Shown here: in pieces, positions 1 to 55,468 of the stretch | How positions within the stretch are numbered: the first letter of the stretch is position 1 | How the letters are laid out: each line of letters opens with the position of its first letter | From: an uncultured Bacteroidota bacterium | Lineage (GTDB): Bacteria > Bacteroidota > Bacteroidia > Bacteroidales > P3 | NCBI GenBank assembly: GCA_902791695.1 | Contig: CADAWR010000021.1 | Location: 1-55,468 of the forward strand | Direction: 5' to 3' | Length of the DNA stretch: 55,468 bases | The notes under the pieces: generated by a model | The model's database searches: none | What the model saw: only the letters and a program-made list of their open reading frames with translations | What the model was told of the DNA's origin: nothing | Made by a program: the position numbers and the translations under genes

Positions 1-371
1 GGGGGACGGCAACCATTGTGGGGCAGCGGGGTGATGTCGGTGATTTCCATAACCTCGATACCGCAGGTGTTGATTGCGCGGATTGCAGATTCACGTCCTT
101 GACCAGGTCCTTTGACGAAGACCTTGACTTTTCTTAGGCCCAAATCATAAGCAACTTTGCCGCAATCTTCCGCAGCCATCTGTGCAGCATACGGAGTGTT
201 TTTCTTCGATCCGCGGAAGCCCATTTTTCCTGCTGACGACCAAGAAATCACTTGACCGGCGTTGTTCGTCAACGAAACGATGACGTTGTTGAAGGATGCA
301 AAAATGCATGCTCTTCCTTGAGGTTCAACTTTTACGACTCTCTTTTTAGTCGGTTTTGAAGTTTTTGCCAT
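1..371 (-). CDS. rpsK: 30S ribosomal protein S11 (3' end beyond window)
   Basis: Small-subunit protein of the platform that contacts 16S rRNA near the mRNA exit. The ATG is at 371 and the reading frame stays open to base 1, giving about 123 codons. The conserved C-terminal HNGCRPP segment is just reached, so only the basic tail is missing. It follows rpsM at the downstream end of the cluster, where rpsD, rpoA and rplQ would be expected next, outside the window. Confidence 0.97.
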
Positions 372-460
372 TTCTTTTTTGCTTGATTTTCTTTGTTTCT
401 TACTACCAACCGCTCCTTAAGTCAATATCTAATCCGCGATTGGGGCGCTACGACCATTAC

Positions 461-838
461 TTACTTGGTAGCTTTCTTCTTGTTAGCGATTGTTTTCTTC
501 TTACCCTTGCGAGTACGGGCATTGTTCTTGGTGCTCTGACCGCGGAGGGGAAGACCAAGACGGTGACGGATGCCGCGGTAGCAGCCAATATCCATCAGTC
601 GCTTGATGTTCATCTGAACTTCCGAACGAAGGGCGCCTTCCACCTTATACTCATCGTTGATGATGGTACGCAGGGCGTTCTGCTCGTCGTCGGTCCAGTC
701 CTGCACCTTCTTGCCCTCGTCGATGCCAGCCTTGGCCAGAATCTCCTTGGCAGTGCTACGTCCAATACCGTAGATATAGGTCAAACCTATCTCTCCTCTT
801 TTGTTCTTGGGTAAGTCAATACCTGCAATACGTGCCAT
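461..838 (-). CDS. rpsM: 30S ribosomal protein S13
   Basis: 125 residues, normal length. It starts with the typical [10 protein letters not shown] and ends in a lysine-rich tail after the [14 protein letters not shown] segment that contacts 16S rRNA and P-site tRNA. S13 lies in the head of the 30S subunit and forms bridges to the large subunit. It sits between rpmJ and rpsK, the usual alpha-operon order. Confidence 0.98.
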
Positions 839-863
839 AAATTCTTTTTGTTGTTTTTGTTAA

Positions 864-980
864 TTATCCTTGTCTCTGTTTGAACTTAGGATTTTTCTTG
901 TTGATAACATAGACCACTCCATGGCGGCGAACCACCTTGCACTCGGGGGATCTTTTCTTTACTGAAACTCTTACTTTCAT
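864..980 (-). CDS. rpmJ: 50S ribosomal protein L36, zinc-free form
   Basis: 38 codons from ATG at 980 to TAA at 864, read directly from the minus strand. It starts MKVRVSVKK and ends KFKQRQG, which is diagnostic of L36. Of the four zinc ligands in the C+ form (Cys11, Cys14, Cys27, His at about 32-33) only Cys14 remains; the others are Ser, Asn and Phe, so this is a zinc-independent paralogue type. L36 binds 23S rRNA at the base of the stalk. Its place between infA and rpsM is conserved. Confidence 0.96.
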
Positions 981-1025
981 TGTTGTGTAATTATTAATCG
1001 TTTTGTTTTACTTCTGTATACCAGT

Positions 1026-1244
1026 CTACTTATGACGATAAGTAATGCGCCCCTTTGTAAGATCATAGGGGGACATCTCTATTTGGACCTTGTCACCCGG
1101 GAGAATTTTGATGTAGTGCATACGCATCTTACCCGAGATATGGGCTATAATCTGATGTCCGTTCTCCAATTCGACTCGGAACATGGCGTTGCCGAGCGAC
1201 TCGGTGACTGTTCCGTCAAGTTGTATGGATGCTTGTTTTGCCAT
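1026..1244 (-). CDS. infA: Translation initiation factor IF-1
   Basis: 72 residues, the exact family length, forming a single S1-like OB fold ([20 protein letters not shown] at the start, GRITYRHK at the end). IF-1 binds the 30S A site and helps IF-2 and IF-3 during initiation. It lies between map and rpmJ, the usual spc-operon order. Confidence 0.97.
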
Positions 1245-1259
1245 TCGTTACTTATCGTG

Positions 1260-2042
1260 TTATTTATTGTTTTCTATAAAATCAAAAGTCGTAAGGATTT
1301 CGGGGCCGTTGGCAGTAATTGCCACCGTATGCTCATAGTGCGCAGCGGGTTTACCGTCCTTGGTACGGCAAGTCCAGCCATCTTCCCTGGAGAACTTGAC
1401 GTTTTTAGATCCCATGCAGACCATAGGTTCAACGGCGATAACCATGCCCTCTTTAAGCAACGGACCAGTACCCTTAACGCCATAATTGGGCACATTAGGG
1501 GATTCATGCATCTTGAAACCAACACCGTGACCGCACAACTCGCGGACAACAGAGTAGCCGTTCTTCTCACAATGCATCTGGACAGCATGGCCGATATCTC
1601 CAACTCTATTATCGACCTTGCACTGATCCAAACCAATGAACAATGCCTCACGGGTAACCTTCATCAGGCGACGCATTTCCTGGCTTACCTCACCAACGGC
1701 AAACGTGTATGCAGAATCAGCAACATATCCGTTGAGTTCGATGACACAGTCAATAGAGACATTGTCCCCTTCCTTAATGAAAAGATCACTGGGAATACCA
1801 TGGACAACCACATCATTGACCGAAATGCAGAATGCTGACGGGAAACCTTCGAAACCCTTGCACAAGGGCTTTGCACCATTGTCTCGGATGAACTGCTCGC
1901 CAATGCTGTCGAGATAAGCTGTCGTAACACCCGGATGGATATGACGGCCGACCTCCGCGAGAGTTTTCCCGAGGAGGAGGCCGGCATCACGTATGAGCTC
2001 TATCTCTTCTTTTGTCTTGAGCAGAATCATCCTATTATCCAC
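1260..2042 (-). CDS. map: Type I methionine aminopeptidase
   Basis: Cytosolic metalloprotease that removes the initiator methionine from nascent proteins. All five metal ligands are visible: Asp in NVSIDCVIEL, Asp in GYVADSAYTF, His in GHGVGFKMHE, Glu in VIAVEPMV and Glu in YEHTVAIT. A substrate-binding His is in VVVHGIP. The frame opens at 2042 (260 aa), 3 nt after the secY stop. A second ATG four codons later (2030) gives MILLKTKEEIEL, which matches the usual family N terminus, and I think it equally likely or better. Confidence 0.96.
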   Translation of the reverse strand: MDNRMILLKTKEEIELIRDAGLLLGKTLAEVGRHIHPGVTTAYLDSIGEQFIRDNGAKPLCKGFEGFPSAFCISVNDVVVHGIPSDLFIKEGDNVSIDCVIELNGYVADSAYTFAVGEVSQEMRRLMKVTREALFIGLDQCKVDNRVGDIGHAVQMHCEKNGYSVVRELCGHGVGFKMHESPNVPNYGVKGTGPLLKEGMVIAVEPMVCMGSKNVKFSREDGWTCRTKDGKPAAHYEHTVAITANGPEILTTFDFIENNK

Positions 2043-2045
2043 GCT

Positions 2046-3401
2046 TTACGCTTGAATTGACATTGAGGTACGACCTTTGATACGTCCAGTTTTAGTCAAA
2101 CCGTCATAGTGACGCATGAGCAGGTGGCTCTCAATCTGCTGAAGAGTGTCAAGAATGACACCAACAAGAATCAGCAGCGAGGTGCCGCCATAGAACTGGG
2201 CAAACTGGGTGTTGACACCAAACAGACGTACAACGGCGGGCAGGATAGCGACGATGGCAAGGAAGACGGAACCTGGAAGAGTAATCTTGGAAAGGATACC
2301 CTCAAGATATTCGGCAGTTTTCTTACCGGGTTTTACACCGGGGATAAAGCCACCGTTTTTCTTCATATCATCAGCCATCTGATTGGGGTTGATAGCAATA
2401 GCTGTGTAGAAATAAGTGAACAGAACCACAAGAATGGCGAACACCAGATTGTACCAAAAACTGTTATAATCGGCGAAAGCCATGGCGAACTTGGAACTGC
2501 TGTTGCCAGTGAAACCCATAAAAGTAATGGGCAGGAACATGATGGCCTGGGCAAAAATGATAGGCATAACACCAGCGGCATTGACCTTGATAGGAATGTA
2601 CTGGCGGACACCACCATACTGCTTATTGCCGACAATACGCTTAGCATACTGCACAGGAATACGACGAGTACCCTGAACAAGAAGTATGACGAGCAGAATG
2701 ACAGCAAGCAGAACAACAAGTTCGACAAGGAACATCACCAATCCACCACCCTCTGACCAGCGAGAAGCAAACTCACCGAACAGAGCAAACGGTAGACGGG
2801 CAATGATACCAATCATAATCAGAAGCGAGATACCGTTGCCAACACCCTTATCCGTAATACGCTCACCAAGCCACATCACAAACAGGGTTCCGCTGATAAG
2901 TATGATTATGCTCGATATCCAGAAAAACAGAGAAGGAGCACTACCGTCGAACGGATAGATAGCAGTGGACGAAGCACCAAGCTGATACATCATATTTGTG
3001 ATGTAGGCAGGAGCTTGCATGGCTGTGACAATAACGGTAAGCCAACGAGTGATTTGGTTCATTTTTCTACGGCCACTTTCACCTTCACGCTGCATCTTCT
3101 GGAAATAGGGCACAACCATCACCAGCAACTGAATAACAATCGAGGCTGTGATGTACGGCATGATACCCAAGGCAAAAATAGAGGCATTGGAGAAAGCTCC
3201 ACCGGAGAACATGTTGAGGAGTCCCATCAGTCCTTCGGAGCCCTGTTTCTGCAATCCCTGCAGCTGCGAGGGGTCAACACCTGGCAGCACAACATAAGAG
3301 CCAATACGGTAGATAAGCACCAACCCAAGGGTATAAAGTATTCTCTTCCGCAGGTCCTCAATCGACCAGATGTTTTTAAGTGTCTGTATAAATCGCTTCA
3401 T
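2046..3401 (-). CDS. secY: Preprotein translocase channel subunit SecY
   Basis: 451 residues with ten strongly hydrophobic segments, the normal SecY topology. It forms the inner-membrane protein-conducting channel with SecE and SecG. The N-terminal amphipathic segment (FIQTLKNIWSIEDLRKRILY) and the plug-proximal segment with PGVDPSQL are clear. It lies between rplO and map in the spc order and is the only membrane protein of this cluster. Confidence 0.98.
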   Translation of the reverse strand: MKRFIQTLKNIWSIEDLRKRILYTLGLVLIYRIGSYVVLPGVDPSQLQGLQKQGSEGLMGLLNMFSGGAFSNASIFALGIMPYITASIVIQLLVMVVPYFQKMQREGESGRRKMNQITRWLTVIVTAMQAPAYITNMMYQLGASSTAIYPFDGSAPSLFFWISSIIILISGTLFVMWLGERITDKGVGNGISLLIMIGIIARLPFALFGEFASRWSEGGGLVMFLVELVVLLAVILLVILLVQGTRRIPVQYAKRIVGNKQYGGVRQYIPIKVNAAGVMPIIFAQAIMFLPITFMGFTGNSSSKFAMAFADYNSFWYNLVFAILVVLFTYFYTAIAINPNQMADDMKKNGGFIPGVKPGKKTAEYLEGILSKITLPGSVFLAIVAILPAVVRLFGVNTQFAQFYGGTSLLILVGVILDTLQQIESHLLMRHYDGLTKTGRIKGRTSMSIQA

Positions 3402-3415
3402 TGTAACAAATTGTT

Positions 3416-3865
3416 TTATTCAATAACAGTAGCGACACCTCCCTTGTCCTCAATGGCCTTCTTGGCAGTGGCCGAGAAAGCATGGGCAGTGACGTTGACA
3501 GCCTTTGTCAATTCACCACGGCCAAGAATCTTAATCATATCCTTGCCCGAGATGAGACCGTTCTGCTTCAAAACATCAATGTTGAAATCAGTAATGTTCT
3601 TGGTTTCAGCAAGAGTGTTGAGGGTATCAAGATTGATACCGACATACTCAACACGGTTGAGGTTTTTGAAGCCGAACTTAGGCACGCGACGATAGAGAGG
3701 CATCTGACCGCCCTCGAATCCAACCTTCTGGTGGTAACCGGAACGAGCCTTAGCACCCTTGTTACCACGAGTGGCGGTACCACCCTTGCCAGAACCTGCA
3801 CCGCGACCGATGCGTTTCGAATGTTTGATAGAACCGTTGGCGGGTTTGAGATTACTTAAGTTCAT
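3416..3865 (-). CDS. rplO: 50S ribosomal protein L15
   Basis: 149 residues. The glycine/arginine-rich N-terminal extension (SKRIGRGAGSGKGGTATRG) that penetrates 23S rRNA is clear, followed by the globular domain with the GFEGGQMPLYRRVPK segment. The gene is upstream of secY and downstream of rpmD. L15 is a late-assembly 50S protein. Confidence 0.98.
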   Translation of the reverse strand: MNLSNLKPANGSIKHSKRIGRGAGSGKGGTATRGNKGAKARSGYHQKVGFEGGQMPLYRRVPKFGFKNLNRVEYVGINLDTLNTLAETKNITDFNIDVLKQNGLISGKDMIKILGRGELTKAVNVTAHAFSATAKKAIEDKGGVATVIE

Positions 3866-3894
3866 TATTTTTTCCTTTCTTAAGTTTACGTGAT

Positions 3895-4080
3895 TTAAAT
3901 TTCTTCAACGGAGAGGAGATGCTTGACGCTGTCAATCATACCGAGAATCTGAGGAGTGGCGACCACCTCACGAGTATGGTTGATTCGACGAAGACCAAGA
4001 GCCTCCATGGTACGTTTCTGGCGTGCCGGACGGCCAATAATGCTTCTGACCTGTTTAATTCTGAGTTTCTTTTCTGCCAT
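3895..4080 (-). CDS. rpmD: 50S ribosomal protein L30
   Basis: 61 residues, the bacterial short form, with the characteristic VRSIIGRPARQKRTMEALGL segment. It lies between rpsE and rplO as in most bacteria. L30 is absent from some bacterial lineages; here it is intact. Confidence 0.97.
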   Translation of the reverse strand: MAEKKLRIKQVRSIIGRPARQKRTMEALGLRRINHTREVVATPQILGMIDSVKHLLSVEEI

Positions 4081-4099
4081 AACACTATTCTCCTATAAT

Positions 4100-4618
4100 T
4101 TAACCGTTAAACACTTTATCGAGTGTAACACCACGAAGCTGGGCAACCATATAAGGATCCTTCATCTGGAGAAGGGCATTGATAGTAGCCTTTACAACAC
4201 TGTGGGGATTCGATGAACCTTTGCACTTGGCAAGAACATCCTTCACACCGACACTCTCCAAAACGGCACGCATAGCACCACCGGCGATAACACCGGTACC
4301 AGGAGCTGCAGGTTTCAGGAAGACCTTGGCACCACTGTATTTACCCATCTGCTCGTGTGGTATAGTACCCTTCAGTACAGGGACACGGATAAGGTTCTTC
4401 TTGGCATCGTCGACACCCTTTTGGACAGCGGCCTGAACCTCTTTGGCTTTACCAAGGCCATATCCGACAACACCATTCTCATTTCCAATAACGACGATGG
4501 CAGCAAAGGTGAATGTACGACCACCTTTGGTGACTTTCGTAACACGATTGATGGCGACAAGACGGTCTTTGAACTCTATGTCGCTCGACTTAACTCTATT
4601 AACGTTTAATTCTGCCAT
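4100..4618 (-). CDS. rpsE: 30S ribosomal protein S5
   Basis: 172 residues with the N-terminal double-stranded-RNA-binding-like domain ([20 protein letters not shown]) and the C-terminal domain with [20 protein letters not shown]5 contributes to decoding accuracy and mRNA unwinding at the entry channel. The gene is between rplR and rpmD. Confidence 0.98.
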
Positions 4619-4625
4619 GACTTTA

Positions 4626-4979
4626 TTAGAATTTTAAACCACCTTCTCTGGCACCATCAGCCAAGCTCTTCACGCGGCCATGATAGAGGTAACCATTACG
4701 GTCAAAAACAACTGTATTGATACCAGCAGCAAGGGCACGCTCGGCGACAGTCTTGCCGACCTTAGCTGCCACTTCACTCTTTGTGCCACTCTTTTCAAAG
4801 CCCTTCTCATTGGAAGAGGCTGCGGTCAGTGTCACACCTTTTACATCGTCAATCACCTGGGCATAAATTTCCTTGTTGCTTCTAAACACCGACAGGCGAG
4901 GCATTTCAGCAGTACCGCTGACTTTATGACGAATGCGGAATTTGATCTTTGTTCTTCTTATATCTTTCTTTGTTGCCAT
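4626..4979 (-). CDS. rplR: 50S ribosomal protein L18
   Basis: 117 residues. It has the basic N terminus ([19 protein letters not shown]) and the 5S rRNA-binding core ending in [21 protein letters not shown]18 forms the central protuberance with L5 and 5S rRNA. It is 7 nt upstream of rpsE. Confidence 0.98.
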
Positions 4980-5020
4980 AATATTATTCTTTTTGGCTTG
5001 TAAGTTTTCTACACTAAAAC

Positions 5021-5575
5021 TTATTTAGCAGCAGCTTTACCAGCTTTCTTGCGAATCTCTTCACCCTGGAAGCGTATACCTTTACCCTTGTAAGGCTCAG
5101 GTTTGCGGAGCGAACGAATCTTTGCAGCAGCCTGACCAAGAATCTGCTTGTCACAGCTTGTCATGGTGATGATGGGATTCTTACCCTTTTCAGTGACCGT
5201 CTCAACCTTGATTTCAGGAGCAAGCTCGAAGAAAATCTTGTGAGAGTAGCCGAGATCCATCTCCATCACATTGCCGGTAGCCTGAACTTTGTAACCAACA
5301 CCGATAACCTCCTGAACTGTCTTGAAGCCTTCGCTGACACCTTTAACCATGTTTGCGGCAAGGGCGCGATAGAGACCGTGCTGTGCTTTAGTCTCTTTTT
5401 CTTCATTGGGACGATTGAAATGGAGCACACCATCTTCAACTTTCATCTCAATCATGGGGTTCACTTTCTGGCTTAGCTCTCCGAGAGGACCTTTCACGGT
5501 CAACACATTGTCGTCAGAAATCTTCACTTCAACACCTTTAGGAAGGTGGATGGGCATTTTACCTATTCTTGACAT
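5021..5575 (-). CDS. rplF: 50S ribosomal protein L6
   Basis: 184 residues, two repeated L6 domains, starting MSRIGKMPI and ending with the typical [11 protein letters not shown]...KKAGKAAAK tail. It lies near the sarcin-ricin loop and the L7/L12 stalk base. The gene order rpsH-rplF-rplR is canonical. Confidence 0.98.
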
Positions 5576-5596
5576 TTTCTTTTCTCCTCTCTTTGA

Positions 5597-5998
5597 TTAG
5601 CTTATGTAACATAAAACCTCACCACCTACGTTAAGGGTACGAGCCTCTTTGTCGGTCATCAGACCTTTGGAGGTGGAGACAATAGCGATACCGAGGCCAT
5701 TGAGCACGCGAGGCATCTCGTCGACCGACACATATCTGCGTAGGCCAGGGGTGGAAACGCGCTTCAACTCGGCAATGGCCGACTGCTTGGTGACGGGGTG
5801 ATACTTAAGAGCAATCTTGATGCTCTGGTTGTGAGCTCCTTCATTTTCAAACTTGTAGTTCAAGATGTAACCTTTCTCAAAGAGAATCTTGGTCATCTCT
5901 CTCTTGAGCTTGGAGCCTGGGATTTCGACCACACGGTGCTTGGCGGCAATGGCGTTGCGCATGCGGGTCAAGTAATCTGCAATAGGATCTGTTACCAT
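5597..5998 (-). CDS. rpsH: 30S ribosomal protein S8
   Basis: 133 residues, with the N-terminal DPIADYLTRMRNAI and the C-terminal RNA-binding SKGLMTDKEARTLNVGGEVL. S8 is a primary binder of helix 21 of 16S rRNA and in Escherichia coli is the translational repressor of the spc operon; I see no clear mimic site here. There are 81 nt between rpsN and rpsH, one of the longer gaps in the cluster. Confidence 0.98.
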   Translation of the reverse strand: MVTDPIADYLTRMRNAIAAKHRVVEIPGSKLKREMTKILFEKGYILNYKFENEGAHNQSIKIALKYHPVTKQSAIAELKRVSTPGLRRYVSVDEMPRVLNGLGIAIVSTSKGLMTDKEARTLNVGGEVLCYIS

Positions 5999-6079
5999 TT
6001 TTAATTTTTGATTTTAAGTTTTGTAGTATTGGTGTTATGCCAACTTGCAAAGCTACCAATAAATTACTATTTCTTATTT

Positions 6080-6379
6080 TTACCAACTAGCCTTCTTCAC
6101 ACCAGGAATAAGGCCGGAGACTGCCATCTCGCGGAAATTTATACGCGATATACCGAACTGGCGCATGTAACCTTTCGGACGGCCCGTGAGCTGGCAACGA
6201 TTGTGCTGACGGATGGGGCAAGCATTCTTCGGAAGCTTCTGAAGGGCGATGACAGCCTTCTCCACATCCTCAGGTTCGCCGGTACGGACGATTTCTTTCA
6301 GGGCGGCGCGCTTGGCAGCGTACTTGGCGACCATTTTAGCTCTTTTGCGCTCTCTTGCTTTGATTGATTCTTTAGCCAT
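6080..6379 (-). CDS. rpsN: 30S ribosomal protein S14, zinc-free long form
   Basis: 99 residues: the long form that lacks the two CXXC zinc pairs of the 61-residue form. Only isolated cysteines are present ([10 protein letters not shown]). The C-terminal [20 protein letters not shown] block is diagnostic. S14 joins the 30S head late in assembly. Gene order rplE-rpsN-rpsH is usual. Confidence 0.97.
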
Positions 6380-6384
6380 TATGC

Positions 6385-6945
6385 TTATTTTTGTTGATTC
6401 TTAAACGGAAGACCAAACTCTTTGAGCAGCGACATAGCCTCCTTGTCGGTCTGAGCCGAGGTAACAAAGGTGATGTCCATACCCTGGATGCGGTCAATCT
6501 TATCGATATCAATCTCGGGGAAGATAATCTGCTCGGCGATACCAAAAGTATAGTTACCCTTGCCATCAAATCCCTTGTCATTGATGCCGCGGAAATCGCG
6601 AATACGAGGGATGGAAGCAGTAACGAGACGCTCGAGGAACTCATACATGCGCTCACCACGGAGGGTCACGCGGACACCAATAGGCATACCGCGACGCAGT
6701 TTGAAGTTCGAGATATCTTTGCGCGACTTGGTAGCCACAGCTTTCTGGCCAGTGATGGCTGTCATCTCCTCGATGCCCTTATCAATGACCTTCTTGTCGG
6801 CAATAGCAGCTTTGCCAAGACCTTGGTTAAGGGTTATTTTCTTCAGACGAGGAGCCTGCATAACAGTCTTGTAGCCGTACTCTTTCATCAGAGCGGGCAG
6901 AATTTCCTCTTTGTACTTGGTTTTTAATGTCGGAATGTAAGCCAT
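6385..6945 (-). CDS. rplE: 50S ribosomal protein L5
   Basis: 186 residues. The 5S rRNA-binding segments are clear ([16 protein letters not shown] at the N-terminal third, [16 protein letters not shown] near the C terminus). L5 bridges the central protuberance to the 30S head and P-site tRNA. Its start codon overlaps the rplX stop by one base, which suggests coupled translation. Confidence 0.98.
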
Positions 6946-7259
6946 TATTTAATCTCCTCCCCTGTTTTTTTAGAATAACGGACTATTTTGCCAGTCTTTT
7001 CATCAACACGACGGCCAACCTTTGTGGGGGTCTTGCCAACAACAACCATAAGGTTGGAAATGTGAATGGGAGCTTCCTGCTCGACAATACCTCCCTGCGT
7101 ATTCTTCGCATTGGGTTTGGTATGCTTCTTATTCACGTTGACACCCTCGACGATGGCGCGGTTCTTTTCGGGATAAACCTTCAGCACCTTAGCGACCTTA
7201 CCTTTGTCGTCGCCGGCGATAACCTGAACCATATCCCCTTTCTTAACGTGCAATTTCAT
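6945..7259 (-). CDS. rplX: 50S ribosomal protein L24
   Basis: 104 residues with an N-terminal KOW motif ([20 protein letters not shown]). L24 is an assembly initiator that binds 23S rRNA domain I near the exit tunnel. It lies between rplN and rplE. Confidence 0.98.
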
Positions 7260-7279
7260 TTCTTCTTTTCTTTTATTGT

Positions 7280-7648
7280 TTACAATACTTCGGGAGCGAG
7301 AGAGACAATCTTCATAAACTGTTTCTCACGCAGTTCACGACCCACCGGGCCAAAGATACGGGTGCCACGAAGCTCATCGGCTGCGGTGAGCAAAACGCAG
7401 GCATTGTCGTCGAAGCGGATGTAGGAACCATCATTGCGACGAATCTCTTTCTTGGTGCGCACGACGACTGCCTTCGACACGCTACCTTTTTTTACGTTGC
7501 CGGAAGGGATTGCATCCTTGATAGCCACAACGATGGTGTCGCCAATGGAAGCATAACGCTTCTTGGTACCACCGAGGACACGGATGCACAGGGCGCTCTT
7601 AGCACCGCTGTTGTCGGCAACTGTCATTCTGGTTTCTTGCTGTATCAT
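7280..7648 (-). CDS. rplN: 50S ribosomal protein L14
   Basis: 122 residues, exact family length, starting [21 protein letters not shown]14 forms an intersubunit bridge and is the binding site of the silencing factor RsfS. The gene is in canonical position between rpsQ and rplX. Confidence 0.99.
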
Positions 7649-7672
7649 TTCTTCTTGTTTTTCTAATAGTGG

Positions 7673-7927
7673 TTACTTAGCCTTCTCGACGATCTCAACC
7701 AGTCGCCAGCATTTGTTCTTGCTCAAAGGACGCGTCTCCATGATGCGTACGGTATCACCCATGCCAGCCTCGTTCTTCTCGTCGTGGGCCATAAATTTGG
7801 TGGACTTCTTCACGAACTTGCCATACTTCGGGTGTTTCACCTTACGCTCGACAAGAATCACGATAGACTTGTCCATCTTGTTGCTGACCACAACACCGAT
7901 TCTTTCTTTTCTTAAATTTCTTTCCAT
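7673..7927 (-). CDS. rpsQ: 30S ribosomal protein S17
   Basis: 84 residues forming an OB fold, with [20 protein letters not shown] and the long loop ending [20 protein letters not shown]. It is a primary 16S rRNA binder of the 30S body. Located between rpmC and rplN. Confidence 0.98.
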
Positions 7928-7957
7928 CTTAGAATTGGATTTTACTAATTGCCATGC

Positions 7958-8161
7958 TTACTTTTGGGCGGCGATTTCACGCGCGCGGAGCTCGGTAAGG
8001 CAGCGGGCAATATTTTTTCTACTTTCTTTAATTTTGTTGGGATTCTCGAGGGGCGAGACAGCGTGGCTCATGAGCATCTTCTGATAGAGTGCACGCTCGG
8101 TGTCGAGTTTCTCCTTCAATTCAGCAGTCGAGAGCTCCTTTAAAACGATTTCATTCTTCAT
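7958..8161 (-). CDS. rpmC: 50S ribosomal protein L29
   Basis: 67 residues, an all-helical protein (LKELSTAELKEKLDTERALY, then the KIKESRKNIARCLTELRAR helix). It sits at the peptide exit tunnel next to L23 and takes part in the docking site for signal recognition particle and trigger factor. Follows rplP. Confidence 0.97.
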   Translation of the reverse strand: MKNEIVLKELSTAELKEKLDTERALYQKMLMSHAVSPLENPNKIKESRKNIARCLTELRAREIAAQK

Positions 8162-8182
8162 GACTGTAGTGGTGCTTCTTTT

Positions 8183-8605
8183 TTATTCTTCGATATAGTC
8201 TCTTTTGACGACAAACTTGGTCGAGATCGGGAGTTTCTGTGCGGCAAGACGCAGAGCCTCCTTGGCGACATCCATAGGAACACCCTCGCACTCAAAAAGC
8301 ATTGTGCCAGGCATCACACGGGCAACGAAGTATTCGGGAGCACCCTTACCCTTACCCATACGCACCTCATTAGGCTTCTTAGTGATAGGCTTGTCCGGGA
8401 AGATGCGAATCCAAATCTGACCTTCACGTTTCATGTGACGTGTTACAGCTTGACGAGCAGCCTCAATCTGACGACCGGTGATAAAGCAGGTCTCAAGCGA
8501 CTTGATGCCAAAGGTACCAAAGGCAAGTTCATGTCCGCGGAAGGCATTACCTTTGATTTTGCCTTTCTGCTGCTTTCTGTATCTTGTTTTTTTAGGTTGT
8601 AACAT
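8183..8605 (-). CDS. rplP: 50S ribosomal protein L16
   Basis: 140 residues with the [16 protein letters not shown] terminus and the [17 protein letters not shown] block. L16 organises the A-site tRNA binding region of the 50S. The gene is between rpsC and rpmC. Confidence 0.98.
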
Positions 8606-8653
8606 TTCTTCTTATTGTTTAGTGTTTATCACACTTTATGTTAAACGCTCGTT

Positions 8654-9406
8654 TTATTTACTGTTTCTGTTACCGCCCTGACGACGACGAGGTGCACCAC
8701 CTTCCGGACGACGGCCGGCGCCGATGCCAGTACGGTGATCCTTCTGCTGGCCACCAACCGTGGACGACACGAGTTCGGGCTTACCATAGATGACACCGCG
8801 GCAAATCCACACCTTGATACCTATACGGCCATATGTGGTATGAGCCTCTGCATTGGCGTAGTCAATGTCGGCACGGAGAGTGTGCAGCGGAGTGCGCCCC
8901 TCTTTAAAATGCTCGCTACGGGCAATTTCAGCACCACCGATACGACCACTGATAGAGACCTTGATACCCTCGGCACCAATACGCATGGTGGAGGTGATAG
9001 CGTTCTTGATGGCACGACGGTACTGGATACGGCCTTCAATCTGTTTGGCAATGTTCTGGGCAACGAGAACAGCATCCATTTCGGGGCGCTTCACCTCGCT
9101 GATGTTAATCTGAACATCCTTGCCGGTGAGCTTCTTGAGCTCTTCGCGGAGTTTGTCGACCTCAGAACCCGCACGACCAATAATCAGGCCCGGACGGGCT
9201 GCATTGATGGTGACAGTGAGAAGCTTCAAGGTGCGCTCGATATAAATCTTTGCGATACCGGCTTTGGCCAGACGAGCGTTGAGATACTTACGAATCTTGT
9301 CGTCCTCAACCAACTTCTGCTCGAAACGTCTTCCACCAAACCAGTTAGAATCCCATCCGCGGATAATACCTAATCTGTTTCCAATAGGGTTAGTTTTTTG
9401 TCCCAT
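8654..9406 (-). CDS. rpsC: 30S ribosomal protein S3
   Basis: 250 residues. A KH domain (around residues 40-110, with [20 protein letters not shown]) is followed by the C-terminal S3 domain. The last 35 or so residues form a Gly/Arg/Gln-rich tail ([18 protein letters not shown]), longer than in E. coli. S3 lines the mRNA entry channel. Neighbours are rplV and rplP. Confidence 0.98.
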
Positions 9407-9431
9407 TGTTTAGTTTCTTCTTATTTGTTAC

Positions 9432-9869
9432 TTATTTTGTTTCTTCTTTTTCAGCCGTAGCAACGGGAGCGTCTTCGAGACGGCTTCCGAGAATCATGGT
9501 GATGTGATTGCTGCGCTTGCGGATGCGGTAACCGCGACCCTGAGGAGCGGTACGCATACGTTTCATGGTGCGGCCTTCATCAACCATAATCTGCTTCACA
9601 TACAGCTTGGCATCTTCCATGCGGACACCCTCGTTCTTGGCCTGCCAGTTGGCAATGACCGAGAGGAGAAGTTTACGCATCTTGGGAGCGGACTCTCTGG
9701 GATTGTATTGGAGGATACCGAGGGCTTTCTCTACATCGACGCCACGAACCAAGTCGGCAACCAGACGAGTCTTCTGAGGCGACGTCGGGTTATTCATCAA
9801 CTTGGCCATATAGATGGTCTTGTTGGCTTCTTTGCGTGCTTCTGCACTATTATGTTTTCTACGTCCCAT
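9432..9869 (-). CDS. rplV: 50S ribosomal protein L22
   Basis: 145 residues. The globular part is followed by the long beta-hairpin that lines the exit tunnel (RTMKRMRTAPQGRGYRIRKR) and by an acidic C-terminal tail absent from the short E. coli protein (PVATAEKEETK). Located between rpsS and rpsC. Confidence 0.98.
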   Translation of the reverse strand: MGRRKHNSAEARKEANKTIYMAKLMNNPTSPQKTRLVADLVRGVDVEKALGILQYNPRESAPKMRKLLLSVIANWQAKNEGVRMEDAKLYVKQIMVDEGRTMKRMRTAPQGRGYRIRKRSNHITMILGSRLEDAPVATAEKEETK

Positions 9870-9882
9870 TTTCTTTCAGTGT

Positions 9883-10161
9883 TTACTTTTTACCTTTATC
9901 TTTAGATCCTGCATGGCCGCGGAAGATGCGGGTGGGGGCGAACTCGCCAAGCTTGTGACCCACCATGTTCTCGGTGACGTACACGGGGATGAACTTGTTG
10001 CCGTTGTGCACGGCAATAGTCTGACCCACAAAGTCGGGCGAAATCATCGAAGCCCTCGACCATGTTTTGATGGTAACCTTCTTGTTCGACTGCTGTGCCT
10101 CGATTACTCTTTTTTCCAGTTTGTGGAAAATATAAGGACCTTTCTTTAATGAACGACTCAT
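9883..10161 (-). CDS. rpsS: 30S ribosomal protein S19
   Basis: 92 residues, starting [20 protein letters not shown]19 lies in the 30S head and contacts the A-site finger and S13. The ATG is 12 nt downstream of the rplB stop. Confidence 0.98.
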
Positions 10162-10173
10162 TGTTTCTTCTTT

Positions 10174-10950
10174 TTACTGAGTTACTTCTTTCTTCTTTCG
10201 ACGATGTACGCGCGAACGGGGATGTCCGCCGGTCTGACGGCCTTCACCACCGCCCATCGGGTGGTCAACTGGGTTCATGACAACGCCGCGGTTGCGAGGA
10301 CGACGGCCGAGGTGACGGTTGCGACCAGCCTTACCACCGACTTCGAGGTTATGCTCGGGGTTGCTGACGATACCGACGGTAGCACGGCAAGCCTGAAGAA
10401 TCATACGCATCTCGCCGCTGGGCATCTTGATGATAGCATACTTGTCGTCGCGAGACATGAGCTGTGCATAAGCACCGGCGGAACGTACCATCTTGGCGCC
10501 CTGACCGGGACGGAGCTCGATGTTGTGAATGAGAGTACCAAAAGGTATCTCAGCAAGCAGCAGGGTGTTGCCAACTTCGGGAGCAACGCCTTTACCAGAC
10601 ATCACAGTCTGACCAACCTTCAGGCCCTGGGGGCAGAGAATATAGCTCTTTTCGCCATCGGCATAGCACACAAGGGCGATACGCGAGCTACGGTTGGGGT
10701 CGTACTCGATGGTCTTCACAACGGCGGGGATACCGTCTTTGTTACGCTTGAAGTCTACGAAACGGTAGAGCTTCTTGTGACCACCGCCGATGTAACGCAT
10801 GGTCATCTTACCCTGATTGTTGCGGCCACCGCTTTTGCGAATGCCGTACACAAGGCTCTTCTCCGGTCTTGTTGCGGTGATGTCATCGTTGGTGACAACG
10901 AGTTTGTGGCGCTGACCGGGGGTTGTGGGTTTAATTTTCTTTAAAGCCAT
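10174..10950 (-). CDS. rplB: 50S ribosomal protein L2 with a shortened C terminus
   Basis: L2 is needed for subunit association and peptidyl-transferase activity. The protein follows the family closely, including the conserved [14 protein letters not shown] loop that reaches the peptidyl-transferase centre. After GGHPRSR the usual tail (about 30 residues including a KGxxTR block and a terminal IIERRKK-like end) is replaced by [11 protein letters not shown]. The total is 258 residues against roughly 273-276 expected. It looks like an in-frame loss of about 20 residues joined to a related basic end. The downstream rpsS begins 12 nt later, so no shifted frame hides the missing part. Confidence 0.95.
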
Positions 10951-11017
10951 TTCTTTGTTTTCTTATTGGTCTCTTATCAGTGGACCTAAACTATTATTAC
11001 TTGTTTTCTAAATCGTT

Positions 11018-11371
11018 TTAGATGCTGGCGTAGAAGTCAATGCTATCGCCCTCGGCGAGGGTCACGATAGCCTTCTTGTAAGCATTGGTGCGGCCCGTGA
11101 GGAAGCCGGCTTTGGTATAGCGCGACTTCACTTTGCCTGCATAGTTCATCGTGTTAACATCAACAACCTTCACATTGTAGAACTGCTCTACAGCAGCCTT
11201 AATCTGAATCTTGTTGGCGCGTTTGTCAACGACAAAACCATAGCGGTTCTGGGCAGGAGCGGCAGCAATGCCTTTCTTACGCTGTATGCGGGTCTGGATA
11301 GGATTGGCCGCGGCCTCGGTGAGGCGGGTCATCTTTTCACTGATCAGCGGTTTTACTATAATGTTCATCAT
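11018..11371 (-). CDS. rplW: 50S ribosomal protein L23 with an N-terminal-loop insertion
   Basis: L23 surrounds the exit tunnel and docks trigger factor and signal recognition particle. The start (MNIIVKPLISEKMTRL) and the rest (NRYGFVVDKRANKIQIKAAV to the end) match the family. Between them lies an extra segment of about 20 residues, rich in Ala, Gln, Arg and Lys (from about residue 19 to 41). The protein is therefore 117 residues instead of about 95-100. The insertion is in frame and its codon use resembles that of the rest of the gene. Confidence 0.95.
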   Translation of the reverse strand: MMNIIVKPLISEKMTRLTEAAANPIQTRIQRKKGIAAAPAQNRYGFVVDKRANKIQIKAAVEQFYNVKVVDVNTMNYAGKVKSRYTKAGFLTGRTNAYKKAIVTLAEGDSIDFYASI

Positions 11372-11407
11372 TTGTTAAACTTTCTTAAATCGTTATACTC
11401 TCTTCCC

Positions 11408-12040
11408 TTATTTTGTTGCCAAAACGCGGTTTATCTCACTCAATGAACCCTCGCAAACGACAATATTAGAGGCATTAACAATGTCGTAAGTATTTAATTG
11501 CGACACGTTTACCACCTTGACGTTCTTAAGGTTTCTAGCGGACAAAGATACGAAATTATTTTGATTCTCAAGTACAAAAAGTGACTTTTTGTCACCGATT
11601 TTCAGATTGTTGAGCACCTCGAGCATTTTCTTGGTCTTGGGACCTTCGAAGGTGAAGTTCTCCACAACGGTCATAGCATTGTCCTTAGCCTTGTAGGCGA
11701 GAGCGCTACGACGTGCGAGGCGTTTCACTTTGATGTTCAGCTTGAAGCGGTAATCGCGAGGCTTGGGTCCAAAGATGGTACCGCCACCAACGAACACAGG
11801 GCTCTTCAAATCACCCGAACGGGCACCGCCGGTGCCTTTCTGGCGTTTCAGCTTACGAGTGCTGTGGGCGTTCTCGCTGCGCTCCTTGGCCTTTGCCGTG
11901 CCCTGACGGTTATCGGCGAGATACTGTTTGACATCGAGGTAGATGGCGTGATCGTTGGGCTCGATGGCGAAGATAGAATCGTCAAGGGTGATGGTTCTAC
12001 CGGTTTCGCTTCCGTTGATGTTATAAACTTTTATCTCCAT
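11408..12040 (-). CDS. rplD: 50S ribosomal protein L4
   Basis: 210 residues. The extended loop that reaches the exit tunnel is present ([33 protein letters not shown]). In E. coli L4 is the autogenous regulator of the S10 operon; nothing in this sequence shows whether that applies here. It lies 6 nt downstream of rplC. Confidence 0.98.
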
Positions 12041-12046
12041 GTCTTA

Positions 12047-12676
12047 TTAACTCCATCTTTCAAGTTTGACAATAGAACCTTTGGGGCCGGGAACCGAACC
12101 CTTGACAAGCATGAGGTTCTTCTCGGCGATGATTTTCACCACCTGAAGGTTCTGGACCTTCACGCGATGGTTACCAGTCTGACCGGCCATACGCATACCC
12201 TTGAAGATACGCGAGGGGTAGGACGAAGCACCGATTGAACCGGGGGCACGCAGACGGTCGTGCTGACCGTGGGTCTTGTCGCCAACACCGCCGAAACCGT
12301 GGCGGGTGACAACACCCTGGAAGCCCTTACCTTTCGAAGTACCGACAACGTCGACGAACTCGCCTTCCTGGAAGACCTCGACGGTAAGCACCTCACCATA
12401 TTTCTTCTTGTGACCCTCCTCGAAGCGGCTGAACTCAGCCAGATACTGCTTGGGAGTGGTGCCAGCCTTGGCAAAGTGGCCGCGCATAGGCTTGTTGGTG
12501 CGGCTCTCCTTCTTCTCACCAAAGGCAAGCTGGATGGCCTCGTAGCCGTCCTTCTCGATAGTTCTCACTTGTGTAACAACACAAGGACCAGCTTCAATAA
12601 CTGTGCACGGAATCTGCTTTCCGTCGGCATCAAAAAGACTGGTCATTCCGATTTTCTTTCCGATTAATCCTGACAT
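12047..12676 (-). CDS. rplC: 50S ribosomal protein L3
   Basis: 209 residues. The N terminus [15 protein letters not shown] and the loop with the conserved Gln-containing [19 protein letters not shown] are typical. L3 is an early assembly protein, and its loop approaches the peptidyl-transferase centre. Located between rpsJ and rplD. Confidence 0.98.
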
Positions 12677-12744
12677 TTCTTTAGTTGGATTTTTTTCTTT
12701 TTGTTAGACAATTCAGCTTATCTGATGACATAGGCTGATTAAAC

Positions 12745-13053
12745 TCACACTTTGATTTCGACTTCCACACCGCTGGGGAGCTCGAGCTTCATCAGAGCAT
12801 CGATGGTTTTTGCGCGATCGTTGATCTCGATGTCCATAAGACGCTTGTAGGTGTTCAGCTCGAACTGCTCACGCGACTTCTTGTTGACGAAGGTCGAGCG
12901 GTTCACTGTAAAAATCTTTTTGTTGGTAGGCAGCGGGATGGGACCATTGACCACTGCACCAGTCATCTTAACGGTCTTCACAATCTTCTCGGCCGATTTG
13001 TCGACGAGATTGTGATCGTAAGATTTGAGCTTGATTCTGATTCTTTGACTCAT
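12745..13053 (-). CDS. rpsJ: 30S ribosomal protein S10
   Basis: 102 residues from the ATG at 13053, starting [14 protein letters not shown]. The frame is open further upstream to an ATG at 13095, but that start would overlap the end of fusA and add 14 residues unknown in the family, so the internal ATG is chosen. S10 belongs to the 30S head and, with NusB, to the antitermination complex. Confidence 0.97.
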
Positions 13054-13066
13054 TGTTTTTATTTTT

Positions 13067-15154
13067 TTAATTATTTTTGTTCTTAAGTATTGCATCCTGC
13101 TGGTCGCGAGTAAGCTCAGCGTAGTGCGAGAACTCCATGGTAGAGTTGGCGCGGCCAGAGGTTATGGTACGGAGCGACGTGACGTAGCCAAACATCTGCT
13201 CCAGGGGCACCTTGGCATGTATGGCCTGCACACCCACTTTGGCGGTTATGTTCTCCAACACACCGCGGCGGCGGTTCAGGTCACCGGTGACATCGCCCAC
13301 ATATGCATCCGGAGTCAGCACCTCAAGTTTCATGATGGGCTCCAGCAGCACGGGGTTGGCTTTGCGGCATGCTGCCTTGAAGCCAATCTTGGCACAGAGC
13401 TCGAAACTCAGCTGGTCACTGTCTACGGGGTGGAAGGAGCCGTCGATAACACGCACCTTCATGCTGTCCATCGGATAGCCGGCCAGAACACCATTCTGCA
13501 TAGCCTCCCTGAAGCCCTTCTCAATGGCAGGCATATACTCCTTGGGGATATTGCCTCCTTTGACTTCGTTAATGAACTGCAGACCCATGACACCTTCGTC
13601 GGCAGGACCAATCTCAAAGAGTACGTCGGCAAATTTACCCTTGCCGCCGGTCTGCTTTTTGTAAATCTCGTGGTGCTGTACTGTAGTGGTGATGGCCTCT
13701 TTGTAAGCCACTTCGGGACGTCCCTGGTTAACATCTACACCAAACTCGCGGCGTAGACGATCCATGATAATGTCTAGATGCAACTCACCCATACCACTGA
13801 TGACGGTCTGGCCGCTCACCTCGTCGGTTTTCACACGGAAGGTGGGGTCTTCCTCCACAAGTTTCATCAAGGCGTTGGTCATTTTATCCATGTCGGCCTG
13901 CGTGTGAGGCTCCACGGCGATGCTGATGACGGGTTCGGGGAACTTCATCGATTCAAGGACAATTGGATGCTGCTCGTCACAGAGTGTGTGACCCGTCTTG
14001 ATGTCCTTGAAGCCCACGGCGGCTCCGATGTCGCCAGCCTCGATTCGGTCGAGGGGATTCTGTTTGTTAGAATGCATCTGCATGATGCGCGAGATGCGCT
14101 CCTTCTTGCCGGTATTGGCATTGTAAACATATGAACCGCTCTCAAGCGAACCACTGTACACGCGGAAGAAGCACAGACGTCCCACATAGGGGTCGGTGGC
14201 TATCTTGAATGCCAATGCCGAGAAGGGAGCTTTCACATCCACCTTGCGGCTTTCCTCTTTTTCGGTCTTGGGGTTGATGCCGTCAACCTCGGGCATATCC
14301 AGCGGGCTGGGCAGAAATGCTGCCACAGCGTCAAGCAACGTCTGAACGCCTTTATTTTTGAAGGCAGAGCCGCACATCACAGGCACAATCTTACGCGAAA
14401 GCGTAGCTTTGCGTATCTCGGCAATAACCTCGTCGGCGGTAATGCTGTCGGGGTCGTCAAAGAACTTCATCATCAGCTCTTCGTTCTCCTCGGCAACACC
14501 CTCGATGAGTTTCTGTCGATATTCGGCGGCTATATCCTTCAGGTCCTCCGGCATCGGTATCTCCTCAAAACGCTGGCCATTGGAATTTTCGTCCCACACA
14601 AGGGCCTTGTTCGAAATAAGATCCACCACACCTTTGTAGAGGTCTTCCTGTCCGATAGGTATCTCTATCGGTATTGGGTTGGCGCCGAGACGCTCCTTAA
14701 TCTGGTTCACCACCGAGAAGAAGTCGGCACCGGCACGATCCATCTTGTTGATGAAGGCAATGCGCGGCACACCGTACTTATCGGCCTGACGCCAGACGGT
14801 CTCGCTCTGGGGCTCCACGCCGCCCACAGCACAGAAGATGGCTATGGCGCCGTCGAGCACACGCAGCGAGCGCTCCACCTCAACGGTGAAGTCCACATGA
14901 CCCGGAGTGTCTATAATATTGTACTTGTAGCGGTTGTTATGCCATTCCCAATACACCGTGGTGGCAGCGGAGGTAATGGTGATACCGCGCTCCTGCTCCT
15001 GCACCATCCAGTCCATGGTAGCCGAACCCTCATGGGTCTCACCGAGCTTGTAGTTCTTTCCCGTGTAGAAAAGTATGCGCTCCGTCGTCGTCGTCTTGCC
15101 GGCGTCGATGTGGGCCATAATGCCGATGTTGCGGGTGTAGTGTAGGTCTGACAT
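13067..15154 (-). CDS. fusA: Elongation factor G
   Basis: 695 residues. GTPase motifs are clear: [12 protein letters not shown] (P loop, residues about 14-25), DTPGHVDF (G3) and NKMDRAG (G4). Domains II to V follow, with the domain IV segment GGKGKFADV. It drives translocation on the ribosome. It lies in the str order rpsL-rpsG-fusA and runs directly into the S10 genes. Confidence 0.98.
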
Positions 15155-15196
15155 TGTCGTTGCTTGGTCGATGGTTGTTGTCTAATATATATATTG

Positions 15197-15664
15197 TTAC
15201 GCGCGGAAGTGCGAGAAGGCCTTGTTGGCGTCGGCCATACGGTGGATATCTTCCTTGCGCTTGAAGGCGGCACCCTCTTCCTTGTAAGCGGCCTGAATTT
15301 CAGCGGCGAGCTTCAAGGCCATTGTCTTCTCACTGCGCTTGCGCGAGAAACCAATGAGGTTCTTCATGCCGATGCTCTGCTTACGCTCGGCGCGAATCTC
15401 GGTAGGAATCTGGAAAGTGGCACCACCGATACGCTTGCTGCGCACCTCGACACTCGGGGTGACGTTGGCGAGAGCCTTCTTCCAAACTTCGAGACCGTCT
15501 TCCTTGGTGCGGTCGCTGACGACGTCGATTGCATCGTAGAAAATCTTATAGGCGATGGTCTTCTTGCCACCCATCATCAAGTTGTTGACGAACTTGGTGA
15601 CCATCACGTCATTGTATTTGGGATCCGGAAGGATTATTCTTTTCTTGGGCTTAGCTTTTCTCAT
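15197..15664 (-). CDS. rpsG: 30S ribosomal protein S7
   Basis: 155 residues. The N-terminal basic arm and beta-hairpin ([36 protein letters not shown]) and the C-terminal end [13 protein letters not shown] are typical. S7 nucleates assembly of the 30S head and borders the E site. It follows rpsL after 42 nt. Confidence 0.98.
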
Positions 15665-15706
15665 TGCTAGTTTTTGCTTTAAACTTTAAACTCTAAACTT
15701 TAAACT

Positions 15707-16090
15707 TTACTTACCGGCCTGTTTCGGACGCTTGGCACCGTATTTCGAACGACGCTGGCGACGGCCGTCCACTCCGCTGGTATCAAGGGCACCACGGATG
15801 ATGTGATAACGCACACCGGGAAGGTCCTTGACACGGCCTCCGCGGATCATCACGATCGAGTGCTCCTGCAGGTTGTGACCCTCACCCGGGATGTAGGCGT
15901 TGACTTCCTTACCGTTGGTAAGACGAACACGGGCCACTTTACGCATGGCCGAGTTAGGCTTTTTAGGGGTGGTGGTGTACACACGGGTGCAGACACCGCG
16001 ACGCTGCGGGCAGCTGTCGAGGGCGGGAGACTTGGACTTGTACTCCATCTGCTGACGTCCTTTGCGAACTAATTGCTGAATTGTTGGCAT
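15707..16090 (-). CDS. rpsL: 30S ribosomal protein S12
   Basis: 127 residues, first gene of the cluster. The decoding-centre loops [17 protein letters not shown] and [12 protein letters not shown] carry lysines at the two positions where replacement gives streptomycin resistance in E. coli, so no such change is seen. Transcription probably starts near 16162 from the promoter at 16169-16200, giving a leader of about 70 nt. Confidence 0.98.
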
Positions 16091-16168
16091 TTTCTGTTTC
16101 TTGTTTTATTATTTTATTACTTGTTTTTCAGCCTCATTCATGGACACAACGTGCCCAAAAAGGAATTG

Positions 16169-16200
16169 CAAAATTACAACTATTTTCCATACCCACCAAA
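16169..16200 (-). promoter_or_regulatory. Bacteroidota-type promoter of the str-S10-spc cluster
   Basis: On the minus strand a TTTG box (16197-16200) is followed after exactly 20 nt by TAATTTTG (16169-16176), matching TTTG-N19-21-TANNTTTG. It is the only good match between the first gene of the cluster and its divergent-side neighbour, and it would drive the whole ribosomal cluster. Confidence 0.75.
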
Positions 16201-16373
16201 CATCTTTGGCACAGACATGTGTTAAATAATCTTAAAATTCTATGGCAGCACTGTAGAACAATGCGTTACAAAAATATTTTAACACTATTTTTTTGCTATT
16301 ATTCCTACTTTTCAACAGGGAATACAGAAGACTTCTGCTAATCTTTTCAACAGGTTTTCCACAATTTCACGCC

Positions 16374-17006
16374 TCACTCCGCAGGGCAATTTATAACCTC
16401 GGCACGTCCTGCTACGGCATACATACGACCACTGTTGACATCCCTGCAAAGCCATCGCGTGCGGCGACGCTCGACACTCTCAAATAACACTTCCGACCTC
16501 ATCTTCAGACGGAACCTGCTGCCTACGGGCAAATCGTCAAGACGCAAGACCGTTAACCACTGCATATCAGAACTATAACGACACAATGCCTCCTCAATTT
16601 CACGACCTAGGCTGCGTTGCAACGGCACATGGGCGACATAACGATCCAGCATCGGACGCACCGCGTCGGGAAAACAATCTCTATGGTCGGCTATCAGACG
16701 TGCATACTCGGACTGCCATTCGTGGCCATGAGGCTGAACGTTGCTGTACTTCAAATGAGTCTCCAAATGGGCGGCCTCATGTAGAAAAACCCATAGGAAC
16801 AACAACTTCGGCAAGTCGCCGTTGACTGACATCTCGTGGAATGGATGCCGCGGCTGCGGCCAGCGGTAGTCGCCAAGCTTGCTGCGCCGTTCGCGGGTGA
16901 TATGGAAGTGTACCTGATGGTGGTCAAGGTAACCATAGACCCACTCTACCGCCTGCTCAGGCAGGTGGTTGCGCAGTATGGCACGGTATCTCTCCTCGGT
17001 GGTCAC
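16374..17006 (-). CDS. SprT-like zinc metalloprotease domain protein
   Basis: 210 residues from a GTG at 17006. The frame is open to an ATG at 17117, but that stretch overlaps the small lipoprotein gene and reads like noise, so GTG after the lipoprotein stop is preferred. An HEAAH zinc motif lies at residues 76-80 in a hydrophobic helix (LLFLWVFLHEAAHLETHL), with HGHEW about 20 residues later as a possible third ligand region. The C-terminal half (LPVGSRFRLK to TRWLCRDVNSGRMY) resembles the small beta domain found in Bacteroidales SprT-like proteins. The substrate is unknown. SprT/Spartan relatives act on DNA-protein crosslinks, but that function is only an analogy here. Confidence 0.75.
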   Translation of the reverse strand: MTTEERYRAILRNHLPEQAVEWVYGYLDHHQVHFHITRERRSKLGDYRWPQPRHPFHEMSVNGDLPKLLFLWVFLHEAAHLETHLKYSNVQPHGHEWQSEYARLIADHRDCFPDAVRPMLDRYVAHVPLQRSLGREIEEALCRYSSDMQWLTVLRLDDLPVGSRFRLKMRSEVLFESVERRRTRWLCRDVNSGRMYAVAGRAEVINCPAE

Positions 17007-17019
17007 GGCCGACTCTGCA

Positions 17020-17145
17020 TCAGAAGGTAGGGCAATCGCAGTCGCTTTTCTTGTGGCGGTACATGTGGTCGCCCGACGAACATGCCGAGCATGCCAATCC
17101 CGCCAGCAACAGTACAACGGCTATACGGAGGGCTGTCTTTTTCAT
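17020..17145 (-). CDS. Very small lipoprotein, 41 residues
   Basis: Read from ATG at 17145 to TGA at 17020. A basic start (MKKTALRIAVV) and a hydrophobic stretch lead to a lipobox-like LACSAC, with Cys19 or Cys22 as the lipidated residue. A short His/Lys/Cys-rich mature part follows (HMYRHKKSDCDCPTF). Short lipoproteins ending in a Cys-Asp-Cys-Pro motif occur in Bacteroidales, but I know no function. The 13-nt gap to the SprT-like gene suggests co-transcription. Confidence 0.65.
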   Translation of the reverse strand: MKKTALRIAVVLLLAGLACSACSSGDHMYRHKKSDCDCPTF

Positions 17146-17250
17146 TGACTTTCGGTTTCTTTTGACTATATAAACGGCACTTTCGCTGTTTTATTGCATC
17201 TGATAATCAGTGCCAAATAAAATTATATCATTTATTACGAAAAAATAATG

Positions 17251-17258
17251 TACTTTTG
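17251..17258 (+). promoter_or_regulatory. -7 box of the peptidase-rbfA operon
   Basis: TACTTTTG matches TANNTTTG. A start near 17265 would give a leader of under 20 nt to the ATG at 17282. No exact TTTG lies at the expected -33 position; the nearest is TTTA at 17231. Confidence 0.5.
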
Positions 17259-17281
17259 CAATTCTGAAAACCAACGCTTAT

Positions 17282-19609
17282 ATGACTGGAATAAAGAGGA
17301 TATTGACTCTGTTCACCATGCTCCTGTGCTGCGGCGCCATGCAAGCGCAAATCGCCGACACTGTCGATGTGCAGCACTACGATATCACCCTCGACCTCAG
17401 CAACGGCACCCCCTTCCACGGCAAAGCCGTACTCACCATGCAGCTTGTGCAGCCCTGCAACAAGATTGCCCTTGACCTCTACGGCACGGTAGACTCCATG
17501 TTCATCGACGGACAGCGCCTCTCCGGCACCAACATCCGCCATATCGCCACTGCCGGCATCGCCGCCGGACAAGCTTTCACACTAACCATCCACTACCGCG
17601 GCAGCGGCTATGTGGAAAACTACGGCTTCGGTGGCATACACTTCGACAATGACATGACCTACAATCTCGGCGCCGCATTCGGCGACCCGCTGCACTCCAT
17701 CGGTAGCGCCGTTTTCCCATGCCGAGACAACTACAACGACAAGGCCACATACACCCTACGCATCAAGGCCAGACACGGCTGGAGCGCTGAGTGCAGCGGC
17801 ATGCTGCAAAGCCGCACCGTCGACGCCGACGGCTGCGAGCTTTCAATCTGGAACATCGAACATCCCGTATGCACCTACCTCGTCGGCATCGGACAGGCCG
17901 ACTTCCACCGCATCAACACCACTGCCGGCGGCATCCCCGTCACCATAGGCTATACAACCCAGGACAGCGCCGTCACCGCCAACGTCTACGCGCTCCTCGA
18001 CGCCGTGGTGCCCAAGTTTGAGCAATGTTTCGGCCCCTACCGCTGGGGACGCATAGGCTACATCGGCACCGCACTCGGCTCCATGGAGCACGTCAACAAT
18101 ATCGCCCTTGCTCGCCAAGCCATGGCCTCTGTCACACAGGCAGGCCAGAGCACCATAGCCCATGAGCTCGGCCACGCCTGGTTCGGCAACCTCGTCACCT
18201 GCGAAACCGAGGGCGACATGTGGATCAACGAGGGCGGCGCCACCTTCACCAGCGAAGTAGCTCGCGAAGCAACCCACGGCCGCGGCGCCTCCGATGCCAC
18301 CTACCAGCAGAACCTCGACAATGTACTGCGCACCGCACACCACGACGACGGCGCCTACCGTCCGCTTCACAACATGCCCCATGCCTACACCTACGGCACC
18401 ACCACCTACGAAAAGGGCGGCCTCGTATGGCACTCGCTGCGCGGCTACCTGGGCGACTCGCTCTTCTACTCCACCATCCGCACCCTCATGGACCGTTGCG
18501 CCTTCACCTCCATCGACGCCTACCGCCTGCGCGACTCACTCAGTGCCTATTCCGGCGTCGACCTCACCGGCTTCTTCAACTTCCACGTCTTCAGCCCCGG
18601 ATTCAACAACTACAACGTCTGCTACGGCCAGGGCGACGGCTACCAGACCACTTCCAACATCAGTGTCACCATCAGCCAAAATAGTGTGGGCACCGACCAC
18701 CTCATGCGGCAGAACCGCGTGCCCGTCACCTTCTTCAGCGCCGACGGACAGCGCCTCAAGCAGTGGTTTTCCTTCCACGGCACCGACACCGTCATCTCCT
18801 CACACCACCTGCCCTTCACACCCGCCTTCTGCGTCCTCGACCTCGACTGTGAGCTCAGCGACGCCGTCACCGTCGACAGCGTCGACGCCACCGGCGGATC
18901 GGGCAGCCAACCCACCGCAATGGCTTTCTTCGCCATCCGCGGCTCCTCGCCCGAGCACCACGACCGCTACTACGTGGAGCACCACTATGTGCACGCCGAA
19001 GGTCTCGATGACATCTCAGGTGTCATCCGCCCAGCCGGCCGCTATTGGGTGGTGCGCGGCATGCACAACGTCAACAACGGCCTCACCGGCCGCTTCCGCT
19101 ACATTCGCCATGGCTACTCAGGCAGCGAGTTCCCCAACCTCGACGAAACCTTCTACCGCAACAACAGCACCCTCGACTCCATAGCGCTCCTCTGGCGCCA
19201 GGACGAGTACCATCCTTGGCAGGCCGTCAGCCGCCGCCATGTCGGCAACAACAACGACGGCTACTTCCTCTTCGACAACCTCCTCACCGGCGAATACACC
19301 CTCGCCGTGGTCGACACCAATATTGTCACCGTCAATCCCGACCCAATCTCAATATCCACTGCCCAACAGCCTGCTCTCAACACCACTCTCTTCCCCAACC
19401 CCGTGCATAGCGGCGACAGTTTCTCCGTCGAGGCTCCCACCTCCGAGCCATACTCTGTGACCGTAATCGACGCCTCCGGCCGACAGGCCTGGCATCGCAA
19501 CGGCTGCCACAACGGCGACCCGATGACTCCGAAGCTGGCCCCCGGCACCTACACCGTGAAGATTGAAAACAACAACATATCATTGACAGCGAAAATAATA
19601 GTGCTATGA
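17282..19609 (+). CDS. T9SS-secreted M1-family-like metallopeptidase
   Basis: 775 residues with a signal peptide (residues 1 to about 22, ending QAQ). The gluzincin signature is complete: HELGHAW at residues 294-300, and Glu317 in INEGG at the HEXXH-18-E spacing. The exopeptidase motif GAMEN of classical M1 enzymes is GSMEH here (residues 266-270), so aminopeptidase activity is less sure. A C-terminal domain from about residue 700, with FPNPVHSGD, IDASGR and LAPGTYTVKIE, is a type A T9SS sorting domain, so export to the surface or medium is likely. It overlaps the next gene by ATGA. Confidence 0.88.
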   Translation: MTGIKRILTLFTMLLCCGAMQAQIADTVDVQHYDITLDLSNGTPFHGKAVLTMQLVQPCNKIALDLYGTVDSMFIDGQRLSGTNIRHIATAGIAAGQAFTLTIHYRGSGYVENYGFGGIHFDNDMTYNLGAAFGDPLHSIGSAVFPCRDNYNDKATYTLRIKARHGWSAECSGMLQSRTVDADGCELSIWNIEHPVCTYLVGIGQADFHRINTTAGGIPVTIGYTTQDSAVTANVYALLDAVVPKFEQCFGPYRWGRIGYIGTALGSMEHVNNIALARQAMASVTQAGQSTIAHELGHAWFGNLVTCETEGDMWINEGGATFTSEVAREATHGRGASDATYQQNLDNVLRTAHHDDGAYRPLHNMPHAYTYGTTTYEKGGLVWHSLRGYLGDSLFYSTIRTLMDRCAFTSIDAYRLRDSLSAYSGVDLTGFFNFHVFSPGFNNYNVCYGQGDGYQTTSNISVTISQNSVGTDHLMRQNRVPVTFFSADGQRLKQWFSFHGTDTVISSHHLPFTPAFCVLDLDCELSDAVTVDSVDATGGSGSQPTAMAFFAIRGSSPEHHDRYYVEHHYVHAEGLDDISGVIRPAGRYWVVRGMHNVNNGLTGRFRYIRHGYSGSEFPNLDETFYRNNSTLDSIALLWRQDEYHPWQAVSRRHVGNNNDGYFLFDNLLTGEYTLAVVDTNIVTVNPDPISISTAQQPALNTTLFPNPVHSGDSFSVEAPTSEPYSVTVIDASGRQAWHRNGCHNGDPMTPKLAPGTYTVKIENNNISLTAKIIVL

Positions 19610-20211
19610 ACAGAATAAAGATTATCATTGCCACAGCGCTCATGGCGCTGACCTTCGGCGCCAACGCACAGTACAACCAGCTCGGCGCCAAAAACGAGTT
19701 CATGCTCAAGGCCGAAATAGGCTACGCCCCCTTCATGGGCAACTTCGGCAAACTCGGCGAAAACGGCTACAACCTCTCCAACTACGAGAACGCCGCCAGC
19801 CTCAACGTCATGGCCGGCATCAACATCAGCCAGGACTGGTTCCTCGGCTTCGGCGTCGGGGGCAACTACTTCCACAGCCTCAAAATCAAGGACGCCAAGT
19901 CGCTCATCGGCGCCACAGCCTTCATCGACTTCGACTTCCGCCCCATATGGCAGGCTGTCATGGGGGTCGACTACCAGCCCACCACCATCAAATGGGCTCC
20001 CCTCATGGGCGCCCGCATCGGCGGCAGCATACTCATGGCCAACGACATGCTCTTCACGCCCATGGCCGAAGCCTACGGCGGCATCAACTGGTACTACGCC
20101 CATGGCCTGCGCAACATGACCCACAACTGGCACTCCTTCTACGCCACCCTCGGCGTGGCCTACATGCAGCAGACCTTCTTCCTGCCCGTCCGCGTCGGCT
20201 GGCGCTGGTAA
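19606..20211 (+). CDS. Small outer-membrane beta-barrel protein
   Basis: 201 residues. The signal peptide ends at GANAQ (about residue 22). Alternating hydrophobic/aromatic strands follow and the chain ends in ...VGWRW, with an aromatic last residue as in barrels inserted by BamA. It overlaps the upstream peptidase gene by 4 nt. I do not recognise a specific family; a role with the peptidase is only suggested by the overlap. Confidence 0.7.
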   Translation: MNRIKIIIATALMALTFGANAQYNQLGAKNEFMLKAEIGYAPFMGNFGKLGENGYNLSNYENAASLNVMAGINISQDWFLGFGVGGNYFHSLKIKDAKSLIGATAFIDFDFRPIWQAVMGVDYQPTTIKWAPLMGARIGGSILMANDMLFTPMAEAYGGINWYYAHGLRNMTHNWHSFYATLGVAYMQQTFFLPVRVGWRW

Positions 20212-20226
20212 ACAATCATACCCACT

Positions 20227-20571
20227 ATGCAAAGCACCCGTCAAAATAAGATCTGCCGCCTCATACAGCAGGACATGAGCGACATCTTCCTGCGTGAGAT
20301 GAAGCCTGTACTTGGCCCGTCGCTCATCAGCGTCACCGCTGTGCGCATCACCCCCGACCTCTCCATCGCACGCGTCTATGTCTCCATCATGCCCATCGGC
20401 GACGGCACTCCCGACAGCATCATGGCTCTCATCCGTGAGAACAGCGCCGACCTACGCCGCCGTCTCGGCCTCCGCGAAGGCAAGCAGCTACGCATCATAC
20501 CGCAGCTCGAGTTCTTCATCGACGACACCCTCGACTACGTGGAGAACATTAACCGGCTCCTAAAGTCATAA
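20227..20571 (+). CDS. rbfA: Ribosome-binding factor A
   Basis: 114 residues, a single KH-like domain. It begins STRQNKICRLIQQDMSDIF, has the central LISVTAVRITPDLSIARVYV, and the end FFIDDTLDYVENINRLL matches the family (normally with DxxxxxxxxIxxLL). It helps mature the 5' end region of 16S rRNA. It is followed after 4 nt by a LolC/E-like permease, a pairing I know from other Bacteroidota. Confidence 0.92.
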   Translation: MQSTRQNKICRLIQQDMSDIFLREMKPVLGPSLISVTAVRITPDLSIARVYVSIMPIGDGTPDSIMALIRENSADLRRRLGLREGKQLRIIPQLEFFIDDTLDYVENINRLLKS

Positions 20572-20575
20572 GCCC

Positions 20576-21799
20576 GTGCGGCTCGAACAGCTCATCGCCG
20601 TACGCTATCTCTTCGCCCGCAGGCAGAAGTCTGTGGTCAACGTCATCTCTTGGATATCCCTCATAGGGCTGCTGGTGAGCACCGCGGCACTCATCGTCGT
20701 GCTCTCAGTCTACAACGGCATCGGCGAAATCACGCGCGGCCTCTTCGGCACCTTCGACCCCGAGCTCATCGTCGAGCCCGCCGAGGGCAAAACTTTCCGC
20801 ACCTCCGACATCGACTATCGCGCCCTGTGCCAGACCGACGGCGTCGAGCGCGTGGCACAGATTGCCGCGGAGACGGCATGGCTCACCTACGGCGACCGCC
20901 AGGCAATAGTCACCCTCCGCGGCGTCGACGAGAATTACCGCAGCATCAGCGGCCTCGACACCGTGCTCCACAACGGCGCCTACCAGCTCACCCTGGCCGA
21001 CGCCCCGGCACTAATCGTCGGCGGCGAGGTCTTCTACGGCCTCGGCATGAACCTCCTCTCCAACCGCCCCGCGGCGGTGCACATACCCAAGCGCGGCACC
21101 ACCTCGATGGGCATCACCATGGACCAAGCTTTCAACATTGGCTACGCCTACCCCGTGGCCTCCTTCTTCATCCAGCAGGACATCGACCGCCGCTTCGTGG
21201 TCACGCACATCGACTTCGTGCGCAGCCTTATGGACTACGCCCCCGACGAGGTCACCGCCCTCGCCGTCAAGCTGCGCCACGGCGCCGACGTCCAAAAGGT
21301 TAAGCAAGCCATCAACTCTAAACTCAAAACACAAAACCCGAAACTCACAGTAAAGGACCGCTACGACCAGCAGCCGCTCTACTTCAAGATATTCCGCACC
21401 GAGCGCCTCGGCATCTACCTCATCCTCTCGCTCATAGTGCTCATCTCCACCCTCAGCCTCGTCGCCTCGCTGTCGCTGCTCATCATCAACAAGCACCGCG
21501 ACATCTTCATCCTGCGCAGCATGGGCATGACCATGCGGCAGGTGCGCCGCGCCTTCGCCACCGAAGGGCTTCTCATCTGCCTCGTCGCCGTGGTGGCAGG
21601 CCTGCTGCTGGGCTTCATCGTCTGCTTCCTGCAGCAGCACTTCGGCATCATACGCATGGGCGACGGCAACTTCGTCGTCAGCGCCTTCCCCGTGGCCATG
21701 CGCGGCGTCGACTTCCTCGCCACCTTCCTCCTCGTCATGGCCATCAGCGGTGCCTCGGTCTTCCTCACCGTCCGCCGCCGCGGTGCCCTTGGCCAGTGA
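20576..21799 (+). CDS. FtsX-like ABC transporter permease of the LolC/LolE type
   Basis: 407 residues from a GTG. One N-terminal membrane segment (around 20-45, preceded by RYLFARRQKSVVNVISWISL as in LolC/E) is followed by a large periplasmic domain (about 46-270). Three C-terminal membrane segments end it (around 280-400), with the FtsX motif region INKHRDIFILRSMGMTMRQVRRAF. In proteobacteria such permeases extract lipoproteins from the inner membrane with a LolD ATPase; no ATPase gene is adjacent. The stop codon is 4 nt before the 11-nt tandem array. Confidence 0.85.
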   Translation: MRLEQLIAVRYLFARRQKSVVNVISWISLIGLLVSTAALIVVLSVYNGIGEITRGLFGTFDPELIVEPAEGKTFRTSDIDYRALCQTDGVERVAQIAAETAWLTYGDRQAIVTLRGVDENYRSISGLDTVLHNGAYQLTLADAPALIVGGEVFYGLGMNLLSNRPAAVHIPKRGTTSMGITMDQAFNIGYAYPVASFFIQQDIDRRFVVTHIDFVRSLMDYAPDEVTALAVKLRHGADVQKVKQAINSKLKTQNPKLTVKDRYDQQPLYFKIFRTERLGIYLILSLIVLISTLSLVASLSLLIINKHRDIFILRSMGMTMRQVRRAFATEGLLICLVAVVAGLLLGFIVCFLQQHFGIIRMGDGNFVVSAFPVAMRGVDFLATFLLVMAISGASVFLTVRRRGALGQ

Positions 21800-21803
21800 A
21801 GCC

Positions 21804-21957
21804 CCGCCCCTTCCCCATCCCTTTCCCTCTCCTTTCCTTCTCCTTCCCCAACCATTTCCATCTCCTTCCCATCTCCTTTCCCTCTCCTTCCCATCTCCTT
21901 CCACACCCCTCCCCATCTTCCTTACCGCGCTCTCGCCTCCCCCACACCTCCGTCGTC
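21804..21957 (+). repeat. Pyrimidine-rich tandem array with 11-nt period
   Basis: Fourteen consecutive 11-nt units can be written without a gap. The best preserved lie at 21859-21902 (CATCTCCTTCC, CATCTCCTTTC, CCTCTCCTTCC, CATCTCCTTCC). Nearly all bases are C or T on the plus strand. The register continues unchanged into the palindrome at 21958-22070. Eleven is not a multiple of three, and the stretch begins 4 nt after a stop codon, so it is not coding. Confidence 0.8.
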
Positions 21958-22070
21958 CCTCCGTATCCTCTCCGTCTGTTTACCGGTTGTTCACCGACTG
22001 TTCGACGGTTTAAACCGTCGAACAGTCGGAACCGGTAAACAGACGGAGAGGATACGGAGCGGGTACGGAG
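21958..22070. repeat. Palindromic 11-nt-module element, copy 1
   Basis: Two 48-nt arms (21959-22011 and 22012-22059) are exact reverse complements, apart from an extra 5 nt (GTTCA, 21989-21993 or equivalent) in the left arm. There is no loop: the centre is TTTAAA. Modules in the left arm are CTCCGTATCCT, CTCCGTCTGTT, TACCGGTTGTT and CACCGACTGTT. One extra module, CGGGTACGGAG (22060-22070), extends the right side. The element ends about 40 nt before the -7 box of cysS. Confidence 0.9.
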
Positions 22071-22111
22071 ATATTTCATTATAAAAACATTCTATATCTG
22101 TTTTTTTTGTG

Positions 22112-22119
22112 TATCTTTG
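22112..22119 (+). promoter_or_regulatory. -7 box of cysS
   Basis: TATCTTTG matches TANNTTTG. Transcription from about 22126 rules out the in-frame ATG at 22117 and leaves 22141 as the first usable start. No TTTG is seen at -33. Confidence 0.6.
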
Positions 22120-22140
22120 CACTTTAAAACATATGGCATT

Positions 22141-23628
22141 ATGGAACAGCAACTGTTGATATACAATACTTTGAGCCGCCAGAAGGAGCTCTTCCGCCCC
22201 ATTACCGAGGGACGCGTGGGCATGTATGTGTGCGGCCCGACTGTCTACGGCGACGGCCACCTGGGACACGCCCGCCCCGCCATCACCTTCGATGTGGTCT
22301 TCCGCTACCTGCAGCATCTGGGCTACAAGGTGCGCTATGTGCGCAACATCACCGACGTGGGCCACTTGGAGCACGACGCCGACGAGGGCGAGGACAAGAT
22401 TGCCAAGAAGGCGCGCCTGGAGCAGCTGGAGCCTATGGAGGTGGCGCAGTACTACACCAACCGCTACCATGCGGCCATGGAGCGCCTCAACGTGCTGCCC
22501 CCCAGCATAGAGCCCCACGCCAGCGGCCACATCATCGAGCAGATAGCCCTGGTGCAGCAGATACTCGACGCCGGCCTGGCCTATGTGAGCAACGGCTCGG
22601 TGTATTTCGACGTGCGCAAATACCAGGAGCAGACCCACAAGTACGGCCAGCTGAGCGGCCGCGTGATTGAGGAGATGCTCGCCACCACGCGCGAGCTCGA
22701 CGGGCAGGAGGAGAAGCACTTCCCGGGCGACTTCGCGCTGTGGAAGAAGGCAGCCCCCGAACACATCATGCGCTGGCCTTCGCCCTGGAGCGACGGCTTC
22801 CCGGGCTGGCACGCCGAGTGCACGGCCATGGGCGCCAAGTACCTCGGTTCGCCGTTCGACATCCACGGCGGCGGCATGGACCTGGTGTTCCCGCACCACG
22901 AGAGCGAGATAGCGCAGTGCGTGGCCTCCACCGGACATGCGCCGTGCCGCTACTGGATGCACAACAACATGATAACCATCAACGGCCAGAAGATGGGCAA
23001 GAGTCTGGGCAACTTCATCACCCTCGACGAGTTCTTCAACGGCAGCCACAAGGACAAGGACGGCAAGGAGATGCTCGAGCAGCCCTACAGCCCCATGACC
23101 ATACGCTTCTTTATACTGCAGGCGCACTACCGCAGCACCGTGGACTTCAGCAATGAGGCCCTGCAGGCGTCGGAAAAGGGCTTTGCCAAGCTCATGGAAG
23201 CCTACAAGACGCTCGGCCGCATCACCCCCTCGGGCAACGCCTCGGTGGCGCAGGTTTCCGAGCTGCGCGCCAAGTGCTACGAGGCCATGAACGACGACTT
23301 CAACACGCCGATAGTCATCAGCCACCTCTTCGACGCGGCACGCATCATCAACCAGGCCAACGACGGCAAGCTGAAGCTCAGCCAGGCCGACATCGACGAG
23401 CTCAAGGGAGTGTTCGACACCTTCCTCTTCGAGGTGATGGGCATGAAGGACGAGGCGGCGAGCGACAACACGGCCCTCATCGACGGCCTGATGCACATCA
23501 TCCTCGACATCCGCGCCACTGCCAAGGCCAACAAGGACTGGGCCACCAGCGACAAGATACGCGACGCCCTCGGCGCTGCCGGCGTCACCGTCAAGGACGG
23601 CAAGGACGGCGCCACGTACAGCTTCTAA
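22141..23628 (+). CDS. cysS: Cysteinyl-tRNA synthetase
   Basis: 495 residues. Class I signatures are present: the HIGH-like GHLGHARP near residue 40 and KMGKSLGN (KMSKS-like) near residue 290. Zinc ligands fit Cys in [13 protein letters not shown], Cys in WHAECTAMG and His in [10 protein letters not shown]. It charges tRNA-Cys in the cytosol. An in-frame ATG 8 codons upstream lies inside the promoter -7 box, so the start at 22141 is chosen. The two following genes are closely spaced. Confidence 0.96.
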
Positions 23629-23641
23629 ACAACACAATGAT

Positions 23642-24367
23642 ATGAAAAGAGCAGACTGGATTCTTATCCTTTGCGTCATCGTGGTGCTGACGCCTTTCTT
23701 CATTCCCGCCACGGGGTTCTTCGCATGGTTCACCGCAGCCACCACGGCGCACCCCTACATCATGGCCTTCTTCAAGTTCGCCATACTGGCCACACTGGGC
23801 GAGATGCTTGCCTTGCGCATCCGCAAGGGGGTCTACAACGAGCCGGGCTTCGGCGTGGCACCGCGCATGATTGTGTGGGGCTTCCTCGGCATGGCTATCG
23901 CTATGGCTATGGTTATCTTCAAGACCGGCGTGCCGGCCTTCCTGGGCTCGGTGGCCGACGCCCTGACGGGCAACGCGGGTCATGCCGCAGCCTACGCCGC
24001 TGTGTTCAAGGCCTCTGAACTGACGTGGGGCAAGCTGGGCATAGCCTTCGCGGTGAGCGTGCTCATGAACAGCATCTTCGCACCCGTGATGATGACCTTC
24101 CACAAGTGCACCGACATACATATCACCGACAATGGCGGCACGGTGCGCGGCCTCTTCCGCCCGATAAAGATGCGCGAGATATTCCGCGAGCGCATCAACT
24201 GGGACGTACAGTGGAACCTGGTCATCAAAAAGACCATCCCCCTGTTCTGGTTCCCCGCACACACCATTACCTTCATCCTGCCGCCGACGCTGCAGGTGCT
24301 CTTCGCCGCCCTGCTGGGTGTGGCTCTGGGTCTCATCCTCGCACTGGCCGGAGGCAGCAAGAAATGA
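23642..24367 (+). CDS. Multi-pass membrane protein, possibly Mpv17/PMP22-like
   Basis: 241 residues with five or so hydrophobic segments (about 5-25, 38-60, 75-95, 135-155 and 200-235). The C-terminal block WNLVIKKTIPLFWFPAHTIT with a following FILPPTLQ resembles the end of Mpv17/PMP22-type proteins, but I cannot confirm this by eye. No catalytic residues are evident. It overlaps the next gene by ATGA and follows cysS after 13 nt, so the three are probably one transcript. Confidence 0.6.
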   Translation: MKRADWILILCVIVVLTPFFIPATGFFAWFTAATTAHPYIMAFFKFAILATLGEMLALRIRKGVYNEPGFGVAPRMIVWGFLGMAIAMAMVIFKTGVPAFLGSVADALTGNAGHAAAYAAVFKASELTWGKLGIAFAVSVLMNSIFAPVMMTFHKCTDIHITDNGGTVRGLFRPIKMREIFRERINWDVQWNLVIKKTIPLFWFPAHTITFILPPTLQVLFAALLGVALGLILALAGGSKK

Positions 24368-25533
24368 AGCGCTTTGCAATAGGTTTGATGGGGGTGCTGG
24401 GGCTGATGGGCTCCGCATGGGCGCAGTCGCCCTTCAAGCTCGACGTCCACGGCTTCGCCAACCCCCACTACTATGCCGACAGCCGCTCGGTGGTGGGCGG
24501 GCGTGAGGATATGATGCTTTTCTTCCCCAAGCCCATCCTGCGCGACAGCCTCGGCCACGACATCAACGACGGCTGGCAGGCCAACATGCTGGCCATCACC
24601 GCCCGCCTTGGCTTGCGCGTCACGGGACCCGACATGCTGGGGGCCAAGACCACGGCCTATATCGAGGGCGACTTTACCGGCGCCACCAACGACAACATCA
24701 ACACGCTGCGCCTGCGCCATGCCTACATCGATATGGACTGGGGTGGACGCCACCGCCTGCTCATGGGCCAGTACTGGTACGCCATGGTGGTGCACGAGAT
24801 AATGCCCATGACCAACCCGCTGAACATGGGCTCGCCGTTCCACTGCTACGCCCGCCAGCCGCAGGTGCGCTACGAGTACCACCTCGGCGGACTGGAAGCC
24901 GTGGCCGTGGCGCAGTGGCAGCTTGACAACAAGAGCCAGGGCTTGCTCGACGGCGATGCCGCCGCCTCTACCTTCTTTGCACGCCACAGCCTGGTGCCTG
25001 AGCTGACGGCACAGCTGCGCTACCGCAGCGAGCGCCTTTTCGTGGGCGCTGCCGTCAACGCCAAGACCATACAGCCCATAGTGCCCGACCCCAACGGCGC
25101 ATTGTACTCGTCGCTGACCTACTCGGTGTTTGGCAGCTACAAGCTCGGCGGCGTCACCGTCAAGGCCCAGACCCTGCTGAACAACAGCCTCTACGAGGGC
25201 TGCTCGCTGGGCGGCTACCTGATGCTGGCCGACAGCACGTTCCGTGACTGGCACTTCAACACGGTGTGGGTCGACGTGGAGCGCAACCGCGGCCATTGGC
25301 GCCCCGGCCTCTTCCTCGGCTACGCCAAGAACATGGACTACGGCAACAACGTCTTTGTCCATTGCTTCGGGCGTGCACATGACATGGAATACCTGTGGCG
25401 CGTGCAGCCACGCCTCACCTACACCACCCTGACAGGCCTGAGCTTCGTGGGCGAGGTGGAGTACACCAAGGCCGGTTACAAAGAGCCGGTGGCAAACTGC
25501 CGCCTCTCGCTGAGCGTGGTGTATGCATTCTGA
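24364..25533 (+). CDS. Outer-membrane beta-barrel (porin-like) protein
   Basis: 389 residues from the ATG overlapping the upstream stop. The signal peptide ends at SAWAQ (about residue 21). The body is a long series of amphipathic strands with many Tyr/Trp/His residues (for example RLRHAYIDMDWGGRHRLLMG) and ends in a strand closing with Phe (LSLSVVYAF), as in porins. The frame is open further upstream, but that part overlaps the membrane-protein gene. Substrate unknown. Confidence 0.75.
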   Translation: MKRFAIGLMGVLGLMGSAWAQSPFKLDVHGFANPHYYADSRSVVGGREDMMLFFPKPILRDSLGHDINDGWQANMLAITARLGLRVTGPDMLGAKTTAYIEGDFTGATNDNINTLRLRHAYIDMDWGGRHRLLMGQYWYAMVVHEIMPMTNPLNMGSPFHCYARQPQVRYEYHLGGLEAVAVAQWQLDNKSQGLLDGDAAASTFFARHSLVPELTAQLRYRSERLFVGAAVNAKTIQPIVPDPNGALYSSLTYSVFGSYKLGGVTVKAQTLLNNSLYEGCSLGGYLMLADSTFRDWHFNTVWVDVERNRGHWRPGLFLGYAKNMDYGNNVFVHCFGRAHDMEYLWRVQPRLTYTTLTGLSFVGEVEYTKAGYKEPVANCRLSLSVVYAF

Positions 25534-25577
25534 TATGTTAAAAATAGACAAAAGTCGTGCTAATTAAAAATAATGCG

Positions 25578-25585
25578 TATATTTG
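25578..25585 (+). promoter_or_regulatory. -7 box of the T9SS adhesin gene
   Basis: TATATTTG matches TANNTTTG. A start near 25592 gives an AT-rich leader of about 80 nt containing runs of A before the ATG at 25674. Confidence 0.5.
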
Positions 25586-25673
25586 CATTATAAGACGATG
25601 TGTGCAATAACGTCCAAATATATAGAAGACAATATTTTAATAAAACAATAACAACAACAAAAAAACAACAATT

Positions 25674-27227
25674 ATGAAAAAAGTATTATTCTCTTTGGCT
25701 CTTGCGGCTCTTATGCTCCCGCTGAGCGCACAGAACATTACCACTTTCCCCTATGACGAGGGTTTTGAGGCTGGTATACCTGAGAACTACACCTTTATCG
25801 ATGCCGATGGTGATGGCAACAACTGGTTCCTAATGGACTTCACCGGCAGCGCCACCAACCGTGCCCACAGCGGCATGGCCTGCATTAGCTCCGCTTCTTA
25901 CGACAACAACACTGGTGCTCTGACACCCGACAACTGGATGATTCTCCCCGGCTTTGAGATTCCTACTGACGCCACCGACTTCAACCTCACTTGGTGGGTG
26001 CGTGGTCAGGATCCCAGCTGGGCCGCTGAGAACTATTCCGTCTACATTTCCACCACTGGCAACACTGTTGCAGACTTCACCACTGCCGCCTACGATGACG
26101 TCGCCACCGGCGAATACATCAGGCGTTCTGTCAGCCTCGCCAGCTATGCCGGCCAGACCATCTACATTGCCTTCCGTCACTACAACGTGACCGACATGTT
26201 CCAGCTGAACATTGACGACATCCACGTTGGTGGCCCGCAGGCTCCCTTCGTGAGCATTGAAGGTCCCACCACTGGCATGGCCGGTGATGCCCTCACCTTC
26301 ACCGCTACCAGCAGCGAGGAGAACTCCACCTATGCTTGGACTATCGATGGTACCGCCCAGAACACTAACGGCGCTACCCTGACCCACACCTTCACCGCCG
26401 ACGGCACCTATGAGATTGCTGTTACCGCTACCGCCAACGGTCTCACCAGCGATGCCACATCCATGACTGTTACCATCATCAGCTGTGATCCCGTCACCAC
26501 TCTTCCCTGGGAAGAGGGCTTTGAGGGTACCGGCGACTGCTGGACGTTCCACAACCTGAGCAGCGACAATGGCTTCCACTTTGCTACTGCCAACCCGCTG
26601 TATGGTCTTAACTCACACTCTGGCGACGGCCTTCTGTTCGGTGCCTACAACGATTACGAGGATGCCAACCAGTGGGCTATCTCTCCCATCATCACCATTC
26701 CTGCCGAGGGTGCTAACATGAACTTCTGGCTCTCTGCCACCGAATACGAGGGCATTCAGACCCACTACGAGATTCGCGTCTCCAATGGCGGCACCGAAGT
26801 TGCGGACTTCACCAACCTTGTCAGTGAAGAGACTACCAGCACCATGGGTGATAGCTATGAATACGCTGAGCGTAACGTTTCCCTCGCTGACTTTGCCGGT
26901 CAGACCATCCGCATTGCCATCCACAACATGACTGGCATGGGCGGCGACTGCATGATGGTTGACGATATCACCATCAACAGTGGCGTCGGTATCGAAGAGG
27001 TCAACAACAAAATTAACGTGGAAGTCTACCCCAACCCCGTGCTTGACATTCTCAACGTCAACGGCAAAAACATCAAAAAGGTTGAGGTTATCGACATGAA
27101 CGGCCGTACCGTGCTCACCAGCGAGCGTGCCGGTCGCATCAACATGAGCACTCTCTCCGAGGGCGTCTACATGGTTCGTGTCACCACCGGAAAAGGTGTT
27201 GCCACCGAGAAGATTGTTAAGAAATAA
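25674..27227 (+). CDS. T9SS-secreted adhesin-like protein with PKD domain
   Basis: 517 residues: a signal peptide (1-20, ending LSAQ), then two similar jelly-roll domains. Residues about 25-185 and 275-425 are each built around LPWEEGFEG/FPYDEGFEA, and NWMILPGFEIP/QWAISPIITIP, as in cleaved-adhesin or choice-of-anchor J domains. A PKD-like domain sits between them (about 190-270, SIEGPTTGMAGDALTFTATS). A type A T9SS sorting domain follows (about 445-517, with EVYPNPV, IDMNGRTV and LSEGVYMVRV). It is likely a surface or released protein; the ligand is unknown. It has its own promoter and a strong terminator. Confidence 0.88.
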   Translation: MKKVLFSLALAALMLPLSAQNITTFPYDEGFEAGIPENYTFIDADGDGNNWFLMDFTGSATNRAHSGMACISSASYDNNTGALTPDNWMILPGFEIPTDATDFNLTWWVRGQDPSWAAENYSVYISTTGNTVADFTTAAYDDVATGEYIRRSVSLASYAGQTIYIAFRHYNVTDMFQLNIDDIHVGGPQAPFVSIEGPTTGMAGDALTFTATSSEENSTYAWTIDGTAQNTNGATLTHTFTADGTYEIAVTATANGLTSDATSMTVTIISCDPVTTLPWEEGFEGTGDCWTFHNLSSDNGFHFATANPLYGLNSHSGDGLLFGAYNDYEDANQWAISPIITIPAEGANMNFWLSATEYEGIQTHYEIRVSNGGTEVADFTNLVSEETTSTMGDSYEYAERNVSLADFAGQTIRIAIHNMTGMGGDCMMVDDITINSGVGIEEVNNKINVEVYPNPVLDILNVNGKNIKKVEVIDMNGRTVLTSERAGRINMSTLSEGVYMVRVTTGKGVATEKIVKK

Positions 27228-27228
27228 C

Positions 27229-27290
27229 AATAATCTTATATAACAGAAAAGGCCGTCGAATGACGGCCTTTTCTGTTATATAAGATTATT
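27229..27290. terminator. Bidirectional terminator, 29-bp perfect stem
   Basis: Arms 27229-27257 and 27262-27290 are exactly complementary around the loop GAAT. The core AAAAGGCCGTC...GACGGCCTTTT gives A and T tracts on both strands. It lies between the converging T9SS gene and fabD and overlaps the fabD stop codon by one base. Confidence 0.92.
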
Positions 27291-28168
27291 TATTCTGCCG
27301 AGTGAGCGTTGGCATTAGCGTCGACGCGCTTCACCATGCCCTGCAGGGCGGTGCCGGGGCCTACCTCAATAAACTCATCGGCGCCGTCGCGGAGCATATT
27401 CTGCACGGTGGCAGTCCAACGCACCGGCGAGGTAAGCTGCATGAGCAGGTTGCGCTTAATCTCAGCGGGATCGCTGTGCGGCATAGCGTCCACGTTCTGG
27501 TAGCAGGGGCATACCGGCTTGTGAAACTCAGTACGCTCGATGGCTTCGGCCAGCTCCACACGTGCGGGCTCCATGAGGGGGCTGTGGAAAGCTCCGCCCA
27601 CGGCGAGCGGCAAAGCCTTGCCCTTAACCTCCTTGACCTTCTCGCAAGCACGTGCCACGCCCTCGTTGGTGCCGCTGATGACCAGCTGGCCCGGGCAGTT
27701 GTAGTTGGCAGGCACCACCACCTCGCCCTCGACGCTGGCGCAGATATCTTCCACAGTCTTGTCGTCGAGCTTGAGCACGGCGGCCATGGTCGACGGTGTC
27801 TTTTCGCAGCATTTCTGCATGGCATTGGCGCGAGCTATGACCAGCCTCAGGCCATCCTCGAAACTCATGGCGCCTGCGGCCACCAGCGCCGAGAACTCGC
27901 CGAGCGAGTGTCCACCCACCATATCTGGCTTGAAGGCATCGCCCATATACTTGGCCAGAATGACACTATGCAGGAAGATGGCGGGCTGCGTCACCTTGGT
28001 CTGCTTGAGGTCCTCCGGCGTACCGGCGAACATCAGGTCAGTGATGCGGAAGCCAATAATCTCATTGGCTTTCTCAAACATCGCACGGCACTCCTCGTTG
28101 CCGTCGTATAGATTCTTACCCATGCCCACAAACTGGGCTCCCTGTCCGGGGAATACGTATGCTTTCAT
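27290..28168 (-). CDS. fabD: Malonyl-CoA:ACP transacylase
   Basis: 292 residues from the ATG at 28168 (MKAYVFPGQGAQF). An in-frame ATG 8 codons upstream does not fit the family. The nucleophile Ser88 is in GHSLGEFSAL and the catalytic His195 is in GGAFHSPLMEPA; the Gln of PGQGAQ is also present. It loads malonyl groups onto acyl carrier protein for fatty-acid synthesis. It is the last gene of a six-gene minus-strand operon headed by cobB. Confidence 0.95.
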   Translation of the reverse strand: MKAYVFPGQGAQFVGMGKNLYDGNEECRAMFEKANEIIGFRITDLMFAGTPEDLKQTKVTQPAIFLHSVILAKYMGDAFKPDMVGGHSLGEFSALVAAGAMSFEDGLRLVIARANAMQKCCEKTPSTMAAVLKLDDKTVEDICASVEGEVVVPANYNCPGQLVISGTNEGVARACEKVKEVKGKALPLAVGGAFHSPLMEPARVELAEAIERTEFHKPVCPCYQNVDAMPHSDPAEIKRNLLMQLTSPVRWTATVQNMLRDGADEFIEVGPGTALQGMVKRVDANANAHSAE

Positions 28169-28197
28169 ATCATGTGTTGTTATAAGTGACAAATCTT

Positions 28198-28911
28198 TTA
28201 TCTATAGAACTTGTAGCCCACGCCCAGCATGACGATACCGCGCTGACCACCCTTGCTGATGGATTTGCCGCTGGTGAAATCCTTACCAAAGATGTCGACG
28301 CTGATATTGTCGTGGATATTGAGGCTAACAAAAAACTCATCGGTGACGAAATACTTGGCCTGGATCATGGTGCTGACACCGCTACCCATGTTAAATGTGA
28401 CACCCCCTTTTCCGTCAGTACGAGTATTCGGCACCTCTACGTCCCCAATGGTCTCGTAGGATTTGCCGGAAATGCCACTAAACGGCATCAGGAAGATACC
28501 TGCAGCAGCCTGCAACTCGATATTCTCGACAGGCCAGTAGGAGAACGACAGACGCATGTCAATCGACAGATCCCACCATTTGTAGTCCATGTGTTTGGTG
28601 TGGCCATTGTCGAGCAGTTCATTGTATTTGATACCCTGCGCCAGGTAGCTAAGCTCGAGCTGGTATCCCCACGAGAGACTCTTGGAAATCTCCTGGTCGC
28701 CCTCGTAACGGAACGACGCGGCAAGGCCTGGGGTTGTGGTAAGCCCGCTGGCCTTAGGACCGAAGTCACGCGGCGTGATATTGAAGTCGGTACCGACGTT
28801 AAGGAGGTATGACTTGTTGCCGTTCCACGGGGTATAGTATCGAAAACCCTGTGCGGTGGCTGTAACAGCAAATGTGGCAAGTGCCAGTACAAATAAGAAG
28901 TGTTTTTTCAT
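28198..28911 (-). CDS. Outer-membrane beta-barrel protein
   Basis: 237 residues. The signal peptide ends at TATAQ (about residue 21). Amphipathic strands rich in aromatic residues follow (WGYQLELSYLAQG, DLSIDMRLSFSYW) up to an end in ...VGYKFYR. It resembles the many PorT-like or outer-membrane barrel proteins of Bacteroidales, but I assign no specific function. It lies 12 nt downstream of the flippase gene and 29 nt before fabD. Confidence 0.7.
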   Translation of the reverse strand: MKKHFLFVLALATFAVTATAQGFRYYTPWNGNKSYLLNVGTDFNITPRDFGPKASGLTTTPGLAASFRYEGDQEISKSLSWGYQLELSYLAQGIKYNELLDNGHTKHMDYKWWDLSIDMRLSFSYWPVENIELQAAAGIFLMPFSGISGKSYETIGDVEVPNTRTDGKGGVTFNMGSGVSTMIQAKYFVTDEFFVSLNIHDNISVDIFGKDFTSGKSISKGGQRGIVMLGVGYKFYR

Positions 28912-28923
28912 GTGTTGGTTGTT

Positions 28924-30261
28924 TTATTGATTAGTATTGTTGTTCTTGATAAGTCCGATAGCCTGCCTGAGCTCCCTCAACGCGGGCGGAAGGAAGGTCG
29001 CCGCCGGCAGGTGGAACAGACGCAAGGCCAGCAGCAGCTGTGCAATAGCCATAAAGCCCTGGGCCGTGAGGCTGGCGTAAGCCGAGCCTACGGCGCCGAA
29101 GCGCGGTATCAACAGCATGTTCACCACCACGTTGAGGACCAGGCTGGCGGCGGCGAATAGGTTGAGCTGCCGCAGATGGCCGCCGGCAGTGAGCAGCGTG
29201 CCGAAGATATACGTCAGCCCTATAGGCACCAGCCCGAATATCACCACGCGGAACACCGGCACGTAGGGCGCCGCACCGCCGTGGTACAGCAGCCGCATCA
29301 GCGGCTCGGCCAGCAGCGAACAGGCCACGGCAGTGCCCACAGAGAAAAGCATCAGAGGCCAGAAGACCATGCGGACACTATCCCCCACAGGCTTCTTCTC
29401 AGCGCATAGGCGCGAGAACACCGGCAGCAGCGGCACGCTGACAAGGTAGGCCACCATGGTCAACGCGTCGAGCAGGCGGAAAGCCCCGGCATAGACACCT
29501 GCGTCGGCATCCGAAGCCAGGCGCCGCAGCAGTATGGGGTCTATGCGATTATAGCTGGCCATGAGCAGCACCAGCAGGGCAAAGGGGGCGCTCTTGCGCA
29601 GTATCACCAGGAAGAATCGCCAATCCCACCGCAGGCGTTGCAGCCCCGCCTTGCGGGCAATGACCGTGAAGGCCATCGCAGCCGTTATGCCATAGGCCGC
29701 CAGCTGGGCATATACAAACCAATAGATGTTGAAGCGCTCGCGCAACGGGCTCCATATCATACAGCCGCAGATGACAATCATCAACAGGCGGTCCAGCACC
29801 GAGAAAAGGCTGTCCCACTTGAACAGCAGCAGCCCTTCAAAGTTGCTGCGCAGATACAGTATAAGCGAATTGAGGAACTGGCACAGCGTAAGCAGCGCCA
29901 GCAGGCCAAACTCACGGCTGCCGTAGCCCATCAGCAAACCCACGCTGAAAGTCACCACCAGATACAATGCCAGCAGGCACAACTTCACACCCAGTATGCC
30001 GCTGAGGTGTTTGGTTATAAGCTGCGGGTGCTGCGCTATGTTGCGCGTGTTGAAATTGGTGACACCAAGGTCAAGCAGTATATTGAAAATATAGGAGAAA
30101 CTGAAGAGGGCATAGTAAAAACCGTAGGCCTCGTTGCCGACGGCATTCTGCACACCCACCTCCACGCCGAGTATCCAGAACGGCTTTACCAGCACATTGG
30201 CCAGCAAGACCCAGAAAAGTCCCGACAGCAGCTTGCCCTGAATGTTTCCCCCGGCCTTCAT
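28924..30261 (-). CDS. Polysaccharide flippase-like membrane protein (MATE/MurJ superfamily)
   Basis: 445 residues with 12 or more hydrophobic segments. The start, LLSGLFWVLLANVLVKPFWI, with YGFYYALFSFSYIFNILLDL and the conserved NFNTRNIA segment resembles Wzx-type lipopolysaccharide/oligosaccharide exporters. It probably moves a lipid-linked saccharide across the inner membrane; no glycosyltransferases are adjacent, so the substrate is unclear. Its ATG overlaps the stop of the upstream lipoprotein gene. Confidence 0.82.
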   Translation of the reverse strand: MKAGGNIQGKLLSGLFWVLLANVLVKPFWILGVEVGVQNAVGNEAYGFYYALFSFSYIFNILLDLGVTNFNTRNIAQHPQLITKHLSGILGVKLCLLALYLVVTFSVGLLMGYGSREFGLLALLTLCQFLNSLILYLRSNFEGLLLFKWDSLFSVLDRLLMIVICGCMIWSPLRERFNIYWFVYAQLAAYGITAAMAFTVIARKAGLQRLRWDWRFFLVILRKSAPFALLVLLMASYNRIDPILLRRLASDADAGVYAGAFRLLDALTMVAYLVSVPLLPVFSRLCAEKKPVGDSVRMVFWPLMLFSVGTAVACSLLAEPLMRLLYHGGAAPYVPVFRVVIFGLVPIGLTYIFGTLLTAGGHLRQLNLFAAASLVLNVVVNMLLIPRFGAVGSAYASLTAQGFMAIAQLLLALRLFHLPAATFLPPALRELRQAIGLIKNNNTNQ

Positions 30262-31904
30262 TCCGTCCTGCCGAAATCAGTCTTTGACAGTATCCAGTAC
30301 TCCTCCAGTTCCCACTTCTCGCGCAGTTTGAGGCTCTTGCTGTAGTATACGATATACTCCGGCTGGCGACCCTTGATATAGTCGCCCGTGGTCCACACCC
30401 CGTTGGCGTCGCTGTCGAGCACGGCACGCAGGCGGTATTCGTCGGCCTTCAGGTGGTCTATGCGCACCTCGCCCGAAGCAATGACGCTGCGCCGTGCCAC
30501 CACGGTGTCATTCTTGTCGAGCACCTCCACCACCAGCGGGCTGCCGGTCTTGTTGGTCAACTGTAATGAAAGTATACCGTAGTCGCAGGGCGTGAGGCTG
30601 AAATCGAGACTGTCGCTGCAGTGCCCGAAGATATCCGTGAAGAGGCTGTCGCGCAAGTGCATCTGGTATTCCTCGCCAGAGCGCAGCGTGGCCATAACCC
30701 TGGCCTCCATGCCGCTGCTGTCCATCACTATGGGGTAGCGGCTTATGCTGCTGTCCTTCATGCGCAACACCTCGACCTGTGCGCTGTCGGCCATGGCCGC
30801 AATGGGAACGCTGAAGCCCAGCCGCAGGTCGTCATAGAAAGCACTGCTACCGCTGCACAAGGGGCGCACCAGGGCCTCCTCGCTTTTCTGCTGGTGCGAC
30901 GCACCGCCGCGGCGGAGACGACGCTTGGCTTCACGGAAGCGGAGCTTCAAAGTATCCTGCAGGCCGCTGTCGCTGAGCACCAGCTGGGTCGAGTCGCATC
31001 TGACATTGCGGAACCACACCGTCATGGTGTCGCGCCCTTTGTTGAGGCGCCACTCCAGGCTGTCACCTGCCAGGGCAGGCTCCTGCATCGGCAGCAGCGT
31101 GACAATGGAAGCACGCCCCCTGGCGCTGAACTCGGCCTTGACAACGCGCTGCACACTACGGTCGGGCGCCGATATGCGCAGCAACGTCACATTGGCACTG
31201 TCTATGCTGTCCGAAGCCTGCACCAGCGTAGTCTCCCATGCCGCCGACTCGCCGCGGCCCACACGTAGGTCGCGGTTCTTGTCCTCGACAGCCACCAGAC
31301 GGTAGCTGCCGGCAGGTATGTAGTGGAAGGCAAAGACGCCGTCCTTGTCGCATCGCGTAATGAAATCGGGCTGTTCGGTAGCCGCCACGGTGTCGCTGAC
31401 CACATGCTCCGCCTTGTAGGCCATCACGGTGACCGTCTCCTTCCACGGCTTGCCGTCGTGTGCACCGAGCACACGTCCAGCCAGCATCAGGGTGTCCATT
31501 TTGTCGCCCGTGGAAAACACATACTCGAAACTCGGCAACGCGTTGCCCTCCGTGAAGTCCACTATGGCGTCCTTGAACTGGAACAGATAGGTGGTGTTGG
31601 GCTGCAGGGTGTCGTTTATCTTGACCACCAGCCGCTTGCCCTTGGTGGTGAATTCGGGCTTCTCGCGCATGGGCGGCGAGATGAGCACGTTGTTGTCGGC
31701 ATCCTTCACCACGATATACTCGTCGAAAGATATACTGAACTGGCGGTCGCCGAAGTTGCGGCCCTCGTTCTGGGGCTTGGTGCCCAGCACCGTGGGCGGC
31801 TGCTCGTCCCTGGGACCGCCGTTAGGGTAGCCCTGCTTGGCGCAACCGGCAATAGCCGTCAGCAGCAGTGTCAGCAGCACGCCGATTAGTGTATTCCTGC
31901 GCAT
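30258..31904 (-). CDS. Ig-like-domain lipoprotein
   Basis: 548 residues. The lipobox AIAGC puts the lipidated Cys at residue 21. The segment after it (YPNGGPRDEQPPTVLGTKPQ) and the following Ig-like domain (to about 130) match a common Bacteroidota lipoprotein type with a bacterial Ig-like (Big_5/SbsA-like) domain. A prealbumin-like fold may follow (about 135-230). The rest is beta-rich and unassigned. It is probably periplasmic or outer-membrane-anchored. Confidence 0.75.
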   Translation of the reverse strand: MRRNTLIGVLLTLLLTAIAGCAKQGYPNGGPRDEQPPTVLGTKPQNEGRNFGDRQFSISFDEYIVVKDADNNVLISPPMREKPEFTTKGKRLVVKINDTLQPNTTYLFQFKDAIVDFTEGNALPSFEYVFSTGDKMDTLMLAGRVLGAHDGKPWKETVTVMAYKAEHVVSDTVAATEQPDFITRCDKDGVFAFHYIPAGSYRLVAVEDKNRDLRVGRGESAAWETTLVQASDSIDSANVTLLRISAPDRSVQRVVKAEFSARGRASIVTLLPMQEPALAGDSLEWRLNKGRDTMTVWFRNVRCDSTQLVLSDSGLQDTLKLRFREAKRRLRRGGASHQQKSEEALVRPLCSGSSAFYDDLRLGFSVPIAAMADSAQVEVLRMKDSSISRYPIVMDSSGMEARVMATLRSGEEYQMHLRDSLFTDIFGHCSDSLDFSLTPCDYGILSLQLTNKTGSPLVVEVLDKNDTVVARRSVIASGEVRIDHLKADEYRLRAVLDSDANGVWTTGDYIKGRQPEYIVYYSKSLKLREKWELEEYWILSKTDFGRTE

Positions 31905-31907
31905 CGC

Positions 31908-32450
31908 CTAACCGAAGAGTTCGTTGATTTCCTTGTGCATGGCCTCCAAGGCAGCCTCGCAAGGCGAATGCTTCGCCGCCGAAGCGAAGATGCCGGCCGC
32001 CAGCCGCGTGGGATCATCGGTGTCGGGCAGGCTCACAGCGGCACTGTTGACGAGGCTCGTCATCTCGTCCTTGGCCTCGCGTATGCGGGTCCACAGCTCC
32101 GTCGACAGGTACACCTGCTGCGACAGGTTATGCTCCCACTCGTCACGTATGTTCTTGGTCATCACCCCCTGCAGCAGCTTCAGGTCCATGCCGGGCTGCC
32201 AGCAGCGCAGCACAAGGCTGTCGGGGCTTATGCGCTCCAGAAACAGCGCCATGCGCTCGTAGGCCTGCAGCCTTATCGGAGTAACCACGCGCAGCGTCTC
32301 GGCACGCTCGTCCATCTTTATTCTCAGCAGACGCTCCTTCTGCTCGTTGTCGAAATAACGCTTCACCAGCATGTACACCACCCAGCCTGTCACAGCCACC
32401 GAGGCCAGCACGGCGAAGACAATAATCAATACAAACGCTATTATTCTCAT
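31908..32450 (-). CDS. Conserved membrane-anchored protein of unknown function
   Basis: 180 residues from the ATG at 32450, which overlaps the cobB stop as ATGA. The frame is open far upstream but overlaps cobB. It has one N-terminal membrane helix (about 5-27) and then a helical soluble part with LRVVTPIRLQAYERMALFLE and RISPDSLVLR. I have seen this arrangement in Bacteroidota proteins of unknown function but cannot name the family. The operon position between a deacylase and a lipoprotein gives no clear role. Confidence 0.7.
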   Translation of the reverse strand: MRIIAFVLIIVFAVLASVAVTGWVVYMLVKRYFDNEQKERLLRIKMDERAETLRVVTPIRLQAYERMALFLERISPDSLVLRCWQPGMDLKLLQGVMTKNIRDEWEHNLSQQVYLSTELWTRIREAKDEMTSLVNSAAVSLPDTDDPTRLAAGIFASAAKHSPCEAALEAMHKEINELFG

Positions 32451-33124
32451 TGCATCAGTTTGTTTACAAGTTCTGTCACCCCCTTCGTGGCGACCTCTTT
32501 GATGAACGTCACCTTGCGGCTTACGGGCACCTCCTTGGGATCCACCACATAGCATGGCACACCGGCCTGCACATAGTGTATCAGCCCTGCGGCGGGATAC
32601 ACAGCCATCGACGTGCCCACGACGACGAATATGTCGGCCTCCTCGCACAGCGCTGCGGCAGGCTCAATATTCGGCACCGCCTCGCCGAACCACACGATGT
32701 GCGGCCTCAGCTGCGTGCCGTCGGGGGCCATGTCGCCCAGTTTTATGTCGCGGTCGCCTATGTCAACTATCAGGTTCGGGTTGCGGTCGCTGCGCCCCTT
32801 GGTGAGCTCGCCGTGCAGGTGCAGCACACTGCTGCTGCCCGCCCGCTCGTGCAGGTCGTCGATGTTCTGCGTCACTATGCGCACGTCATACTTCTCCTCA
32901 AGCCTCACCAGCTGGCGGTGGGCCTCGTTGGGCTGCGCCTTGAAGAGCTGGCGGCGGCGCTCGTTATAGAAGTTCAGCACCAGTTCGGGGTTGCGCTCGT
33001 AAGCCTCGTGCGTGGCCACATCCTCCACACGGTAGTGCTCCCACAGCCCATCGCTGTCGCGGAACGTCGAGATGCCGCTCTCGGCGCTTATGCCCGCGCC
33101 CGTCAATACCACAATCTTTTTCAT
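32447..33124 (-). CDS. cobB: NAD-dependent protein deacylase, sirtuin class III type
   Basis: 225 residues. Motifs are GAGISAESGISTFRD (NAD binding, residues 8-22), TQNIDDLHERAG, the catalytic His in HLHGELTKG, and GTSMAVYPAAG. There are no zinc-binding cysteine pairs. The YNER part of FYNERRRQLF has the Tyr-x-x-Arg pair that in class III sirtuins such as SIRT5 and E. coli CobB accepts acidic acyl groups (succinyl, malonyl). First gene of the operon that ends with fabD. Confidence 0.92.
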   Translation of the reverse strand: MKKIVVLTGAGISAESGISTFRDSDGLWEHYRVEDVATHEAYERNPELVLNFYNERRRQLFKAQPNEAHRQLVRLEEKYDVRIVTQNIDDLHERAGSSSVLHLHGELTKGRSDRNPNLIVDIGDRDIKLGDMAPDGTQLRPHIVWFGEAVPNIEPAAALCEEADIFVVVGTSMAVYPAAGLIHYVQAGVPCYVVDPKEVPVSRKVTFIKEVATKGVTELVNKLMQ

Positions 33125-33180
33125 AATATTTTATAACGCGCGATATAATATATTATTGTGCCCCCACCAAAATATATCCT

Positions 33181-33300
33181 CTACGCATCCTCTCCGTACC
33201 CGCTCCGTCTGTTCTACGGTTGTTCACCGGTTGTTTAACGGTCTAAACAGTCGAACAACCGGTAAACAACCGTAGAACAGACGGAGCGGGTACGGAGAGG
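33181..33300. repeat. Palindromic 11-nt-module element, copy 2
   Basis: The palindrome spans 33189-33300 with a centre at 33244/33245. The outer 47 nt of the two arms are complementary with a single mismatch, and only the central 18 or so nt are degenerate. Left modules are CTCCGTACCCG (33192), CTCCGTCTGTT, CTACGGTTGTT, CACCGGTTGTT and TAACGGTCTAA. A weaker module, CTACGCATCCT (33181-33191), precedes them in register. It lies upstream of cobB and directly beyond the end of a gene remnant. Confidence 0.9.
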
Positions 33301-33316
33301 CGCCGCAGAGGGTGCG

Positions 33317-33481
33317 TCAAGACTGGTGGCGATAGGTGGGGTCGATGGCTTCCGACACATTGATGACATAGTCGGCGAGCTTCTCGTACTGCGCATAGAG
33401 GGTGCTGTAGGCGTTGCCTACGGGGTAGTGGCAGATGACGACTGGATGGATGCCGTCACCGCCGTGCCTGTTAGAATACCA
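33317..33481 (-). pseudogene. 3' remnant of a Na/phosphate cotransporter (PhoU-like end)
   Basis: Directly after, and in frame with, the stop codon of the OmpA-family gene there are 54 open codons without a start, ending at TGA (33317-33319). The last 30 residues (YSTLYAQYEKLADYVINVSE and a few more) resemble the PhoU-like C-terminal end of Na/Pi cotransporters, where this helix carries the metal-site pattern. The first 25 codons are not recognisable. It is probably the tail of a deleted gene. Confidence 0.45.
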
Positions 33482-35062
33482 TTATTTGAGCGGTGTGAGG
33501 GTTGTGCGGCGGTTCTTGGCGCGGCCTTCGGGGGTGTCGTTGTCGGCCACCGGACGGCTCTCGCCGTAGCCTCGGTAGGTGAGGCGGTCGGCAGACACAC
33601 CACGGAGTATCAGGTAGTCGTAGACGGCCTTGGCACGGCGCTCGCTGAGCACGAGGTTATCCTCGTCGCTGCCCACGGCATCGGTGTGGCCTCCCACCTC
33701 GAGACGCAGACGCGGATGGCGCTGCAAGGCTTCGGCCAGACGGTCGAGCTCGGCCAGCGAGGTCTCCAGCAGGGTAGCTTTGGCAGTCTCGAAGAATATA
33801 TTGCGAAGGGTGACGGTGTCGCCAAGGGTAAGCAGGTTCTCGGCCTGGCGTATGGGGTCGATGAAGGTGATGCGTTCGGGGCGCGAGGGGGCTGGCATGA
33901 CGAACGAGTAGAGGTCCTGCTGGCCGTAGCCGTCGGGGCGGTCGCTACTGAATAGGGCCGTGCGGCCGTCGGGGGCGACGATGAGGTTATTTTCGTCGCC
34001 GGGGGTGTTGATGGGATAGCCGAGGTTGACGGGTGTGCCCCAGGTTGTGTCGTCGACGCGCTTGACCATGTAGAGGTCGCTGCCGCCCATGCCCATGCGT
34101 CCGTCTGAGGCAAAGTAGAGGGTCTTGTCGTCGAAGTGTATGTAGGGCGCCGTCTCGTTGCCCTTGGTATTCACGGTGGGACCCATGTTGCGGGGCTTGC
34201 TCCAGCGGCCCTCCTCAAGGGTGCAGTACCAGATGTCGGTGCCGCCGTAGCCGCCGCTGCGGTTTGAGGCGAAATAGAGGGTGTAGCCGTCGATGCTCAG
34301 CGAGGGGAACGACTCCCAGTAGACACTGTTGACAGGGGCGCCGAGGTTGCGGGGACGGCCCCAACGGTCGCCGTGGCGCACGCTCATGTATAGGTCGCAG
34401 CCCGTGGGCTCGTTGTTGCGGCCGCAGCCGGTGAAGATAACGATGCGGCCGTCGTGCGAGATGGTCTGGGCGCCTTCGTTGCCGTGGCTGTTGAGGGGCT
34501 CAGGCATACGCTCCGCTGGACCGAAGACGAGCTCCATGGTGTCGTAGTAAGAGATGTAGAAATCTTCCTCTTGGGGCAGGCCACGCTGGGTGTAGGCGTT
34601 GCGGGGACTGCGGCGAGTGAAGACAAGTGTGCGGTAGTCGGCGGTGAGAGCCGGCATATATTCGTCGTCGGGACTGTTGATATTGGGGCCAAGGTTGATG
34701 GGGTGGTACGGCACGGGGTTCTCCACAGCGTGCTGGCGCCATTCGGCCGTGCGGACGCCGTCGCGTGCCTCCTGCTGCCAACGTGTGCTCTTGGGGTTAA
34801 GGTCGAGACAGCGCTGGTAGCACTCACGTGCTTGGGCATACTGCTCAAGGGCCATGTACTGGTTGCCCAGCAGCAGGTAGGCCTCGGCATAGCCGGGGTC
34901 GATATCGATGGCCTTGTGCAGCAACTTGATGGCCTCCTCATATTGCCCCACTACACTCTTTTCAACAGCCCGCTCAAACAACGGCTCGCTCTTGGGTGTC
35001 TGGCCGATGGCCAGTGTCGGCAACAAAAACAGTATGATGAGTATGTGCTTGTAGTGTCTCAT
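33482..35062 (-). CDS. OmpA-family protein with TPR and PD40 repeats
   Basis: 526 residues. Signal peptide 1-20 (ending AIGQ); TPR-like repeats around 27-100 (QYEEAIKLLHKAIDIDPGYA, QYAQARECYQRCLDLNP). WD40/PD40-like beta-propeller repeats lie around 135-370 (YFASNRSGGYGGTDIW, LYFASDGRMGMGGSDLYMVK). A C-terminal OmpA domain starts near 410 (RLEVGGHTDAVGSDEDN) and binds peptidoglycan. This layout matches Bacteroidota proteins of the PorE type, one of which takes part in anchoring the T9SS, but orthology cannot be settled by eye. Confidence 0.85.
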   Translation of the reverse strand: MRHYKHILIILFLLPTLAIGQTPKSEPLFERAVEKSVVGQYEEAIKLLHKAIDIDPGYAEAYLLLGNQYMALEQYAQARECYQRCLDLNPKSTRWQQEARDGVRTAEWRQHAVENPVPYHPINLGPNINSPDDEYMPALTADYRTLVFTRRSPRNAYTQRGLPQEEDFYISYYDTMELVFGPAERMPEPLNSHGNEGAQTISHDGRIVIFTGCGRNNEPTGCDLYMSVRHGDRWGRPRNLGAPVNSVYWESFPSLSIDGYTLYFASNRSGGYGGTDIWYCTLEEGRWSKPRNMGPTVNTKGNETAPYIHFDDKTLYFASDGRMGMGGSDLYMVKRVDDTTWGTPVNLGYPINTPGDENNLIVAPDGRTALFSSDRPDGYGQQDLYSFVMPAPSRPERITFIDPIRQAENLLTLGDTVTLRNIFFETAKATLLETSLAELDRLAEALQRHPRLRLEVGGHTDAVGSDEDNLVLSERRAKAVYDYLILRGVSADRLTYRGYGESRPVADNDTPEGRAKNRRTTLTPLK

Positions 35063-35096
35063 AATATAAATAACGCAAAGACTGCAGTATTATTGC

Positions 35097-35129
35097 ATAA
35101 AAAAAGCGGAAACACAATGGTTTCCGCTT
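35097..35129 (-). terminator. Rho-independent terminator after ackA
   Basis: A 10-bp stem (35104-35113 with 35120-35129, AAGCGGAAAC/GTTTCCGCTT) and a 6-nt loop are followed on the minus strand by a run of T (35099-35105). It separates ackA from the OmpA-family gene downstream. Confidence 0.85.
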
Positions 35130-35152
35130 AATATAGATGTCTCGTGTGGCGA

Positions 35153-36299
35153 TTATTTCACAAGGGCGTAGGTGTCGCTTGCGATGACGTATTCCTCGTC
35201 GGTGGTTACGACGACGACGGCCATCTTCGACTTGGGGGTCGAGAGGATGATGTCCTCGCCCATGACGTTGTCGTTCTTCGAGAAGTCGATGTCGATACCG
35301 AGGCACTCCATGTTCTCGAGGATAGGACGGCGCATGAACCAGGCGTTCTCGCCGATGCCGCCGGTGAAGAGCAGCAGGTCGCAGCCGCCCATCTCGGCCA
35401 TGTAGCCGCCGATCGCGACCGGCGCGGATGTCACGCATGTCCTGCTTGTCGCCGCTGATGCCGATAAGGCCGCTCTGCTTGTTGAGGATCTTGGTGATGT
35501 CCTTCCAGTCCTTACCGTTCTCGACAATCTCTTTCTTGATGATGAACTCGATGACGCCAGGGTCGACATCGCCGGGACGCGAACCCATCAGCAGACCCTC
35601 TAACGGGGTCATACCCATGGTGGTGTCGAAGCTCTTGCCGTGGTCGATGGCGCAAATGGAGGCACCGCTGCCGAGGTGGCAGGAGATAATCTTCAGGTCG
35701 TTCCAGTCGCGGCCAATCATCTTGGCAGCTTTCTCGGCCACGAACTTGTGGCTGGTGCCGTGGAAGCCATAGCGGCGCACGCCGTACTTCTCATAGTACT
35801 CGTAAGGAAGGCCGTAGAGGTAGCTCTTCGGGGGCATGGTGGAATGGAAAGCGGTATCAAACACGGCCACCTGGGGCACGCCTGGCAGCACTTCGCGCAT
35901 GGCATAGATGCCAGCCAGGTTACCGGGGGTGTGCAGCGGTGCCAGCGGAGTGAGGGCTTTAATCTTCTCAATCACCTCGTCGGTGACAACGACACTCTTG
36001 TCGAAAGTCTCACCACCGTGAGCCACACGGTTACCAACGGCGCCAATCTCCTTGAAGTCCTTGATAACACCCATTTTGGGATCGATAAGGGCGTTGAGGA
36101 CAATCTTGATACCGGCGGTATGGTCGGGGATAGGCACCTGCTCATAGTGCTTCTGGCCATTCCACTTGTGGGTGAACTCACCCATCTCCAGACCGATGCG
36201 CTCAAGCAGGCCCTTGGCCATCACCTGGGCGTTGTTTTCCATGTCGACCAACTGATACTTAATCGACGAACTTCCACAGTTCAAAACTAAAATCTTCAT
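35153..36299 (-). pseudogene. ackA: Acetate kinase with internal deletion and frameshift
   Basis: Residues 1-294 are a normal acetate kinase: NCGSSSIKY, Arg91 in GNRVAHGG, AVFDTAFH (Asp148), YGFHGTSHK (His180), and HLGSGASI. The frame is lost just after DMRDIRAG near 35420. The correct C terminus (IGGYMAEMGGCDLLLFTGGI, GEN...) continues in another frame to a TAA at 35153-35155. Compared with about 400 residues in the family, roughly 20 residues between DMRDI and the IGGY helix are missing. If real, the enzyme that makes ATP from acetyl phosphate is inactive; an assembly error is equally possible. No pta gene is adjacent. Confidence 0.88.
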
Positions 36300-36359
36300 A
36301 TCTGTTATATTTTTGATTTATAATCTCTTTGTCAGTATGAACCATTACTAACGACATGC

Positions 36360-36390
36360 CAAAAATACGAAATGTTTTCGACATAGCAAA
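36360..36390 (-). promoter_or_regulatory. Promoter of ackA
   Basis: On the minus strand TTTG (36387-36390), a 19-nt spacer and TATTTTTG (36360-36367) match the Bacteroidota consensus. The predicted start near 36353 gives a leader of about 55 nt. An intact promoter and terminator around the gene argue against old gene decay. Confidence 0.7.
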
Positions 36391-36420
36391 ATATTGTTAA
36401 AGAATATCGGTTCAAATATG

Positions 36421-36663
36421 TCAAACAGTGTCGTCAAATGACATCTGCATAAGCGTGGCGTACCACTCGTCGAAGTCTTTAGGCCTGTCGTTCTCGAGGT
36501 CGGATGCCTCTTTCTCTCGTGCCGTGTCGTCAAGCATGTCGCTGTGGCCGGTGAGCGATGCGAATGGCGACAGCTGTGCCGCACGCTCATGCATACTCAT
36601 GCGGTTGTGGTGCTTAATACCGTTGTACGGCAAATCTATTATGTCCTTATAGTCGTCTTTCAT
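36421..36663 (-). CDS. YolD-like protein paired with a Y-family polymerase
   Basis: 80 residues. The pattern DIIDLPYNGIKHHNRMSMHE, then RAAQLSPFASLTGH and DDTAREKE, matches the short YolD-like proteins (normally HPRMSxxxRAAQFxPFAALTGY...ETAR) encoded next to UmuC-like polymerases in Firmicutes and some gut Bacteroidota. The exact function is unknown. The start overlaps the polymerase stop as ATGA, so the two are translationally coupled. Confidence 0.82.
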   Translation of the reverse strand: MKDDYKDIIDLPYNGIKHHNRMSMHERAAQLSPFASLTGHSDMLDDTAREKEASDLENDRPKDFDEWYATLMQMSFDDTV

Positions 36664-38153
36664 CCTTTGTGTCCTCCCACCTGATTATTGCGGTCGCGCA
36701 GCGTAGCACCTTCTTCGAAGTCGGTGCCTCGCAGTATGGCGTTTTTGCCAAAGCGTTTCTGTATCGTCAATGCGGCTTTCTGCATCCTCTTCTCACGTTC
36801 CCTCACAGCCTGCTGCTCAGCCTTGCGACGCTCCTCGGCCTCATGGTCGGCGAAAAGGTCAAGCTGCCGCTCCTTCTCCGGCTTTATGCTACGGCTGTCA
36901 ACAAGACCACCCGCCACCACCGTCATACGCCGTACCAACAACTTGGGGTCGACGTTAGCGTCATACAGAGCCACTATGGCCTCAGTGATGGCTTTTGACG
37001 AAGAGGTCGGTGGCACCATAGCCATAGTACCGTGAGCATAGCGCGGCACGCATCGGCCATACCAGTCGAGCGTTACCTCGCCATCGTAATCCTCATTGTC
37101 GAGGCTTTTGGTGTCATAGTTCACCACCAGCGCCACCTGCGATGTCACCAGGCCTTTATCCACAAGCTTCAGCGCCATGCTATCAGCCATCTCGCGCACC
37201 ACAACACGGGCTTTGCCAAAAGGATACGGCTCGGCCAGCACCTGTCCGGAGCTGAACGACTTGGACGATGGCCTGTAGGCTTTCACATCCTTCATCTGTA
37301 CCGGTTCGTAGCCCCAGGCATGGTCTATCAGCAGCTCGGCGTTGACGCCAAAGAGTTTGAACAGCGACGCCTCGTTGTCCAATGAGCGCCGCGCCACGTC
37401 GCCCATAGTCATCATGCCGTTGGCCTCAAGCTTGCGCCTTATGCCGCGCCCCACACGCCAGAAGTCGGTCAGCGGACGGTGATTCCACAGCAGGCGGCGG
37501 TAGCTCATCTCGTCAATCTCGGCAATACGTACGCCGTCCTTGTCGGCAGGTATGTGCTTTGCCACAATGTCCATAGCCACCTTGCTTAGGTAGAAGTTGG
37601 TGCCGATGCCGGCAGTGGCCGTGATGCCCGTCTCGCGTAGCACCTCCCTTATCATCTTTGTCGCCAACTCGTGCGATGTCATACGGTACGACTTCAGGTA
37701 GTCGGTGGCGTCTATAAACACCTCGTCCACCGAGTAGACATGTATGTCTTCTGGAGCCACGAAGCGCAGGTAGATGCCATAGATGCGCGCCGAATACTGC
37801 ATGTAGAGCCTCATGCGCGGCGGTGCCACAATATAGTCGAGTTCCCAGTCGTCATGGGCTTTCAGGTCAGGATCATGTGTTGAACGGCCCTTGAAGATGC
37901 CTTCCGGCGAGAAGCAGAGTCGTTCCATGTTCACCTGTCGAACGCGTTCCACCACCTCAAACAGTCGTGCGCGTCCGCTGATGCCGTAAGCCTTCAGCGA
38001 CGGCGTCACTGCCAAGCAGATAGTCTTCTCCGTCCTCGATGGATCGGCCACCACCAGATTGGTGAGCAGCGGGTCCAAGCCGCGTTCGACGCACTCCACA
38101 GAGGCGTAGAACGACTTGAGGTCTATGGCTATGAACGCTCGCTGTGCGCCCAT
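36660..38153 (-). CDS. Y-family DNA polymerase (UmuC/DinB-like)
   Basis: 497 residues. The N-terminal FIAIDLKSFYASVECVERGL holds the first catalytic Asp and the steric-gate region, and YSVDEVFID holds the second Asp-Glu pair. The helix-hairpin-helix thumb includes LTDFWRVGRGIRRKLEANGM. The little-finger domain lies in the range 290-400, and the C terminus is rich in Arg/Lys/Glu. It is a translesion polymerase. The pairing with a YolD-like gene is typical of Firmicutes, so transfer is plausible. It begins 6 nt after the beta-galactosidase stop. Confidence 0.9.
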   Translation of the reverse strand: MGAQRAFIAIDLKSFYASVECVERGLDPLLTNLVVADPSRTEKTICLAVTPSLKAYGISGRARLFEVVERVRQVNMERLCFSPEGIFKGRSTHDPDLKAHDDWELDYIVAPPRMRLYMQYSARIYGIYLRFVAPEDIHVYSVDEVFIDATDYLKSYRMTSHELATKMIREVLRETGITATAGIGTNFYLSKVAMDIVAKHIPADKDGVRIAEIDEMSYRRLLWNHRPLTDFWRVGRGIRRKLEANGMMTMGDVARRSLDNEASLFKLFGVNAELLIDHAWGYEPVQMKDVKAYRPSSKSFSSGQVLAEPYPFGKARVVVREMADSMALKLVDKGLVTSQVALVVNYDTKSLDNEDYDGEVTLDWYGRCVPRYAHGTMAMVPPTSSSKAITEAIVALYDANVDPKLLVRRMTVVAGGLVDSRSIKPEKERQLDLFADHEAEERRKAEQQAVREREKRMQKAALTIQKRFGKNAILRGTDFEEGATLRDRNNQVGGHKG

Positions 38154-38159
38154 AAGTTG

Positions 38160-43416
<5,257 letters not shown>

Positions 43417-43470
43417 AATTTACTGTATTAGTGATCAATATTCGTTTTTGCATCCCGATATTTATAATTG

Positions 43471-43478
43471 CAAAAATA
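43471..43478 (-). promoter_or_regulatory. -7 box of the beta-helix protein gene
   Basis: TATTTTTG on the minus strand matches TANNTTTG. At a 20-nt spacing upstream lies ATTG (43499-43502), three of four bases of TTTG. The predicted leader is about 45-50 nt. Confidence 0.55.
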
Positions 43479-43566
43479 CACTGATAAATATATCCAGACA
43501 ATATCATATAGATTGTTTTCTTTGGCAAAAAGTCGGAACAATTCCAAATATTCAAAAAATATTCCG

Positions 43567-43574
43567 TACTTTTG
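43567..43574 (+). promoter_or_regulatory. -7 box of the AraC-type regulator gene
   Basis: TACTTTTG matches TANNTTTG and ends only 4 nt before the ATG at 43579. The usual distance from box to start of transcription (about 6-7 nt) places the transcript start on or next to that ATG. Confidence 0.5.
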
Positions 43575-43578
43575 CAAT

Positions 43579-44430
43579 ATGAAAACCACGGGACATTACC
43601 AGCATCCAATGCTGGTAAATGCACAGAAAATCAAGGAGAACAGATTCGCCATCCTCGACGACGTCAGGGAATTGCCCACTGGAAAAGAACCGTTCACCTC
43701 ACCCGACTATGTCATCTGCATCGGCCAACGCGGCACAATGCAGATGACCTACGACGGCATGCCCGACCACTCGTCGAAGCAGACCGTGGCAGTGGTCTTT
43801 CCCAACCACACACTCCGCATGGTGAGCAAGAGCGACGACTACCTCGCCACACTGGTGGTGGTCGACGCCTCGCTGCTTGACGATCCGCTGCTGCGCATCA
43901 TCAATCAGTTGCGCTACCGCTATGAGCCGCACCCATGGGTTGAGCTCAGCCACCACGAGTACAGTGTCATCATGCATCTGGTGGACGTGATGCGCGAGAC
44001 GGTAGACATCGACATTCCAGACAAGCGGCTGTTACTGACTCGCCAGCTGGAGTTCTTCATGCGGCTGCTCAGCCACTACCGCACAGTCAAGCTAAACGAG
44101 GCCCCGAATCTGAAACACGTCAGCACTCAGTTCCATAACAACCTGACACAACATTTCCGCACCCACCGCGACGTGGAGTTCTATGCCGGCAGGGCATGCC
44201 TCACGCCCAAATACTTCAGCACCGTGGTGAAGCAGGAGACAGGCCACACGGCGGCCTGGTGGATACATGCGCGGGTCATCGCCGAGGCCGAGACGTTGCT
44301 GCAGCTGCGCCGTGACCTCACAATCCAAGCCGTCGCCGACCAAATGGGCTTTCCCGACCAGGCTTCCTTCTCACGCTTCTTCAAACGCGAGACAGGAATC
44401 TCGCCTACAGCATATCGACTGTCGGTGTGA
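43579..44430 (+). CDS. AraC-family transcriptional regulator
   Basis: 283 residues. The N-terminal part (about 1-165) has a cupin-like sensor arrangement. The C-terminal 100 residues hold two helix-turn-helix units: YAGRACLTPKYFSTVVKQET and LTIQAVADQMGFPDQASFSR, ending FFKRETGISPTAYR, typical of AraC. The open frame starts earlier (43468), but the promoter box at 43567-43574 excludes that start. It is divergent from the beta-helix protein gene, a usual place for its regulator. The effector is unknown. Confidence 0.88.
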   Translation: MKTTGHYQHPMLVNAQKIKENRFAILDDVRELPTGKEPFTSPDYVICIGQRGTMQMTYDGMPDHSSKQTVAVVFPNHTLRMVSKSDDYLATLVVVDASLLDDPLLRIINQLRYRYEPHPWVELSHHEYSVIMHLVDVMRETVDIDIPDKRLLLTRQLEFFMRLLSHYRTVKLNEAPNLKHVSTQFHNNLTQHFRTHRDVEFYAGRACLTPKYFSTVVKQETGHTAAWWIHARVIAEAETLLQLRRDLTIQAVADQMGFPDQASFSRFFKRETGISPTAYRLSV

Positions 44431-44470
44431 GGTGTGACAGGTGTGTTGTAACCTCTTTTCCGCCCCCCTT

Positions 44471-44488
44471 CCATAGGTCTTCCTATGG
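44471..44488. terminator. Short hairpin after the AraC gene
   Basis: CCATAGG and CCTATGG pair perfectly around TCTT. No clear T run follows, so termination is uncertain. It lies between the AraC stop and the third palindromic element. Confidence 0.4.
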
Positions 44489-44511
44489 CCCTTGAAAGTT
44501 TTTCGATAAGG

Positions 44512-44607
44512 CTTCCTCCCCCCTCCGTACCCGCTCCGTACCCGCTCCGACTGTTCACCGGTTGTTTAACGGTTTTTTGTCGGAGGGGGGACGGAGGGGA
44601 TACAGAG
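44512..44607. repeat. Palindromic 11-nt-module element, copy 3 (short form)
   Basis: Modules in order: a degenerate CTTCCTCCCCC, CTCCGTACCCG twice (44523-44544), CTCCGAC, TGTTCACCGGT and TGTTTAACGGT (44552-44573), a T run, GTCGGAG (44579-44585), then GGGGGACGGAG and GGGATACAGAG. The outer part pairs as CTCCGAC with GTCGGAG and the flanking modules with 9 of 11 and 8 of 11 matches. The inner modules are present on the left side only. It ends about 18 nt before the -7 box of the phosphohexomutase gene. Confidence 0.8.
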
Positions 44608-44624
44608 TGGAAGCGGACAGAAAA

Positions 44625-44632
44625 TATATTTG
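44625..44632 (+). promoter_or_regulatory. -7 box of the phosphohexomutase gene
   Basis: TATATTTG matches TANNTTTG. Transcription from about 44639 leaves a leader of about 60 nt and rules out the in-frame ATG at 44630, which lies inside the box. Confidence 0.55.
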
Positions 44633-44698
44633 CAGGATGGCACAATAAAACAGCACTTTTCGTGTTATCGTAATAATTATGTAAAAAACTTTGACACT

Positions 44699-46447
44699 AT
44701 GGATATCAACACCCTGAACATCGACGAGAGCGCCAAGATCAACGTTAAGGCTTGGCTCGAAGGAGAATACGACGAGGCCACCAAGCAGGCTATCCGCGAC
44801 ATGGCCGCGAACCCCACGGAGCTCAACGAGAGCTTCTACCGCCACCTGGAATTCGGCACCGGAGGCCTGCGCGGCATCATGGGCGTGGGCACCAACCGCA
44901 TGAACAAATACACCGTGGCCATGGCCACCCAGGGCTTGGCCAACTACGTGAAGAAGGTAAATGCTGGCGAGAAGGAGCTGAGAGCCGCCGTCTCGCACGA
45001 CAGCCGCAACCACAGCCGCGAGTTCGCCGAGATTACCGCCTCGGTGCTCGCCGCCAATGGCTACAAGGTGTACCTCTTCGACGGCATGCGTCCCACCCCT
45101 GAGCTGAGCTTCGCCGTGCGCCACTTCCACTGCCACACCGGCGTGATGGTCACCGCCAGCCACAACCCCAAGGAGTACAATGGCTACAAGGCCTACTGGA
45201 GCGACGGCTGCCAGCTGACCGCCCCGCACGACGAGGCCGTCATCGAGGAGGTGCTCAAAATCAAGAGCGTCGGCGACGTGAAGATGACCGGTGGCGAAAA
45301 GAACATCACCATCATAGGCGAAGATGTCGACAAGGTGTACCTGCAGCGTGTTGAGCAGAACAGCCTCAACCCCGAGCTCATCAAGAAACACCACGACGTG
45401 AAGATTGTCTACACCCCGCTGCACGGCACCGGCATCACGCTGATACCGCGTATGCTGAAGCAGCTGGGCTTCACCAACGTCAACGTCGTCGAGGCACAGG
45501 CGGTGCCCGACGGCAACTTCCCCACCACGCCGAGCCCTAACCCCGAGGAGAAGGCTGCCATGAGCATGGCTGTGGAGCTGGCGCGCAAGATTGACGCCGA
45601 CATTGTCTTTGCCAGCGACCCCGACGCCGACCGCGTGGGCGTGGCTGTGAAGCGCCCCGACGGCGAGTGGATGCTGCTCAACGGCAACCAGACCATGAGC
45701 GTGCTGCTCTACTACATACTGCGCCAGTGGAAGGAAAAAGAGATGCTCACCGGCAACGAGTTCATAGTGAAGACCATCGTCACCAGCGAGCTGCCTGCCG
45801 ACATCGCGGCACGCCTGGGCGTCAAGGTGTATGACGTGCTGACGGGCTTCAAGTTCATCGGCGCCAAGATTAAAGAGCTGGAAGGCATAGAGACCTTCAT
45901 AGCCGGTGGCGAGGAGAGCTACGGCTACATGATAGGCGACTTCGTGCGCGACAAGGACGCCGTGGCAGCCTGCTCGATGATTGCCGAGATGGCAGCCTGG
46001 GCCCGCGAACAGGGCAAGACCTTCTTCGACGTGCTGGTGGACATCTACCGCGAATACGGGTTCTACAAAGAGGGTTTGCTGAGCGTGGTGCGCAAAGGCA
46101 AGAGCGGCGCCGAGGAGATCCAGCAGATGATGCGCGACTACCGCAGCAATCCGCCGCAGGAGATTGACGGAGAAAAGGTCGTCTGCATAAAGGACTACCA
46201 GACTCACGAGAGCAAAGACCTAATCACCGGCAAAGTCACCAAACTCGACCTGCCTACAAGCAACGTGTTGCAGTTCTTCACCGACAAGGGCAACAAGGTC
46301 ACGGTACGCCCCAGCGGCACTGAGCCCAAGATTAAGTTCTACTTCGGCGTGAAAGGCGAGCTGCCTTGCCCCCACTGCTTCGACGATGTCAACGCCGCCC
46401 TCGACGCCAAGATCGAGGCCATCAAGAAGAGCATGAAGCTCTGCTAA
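44699..46447 (+). CDS. Phosphoglucomutase/phosphomannomutase family protein
   Basis: 582 residues. The phosphorylated serine is Ser154 in VTASHNPKEYNG, the metal loop is DPDADR at 307-312, the sugar loop GGEESYGY is near residue 402, and the phosphate loop RPSGTEPK is in the C-terminal domain. The length fits the larger alpha-D-phosphohexomutases (PgcA/PGM2 type) found in Bacteroidota. It interconverts hexose 1- and 6-phosphates. The start is chosen because the promoter overlaps the longer frame. Confidence 0.93.
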   Translation: MDINTLNIDESAKINVKAWLEGEYDEATKQAIRDMAANPTELNESFYRHLEFGTGGLRGIMGVGTNRMNKYTVAMATQGLANYVKKVNAGEKELRAAVSHDSRNHSREFAEITASVLAANGYKVYLFDGMRPTPELSFAVRHFHCHTGVMVTASHNPKEYNGYKAYWSDGCQLTAPHDEAVIEEVLKIKSVGDVKMTGGEKNITIIGEDVDKVYLQRVEQNSLNPELIKKHHDVKIVYTPLHGTGITLIPRMLKQLGFTNVNVVEAQAVPDGNFPTTPSPNPEEKAAMSMAVELARKIDADIVFASDPDADRVGVAVKRPDGEWMLLNGNQTMSVLLYYILRQWKEKEMLTGNEFIVKTIVTSELPADIAARLGVKVYDVLTGFKFIGAKIKELEGIETFIAGGEESYGYMIGDFVRDKDAVAACSMIAEMAAWAREQGKTFFDVLVDIYREYGFYKEGLLSVVRKGKSGAEEIQQMMRDYRSNPPQEIDGEKVVCIKDYQTHESKDLITGKVTKLDLPTSNVLQFFTDKGNKVTVRPSGTEPKIKFYFGVKGELPCPHCFDDVNAALDAKIEAIKKSMKLC

Positions 46448-46450
46448 CAC

Positions 46451-47065
46451 GTGGAGCTGCCTTCAACCATATTACAGAATGCCGTCGACCAGCTTGCCAC
46501 CCTGCCCGGGGTGGGCAAGCGGTCGGCGTTGCGATATGCGCTGCACCTGCTTGGACAGGACGAGCAGGCCGTGCGCGATATGAGCGAGGCTCTGGTCAAG
46601 CTTAAGACAGAGCTCCATCATTGCCGCTACTGCCACAATCTGAGCGACACAGAGGTGTGCCCCATATGTAGCAGTGAGAAGCGGCAGAAGGGGCTGGTGT
46701 GCGTGGTGGAGAACGTGCAGGACGTGATGGCCATTGAGAACACACAGCAGTACCGCGGCCTGTACCACGTGCTGGGAGGCGTCATATCGCCCATCGACGG
46801 CATAGGGGTGCAGGACATCGAGATAGCGAGCCTGCTGCGGCGCGTGGAGACAGGAGACCCAGCTCCCGTAGAGGAAGTCATCATAGCACTGCCCACCACC
46901 ATGGAAGGCGATACCACGGGCTACTACATACACCGTCAGTTGCAGCCCACCGGCGTGAAGGTGACGACCCTGGCGCGCGGCGTTGCCGTAGGCGACAGCC
47001 TCAACTACACCGACGAGATAACCCTCGGGCGCAGCATAGCCCACAGAATACCATTCGAAGGATGA
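46451..47065 (+). CDS. recR: Recombination mediator protein RecR
   Basis: 204 residues from GTG. It has a helix-hairpin-helix (LPGVGKRSALRYALHLL), a four-cysteine zinc finger (Cys58, Cys61, Cys70, Cys73), a Toprim domain with VCVVENVQDVMAIE, and a Walker-B-like C-terminal end (TLARGVAVGDSLNYTDEITL). It works with RecO and RecF at gaps. It begins 3 nt after the phosphohexomutase stop and overlaps the GH3 gene by ATGA. Confidence 0.96.
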   Translation: MELPSTILQNAVDQLATLPGVGKRSALRYALHLLGQDEQAVRDMSEALVKLKTELHHCRYCHNLSDTEVCPICSSEKRQKGLVCVVENVQDVMAIENTQQYRGLYHVLGGVISPIDGIGVQDIEIASLLRRVETGDPAPVEEVIIALPTTMEGDTTGYYIHRQLQPTGVKVTTLARGVAVGDSLNYTDEITLGRSIAHRIPFEG

Positions 47066-48189
47066 AGATATTGACCACACTGTTCATGATATTGGCATTG
47101 ATAGGTTGCAACGGCAACCCAGCGATGCCGGTCAACGAAGAAGACAACAGCGATACCATCATCGAATACACGCTGGATGAAGATATCGGCGAGATGCTGC
47201 TGGTGGGTTTCAGAGGTGTAGCACTTGATTCCACCGACCATATCTGGCGCGACCTGACGCACTTCCATGTGGGCAGTGTGATACTCTTCGATTACGATGC
47301 CACCTCAGGCAAACGTGGACGCAACATCACCGGTGTAAAGCAAGTGCAGAGCCTTTGCCAACAACTACGTCGTGTCAATCCCGACTTGTTGATAGGTATT
47401 GACCAGGAAGGCGGCCTTGTAAGCCGTCTGCATCCACGCTACGGATTCCCGCAGGTGGGCACACCGCAACGGTCGGCCGCGATAGGCTATGACAGCGTAC
47501 GCAGTTGCGCCGGCATCACGGCCGGGATGCTGAACGACGCTGGCATCAACCTCAACTTCGCCCCTGTGGCCGATGTGGATGTCAACCCAGACTGCCCTGT
47601 GATAGGGAAGCTAGGGCGCAGCTTCTCGCCATCGCCGGAACATGTGACCGATTGCTGCCGGATATGGATTGAGGAACAGAATAAGAAAGGGGTTGCATCA
47701 TGCATGAAACATTTCCCCGGACACGGCAGCGCCACAGGCGACACACACAAGGGGCTGGTGGACGTCAGCGACACATGGAAAACGCAGGAGTTGATACCGT
47801 ATGAGAAACTAGTGAAAGAGGTGCCGATGGTAATGACAGCGCATGTCATCAACCGACAGCTCGACCCCGCCGGCCTGCCGGCGTCGCTCTCGCCGCGAAT
47901 CACCGCCTATCTGCGCGACACACTGGGTTTTCAAGGCGTTATAGTTACCGACGACCTCGCCATGGGGGCCATAGTGAACGAATACTCGTTCGAGACGACA
48001 CTGAAGATGGCCATCGAAGCCGGTGCTGACATGCTGTGCCTAAGCAACAACGGAGGCACCTACGACAGCGATATGGTACCCAAGGCGGTACGTATAATCA
48101 AGAGTCTGGTAGCCGACGGCACCATTAGCGCAGAACGCATACACACCTCGGCAGAGAGGGTGCGTGCACTGAAGGCCAAACTACAATAA
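47062..48189 (+). CDS. GH3 beta-N-acetylhexosaminidase-like lipoprotein
   Basis: 375 residues. Lipobox ALIGC with Cys16 lipidated. The GH3 TIM barrel has IGIDQEGGLVSRL (112-124), and the NagZ-type signature KHFPGHGSATGDTH (216-229) contains the Asp-His dyad used as acid/base. The nucleophile Asp is in VIVTDDLAMG (about 297). It probably removes GlcNAc from peptidoglycan fragments or glycans at the cell envelope. The stop lies 2 nt from the end of the converging PrsW-like gene with no visible terminator between. Confidence 0.9.
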   Translation: MKILTTLFMILALIGCNGNPAMPVNEEDNSDTIIEYTLDEDIGEMLLVGFRGVALDSTDHIWRDLTHFHVGSVILFDYDATSGKRGRNITGVKQVQSLCQQLRRVNPDLLIGIDQEGGLVSRLHPRYGFPQVGTPQRSAAIGYDSVRSCAGITAGMLNDAGINLNFAPVADVDVNPDCPVIGKLGRSFSPSPEHVTDCCRIWIEEQNKKGVASCMKHFPGHGSATGDTHKGLVDVSDTWKTQELIPYEKLVKEVPMVMTAHVINRQLDPAGLPASLSPRITAYLRDTLGFQGVIVTDDLAMGAIVNEYSFETTLKMAIEAGADMLCLSNNGGTYDSDMVPKAVRIIKSLVADGTISAERIHTSAERVRALKAKLQ

Positions 48190-48191
48190 GA

Positions 48192-48965
48192 TTAGAAATT
48201 CCAGGTGAAGCCGTCGAAAGGATGCAGACGGTCGAAGCCTTGTTCTTTAGAACGTTCCTGTAAGCGCTTGATGCGCTTGAGGCCCCATTTCCACATCTTG
48301 ACATCGAAGATGATGAAGACGATGAGGAGCACGCCGCAGGTGGCTATCACAGCAGTGCTTTCCTCGCCGTATGCTTCTCCAATTGTGCCGGAGACCATGA
48401 GTAAGGCGTCGTAGGTGCCGTGGAGCAGCATGGGGAAGAGGAATGCCTTCCAGAGATGACTGCTGCGGTGTTCGGGGTCGAACTTGGCGAGAGAGACATA
48501 GTAGCCCATGGTGACAGCAAAGAGGAAGTGAGCAGGCACGGCCAACACGCCGCGCATGAGAGCCGTAAGCATTTGGTCGCTGCCCTGAAGCACATAGCCG
48601 ACATTTTCCACGCAGGCGAAGCCCAACGAGAGGTAGGCGGCATAGACGATGCCGTCGAAGTACTCGTCGAAATGGGGGCTGCGCCAGATGACCCACAGGA
48701 GCAGCAGCAGCTTGCAGAGCTCCTCGCTGAAGCCTGCGACAACATAGCCATTGTAGATGCCGTTCAGTATCGGTAACGTCTCAGCGTCAGGAGCAAACGG
48801 CATGATGACCGCCTCCAAGAGGGCAGCGGGGACCACGCTGAAGCAGCCCACGAGGAATACCCATATAAGCTTGCCTATAGGCTCGGGCTGGTACTTGTCC
48901 TTCTTGTAGATGAAGTAGAGCAGCACAAGGACCGGAAGCACTGCGGAGATGAAGGCTATGCTCAT
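48192..48965 (-). CDS. PrsW-family intramembrane metalloprotease
   Basis: 257 residues, seven or eight membrane helices. Motifs are GFSEELCKLL (EExxK-type, near residue 78), GFACVENVGYVL (ExxxY-type), and the two His-containing helices VPAHFLFAVTMGY and LLHGTYDALL that complete the membrane metal site. In Bacillus PrsW cleaves an anti-sigma factor; the target here is unknown. Confidence 0.88.
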   Translation of the reverse strand: MSIAFISAVLPVLVLLYFIYKKDKYQPEPIGKLIWVFLVGCFSVVPAALLEAVIMPFAPDAETLPILNGIYNGYVVAGFSEELCKLLLLLWVIWRSPHFDEYFDGIVYAAYLSLGFACVENVGYVLQGSDQMLTALMRGVLAVPAHFLFAVTMGYYVSLAKFDPEHRSSHLWKAFLFPMLLHGTYDALLMVSGTIGEAYGEESTAVIATCGVLLIVFIIFDVKMWKWGLKRIKRLQERSKEQGFDRLHPFDGFTWNF

Positions 48966-48977
48966 TTGAAAAAAAGC

Positions 48978-49015
48978 TAAAAAAAAGCGGTTGACCGATA
49001 ACAGTCAACCGCTTT
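48978..49015 (-). terminator. Terminator after the kal gene
   Basis: A 12-bp stem (48984-48995 with 49004-49015, AAAGCGGTTGAC/GTCAACCGCTTT) and an 8-nt loop are followed by a run of T on the minus strand. It ends the CoA-transferase/kal transcript before the PrsW-like gene. Confidence 0.88.
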
Positions 49016-49030
49016 GTTTTGGATACAATA

Positions 49031-49423
49031 TTATTTGTTGTAGCGCTGGCACTCCTTGGGGGTGACGCAGGTGCCGGTGGCGCGGGCCACGAGGATACGC
49101 TCCTCGAGCACCTCGGCTGCGCTGGCGCTGATCTCCGGCAAGGTGCGGATGACCTTATAGGCCTCGAACTTCATCTTGCGGCTGGTGTTGCCAACGTGAG
49201 TGATTTCGCCGTAAGCTTCGATATAGTCGCCGGCATAGACGGGAGCCTTGAACTCCACCATGTCGTAAGCACAGAAAAGACCTTCGTCGCCATCCTGTTT
49301 GATAAGGAGCTCGGTAGCCACATCGCCGAAGAGGTGAACCATGTGTGCGCCATCAACGAGATTGCCACCATAGTGTGCGTCCTTGGCGCTCATGCGGACG
49401 CGGAGCATAGAGGTAACTGCCAT
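49031..49423 (-). CDS. kal: 3-aminobutyryl-CoA ammonia-lyase (hotdog fold)
   Basis: 130 residues. The chain [20 protein letters not shown], then [25 protein letters not shown] and [15 protein letters not shown], matches the lysine-fermentation enzyme Kal, which removes ammonia from L-3-aminobutyryl-CoA to give crotonyl-CoA. It is 9 nt downstream of a CoA-transferase alpha subunit. The other genes of the lysine pathway (kamA, kamDE, kdd, kce) are not in the window. Confidence 0.85.
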
Positions 49424-49432
49424 AATGATTCT

Positions 49433-50080
49433 TTATTTTTTGATGATGTAATCGACAAAAATACCCGGGGTCTTCACATTCTCGGGGGCGATGCTGCCGG
49501 TGGCCACAATCTCCTGCGGCTCGACGATGACGGTGTCAGCGGCGGTAGCCATCATGGGGCTAAAGTTCTGGCTGGTGCCCTTGTACACGAGGTTGCCTTC
49601 CTCATCGGATATGTTGGCGCCGATGATGGCGACGTCGGCATGGACGGGTTTCTCGAGGAGATACTCCTTGCCGTCGACGGTGACTTTCTGCTTACCGTTC
49701 TCAACGACGGTGCCAAGGCCGGTCTGGGTCAGCACACCACCGAGACCAGCGCCAGCGGCGCGGATCTGCTCGGCCAGAGTGCCCTGGGGCTGAAGAGTAA
49801 CCTTCAGTTCGCCAGCGTTCATCTGATCGATGGTGTTGTTGTTGGTACCGATATGAGTGGCGATGAGAGCCTTCACCTGATGGTTGGTGATGAGTTTGCC
49901 GACACCCACCTCGGGATAAGCGGTGTCATTGCAAATGATGGTAAGGTCTTTGACATTACGGGCCACGAGCTCGTCAATGAGAGCGATGGGGTTGCCAACG
50001 CCGAGGAAACCTCCAACCATAACAGTCATGCCGTCGTGAATCTTGTCGGCGGCCTCTTTTACTGTAACAAATTTGTTCAT
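49433..50080 (-). CDS. atoD: CoA-transferase alpha subunit (AtoD/CtfA type), beta subunit absent
   Basis: 215 residues of the family I CoA-transferase alpha subunit: DGMTVMVGGFLGVGNP, LTIICNDTAYPEVGVGKLI, PQGTLAEQIRAAGAGLGGVL and ADVAIIGANISDEEGN. Such enzymes move CoA between acetoacetate, butyrate and acetate and are heteromers; the catalytic Glu is on the beta subunit. No beta gene (atoA) lies between this gene and kal (9 nt) or upstream, where a divergent gene starts. The partner must be elsewhere or lost. Confidence 0.9.
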   Translation of the reverse strand: MNKFVTVKEAADKIHDGMTVMVGGFLGVGNPIALIDELVARNVKDLTIICNDTAYPEVGVGKLITNHQVKALIATHIGTNNNTIDQMNAGELKVTLQPQGTLAEQIRAAGAGLGGVLTQTGLGTVVENGKQKVTVDGKEYLLEKPVHADVAIIGANISDEEGNLVYKGTSQNFSPMMATAADTVIVEPQEIVATGSIAPENVKTPGIFVDYIIKK

Positions 50081-50124
50081 AGCGTATACTTTTTTTATCT
50101 ATTTTTCGTTATTGTTTCGGAGTG

Positions 50125-50132
50125 CAAATATA
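50125..50132 (-). promoter_or_regulatory. -7 box of the atoD-kal unit
   Basis: TATATTTG on the minus strand matches TANNTTTG. The predicted leader is about 38 nt. No TTTG at -33 was found. It is back to back with the promoter at 50160-50191. Confidence 0.5.
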
Positions 50133-50159
50133 CTACTTTTTTGTAAATTAGAAAAAAAA

Positions 50160-50191
50160 TTTGTGCAGATGCCGAAATATGAGTATTTTTG
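50160..50191 (+). promoter_or_regulatory. Promoter of the secreted protein-gtrA unit
   Basis: TTTG (50160-50163), a 20-nt spacer and TATTTTTG (50184-50191) are an exact consensus match. Transcription would begin near 50198, 20 nt before the ATG at 50218. Confidence 0.72.
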
Positions 50192-50217
50192 CACTTGAAA
50201 ACAAAGGAATAAAAAGC

Positions 50218-50853
50218 ATGAAGAAATCGCTGTTTTTGACGCTTGGACTGCTGATGCTGGCCTCTTTCGCCAACGCGCAGGAATACATAGAGCCCACCGA
50301 AAAATGGAAAAATGCAGAGGTGTGGGGCAACAATTATCACGGTTGGAGCTTCCATCAGGATTGGGAAGTTGATTTCACGGTGGAGAACCAAGACGGCCGA
50401 TTCACACCTACCGATGAGGAAATTGCCGAAACCGAGAAACTCATACAGAAACGAATAGCCTACCTCAACCGTGAACACTATAACCAAGGCGGCATGTGCC
50501 CGGTGGTTGACGAACACATGCGCATGTACCGCCGCCAATATGTGGGCTTCACCAACGACCGTGGCGACCATATCGTGTGGGTCAATTTCCTCTGGGACGA
50601 CAATCTCACCGACGAGAAGTTAGCCAACGACGTTTTGCTTACCAAAGGTGGCTGTGGTCACTTCTGGCACGTTAAATGCAACCTTGCCACCCGTAAGATT
50701 TACGGCCTTGAGATTAACGAGGATGGCGACATACAGTATCTGCCGCGTGTGAAGAAACCAGCTCCACGCATCAGCAAATCGAAGAGCAACAAGAAACTGA
50801 AAGTCCGTAAGACCGGAATCATCCATAGTCCCGAAGAAAAGATCTTCAACTAA
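50218..50853 (+). CDS. Secreted protein of unknown function
   Basis: 211 residues from the ATG after the promoter (an earlier in-frame ATG at 50161 lies inside the promoter). The signal peptide ends at NAQ (about 21). The mature part has many aromatic residues and a Cys/His-bearing stretch GGCGHFWHVKCNLATRKIYG. It ends in a very basic tail (SKSKSNKKLKVRK). I do not recognise the family. The stop overlaps the gtrA-like start by one base. Confidence 0.75.
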   Translation: MKKSLFLTLGLLMLASFANAQEYIEPTEKWKNAEVWGNNYHGWSFHQDWEVDFTVENQDGRFTPTDEEIAETEKLIQKRIAYLNREHYNQGGMCPVVDEHMRMYRRQYVGFTNDRGDHIVWVNFLWDDNLTDEKLANDVLLTKGGCGHFWHVKCNLATRKIYGLEINEDGDIQYLPRVKKPAPRISKSKSNKKLKVRKTGIIHSPEEKIFN

Positions 50854-51263
50854 TGGAATTTCACCCCCTTATCACCAAGTTCATAAAGTTCGGCATTGTT
50901 GGTGCCAGCGGTATGGTGGTGCACTTCGGAGTGCTGTATCTCTTCAAGGAGGTGGTAGGTCTAAATCCCTTTTTAGCCAACACTATCGGATTTGTCACCG
51001 CCGCCACAACCAACTACATTCTAAACCGTATATGGACCTTCCGGAGCCAAGAGAAACAGGTAGCCGTAGAGTACCTTAAATTCATCCTCGTCTCTGTCAT
51101 AGGGTTGGGCGTGAACAACGGCACCATGTGGATTACCGGCAAGTTGCTGCCCGACTGGTTCAACGACTGGCGATTCTACCTCATCTGGGTATTCGCCGTT
51201 GGAGTTACCACATTATGGAATTTTTTTGGTAACATGCTCTTCACTTTTCGCAAAAAACAGTGA
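50853..51263 (+). CDS. GtrA-family membrane protein
   Basis: 136 residues with four membrane helices. KFGIVGASGMVVHFGVLYL, then the conserved NYILNRIWTFRS and the end LWNFFGNMLFTFRKK are typical of GtrA. The family helps move polyprenyl-linked sugars across the inner membrane. A terminator follows. Confidence 0.9.
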   Translation: MEFHPLITKFIKFGIVGASGMVVHFGVLYLFKEVVGLNPFLANTIGFVTAATTNYILNRIWTFRSQEKQVAVEYLKFILVSVIGLGVNNGTMWITGKLLPDWFNDWRFYLIWVFAVGVTTLWNFFGNMLFTFRKKQ

Positions 51264-51280
51264 TTCATTTACCACCCCCG

Positions 51281-51315
51281 AAAACGCCCTGTTGCACCTT
51301 GCCGCAGGGCGTTTT
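51281..51315 (+). terminator. Terminator after the gtrA-like gene
   Basis: AAAACGCCCTG (51281-51291) pairs with CAGGGCGTTTT (51305-51315), an 11-bp perfect stem with a 13-nt loop and a T run in the 3' arm. Confidence 0.85.
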
Positions 51316-51416
51316 ATATTAGCCTAACGGCAGCATCGGATTAAATTTTTATCATAATTAACCACTTGTGCAACAACAATTAGCATTATACAGCAACATA
51401 TCATAACAAAAAAAAT

Positions 51417-51447
51417 TTTGCCATATTGGAAAAAGGTTGTACTTTTG
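51417..51447 (+). promoter_or_regulatory. Promoter of the first tRNA-Ala gene
   Basis: TTTG (51417-51420), a 19-nt spacer and TACTTTTG (51440-51447) match the consensus. Transcription would start about 17 nt before the tRNA. Confidence 0.7.
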
Positions 51448-51470
51448 CACCCGATTTCGAGAGAGACAAC

Positions 51471-51544
<74 letters not shown>

Positions 51545-51553
51545 CAAACAAAT

Positions 51554-51579
51554 AAGGGTCGACACAACGGCCCTTTTTT
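51554..51579 (+). terminator. Terminator between the two tRNA genes
   Basis: AAGGGTCG pairs with CGGCCCTT (one G-U pair) around ACACAA, followed by a T run. It suggests the two tRNAs are separate transcripts, although I see no consensus promoter for the second. Confidence 0.75.
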
Positions 51580-51617
51580 AGTAAAAAGCTAACAGGTGAC
51601 TCACCAACACCAAATAC

Positions 51618-51690
51618 GGGGTATTAGCTCATTTGGTAGAGCGTCAGGTTCGCAATCTGAAGGCAACGGGTTCGACTCCCGTATACTCCA
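51618..51690 (+). tRNA. tRNA-Ala (anticodon CGC)
   Basis: Cloverleaf with the same acceptor as its neighbour (GGGGTAT/ATACTCC, G3:U70), anticodon stem TCAGG/TCTGA and loop TTCGCAA, T arm ACGGG/CCCGT. It reads GCG codons. The CCA is not encoded. It lies 21 nt upstream of purD and may be co-transcribed with it. Confidence 0.93.
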
Positions 51691-51711
51691 CAACCCAAAA
51701 CATTTATTACC

Positions 51712-53001
51712 GTGAACATTCTTCTACTTGGTGGAGGCGGTCGCGAACACGCTATAGCCACAAAAATAGCGCAAAGCAAGCGCTGCAGTAAGTTGTTTAT
51801 TGCCCCTGGCAACGCTGGTACCGCAGAAGTGGGCGAGAACGTCAAAATAAACCCTGAAGACTTTGCTGAGGTAGAACGCTTTGTGTTAGACAACCACGTC
51901 GAAATGCTTGTTGTGGGGCCAGAAGCACCGCTGGTAGCTGGCATTGCCGACCACTTTGCCAACACCCCTGCACTTAAAAACGTCATGGTCGTGGGACCCA
52001 GCCGTCAAGGCGCTATGCTCGAAGGCAGCAAAGACTACGCCAAAGCCTTCATGACGCGCCACAAGATACCCACTGCACAATACCGCACCTTCACCGCCGA
52101 CACCTTGAAAGATGGGGAAGCATTCCTCGACACCCTCAAGGCCCCCTATGTCCTCAAGGCCGACGGCCTGGCAGCAGGCAAAGGAGTCCTCATCGAGGAA
52201 GACCTGGCCACCGCCAAAGCCCACCTGCGCGACATGCTTGCCGGGCAGTTCGGTGCCGCCAGCGCCAGCGTGGTGATAGAAGAATACCTCAGCGGTATCG
52301 AGCTCAGCGTATTTGTTCTTACCGATGGCAACCACTACCTGCTGCTACCCTCCGCCAAAGACTACAAGCGCATCGGCGAGGGCGACACAGGCCTCAACAC
52401 CGGCGGCATGGGCTCCATCAGCCCCGTGCCGTTTGCCGACAAAGACTTCATGAAGAAGGTAGAGGACCGCATCGTCAAGCCTACCATCCGCGGCTTGCGC
52501 GACGAGAAAATAGACTACCACGGATTCATATTCATAGGTCTCATGAATTGCGGAGGCAATCCCTACGTCATAGAATACAACGTGCGCATGGGCGACCCCG
52601 AGACCGAGAGTGTCTTTCCGCGCATCAAAAGCGATGTGGTAGAACTCTTTGAGAACACCGCCAAAGGCACGCTTGACCACTGCACACTGACGGTCGACAG
52701 CCGCACCGCAGCATGCGTCATGATGGTTGCCGGCGGCTATCCCGGCAGCTACGAGAAAGGCAAAACCATATCTCTTGGCGAGGATGCCGATGACGTGCTG
52801 GTATTCCACTGCGGCACCAAGCGAGGCAACGACGGCCAGCTGCTCACCAACGGCGGCCGCGTCATCTGCACCACTGCCCTCGCCGCCACATTGCCAGAGG
52901 CTCTCATGAAGAGCTATAATCGCGCCACTACCATCCAGTGGGACGGCAAATATTACCGCCGCGATATCGGGCAGGATCTGCTAAAGATGATGATTAACTG
53001 A
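51712..53001 (+). CDS. purD: Phosphoribosylamine-glycine ligase
   Basis: 429 residues from GTG. The N-terminal LLLGGGGREHAIATKI, the ATP-grasp part with YVLKADGLAAGKGVLI and GDTGLNTGGMGSISP, and the metal-binding EYNVRMGDPETE are diagnostic. It makes glycinamide ribonucleotide in purine synthesis. It is not next to other pur genes here. Confidence 0.96.
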   Translation: MNILLLGGGGREHAIATKIAQSKRCSKLFIAPGNAGTAEVGENVKINPEDFAEVERFVLDNHVEMLVVGPEAPLVAGIADHFANTPALKNVMVVGPSRQGAMLEGSKDYAKAFMTRHKIPTAQYRTFTADTLKDGEAFLDTLKAPYVLKADGLAAGKGVLIEEDLATAKAHLRDMLAGQFGAASASVVIEEYLSGIELSVFVLTDGNHYLLLPSAKDYKRIGEGDTGLNTGGMGSISPVPFADKDFMKKVEDRIVKPTIRGLRDEKIDYHGFIFIGLMNCGGNPYVIEYNVRMGDPETESVFPRIKSDVVELFENTAKGTLDHCTLTVDSRTAACVMMVAGGYPGSYEKGKTISLGEDADDVLVFHCGTKRGNDGQLLTNGGRVICTTALAATLPEALMKSYNRATTIQWDGKYYRRDIGQDLLKMMIN

Positions 53002-53005
53002 CCTA

Positions 53006-53209
53006 TTTAACCCAAATTGGTCATTAGACCGACTATTCGTTATAATACCCCTTTTATATGTCTATTCATGCCATATCAGCATTTCTTTCGGCATCTTGTC
53101 CACATCCCTGTCTTGACGTAGCCCGCTACGCCTTCACCAGTGATGCGGCCAATCTGCTCGAAACAAATACCAATCTGGCATAAATCCTAACGTCCAATTT
53201 GGGTTTAAA
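53006..53209. mobile_element. Candidate MITE with imperfect terminal inverted repeats
   Basis: The ends TTTAACCCAAATTGGTCATT (53006-53025) and its near reverse complement (53187-53209) match in about 20 positions with one gap and two mismatches. They bracket about 160 bp. Inside is only a 41-codon open frame (53058-53183), probably not a gene. Nothing resembling a transposase remains. The element begins 4 nt after the purD stop. No clear target duplication is seen. Confidence 0.5.
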
Positions 53210-53237
53210 CCAACATTCTCAATATTTCAAAGAGCAC

Positions 53238-53277
53238 TTGCGTCCGGGCGACAATCATTCCCGTCGACCGGACGCAA
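53238..53277. repeat. Strong hairpin downstream of the MITE-like element
   Basis: TTGCGTCCGG (53238-53247) pairs with CCGGACGCAA (53268-53277). Inside, CGAC pairs with GTCG after one mismatch, giving a stem of about 14 pairs. No T run follows, so it may be structural or part of a repeat, not a terminator. Confidence 0.6.
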
Positions 53278-53287
53278 TATATAATAT

Positions 53288-53318
53288 AAGGCCCTGCCGA
53301 GCGGACAGGGCCTTTTTT
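53288..53318 (+). terminator. Terminator downstream of purD
   Basis: AAGGCCCTG (53288-53296) and CAGGGCCTT (53306-53314) form a 9-bp stem followed by TTTT. The converging T9SS gene ends only about 20 nt further, so it may serve both strands. Confidence 0.82.
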
Positions 53319-53334
53319 AACCAAACTTTAACAC

Positions 53335-55248
53335 TCAGGCATCACTGCTTGATGAACTTGGAGTAGTACTTGGCCTTGCCGTTGCTGATTTCCAGTATGT
53401 AGGTGCCGGGCGCCAGAGCTGAGACGTCGGCGCTGTGAAGTGCAGCATATCCGTTGCCGGCACCGGATACACCTTGGGCTGCACCGCCTGTGCCGCCCCT
53501 ATCCCCGCGGGGTTCCACACATACGGGTGCATCAGCGCCGTATCCACATACTTCGCAATGCAGTGGGTGGCTCCTATGACAGGAAAGTCTATATCTCCGA
53601 ATCTGGCGTCTGCTGTCAACATATTGTGCAAGTACAATATACTGTCGTGCATTATTATGCTTCCCGGACGATTATCCGGACTCAGGCAACTGTAGTCAAT
53701 ACCGCCAATAACCCTTCCTGAATAATCAAACATCGTCAAACAGAGGCCCAGTTTGCCGACCGGTATCTGTATGTTTTGGTTTGGGAAGCGCATTCCTCCG
53801 GAGTACCTATTCTGTATCAATACTCGATTATTACGGCACAATAGATTCCCTTGATGAAAAAGTGGTACTACTGCATCTGAAAATTTAACTGACGGCACAA
53901 CCATGAGTCTCTGGAAATCACCTGTTGTCAAATCTAAAGAGATAACACATGCGTCTGCCTTCTCTATGTTTAATACGTTATTCCCTAATACGTATAATGT
54001 ATTGGTATTATAATCCTTCGCCCCAAGCCAACTAAAGAAAAGCCTATTGCTGTCAATATCATAATCCATGTCATAAAAGTTAATGTGTGATGCAATAGGG
54101 AGATTGGGGCCAGTAACACTATCTTTTATATAAACAAGATACGATGGTATTAGAGAATCGTTATACATTATTATAAATCCAACATAATAACTCAAATCTG
54201 TATAAGTAATGTACATGTCTTGTGATGAGTCTATAGTAATGACATTATTATTATGAGTATTACACAATTGACCCATATATAGAATACGGTTATTGTCGAT
54301 ACACTTAATATTGCTATAACTGTATCCCCATGCCTCATCGGTTTTCTCAAAAACGGATTTACACAATAGTAGCGTGTCAAAATGTGGTGAGAATTTTACC
54401 AGTTGCGTATAACAGACTTGGGGCTCGCCTTCTATTGTGTATTCTCCAGCCAGTCTTTTGTCCACCCAGAACTTATAGCCACCTATTGATCCGTCTCTCA
54501 AGTCATGCGGCGTCCCACTTGGATATTCGTTATACTGATCCATTGTACGGCGAGAAATGTAAATGTTCCCTTCGTTATCAATGTCGAATGAGGCTTCCTG
54601 ATAGAATGTACCGAGAAGCCATGGGGTTGTTTCCGTACTCCCCGGAATCCTATAGAAACTTACAATGTCATTGCCTGTAGTATCGGTATAGGTGATATTC
54701 AGGAAATGCTGCTCTTTCACATTGCCGTCGAAATCGAACATCAAATACAATGTCCATGCTCCTGTTTCCCAACCCTGGACATCTATAGGATAGTGGGAAT
54801 AATTATTGGCGAGGACAATGAATGTGTCAAGATAGTAATGATAACCTGAAGGCGCGTATGGGGCTGGAGGATTGTACGCTATTAGGCATGCAAAAGCCGT
54901 GTCTCCTATTTTTTTTATATCCCATGGTATTTGGCTACCGATGTTGGGCCCCGAAAAAATAACCTTTTTCCATACCAGCTCGCCTTCGGGCGATATCTTC
55001 GCTATCAATACATCACAAGGAAGCGATTTGACTGTTTTACCTATTGGAGGCATTAAGTCTTCGTCACCCCATGACGACAAAGCATCCATGATACTGAGAA
55101 TATACAGGTTTCCGAGACTGTCGGTGATGCCGCCAACAAATCGACTACCATTATTTTCCACCTCAAACCCCTTTGCCCATTCAAACCTTTGGGCTTGGCT
55201 TATTGTTGCCACAAGCGCCAGCAAAGCAATGATAATAGTCTTTTTCAT
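53335..55248 (-). pseudogene. Secreted T9SS protein with a frameshifted sorting domain
   Basis: 637 codons in the open frame. The signal peptide ends at SQAQ (about 20). The body has repeated beta-propeller-like turns (FVGGITDSLGNLYILS, ASFDIDNEGNIYISRR), as in SBBP-type or T9SS-exported proteins. A sorting domain begins (VYPVPATDMLHFTA) but then the frame becomes nonsense. The expected end (DVSALAPGTYILEISNGKAK and then YYSKFIKQ) is present in another frame and stops at 53342. About 30 residues between the two parts are missing. As read, the export signal is broken. The protein uses AT-richer codons than its neighbours. Real mutation and assembly error are both possible. Confidence 0.78.
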
Positions 55249-55468
55249 AAGCCTTTTATTTTAAAGATTTTTATTCATTCCACGCCCTTCGCAAACGCAC
55301 AGTTTTCCTCCTGCTATATATATGACGGAGAAGAGGCCAAAAACGATCAAACTTTAACTGTTTTTAACCTTTCTTAGGTTCAACTAATAAATGCAACACT
55401 TTTGGTAAAAAACAGAAAAGGGAGCGAGTAAGCCTTAAAAACTTCAAAGGAGAAGCGCAAAAAAATGC

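Follow-up and report, generated by a model that had tools for sequence, protein, structure and literature searches.

The palindrome that precedes cysS in the genome of an uncultured gut bacterium of the Bacteroidales (hereafter G000) is, in the reading that we propose and to which we give a probability of about one half, a copy of an interspersed palindromic repeat that is non-autonomous and restricted to the genus, that disperses in the manner of MITEs or REP sequences and whose arms consist of iteron-like modules. The family to which this palindrome, named element A, belongs looks like an 11-nt modular, genus-restricted dispersed repeat that has seemingly gone unreported: in the literature that was accessible, with subscription papers mostly beyond the search, no description of 11-nt modular palindromes in Bacteroidales was found. 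It is filed here among the interspersed palindromic repeats, as neither a REPIN nor a proven MITE. Throughout the text, the window is the whole stretch of 55,468 nucleotides of contig CADAWR010000021.1 that was analysed.

Element A and the pyrimidine-rich array beside it

Element A is located between a gene encoding an FtsX/MacB-like permease (20576..21799, plus strand; Pfam PF02687 and PF12704) and cysS, encoding cysteinyl-tRNA synthetase (22141..23628, plus strand; Pfam PF01406). Its left arm (21947..22011, plus strand; HMM match 21961-22011) consists of the modules CCTCCGTCGTC, CCTCCGTATCC, TCTCCGTCTGT, TTACCGGTTGT, TCACCGACTGT and TCGACGGTTT, while the right arm (22012..22071, minus strand; HMM match 22057-22012) lacks 5 nt of the left one. 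Just past element A and upstream of cysS is TATCTTTG (22112..22119, plus strand), which we take to belong to the class of Bacteroidetes-type -7 promoter motifs, tested genome-wide in the form TAnnTTTG. The original prediction described the palindrome as turning at TTTAAA into its exact reverse complement. The palindrome is real and centred on TTTAAA, with a perfect inner arm of 18 nt (21994-22011/22012-22029) and a longer outer arm beyond; the exactness has to be given up, as the left arm contains an extra GTTCA (5 nt) that forms a one-sided bulge in the predicted fold. The DNA of element A is predicted to fold with -64.8 kcal/mol (z -15.8).

Between the permease gene and the left arm lies a pyrimidine-rich tandem array (21804..21924, plus strand; best unit CATCTCCTTCC), to which Tandem Repeats Finder assigns a period of 11 (score 96; 21809-21923) as well as periods of 22 (21815-21923) and 33 (21809-21917). 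Over 21804..21924, 72 of 110 positions match at lag 11 compared with 47 in shuffles, a count reached by 0 of 5000, and the lag-11 autocorrelation has a z of 5.1 in 21804-21946, 5.9 in 21946-22012 and 8.3 in 21798-22012, the last being matched by 0 of 2000 shuffles at any lag from 5 to 35. The 11-nt periodicity that had been noticed is therefore upheld for the array and the left arm, but not for the right arm alone, where it is non-significant (22012-22076; z 3.3, p 0.10 over all lags). The further claim that the register runs unbroken from array to palindrome is not demonstrated, the junction (21914-21958) having a non-significant 17 of 34 lag-11 matches compared with 12.7 in shuffles (p 0.06). 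Nor is an array running into the palindrome the general design: a lag-11 z of at least 3 outside the palindrome is found at 3 of the 70 flanks of 35 full copies, element A included, and among the control lags, lag 9 likewise gives 3 and lags 8, 10, 12, 13 and 14 give 0-1. At the orthologous site of element A in a closely related species (G111), the pyrimidine stretch is, by eye, much shorter. The array is thus a rare outer extension of the element.

Arrays with an 11-nt unit were also observed elsewhere. Three stretches of another species, G115 (L264:1785-2060, 3957-4100 and 6725-6956), are long purine/pyrimidine arrays (GGGAGTGAAAG, TCACTCCCCTT) that resemble the array of element A, and arrays of quite different sequence (GGAATGTTAGA, GCGGACCATCC) are found upstream of cysS in the MAG SRR11784291_bin.38 (L153:2722-2983). 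A tandem array of about five units, TCCTAAGCATA, lies beside a gene start in genome G010 (L319). The relatives found in a cysS scan are mainly MAGs of uncultured Bacteroidales, the closest of which come, where stated, from rumen, deer, reindeer and horse samples.

A dispersed and polar family in the source genome

Further genomic copies, the lack of which would have refuted the original prediction, do exist. CTCCGTN5CTCCGT has 78+80 matches genome-wide and 0+0 in the reversed control, and the window itself holds two more copies. Element B (33178..33311), a full palindrome with orthologous copies in G111 and in another close species, G082, lies in a codirectional gap between a SIR2-family gene (32447..33124, minus strand; Pfam PF02146) and an OmpA/PD40/TPR gene (33482..35062, minus strand). 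Element C (44519..44600, plus strand) is a half element, in which one module-bearing arm is followed by TTTTTTGTCGGAGG; it lies between an AraC-type regulator gene (43468..44430, plus strand; Pfam PF12833) and a phosphoglucomutase/phosphomannomutase gene (44630..46447, plus strand), and is oriented with the latter, downstream gene. By an arm-profile search, 52 copies, comprising 35 palindromes inverted over their whole length and 17 half elements, were recovered from an unbiased 849,838 bp (39% of the genome: the window, contig C7 in full, and 120, 220 and 280 kb of contigs C1, C2 and C3, respectively), compared with 0 in the reversed-sequence control, which extrapolates to roughly 130 copies in the whole genome. 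The family is intergenic, as 50 of the 52 copies lie outside the genes called by a codon-score caller made for the analysis and two lie inside a called ORF. On contigs C3 and C9 of G000, matches are equally far from the contig starts. In genome G069, matches are found within ~300 bases of the ends of contigs C1, C2, C3, C5, C7, C11 and C13, and because they crowd contig ends, these repeats probably break assemblies.

The arms are rows of 11-nt modules. Read outward, the arm consensus is AAACCGT followed by TAAACAACCGG, TGAACAACCGT, AGAACAGACGG and AGAGGGTACG, and that of the module is AACA-NN-YG-NNN, with species-specific linkers. Consensus, linker and covariation counts are those of 58 in-register copies (53 full and 5 half) that had first passed a pairing filter; copies of the related species G019, which were out of register in the arm alignment, were excluded from use. 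All 106 arms of the 53 full copies carry AACA in both inner modules, and the AACA of the third module is present in 92-100%, while linker bases vary among the in-register copies. Together, the conserved cores and freer linkers point to a putative sequence-specific recognition once per 11 bp. Covariation between the arms was weak (z 2.0 and 2.1) and was set aside as a proof of pairing. At 8-9 nt from the centre, TA is present on one arm only in 50 of the 53 full copies and on both arms in two; the element thus has a polarity and contains an internal mismatch. Divergent gaps hold equal numbers of the two polarities (10 and 10).

Divergent gaps account for 27 of 48 element-bearing gaps compared with 36 of 233 without an element (OR 7.0, p 1.3e-8), for net gap lengths of at least 60 nt, with two other cut-offs giving OR 6.2 and 7.3, and with one contig-edge copy and the two copies inside called ORFs omitted. 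The preference is not significantly different between full and half elements (20/33 vs 7/16 in divergent gaps). Convergent gaps, where transcription is to be expected, are not significantly depleted (4/48 with an element vs 29/233 without, p 0.62) and so lend no support to selection against transcribed copies. Of the half elements in codirectional gaps, all eight in the unbiased sample and 12 of 14 in a larger, biased and overlapping sample are oriented with the genes. Of 50 gene-facing sides, 34 have TAnnTTTG pointing away from the element at no more than 300 nt, compared with 1 of 16 other sides. The distance between element centre and -7 motif is spread, 33 of 34 falling at 94-176 nt and one at 209, for which reason we make no claim of a phased activator.

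Such a placement bears on whether the element acts as RNA, that is, as a terminator, an attenuator or a double-stranded rod, the 11-nt period corresponding to a turn of the A-form helix. One A-form turn is about 11 bp, and the predicted hairpins are stable, but copies in G000 tend to lie between outward promoters, a contrast that is weaker in G115 (18/32 facing sides vs 4/12 others), and the regular RNA rod envisaged in the original prediction is likewise disfavoured by the divergent gaps of G000. An intrinsic terminator at element A was rejected, as a scan that covered the element found no terminator-like site at 21700-22250, and the Rfam scan of the window returned two tRNAs and no other match. 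We consider an RNA element highly improbable; the earlier statement that the palindrome is unlike an ordinary terminator or a classical REP sequence was correct. Elsewhere in the window (27229-27290), a perfect hairpin with 29-bp arms and a 4-nt loop is located between convergent genes and resembles an ordinary bidirectional terminator.

Copies in G000 also avoid each other. The minimum spacing is 5.7 kb, and 0 of 47 spacings are below 5 kb compared with ~10 under a null in which 130 nt (120 in G115) were taken off element-bearing gaps, a result reached by 0 of 5000 simulations.

Shared positions and different module vocabularies among related species

Elements retrieved from G111, G019 and G082 numbered 41; for 19 of them both flanks could be located in the G000 sample, and all 19 sites are occupied (12 for G111, five for G019 and two for G082); four of these sites are in stretches chosen for holding an element, and in the unbiased stretches 15 of 15 placed sites are occupied. 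Of the remaining elements, eight could be matched through a single flank and 14 through neither. At one site of G001, whose flanks are 66-68% identical, G000 has no element. Despite the shared positions, the resemblance between orthologous copies exceeds that between other copies only slightly: identity to G000 is 79.5% for 11 orthologous pairs and 76% for non-orthologous ones in G111 (11 of 12 G111 pairs having passed the pairing filter, which the pair of element A failed), 80% (five pairs) and 75% in G019, and 68% (two pairs) and 69% in G082. Within species, copies average 77% identity in both G000 and G111 and 87% in both G019 and G082, with classes mixed in G000, where 17 of the 71 copies compared, each with at least 30/45 paired, are half elements. 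Outside the 19-mers by which loci were found, core identity is 88% in G111 and 95% in G019, and linker identity 73% and 76%, respectively. In a comparison of 16 of the 19 placed pairs the spacer is 85% identical, which beside the 88% of the cores in G111 indicates a weak core constraint. In one copy of G082 (L136), the left arm has the usual modules and the right arm is built from a different 11-nt unit, AACTACTGAAG, which gives the impression that one arm was exchanged.

Positions shared between deep branches were sought and none was found. Across 83 gene adjacencies conserved between G115 and G000, an element is present in G115 only at three, in G000 only at six and in both at none; across 62 adjacencies conserved between G045 and G000, one has an element in G045 alone and no adjacency has one in both. 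In 8 of these 10 contrasts the gap with the element exceeds its counterpart in length (e.g., 348 vs -16, 226 vs 13 and 227 vs -3 nt), and in two it is shorter (306 vs 889 and 649 vs 1004). Neither a target-site duplication nor a clean empty site was seen, all 19 close-species sites being occupied and the distant ones giving gap lengths only; a search from a G045 flank recovered no empty site because synteny is lost.

Module vocabularies differ between three lineages, namely the G000 clade, G115 and G045. Over 500 kb of G115 sequence, the best arm lag is 11 or 22 in 23 of 27 palindromes, and the modules (TTGTCCGCTTG, TTGTCCAGTTG and TTGTACAATAN) match AACANNYG poorly, with 9 two-module matches in elements compared with 13 in reversed sequence. 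In G045, 19 copies that are nearly identical by eye were found in 362,631 bp. The divergent preference is present in G115 (12/22 vs 31/214, OR 7.1, p 5e-5; OR 5.8 and 4.8 at other cut-offs) and absent from G045 (5/19 vs 24/104, OR 1.2, p 0.77), by which divergent location as a general rule is refuted. Spacing has a minimum of 7.8 kb in G115, where 0 of 18 are below 5 kb compared with 3.8 under the null (p ~0.012), and of 4,988 bp in G045, where 0 of 16 are below 4.5 kb compared with 3.0 (p 0.02-0.03), a limit set after the pattern places had been listed, and 1 of 16 is below 5 kb; the coefficient of variation of G045 spacings does not differ from the null (p ~0.4). Mutual avoidance is thus found in three sampled species and is strong only in G000, and divergent preference is found in two of the three.

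Palindromes between divergent promoters might serve as cruciforms or supercoil buffers, extruding under the negative supercoiling that transcription drives. The divergent bias of two lineages, the AT-rich centre and the long arms are in keeping with such a role. The copies of G045 lack the bias, however, 17 of 52 copies in G000 are half elements, and extrusion needs neither conserved module cores nor a systematic 2-nt mismatch, so that we give this explanation little credence.

Abundance across the genus is patchy. Three AACANNYG modules at an 11-nt period occur in 35 of 120 genus genomes, with 1 to 409 matches each, against a reversed control that is not clean (nine of 120 genomes and 31 matches, 11 of them in G115). 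GTTGTT at an 11-nt period occurs in 24 of the 120 genus genomes, in a scan whose reversed control was likewise not clean, and in 3 of 395 genomes of the class, the source genome included. G016 and G109 have three and one 11-nt matches per 100 kb, respectively. As 85 of the 120 genomes are without a three-module match and these two have so few 11-nt matches, the element has no universal function.

These data also bear on a role in chromosome organisation, in which the host would keep copies as sites where a nucleoid-associated, segregation or topology protein binds the 11-bp modules, and in which the spacing itself would be functional. Consistent with such a platform are the density of about one copy every 16-20 kb and the lower limit to spacing near 5 kb in three species, the sharing of every placeable position among close species and the invariant AACA of the inner modules in G000. 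Positions nevertheless differ between deep branches, and copies in G111 are less well paired (mean 31.6/45 vs 35.4, 39.7 and 38.9). We regard this platform as possible but rather doubtful.

Affinities with known systems and a proposed history

Like REP, BIME and REPIN sequences, the elements are dispersed, intergenic, high-copy palindromes with two inverted arms and an interrupted stem; the stem of Escherichia coli REP is interrupted by a bulge (PMC8266576) and that of the present family by a 2-nt mismatch. They differ in that their arms are tandem 11-nt modules, the whole element measures ~100 bp or more, G000 is without a Y1 match and copies avoid each other to ~5 kb; for REP sequences, no departure from random spacing is reported beyond 200 bp (PMC3116915). 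If the family were a REPIN moved by a REP-associated tyrosine (Y1) transposase, the hairpin with a conserved internal mismatch, the high copy number and the intergenic location would all be explained, and Y1 matches do occur in the genus, in 28 of 41 genomes. G111 and G082 have a single match each, and G115 has three. RAYT/Y1 was rejected as partner: the search for PF01797 gave 0 matches and 0 candidates in the draft genomes of G000 (95% complete) and G019 (81% complete), and at eight Y1 loci of genus members other than the carriers studied here no palindrome of the family of element A was found, with an 11-nt array nearby at two of the eight. Considering also the spacing, unlike that of REPINs, we find a Y1-driven REPIN improbable. 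In G010 (L054) and G024 (L058), 11-nt arrays were observed within ~1.5 kb of a Y1 transposase gene.

Two repeats described from other Bacteroidales are comparable as far as the accessible parts of their reports go. BrickBuilt of Porphyromonas gingivalis is a MITE of 23-nt direct repeats with a leader and a tail, present in 19 copies (PMC4596501); it is similarly intergenic, with a minisatellite of variable repeat number within a dispersed element, but in what is accessible it has no inverted pair of arrays and no 11-nt unit. PINSR of Prevotella intermedia is, like the present family, a high-copy intergenic repeat of one Bacteroidales lineage, with about three-quarters of its positions common to two strains; the accessible text describes a 188-bp repeat without terminal inverted repeats that is stated to be distinct from MITEs, and mentions no modules (PMC4755523). 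In common with MITEs in general, the elements are short and non-coding and have inverted-repeat ends (35 of 52 copies).

The closest likeness of module form is found in phages. The three-module pattern occurs in at least 120 stretches of phage contigs, and among 80 arrays examined of these at least 120, 63 lie in frames similar to five phage replication proteins, five of them being the query proteins themselves (58 of 75 without the queries). Such frames also hold viral control arrays with a 12-nt period (11/78, sampled from at least 120 stretches), a permuted pattern (6/39, sampled from 45) and a reversed one (32/71, sampled from 73), and as the reversed control is not independent, only the gene context was used. 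Searches against PHROGs with seven frames identified five DnaD-like or O-like initiators and one primosomal protein and gave no match for one, while Pfam gave no initiator family in 10 phage frames, eight of which were without any match. The 11-nt AACANNCG arrays of viral contigs L323-L402 lie inside DnaD-like/O-like initiator genes. We take arrays in phage initiator genes to be origin iterons, and those of AACANNCG are perhaps a widespread one. They share with the present family tandem AACA-NN-CG-NNN modules at an 11-nt period, but are direct repeats inside a gene, without inverted modules up to 130 nt upstream at any of the 26 phage loci with a G000- or G045-type module, and a search for the initiator phrog_2514 gave matches in 2 of 14 genomes, G000 not being among them. 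By analogy, the phage parallel suggests a kind of protein that may be able to read the modules, and not a phage origin here. Plasmid centromeres of the ParR/parC type also consist of iteron arrays of 11-bp direct repeats, bound cooperatively and placed beside parMR; these are plasmid loci, in contrast to the scores of chromosomal palindromes reported here. The original prediction was right to put the 11-nt unit at the centre and to think a protein array possible, given the recurrence of AACA-NN-YG-NNN in 35 of the 120 genus genomes and in phage initiator genes.

Returning to the mobile, non-autonomous repeat, we propose that its arms of about three to five 11-bp modules would be arranged like the iterons of replication initiators and that copies may spread in bursts into intergenic DNA by means of a trans-acting DNA-binding protein, which would read the modules on duplex or extruded DNA. 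We infer mobility from the lineage-specific bursts, the near-identical copies of G045 and the longer element-bearing gaps in most contrasts. The three module vocabularies, the patchy abundance, the lack of common positions across deep branches and the lesser divergence of cores than of linkers at orthologous sites also speak for this reading. No mobilising enzyme was found by the Y1 searches of G000 and G019 or among the protein starts read by eye between the closest copies of G045. Older families may persist mainly between divergent promoters: because G045 copies lack the divergent bias, that of G000 and G115 may reflect survival where transcripts miss the palindrome, although the missing convergent deficit speaks against a simple form of survival after insertion. 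The spacing floor might result from target immunity at insertion, from recombination loss between close copies or from a function of the spacing. Against a mobile repeat stand the avoidance to ~5 kb, unlike that of REPINs, the weak core constraint in G111 and the poor fit of G115 to AACANNYG.

A more speculative reading, which we consider unlikely, is that the ~130 palindromes form a self-avoiding, chromosome-wide ladder of initiator-type iterons, which would either titrate incoming initiators in the manner of decoys or provide spaced anchors for a related host winged-helix protein; the change of linkers from species to species would then resemble an arms race.

If our reading is right, the family is a bacterial interspersed repeat defined more by an 11-bp grammar than by one sequence, which keeps a minimum distance of ~5 kb in three sampled species, unlike reported REPINs. 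The determinants of repeat spacing along bacterial chromosomes would then be open to test, as would the way in which a family of repeats renews its vocabulary genome-wide yet keeps its positions, and the module form held in common with phage initiator arrays would give a concrete class of protein to seek.
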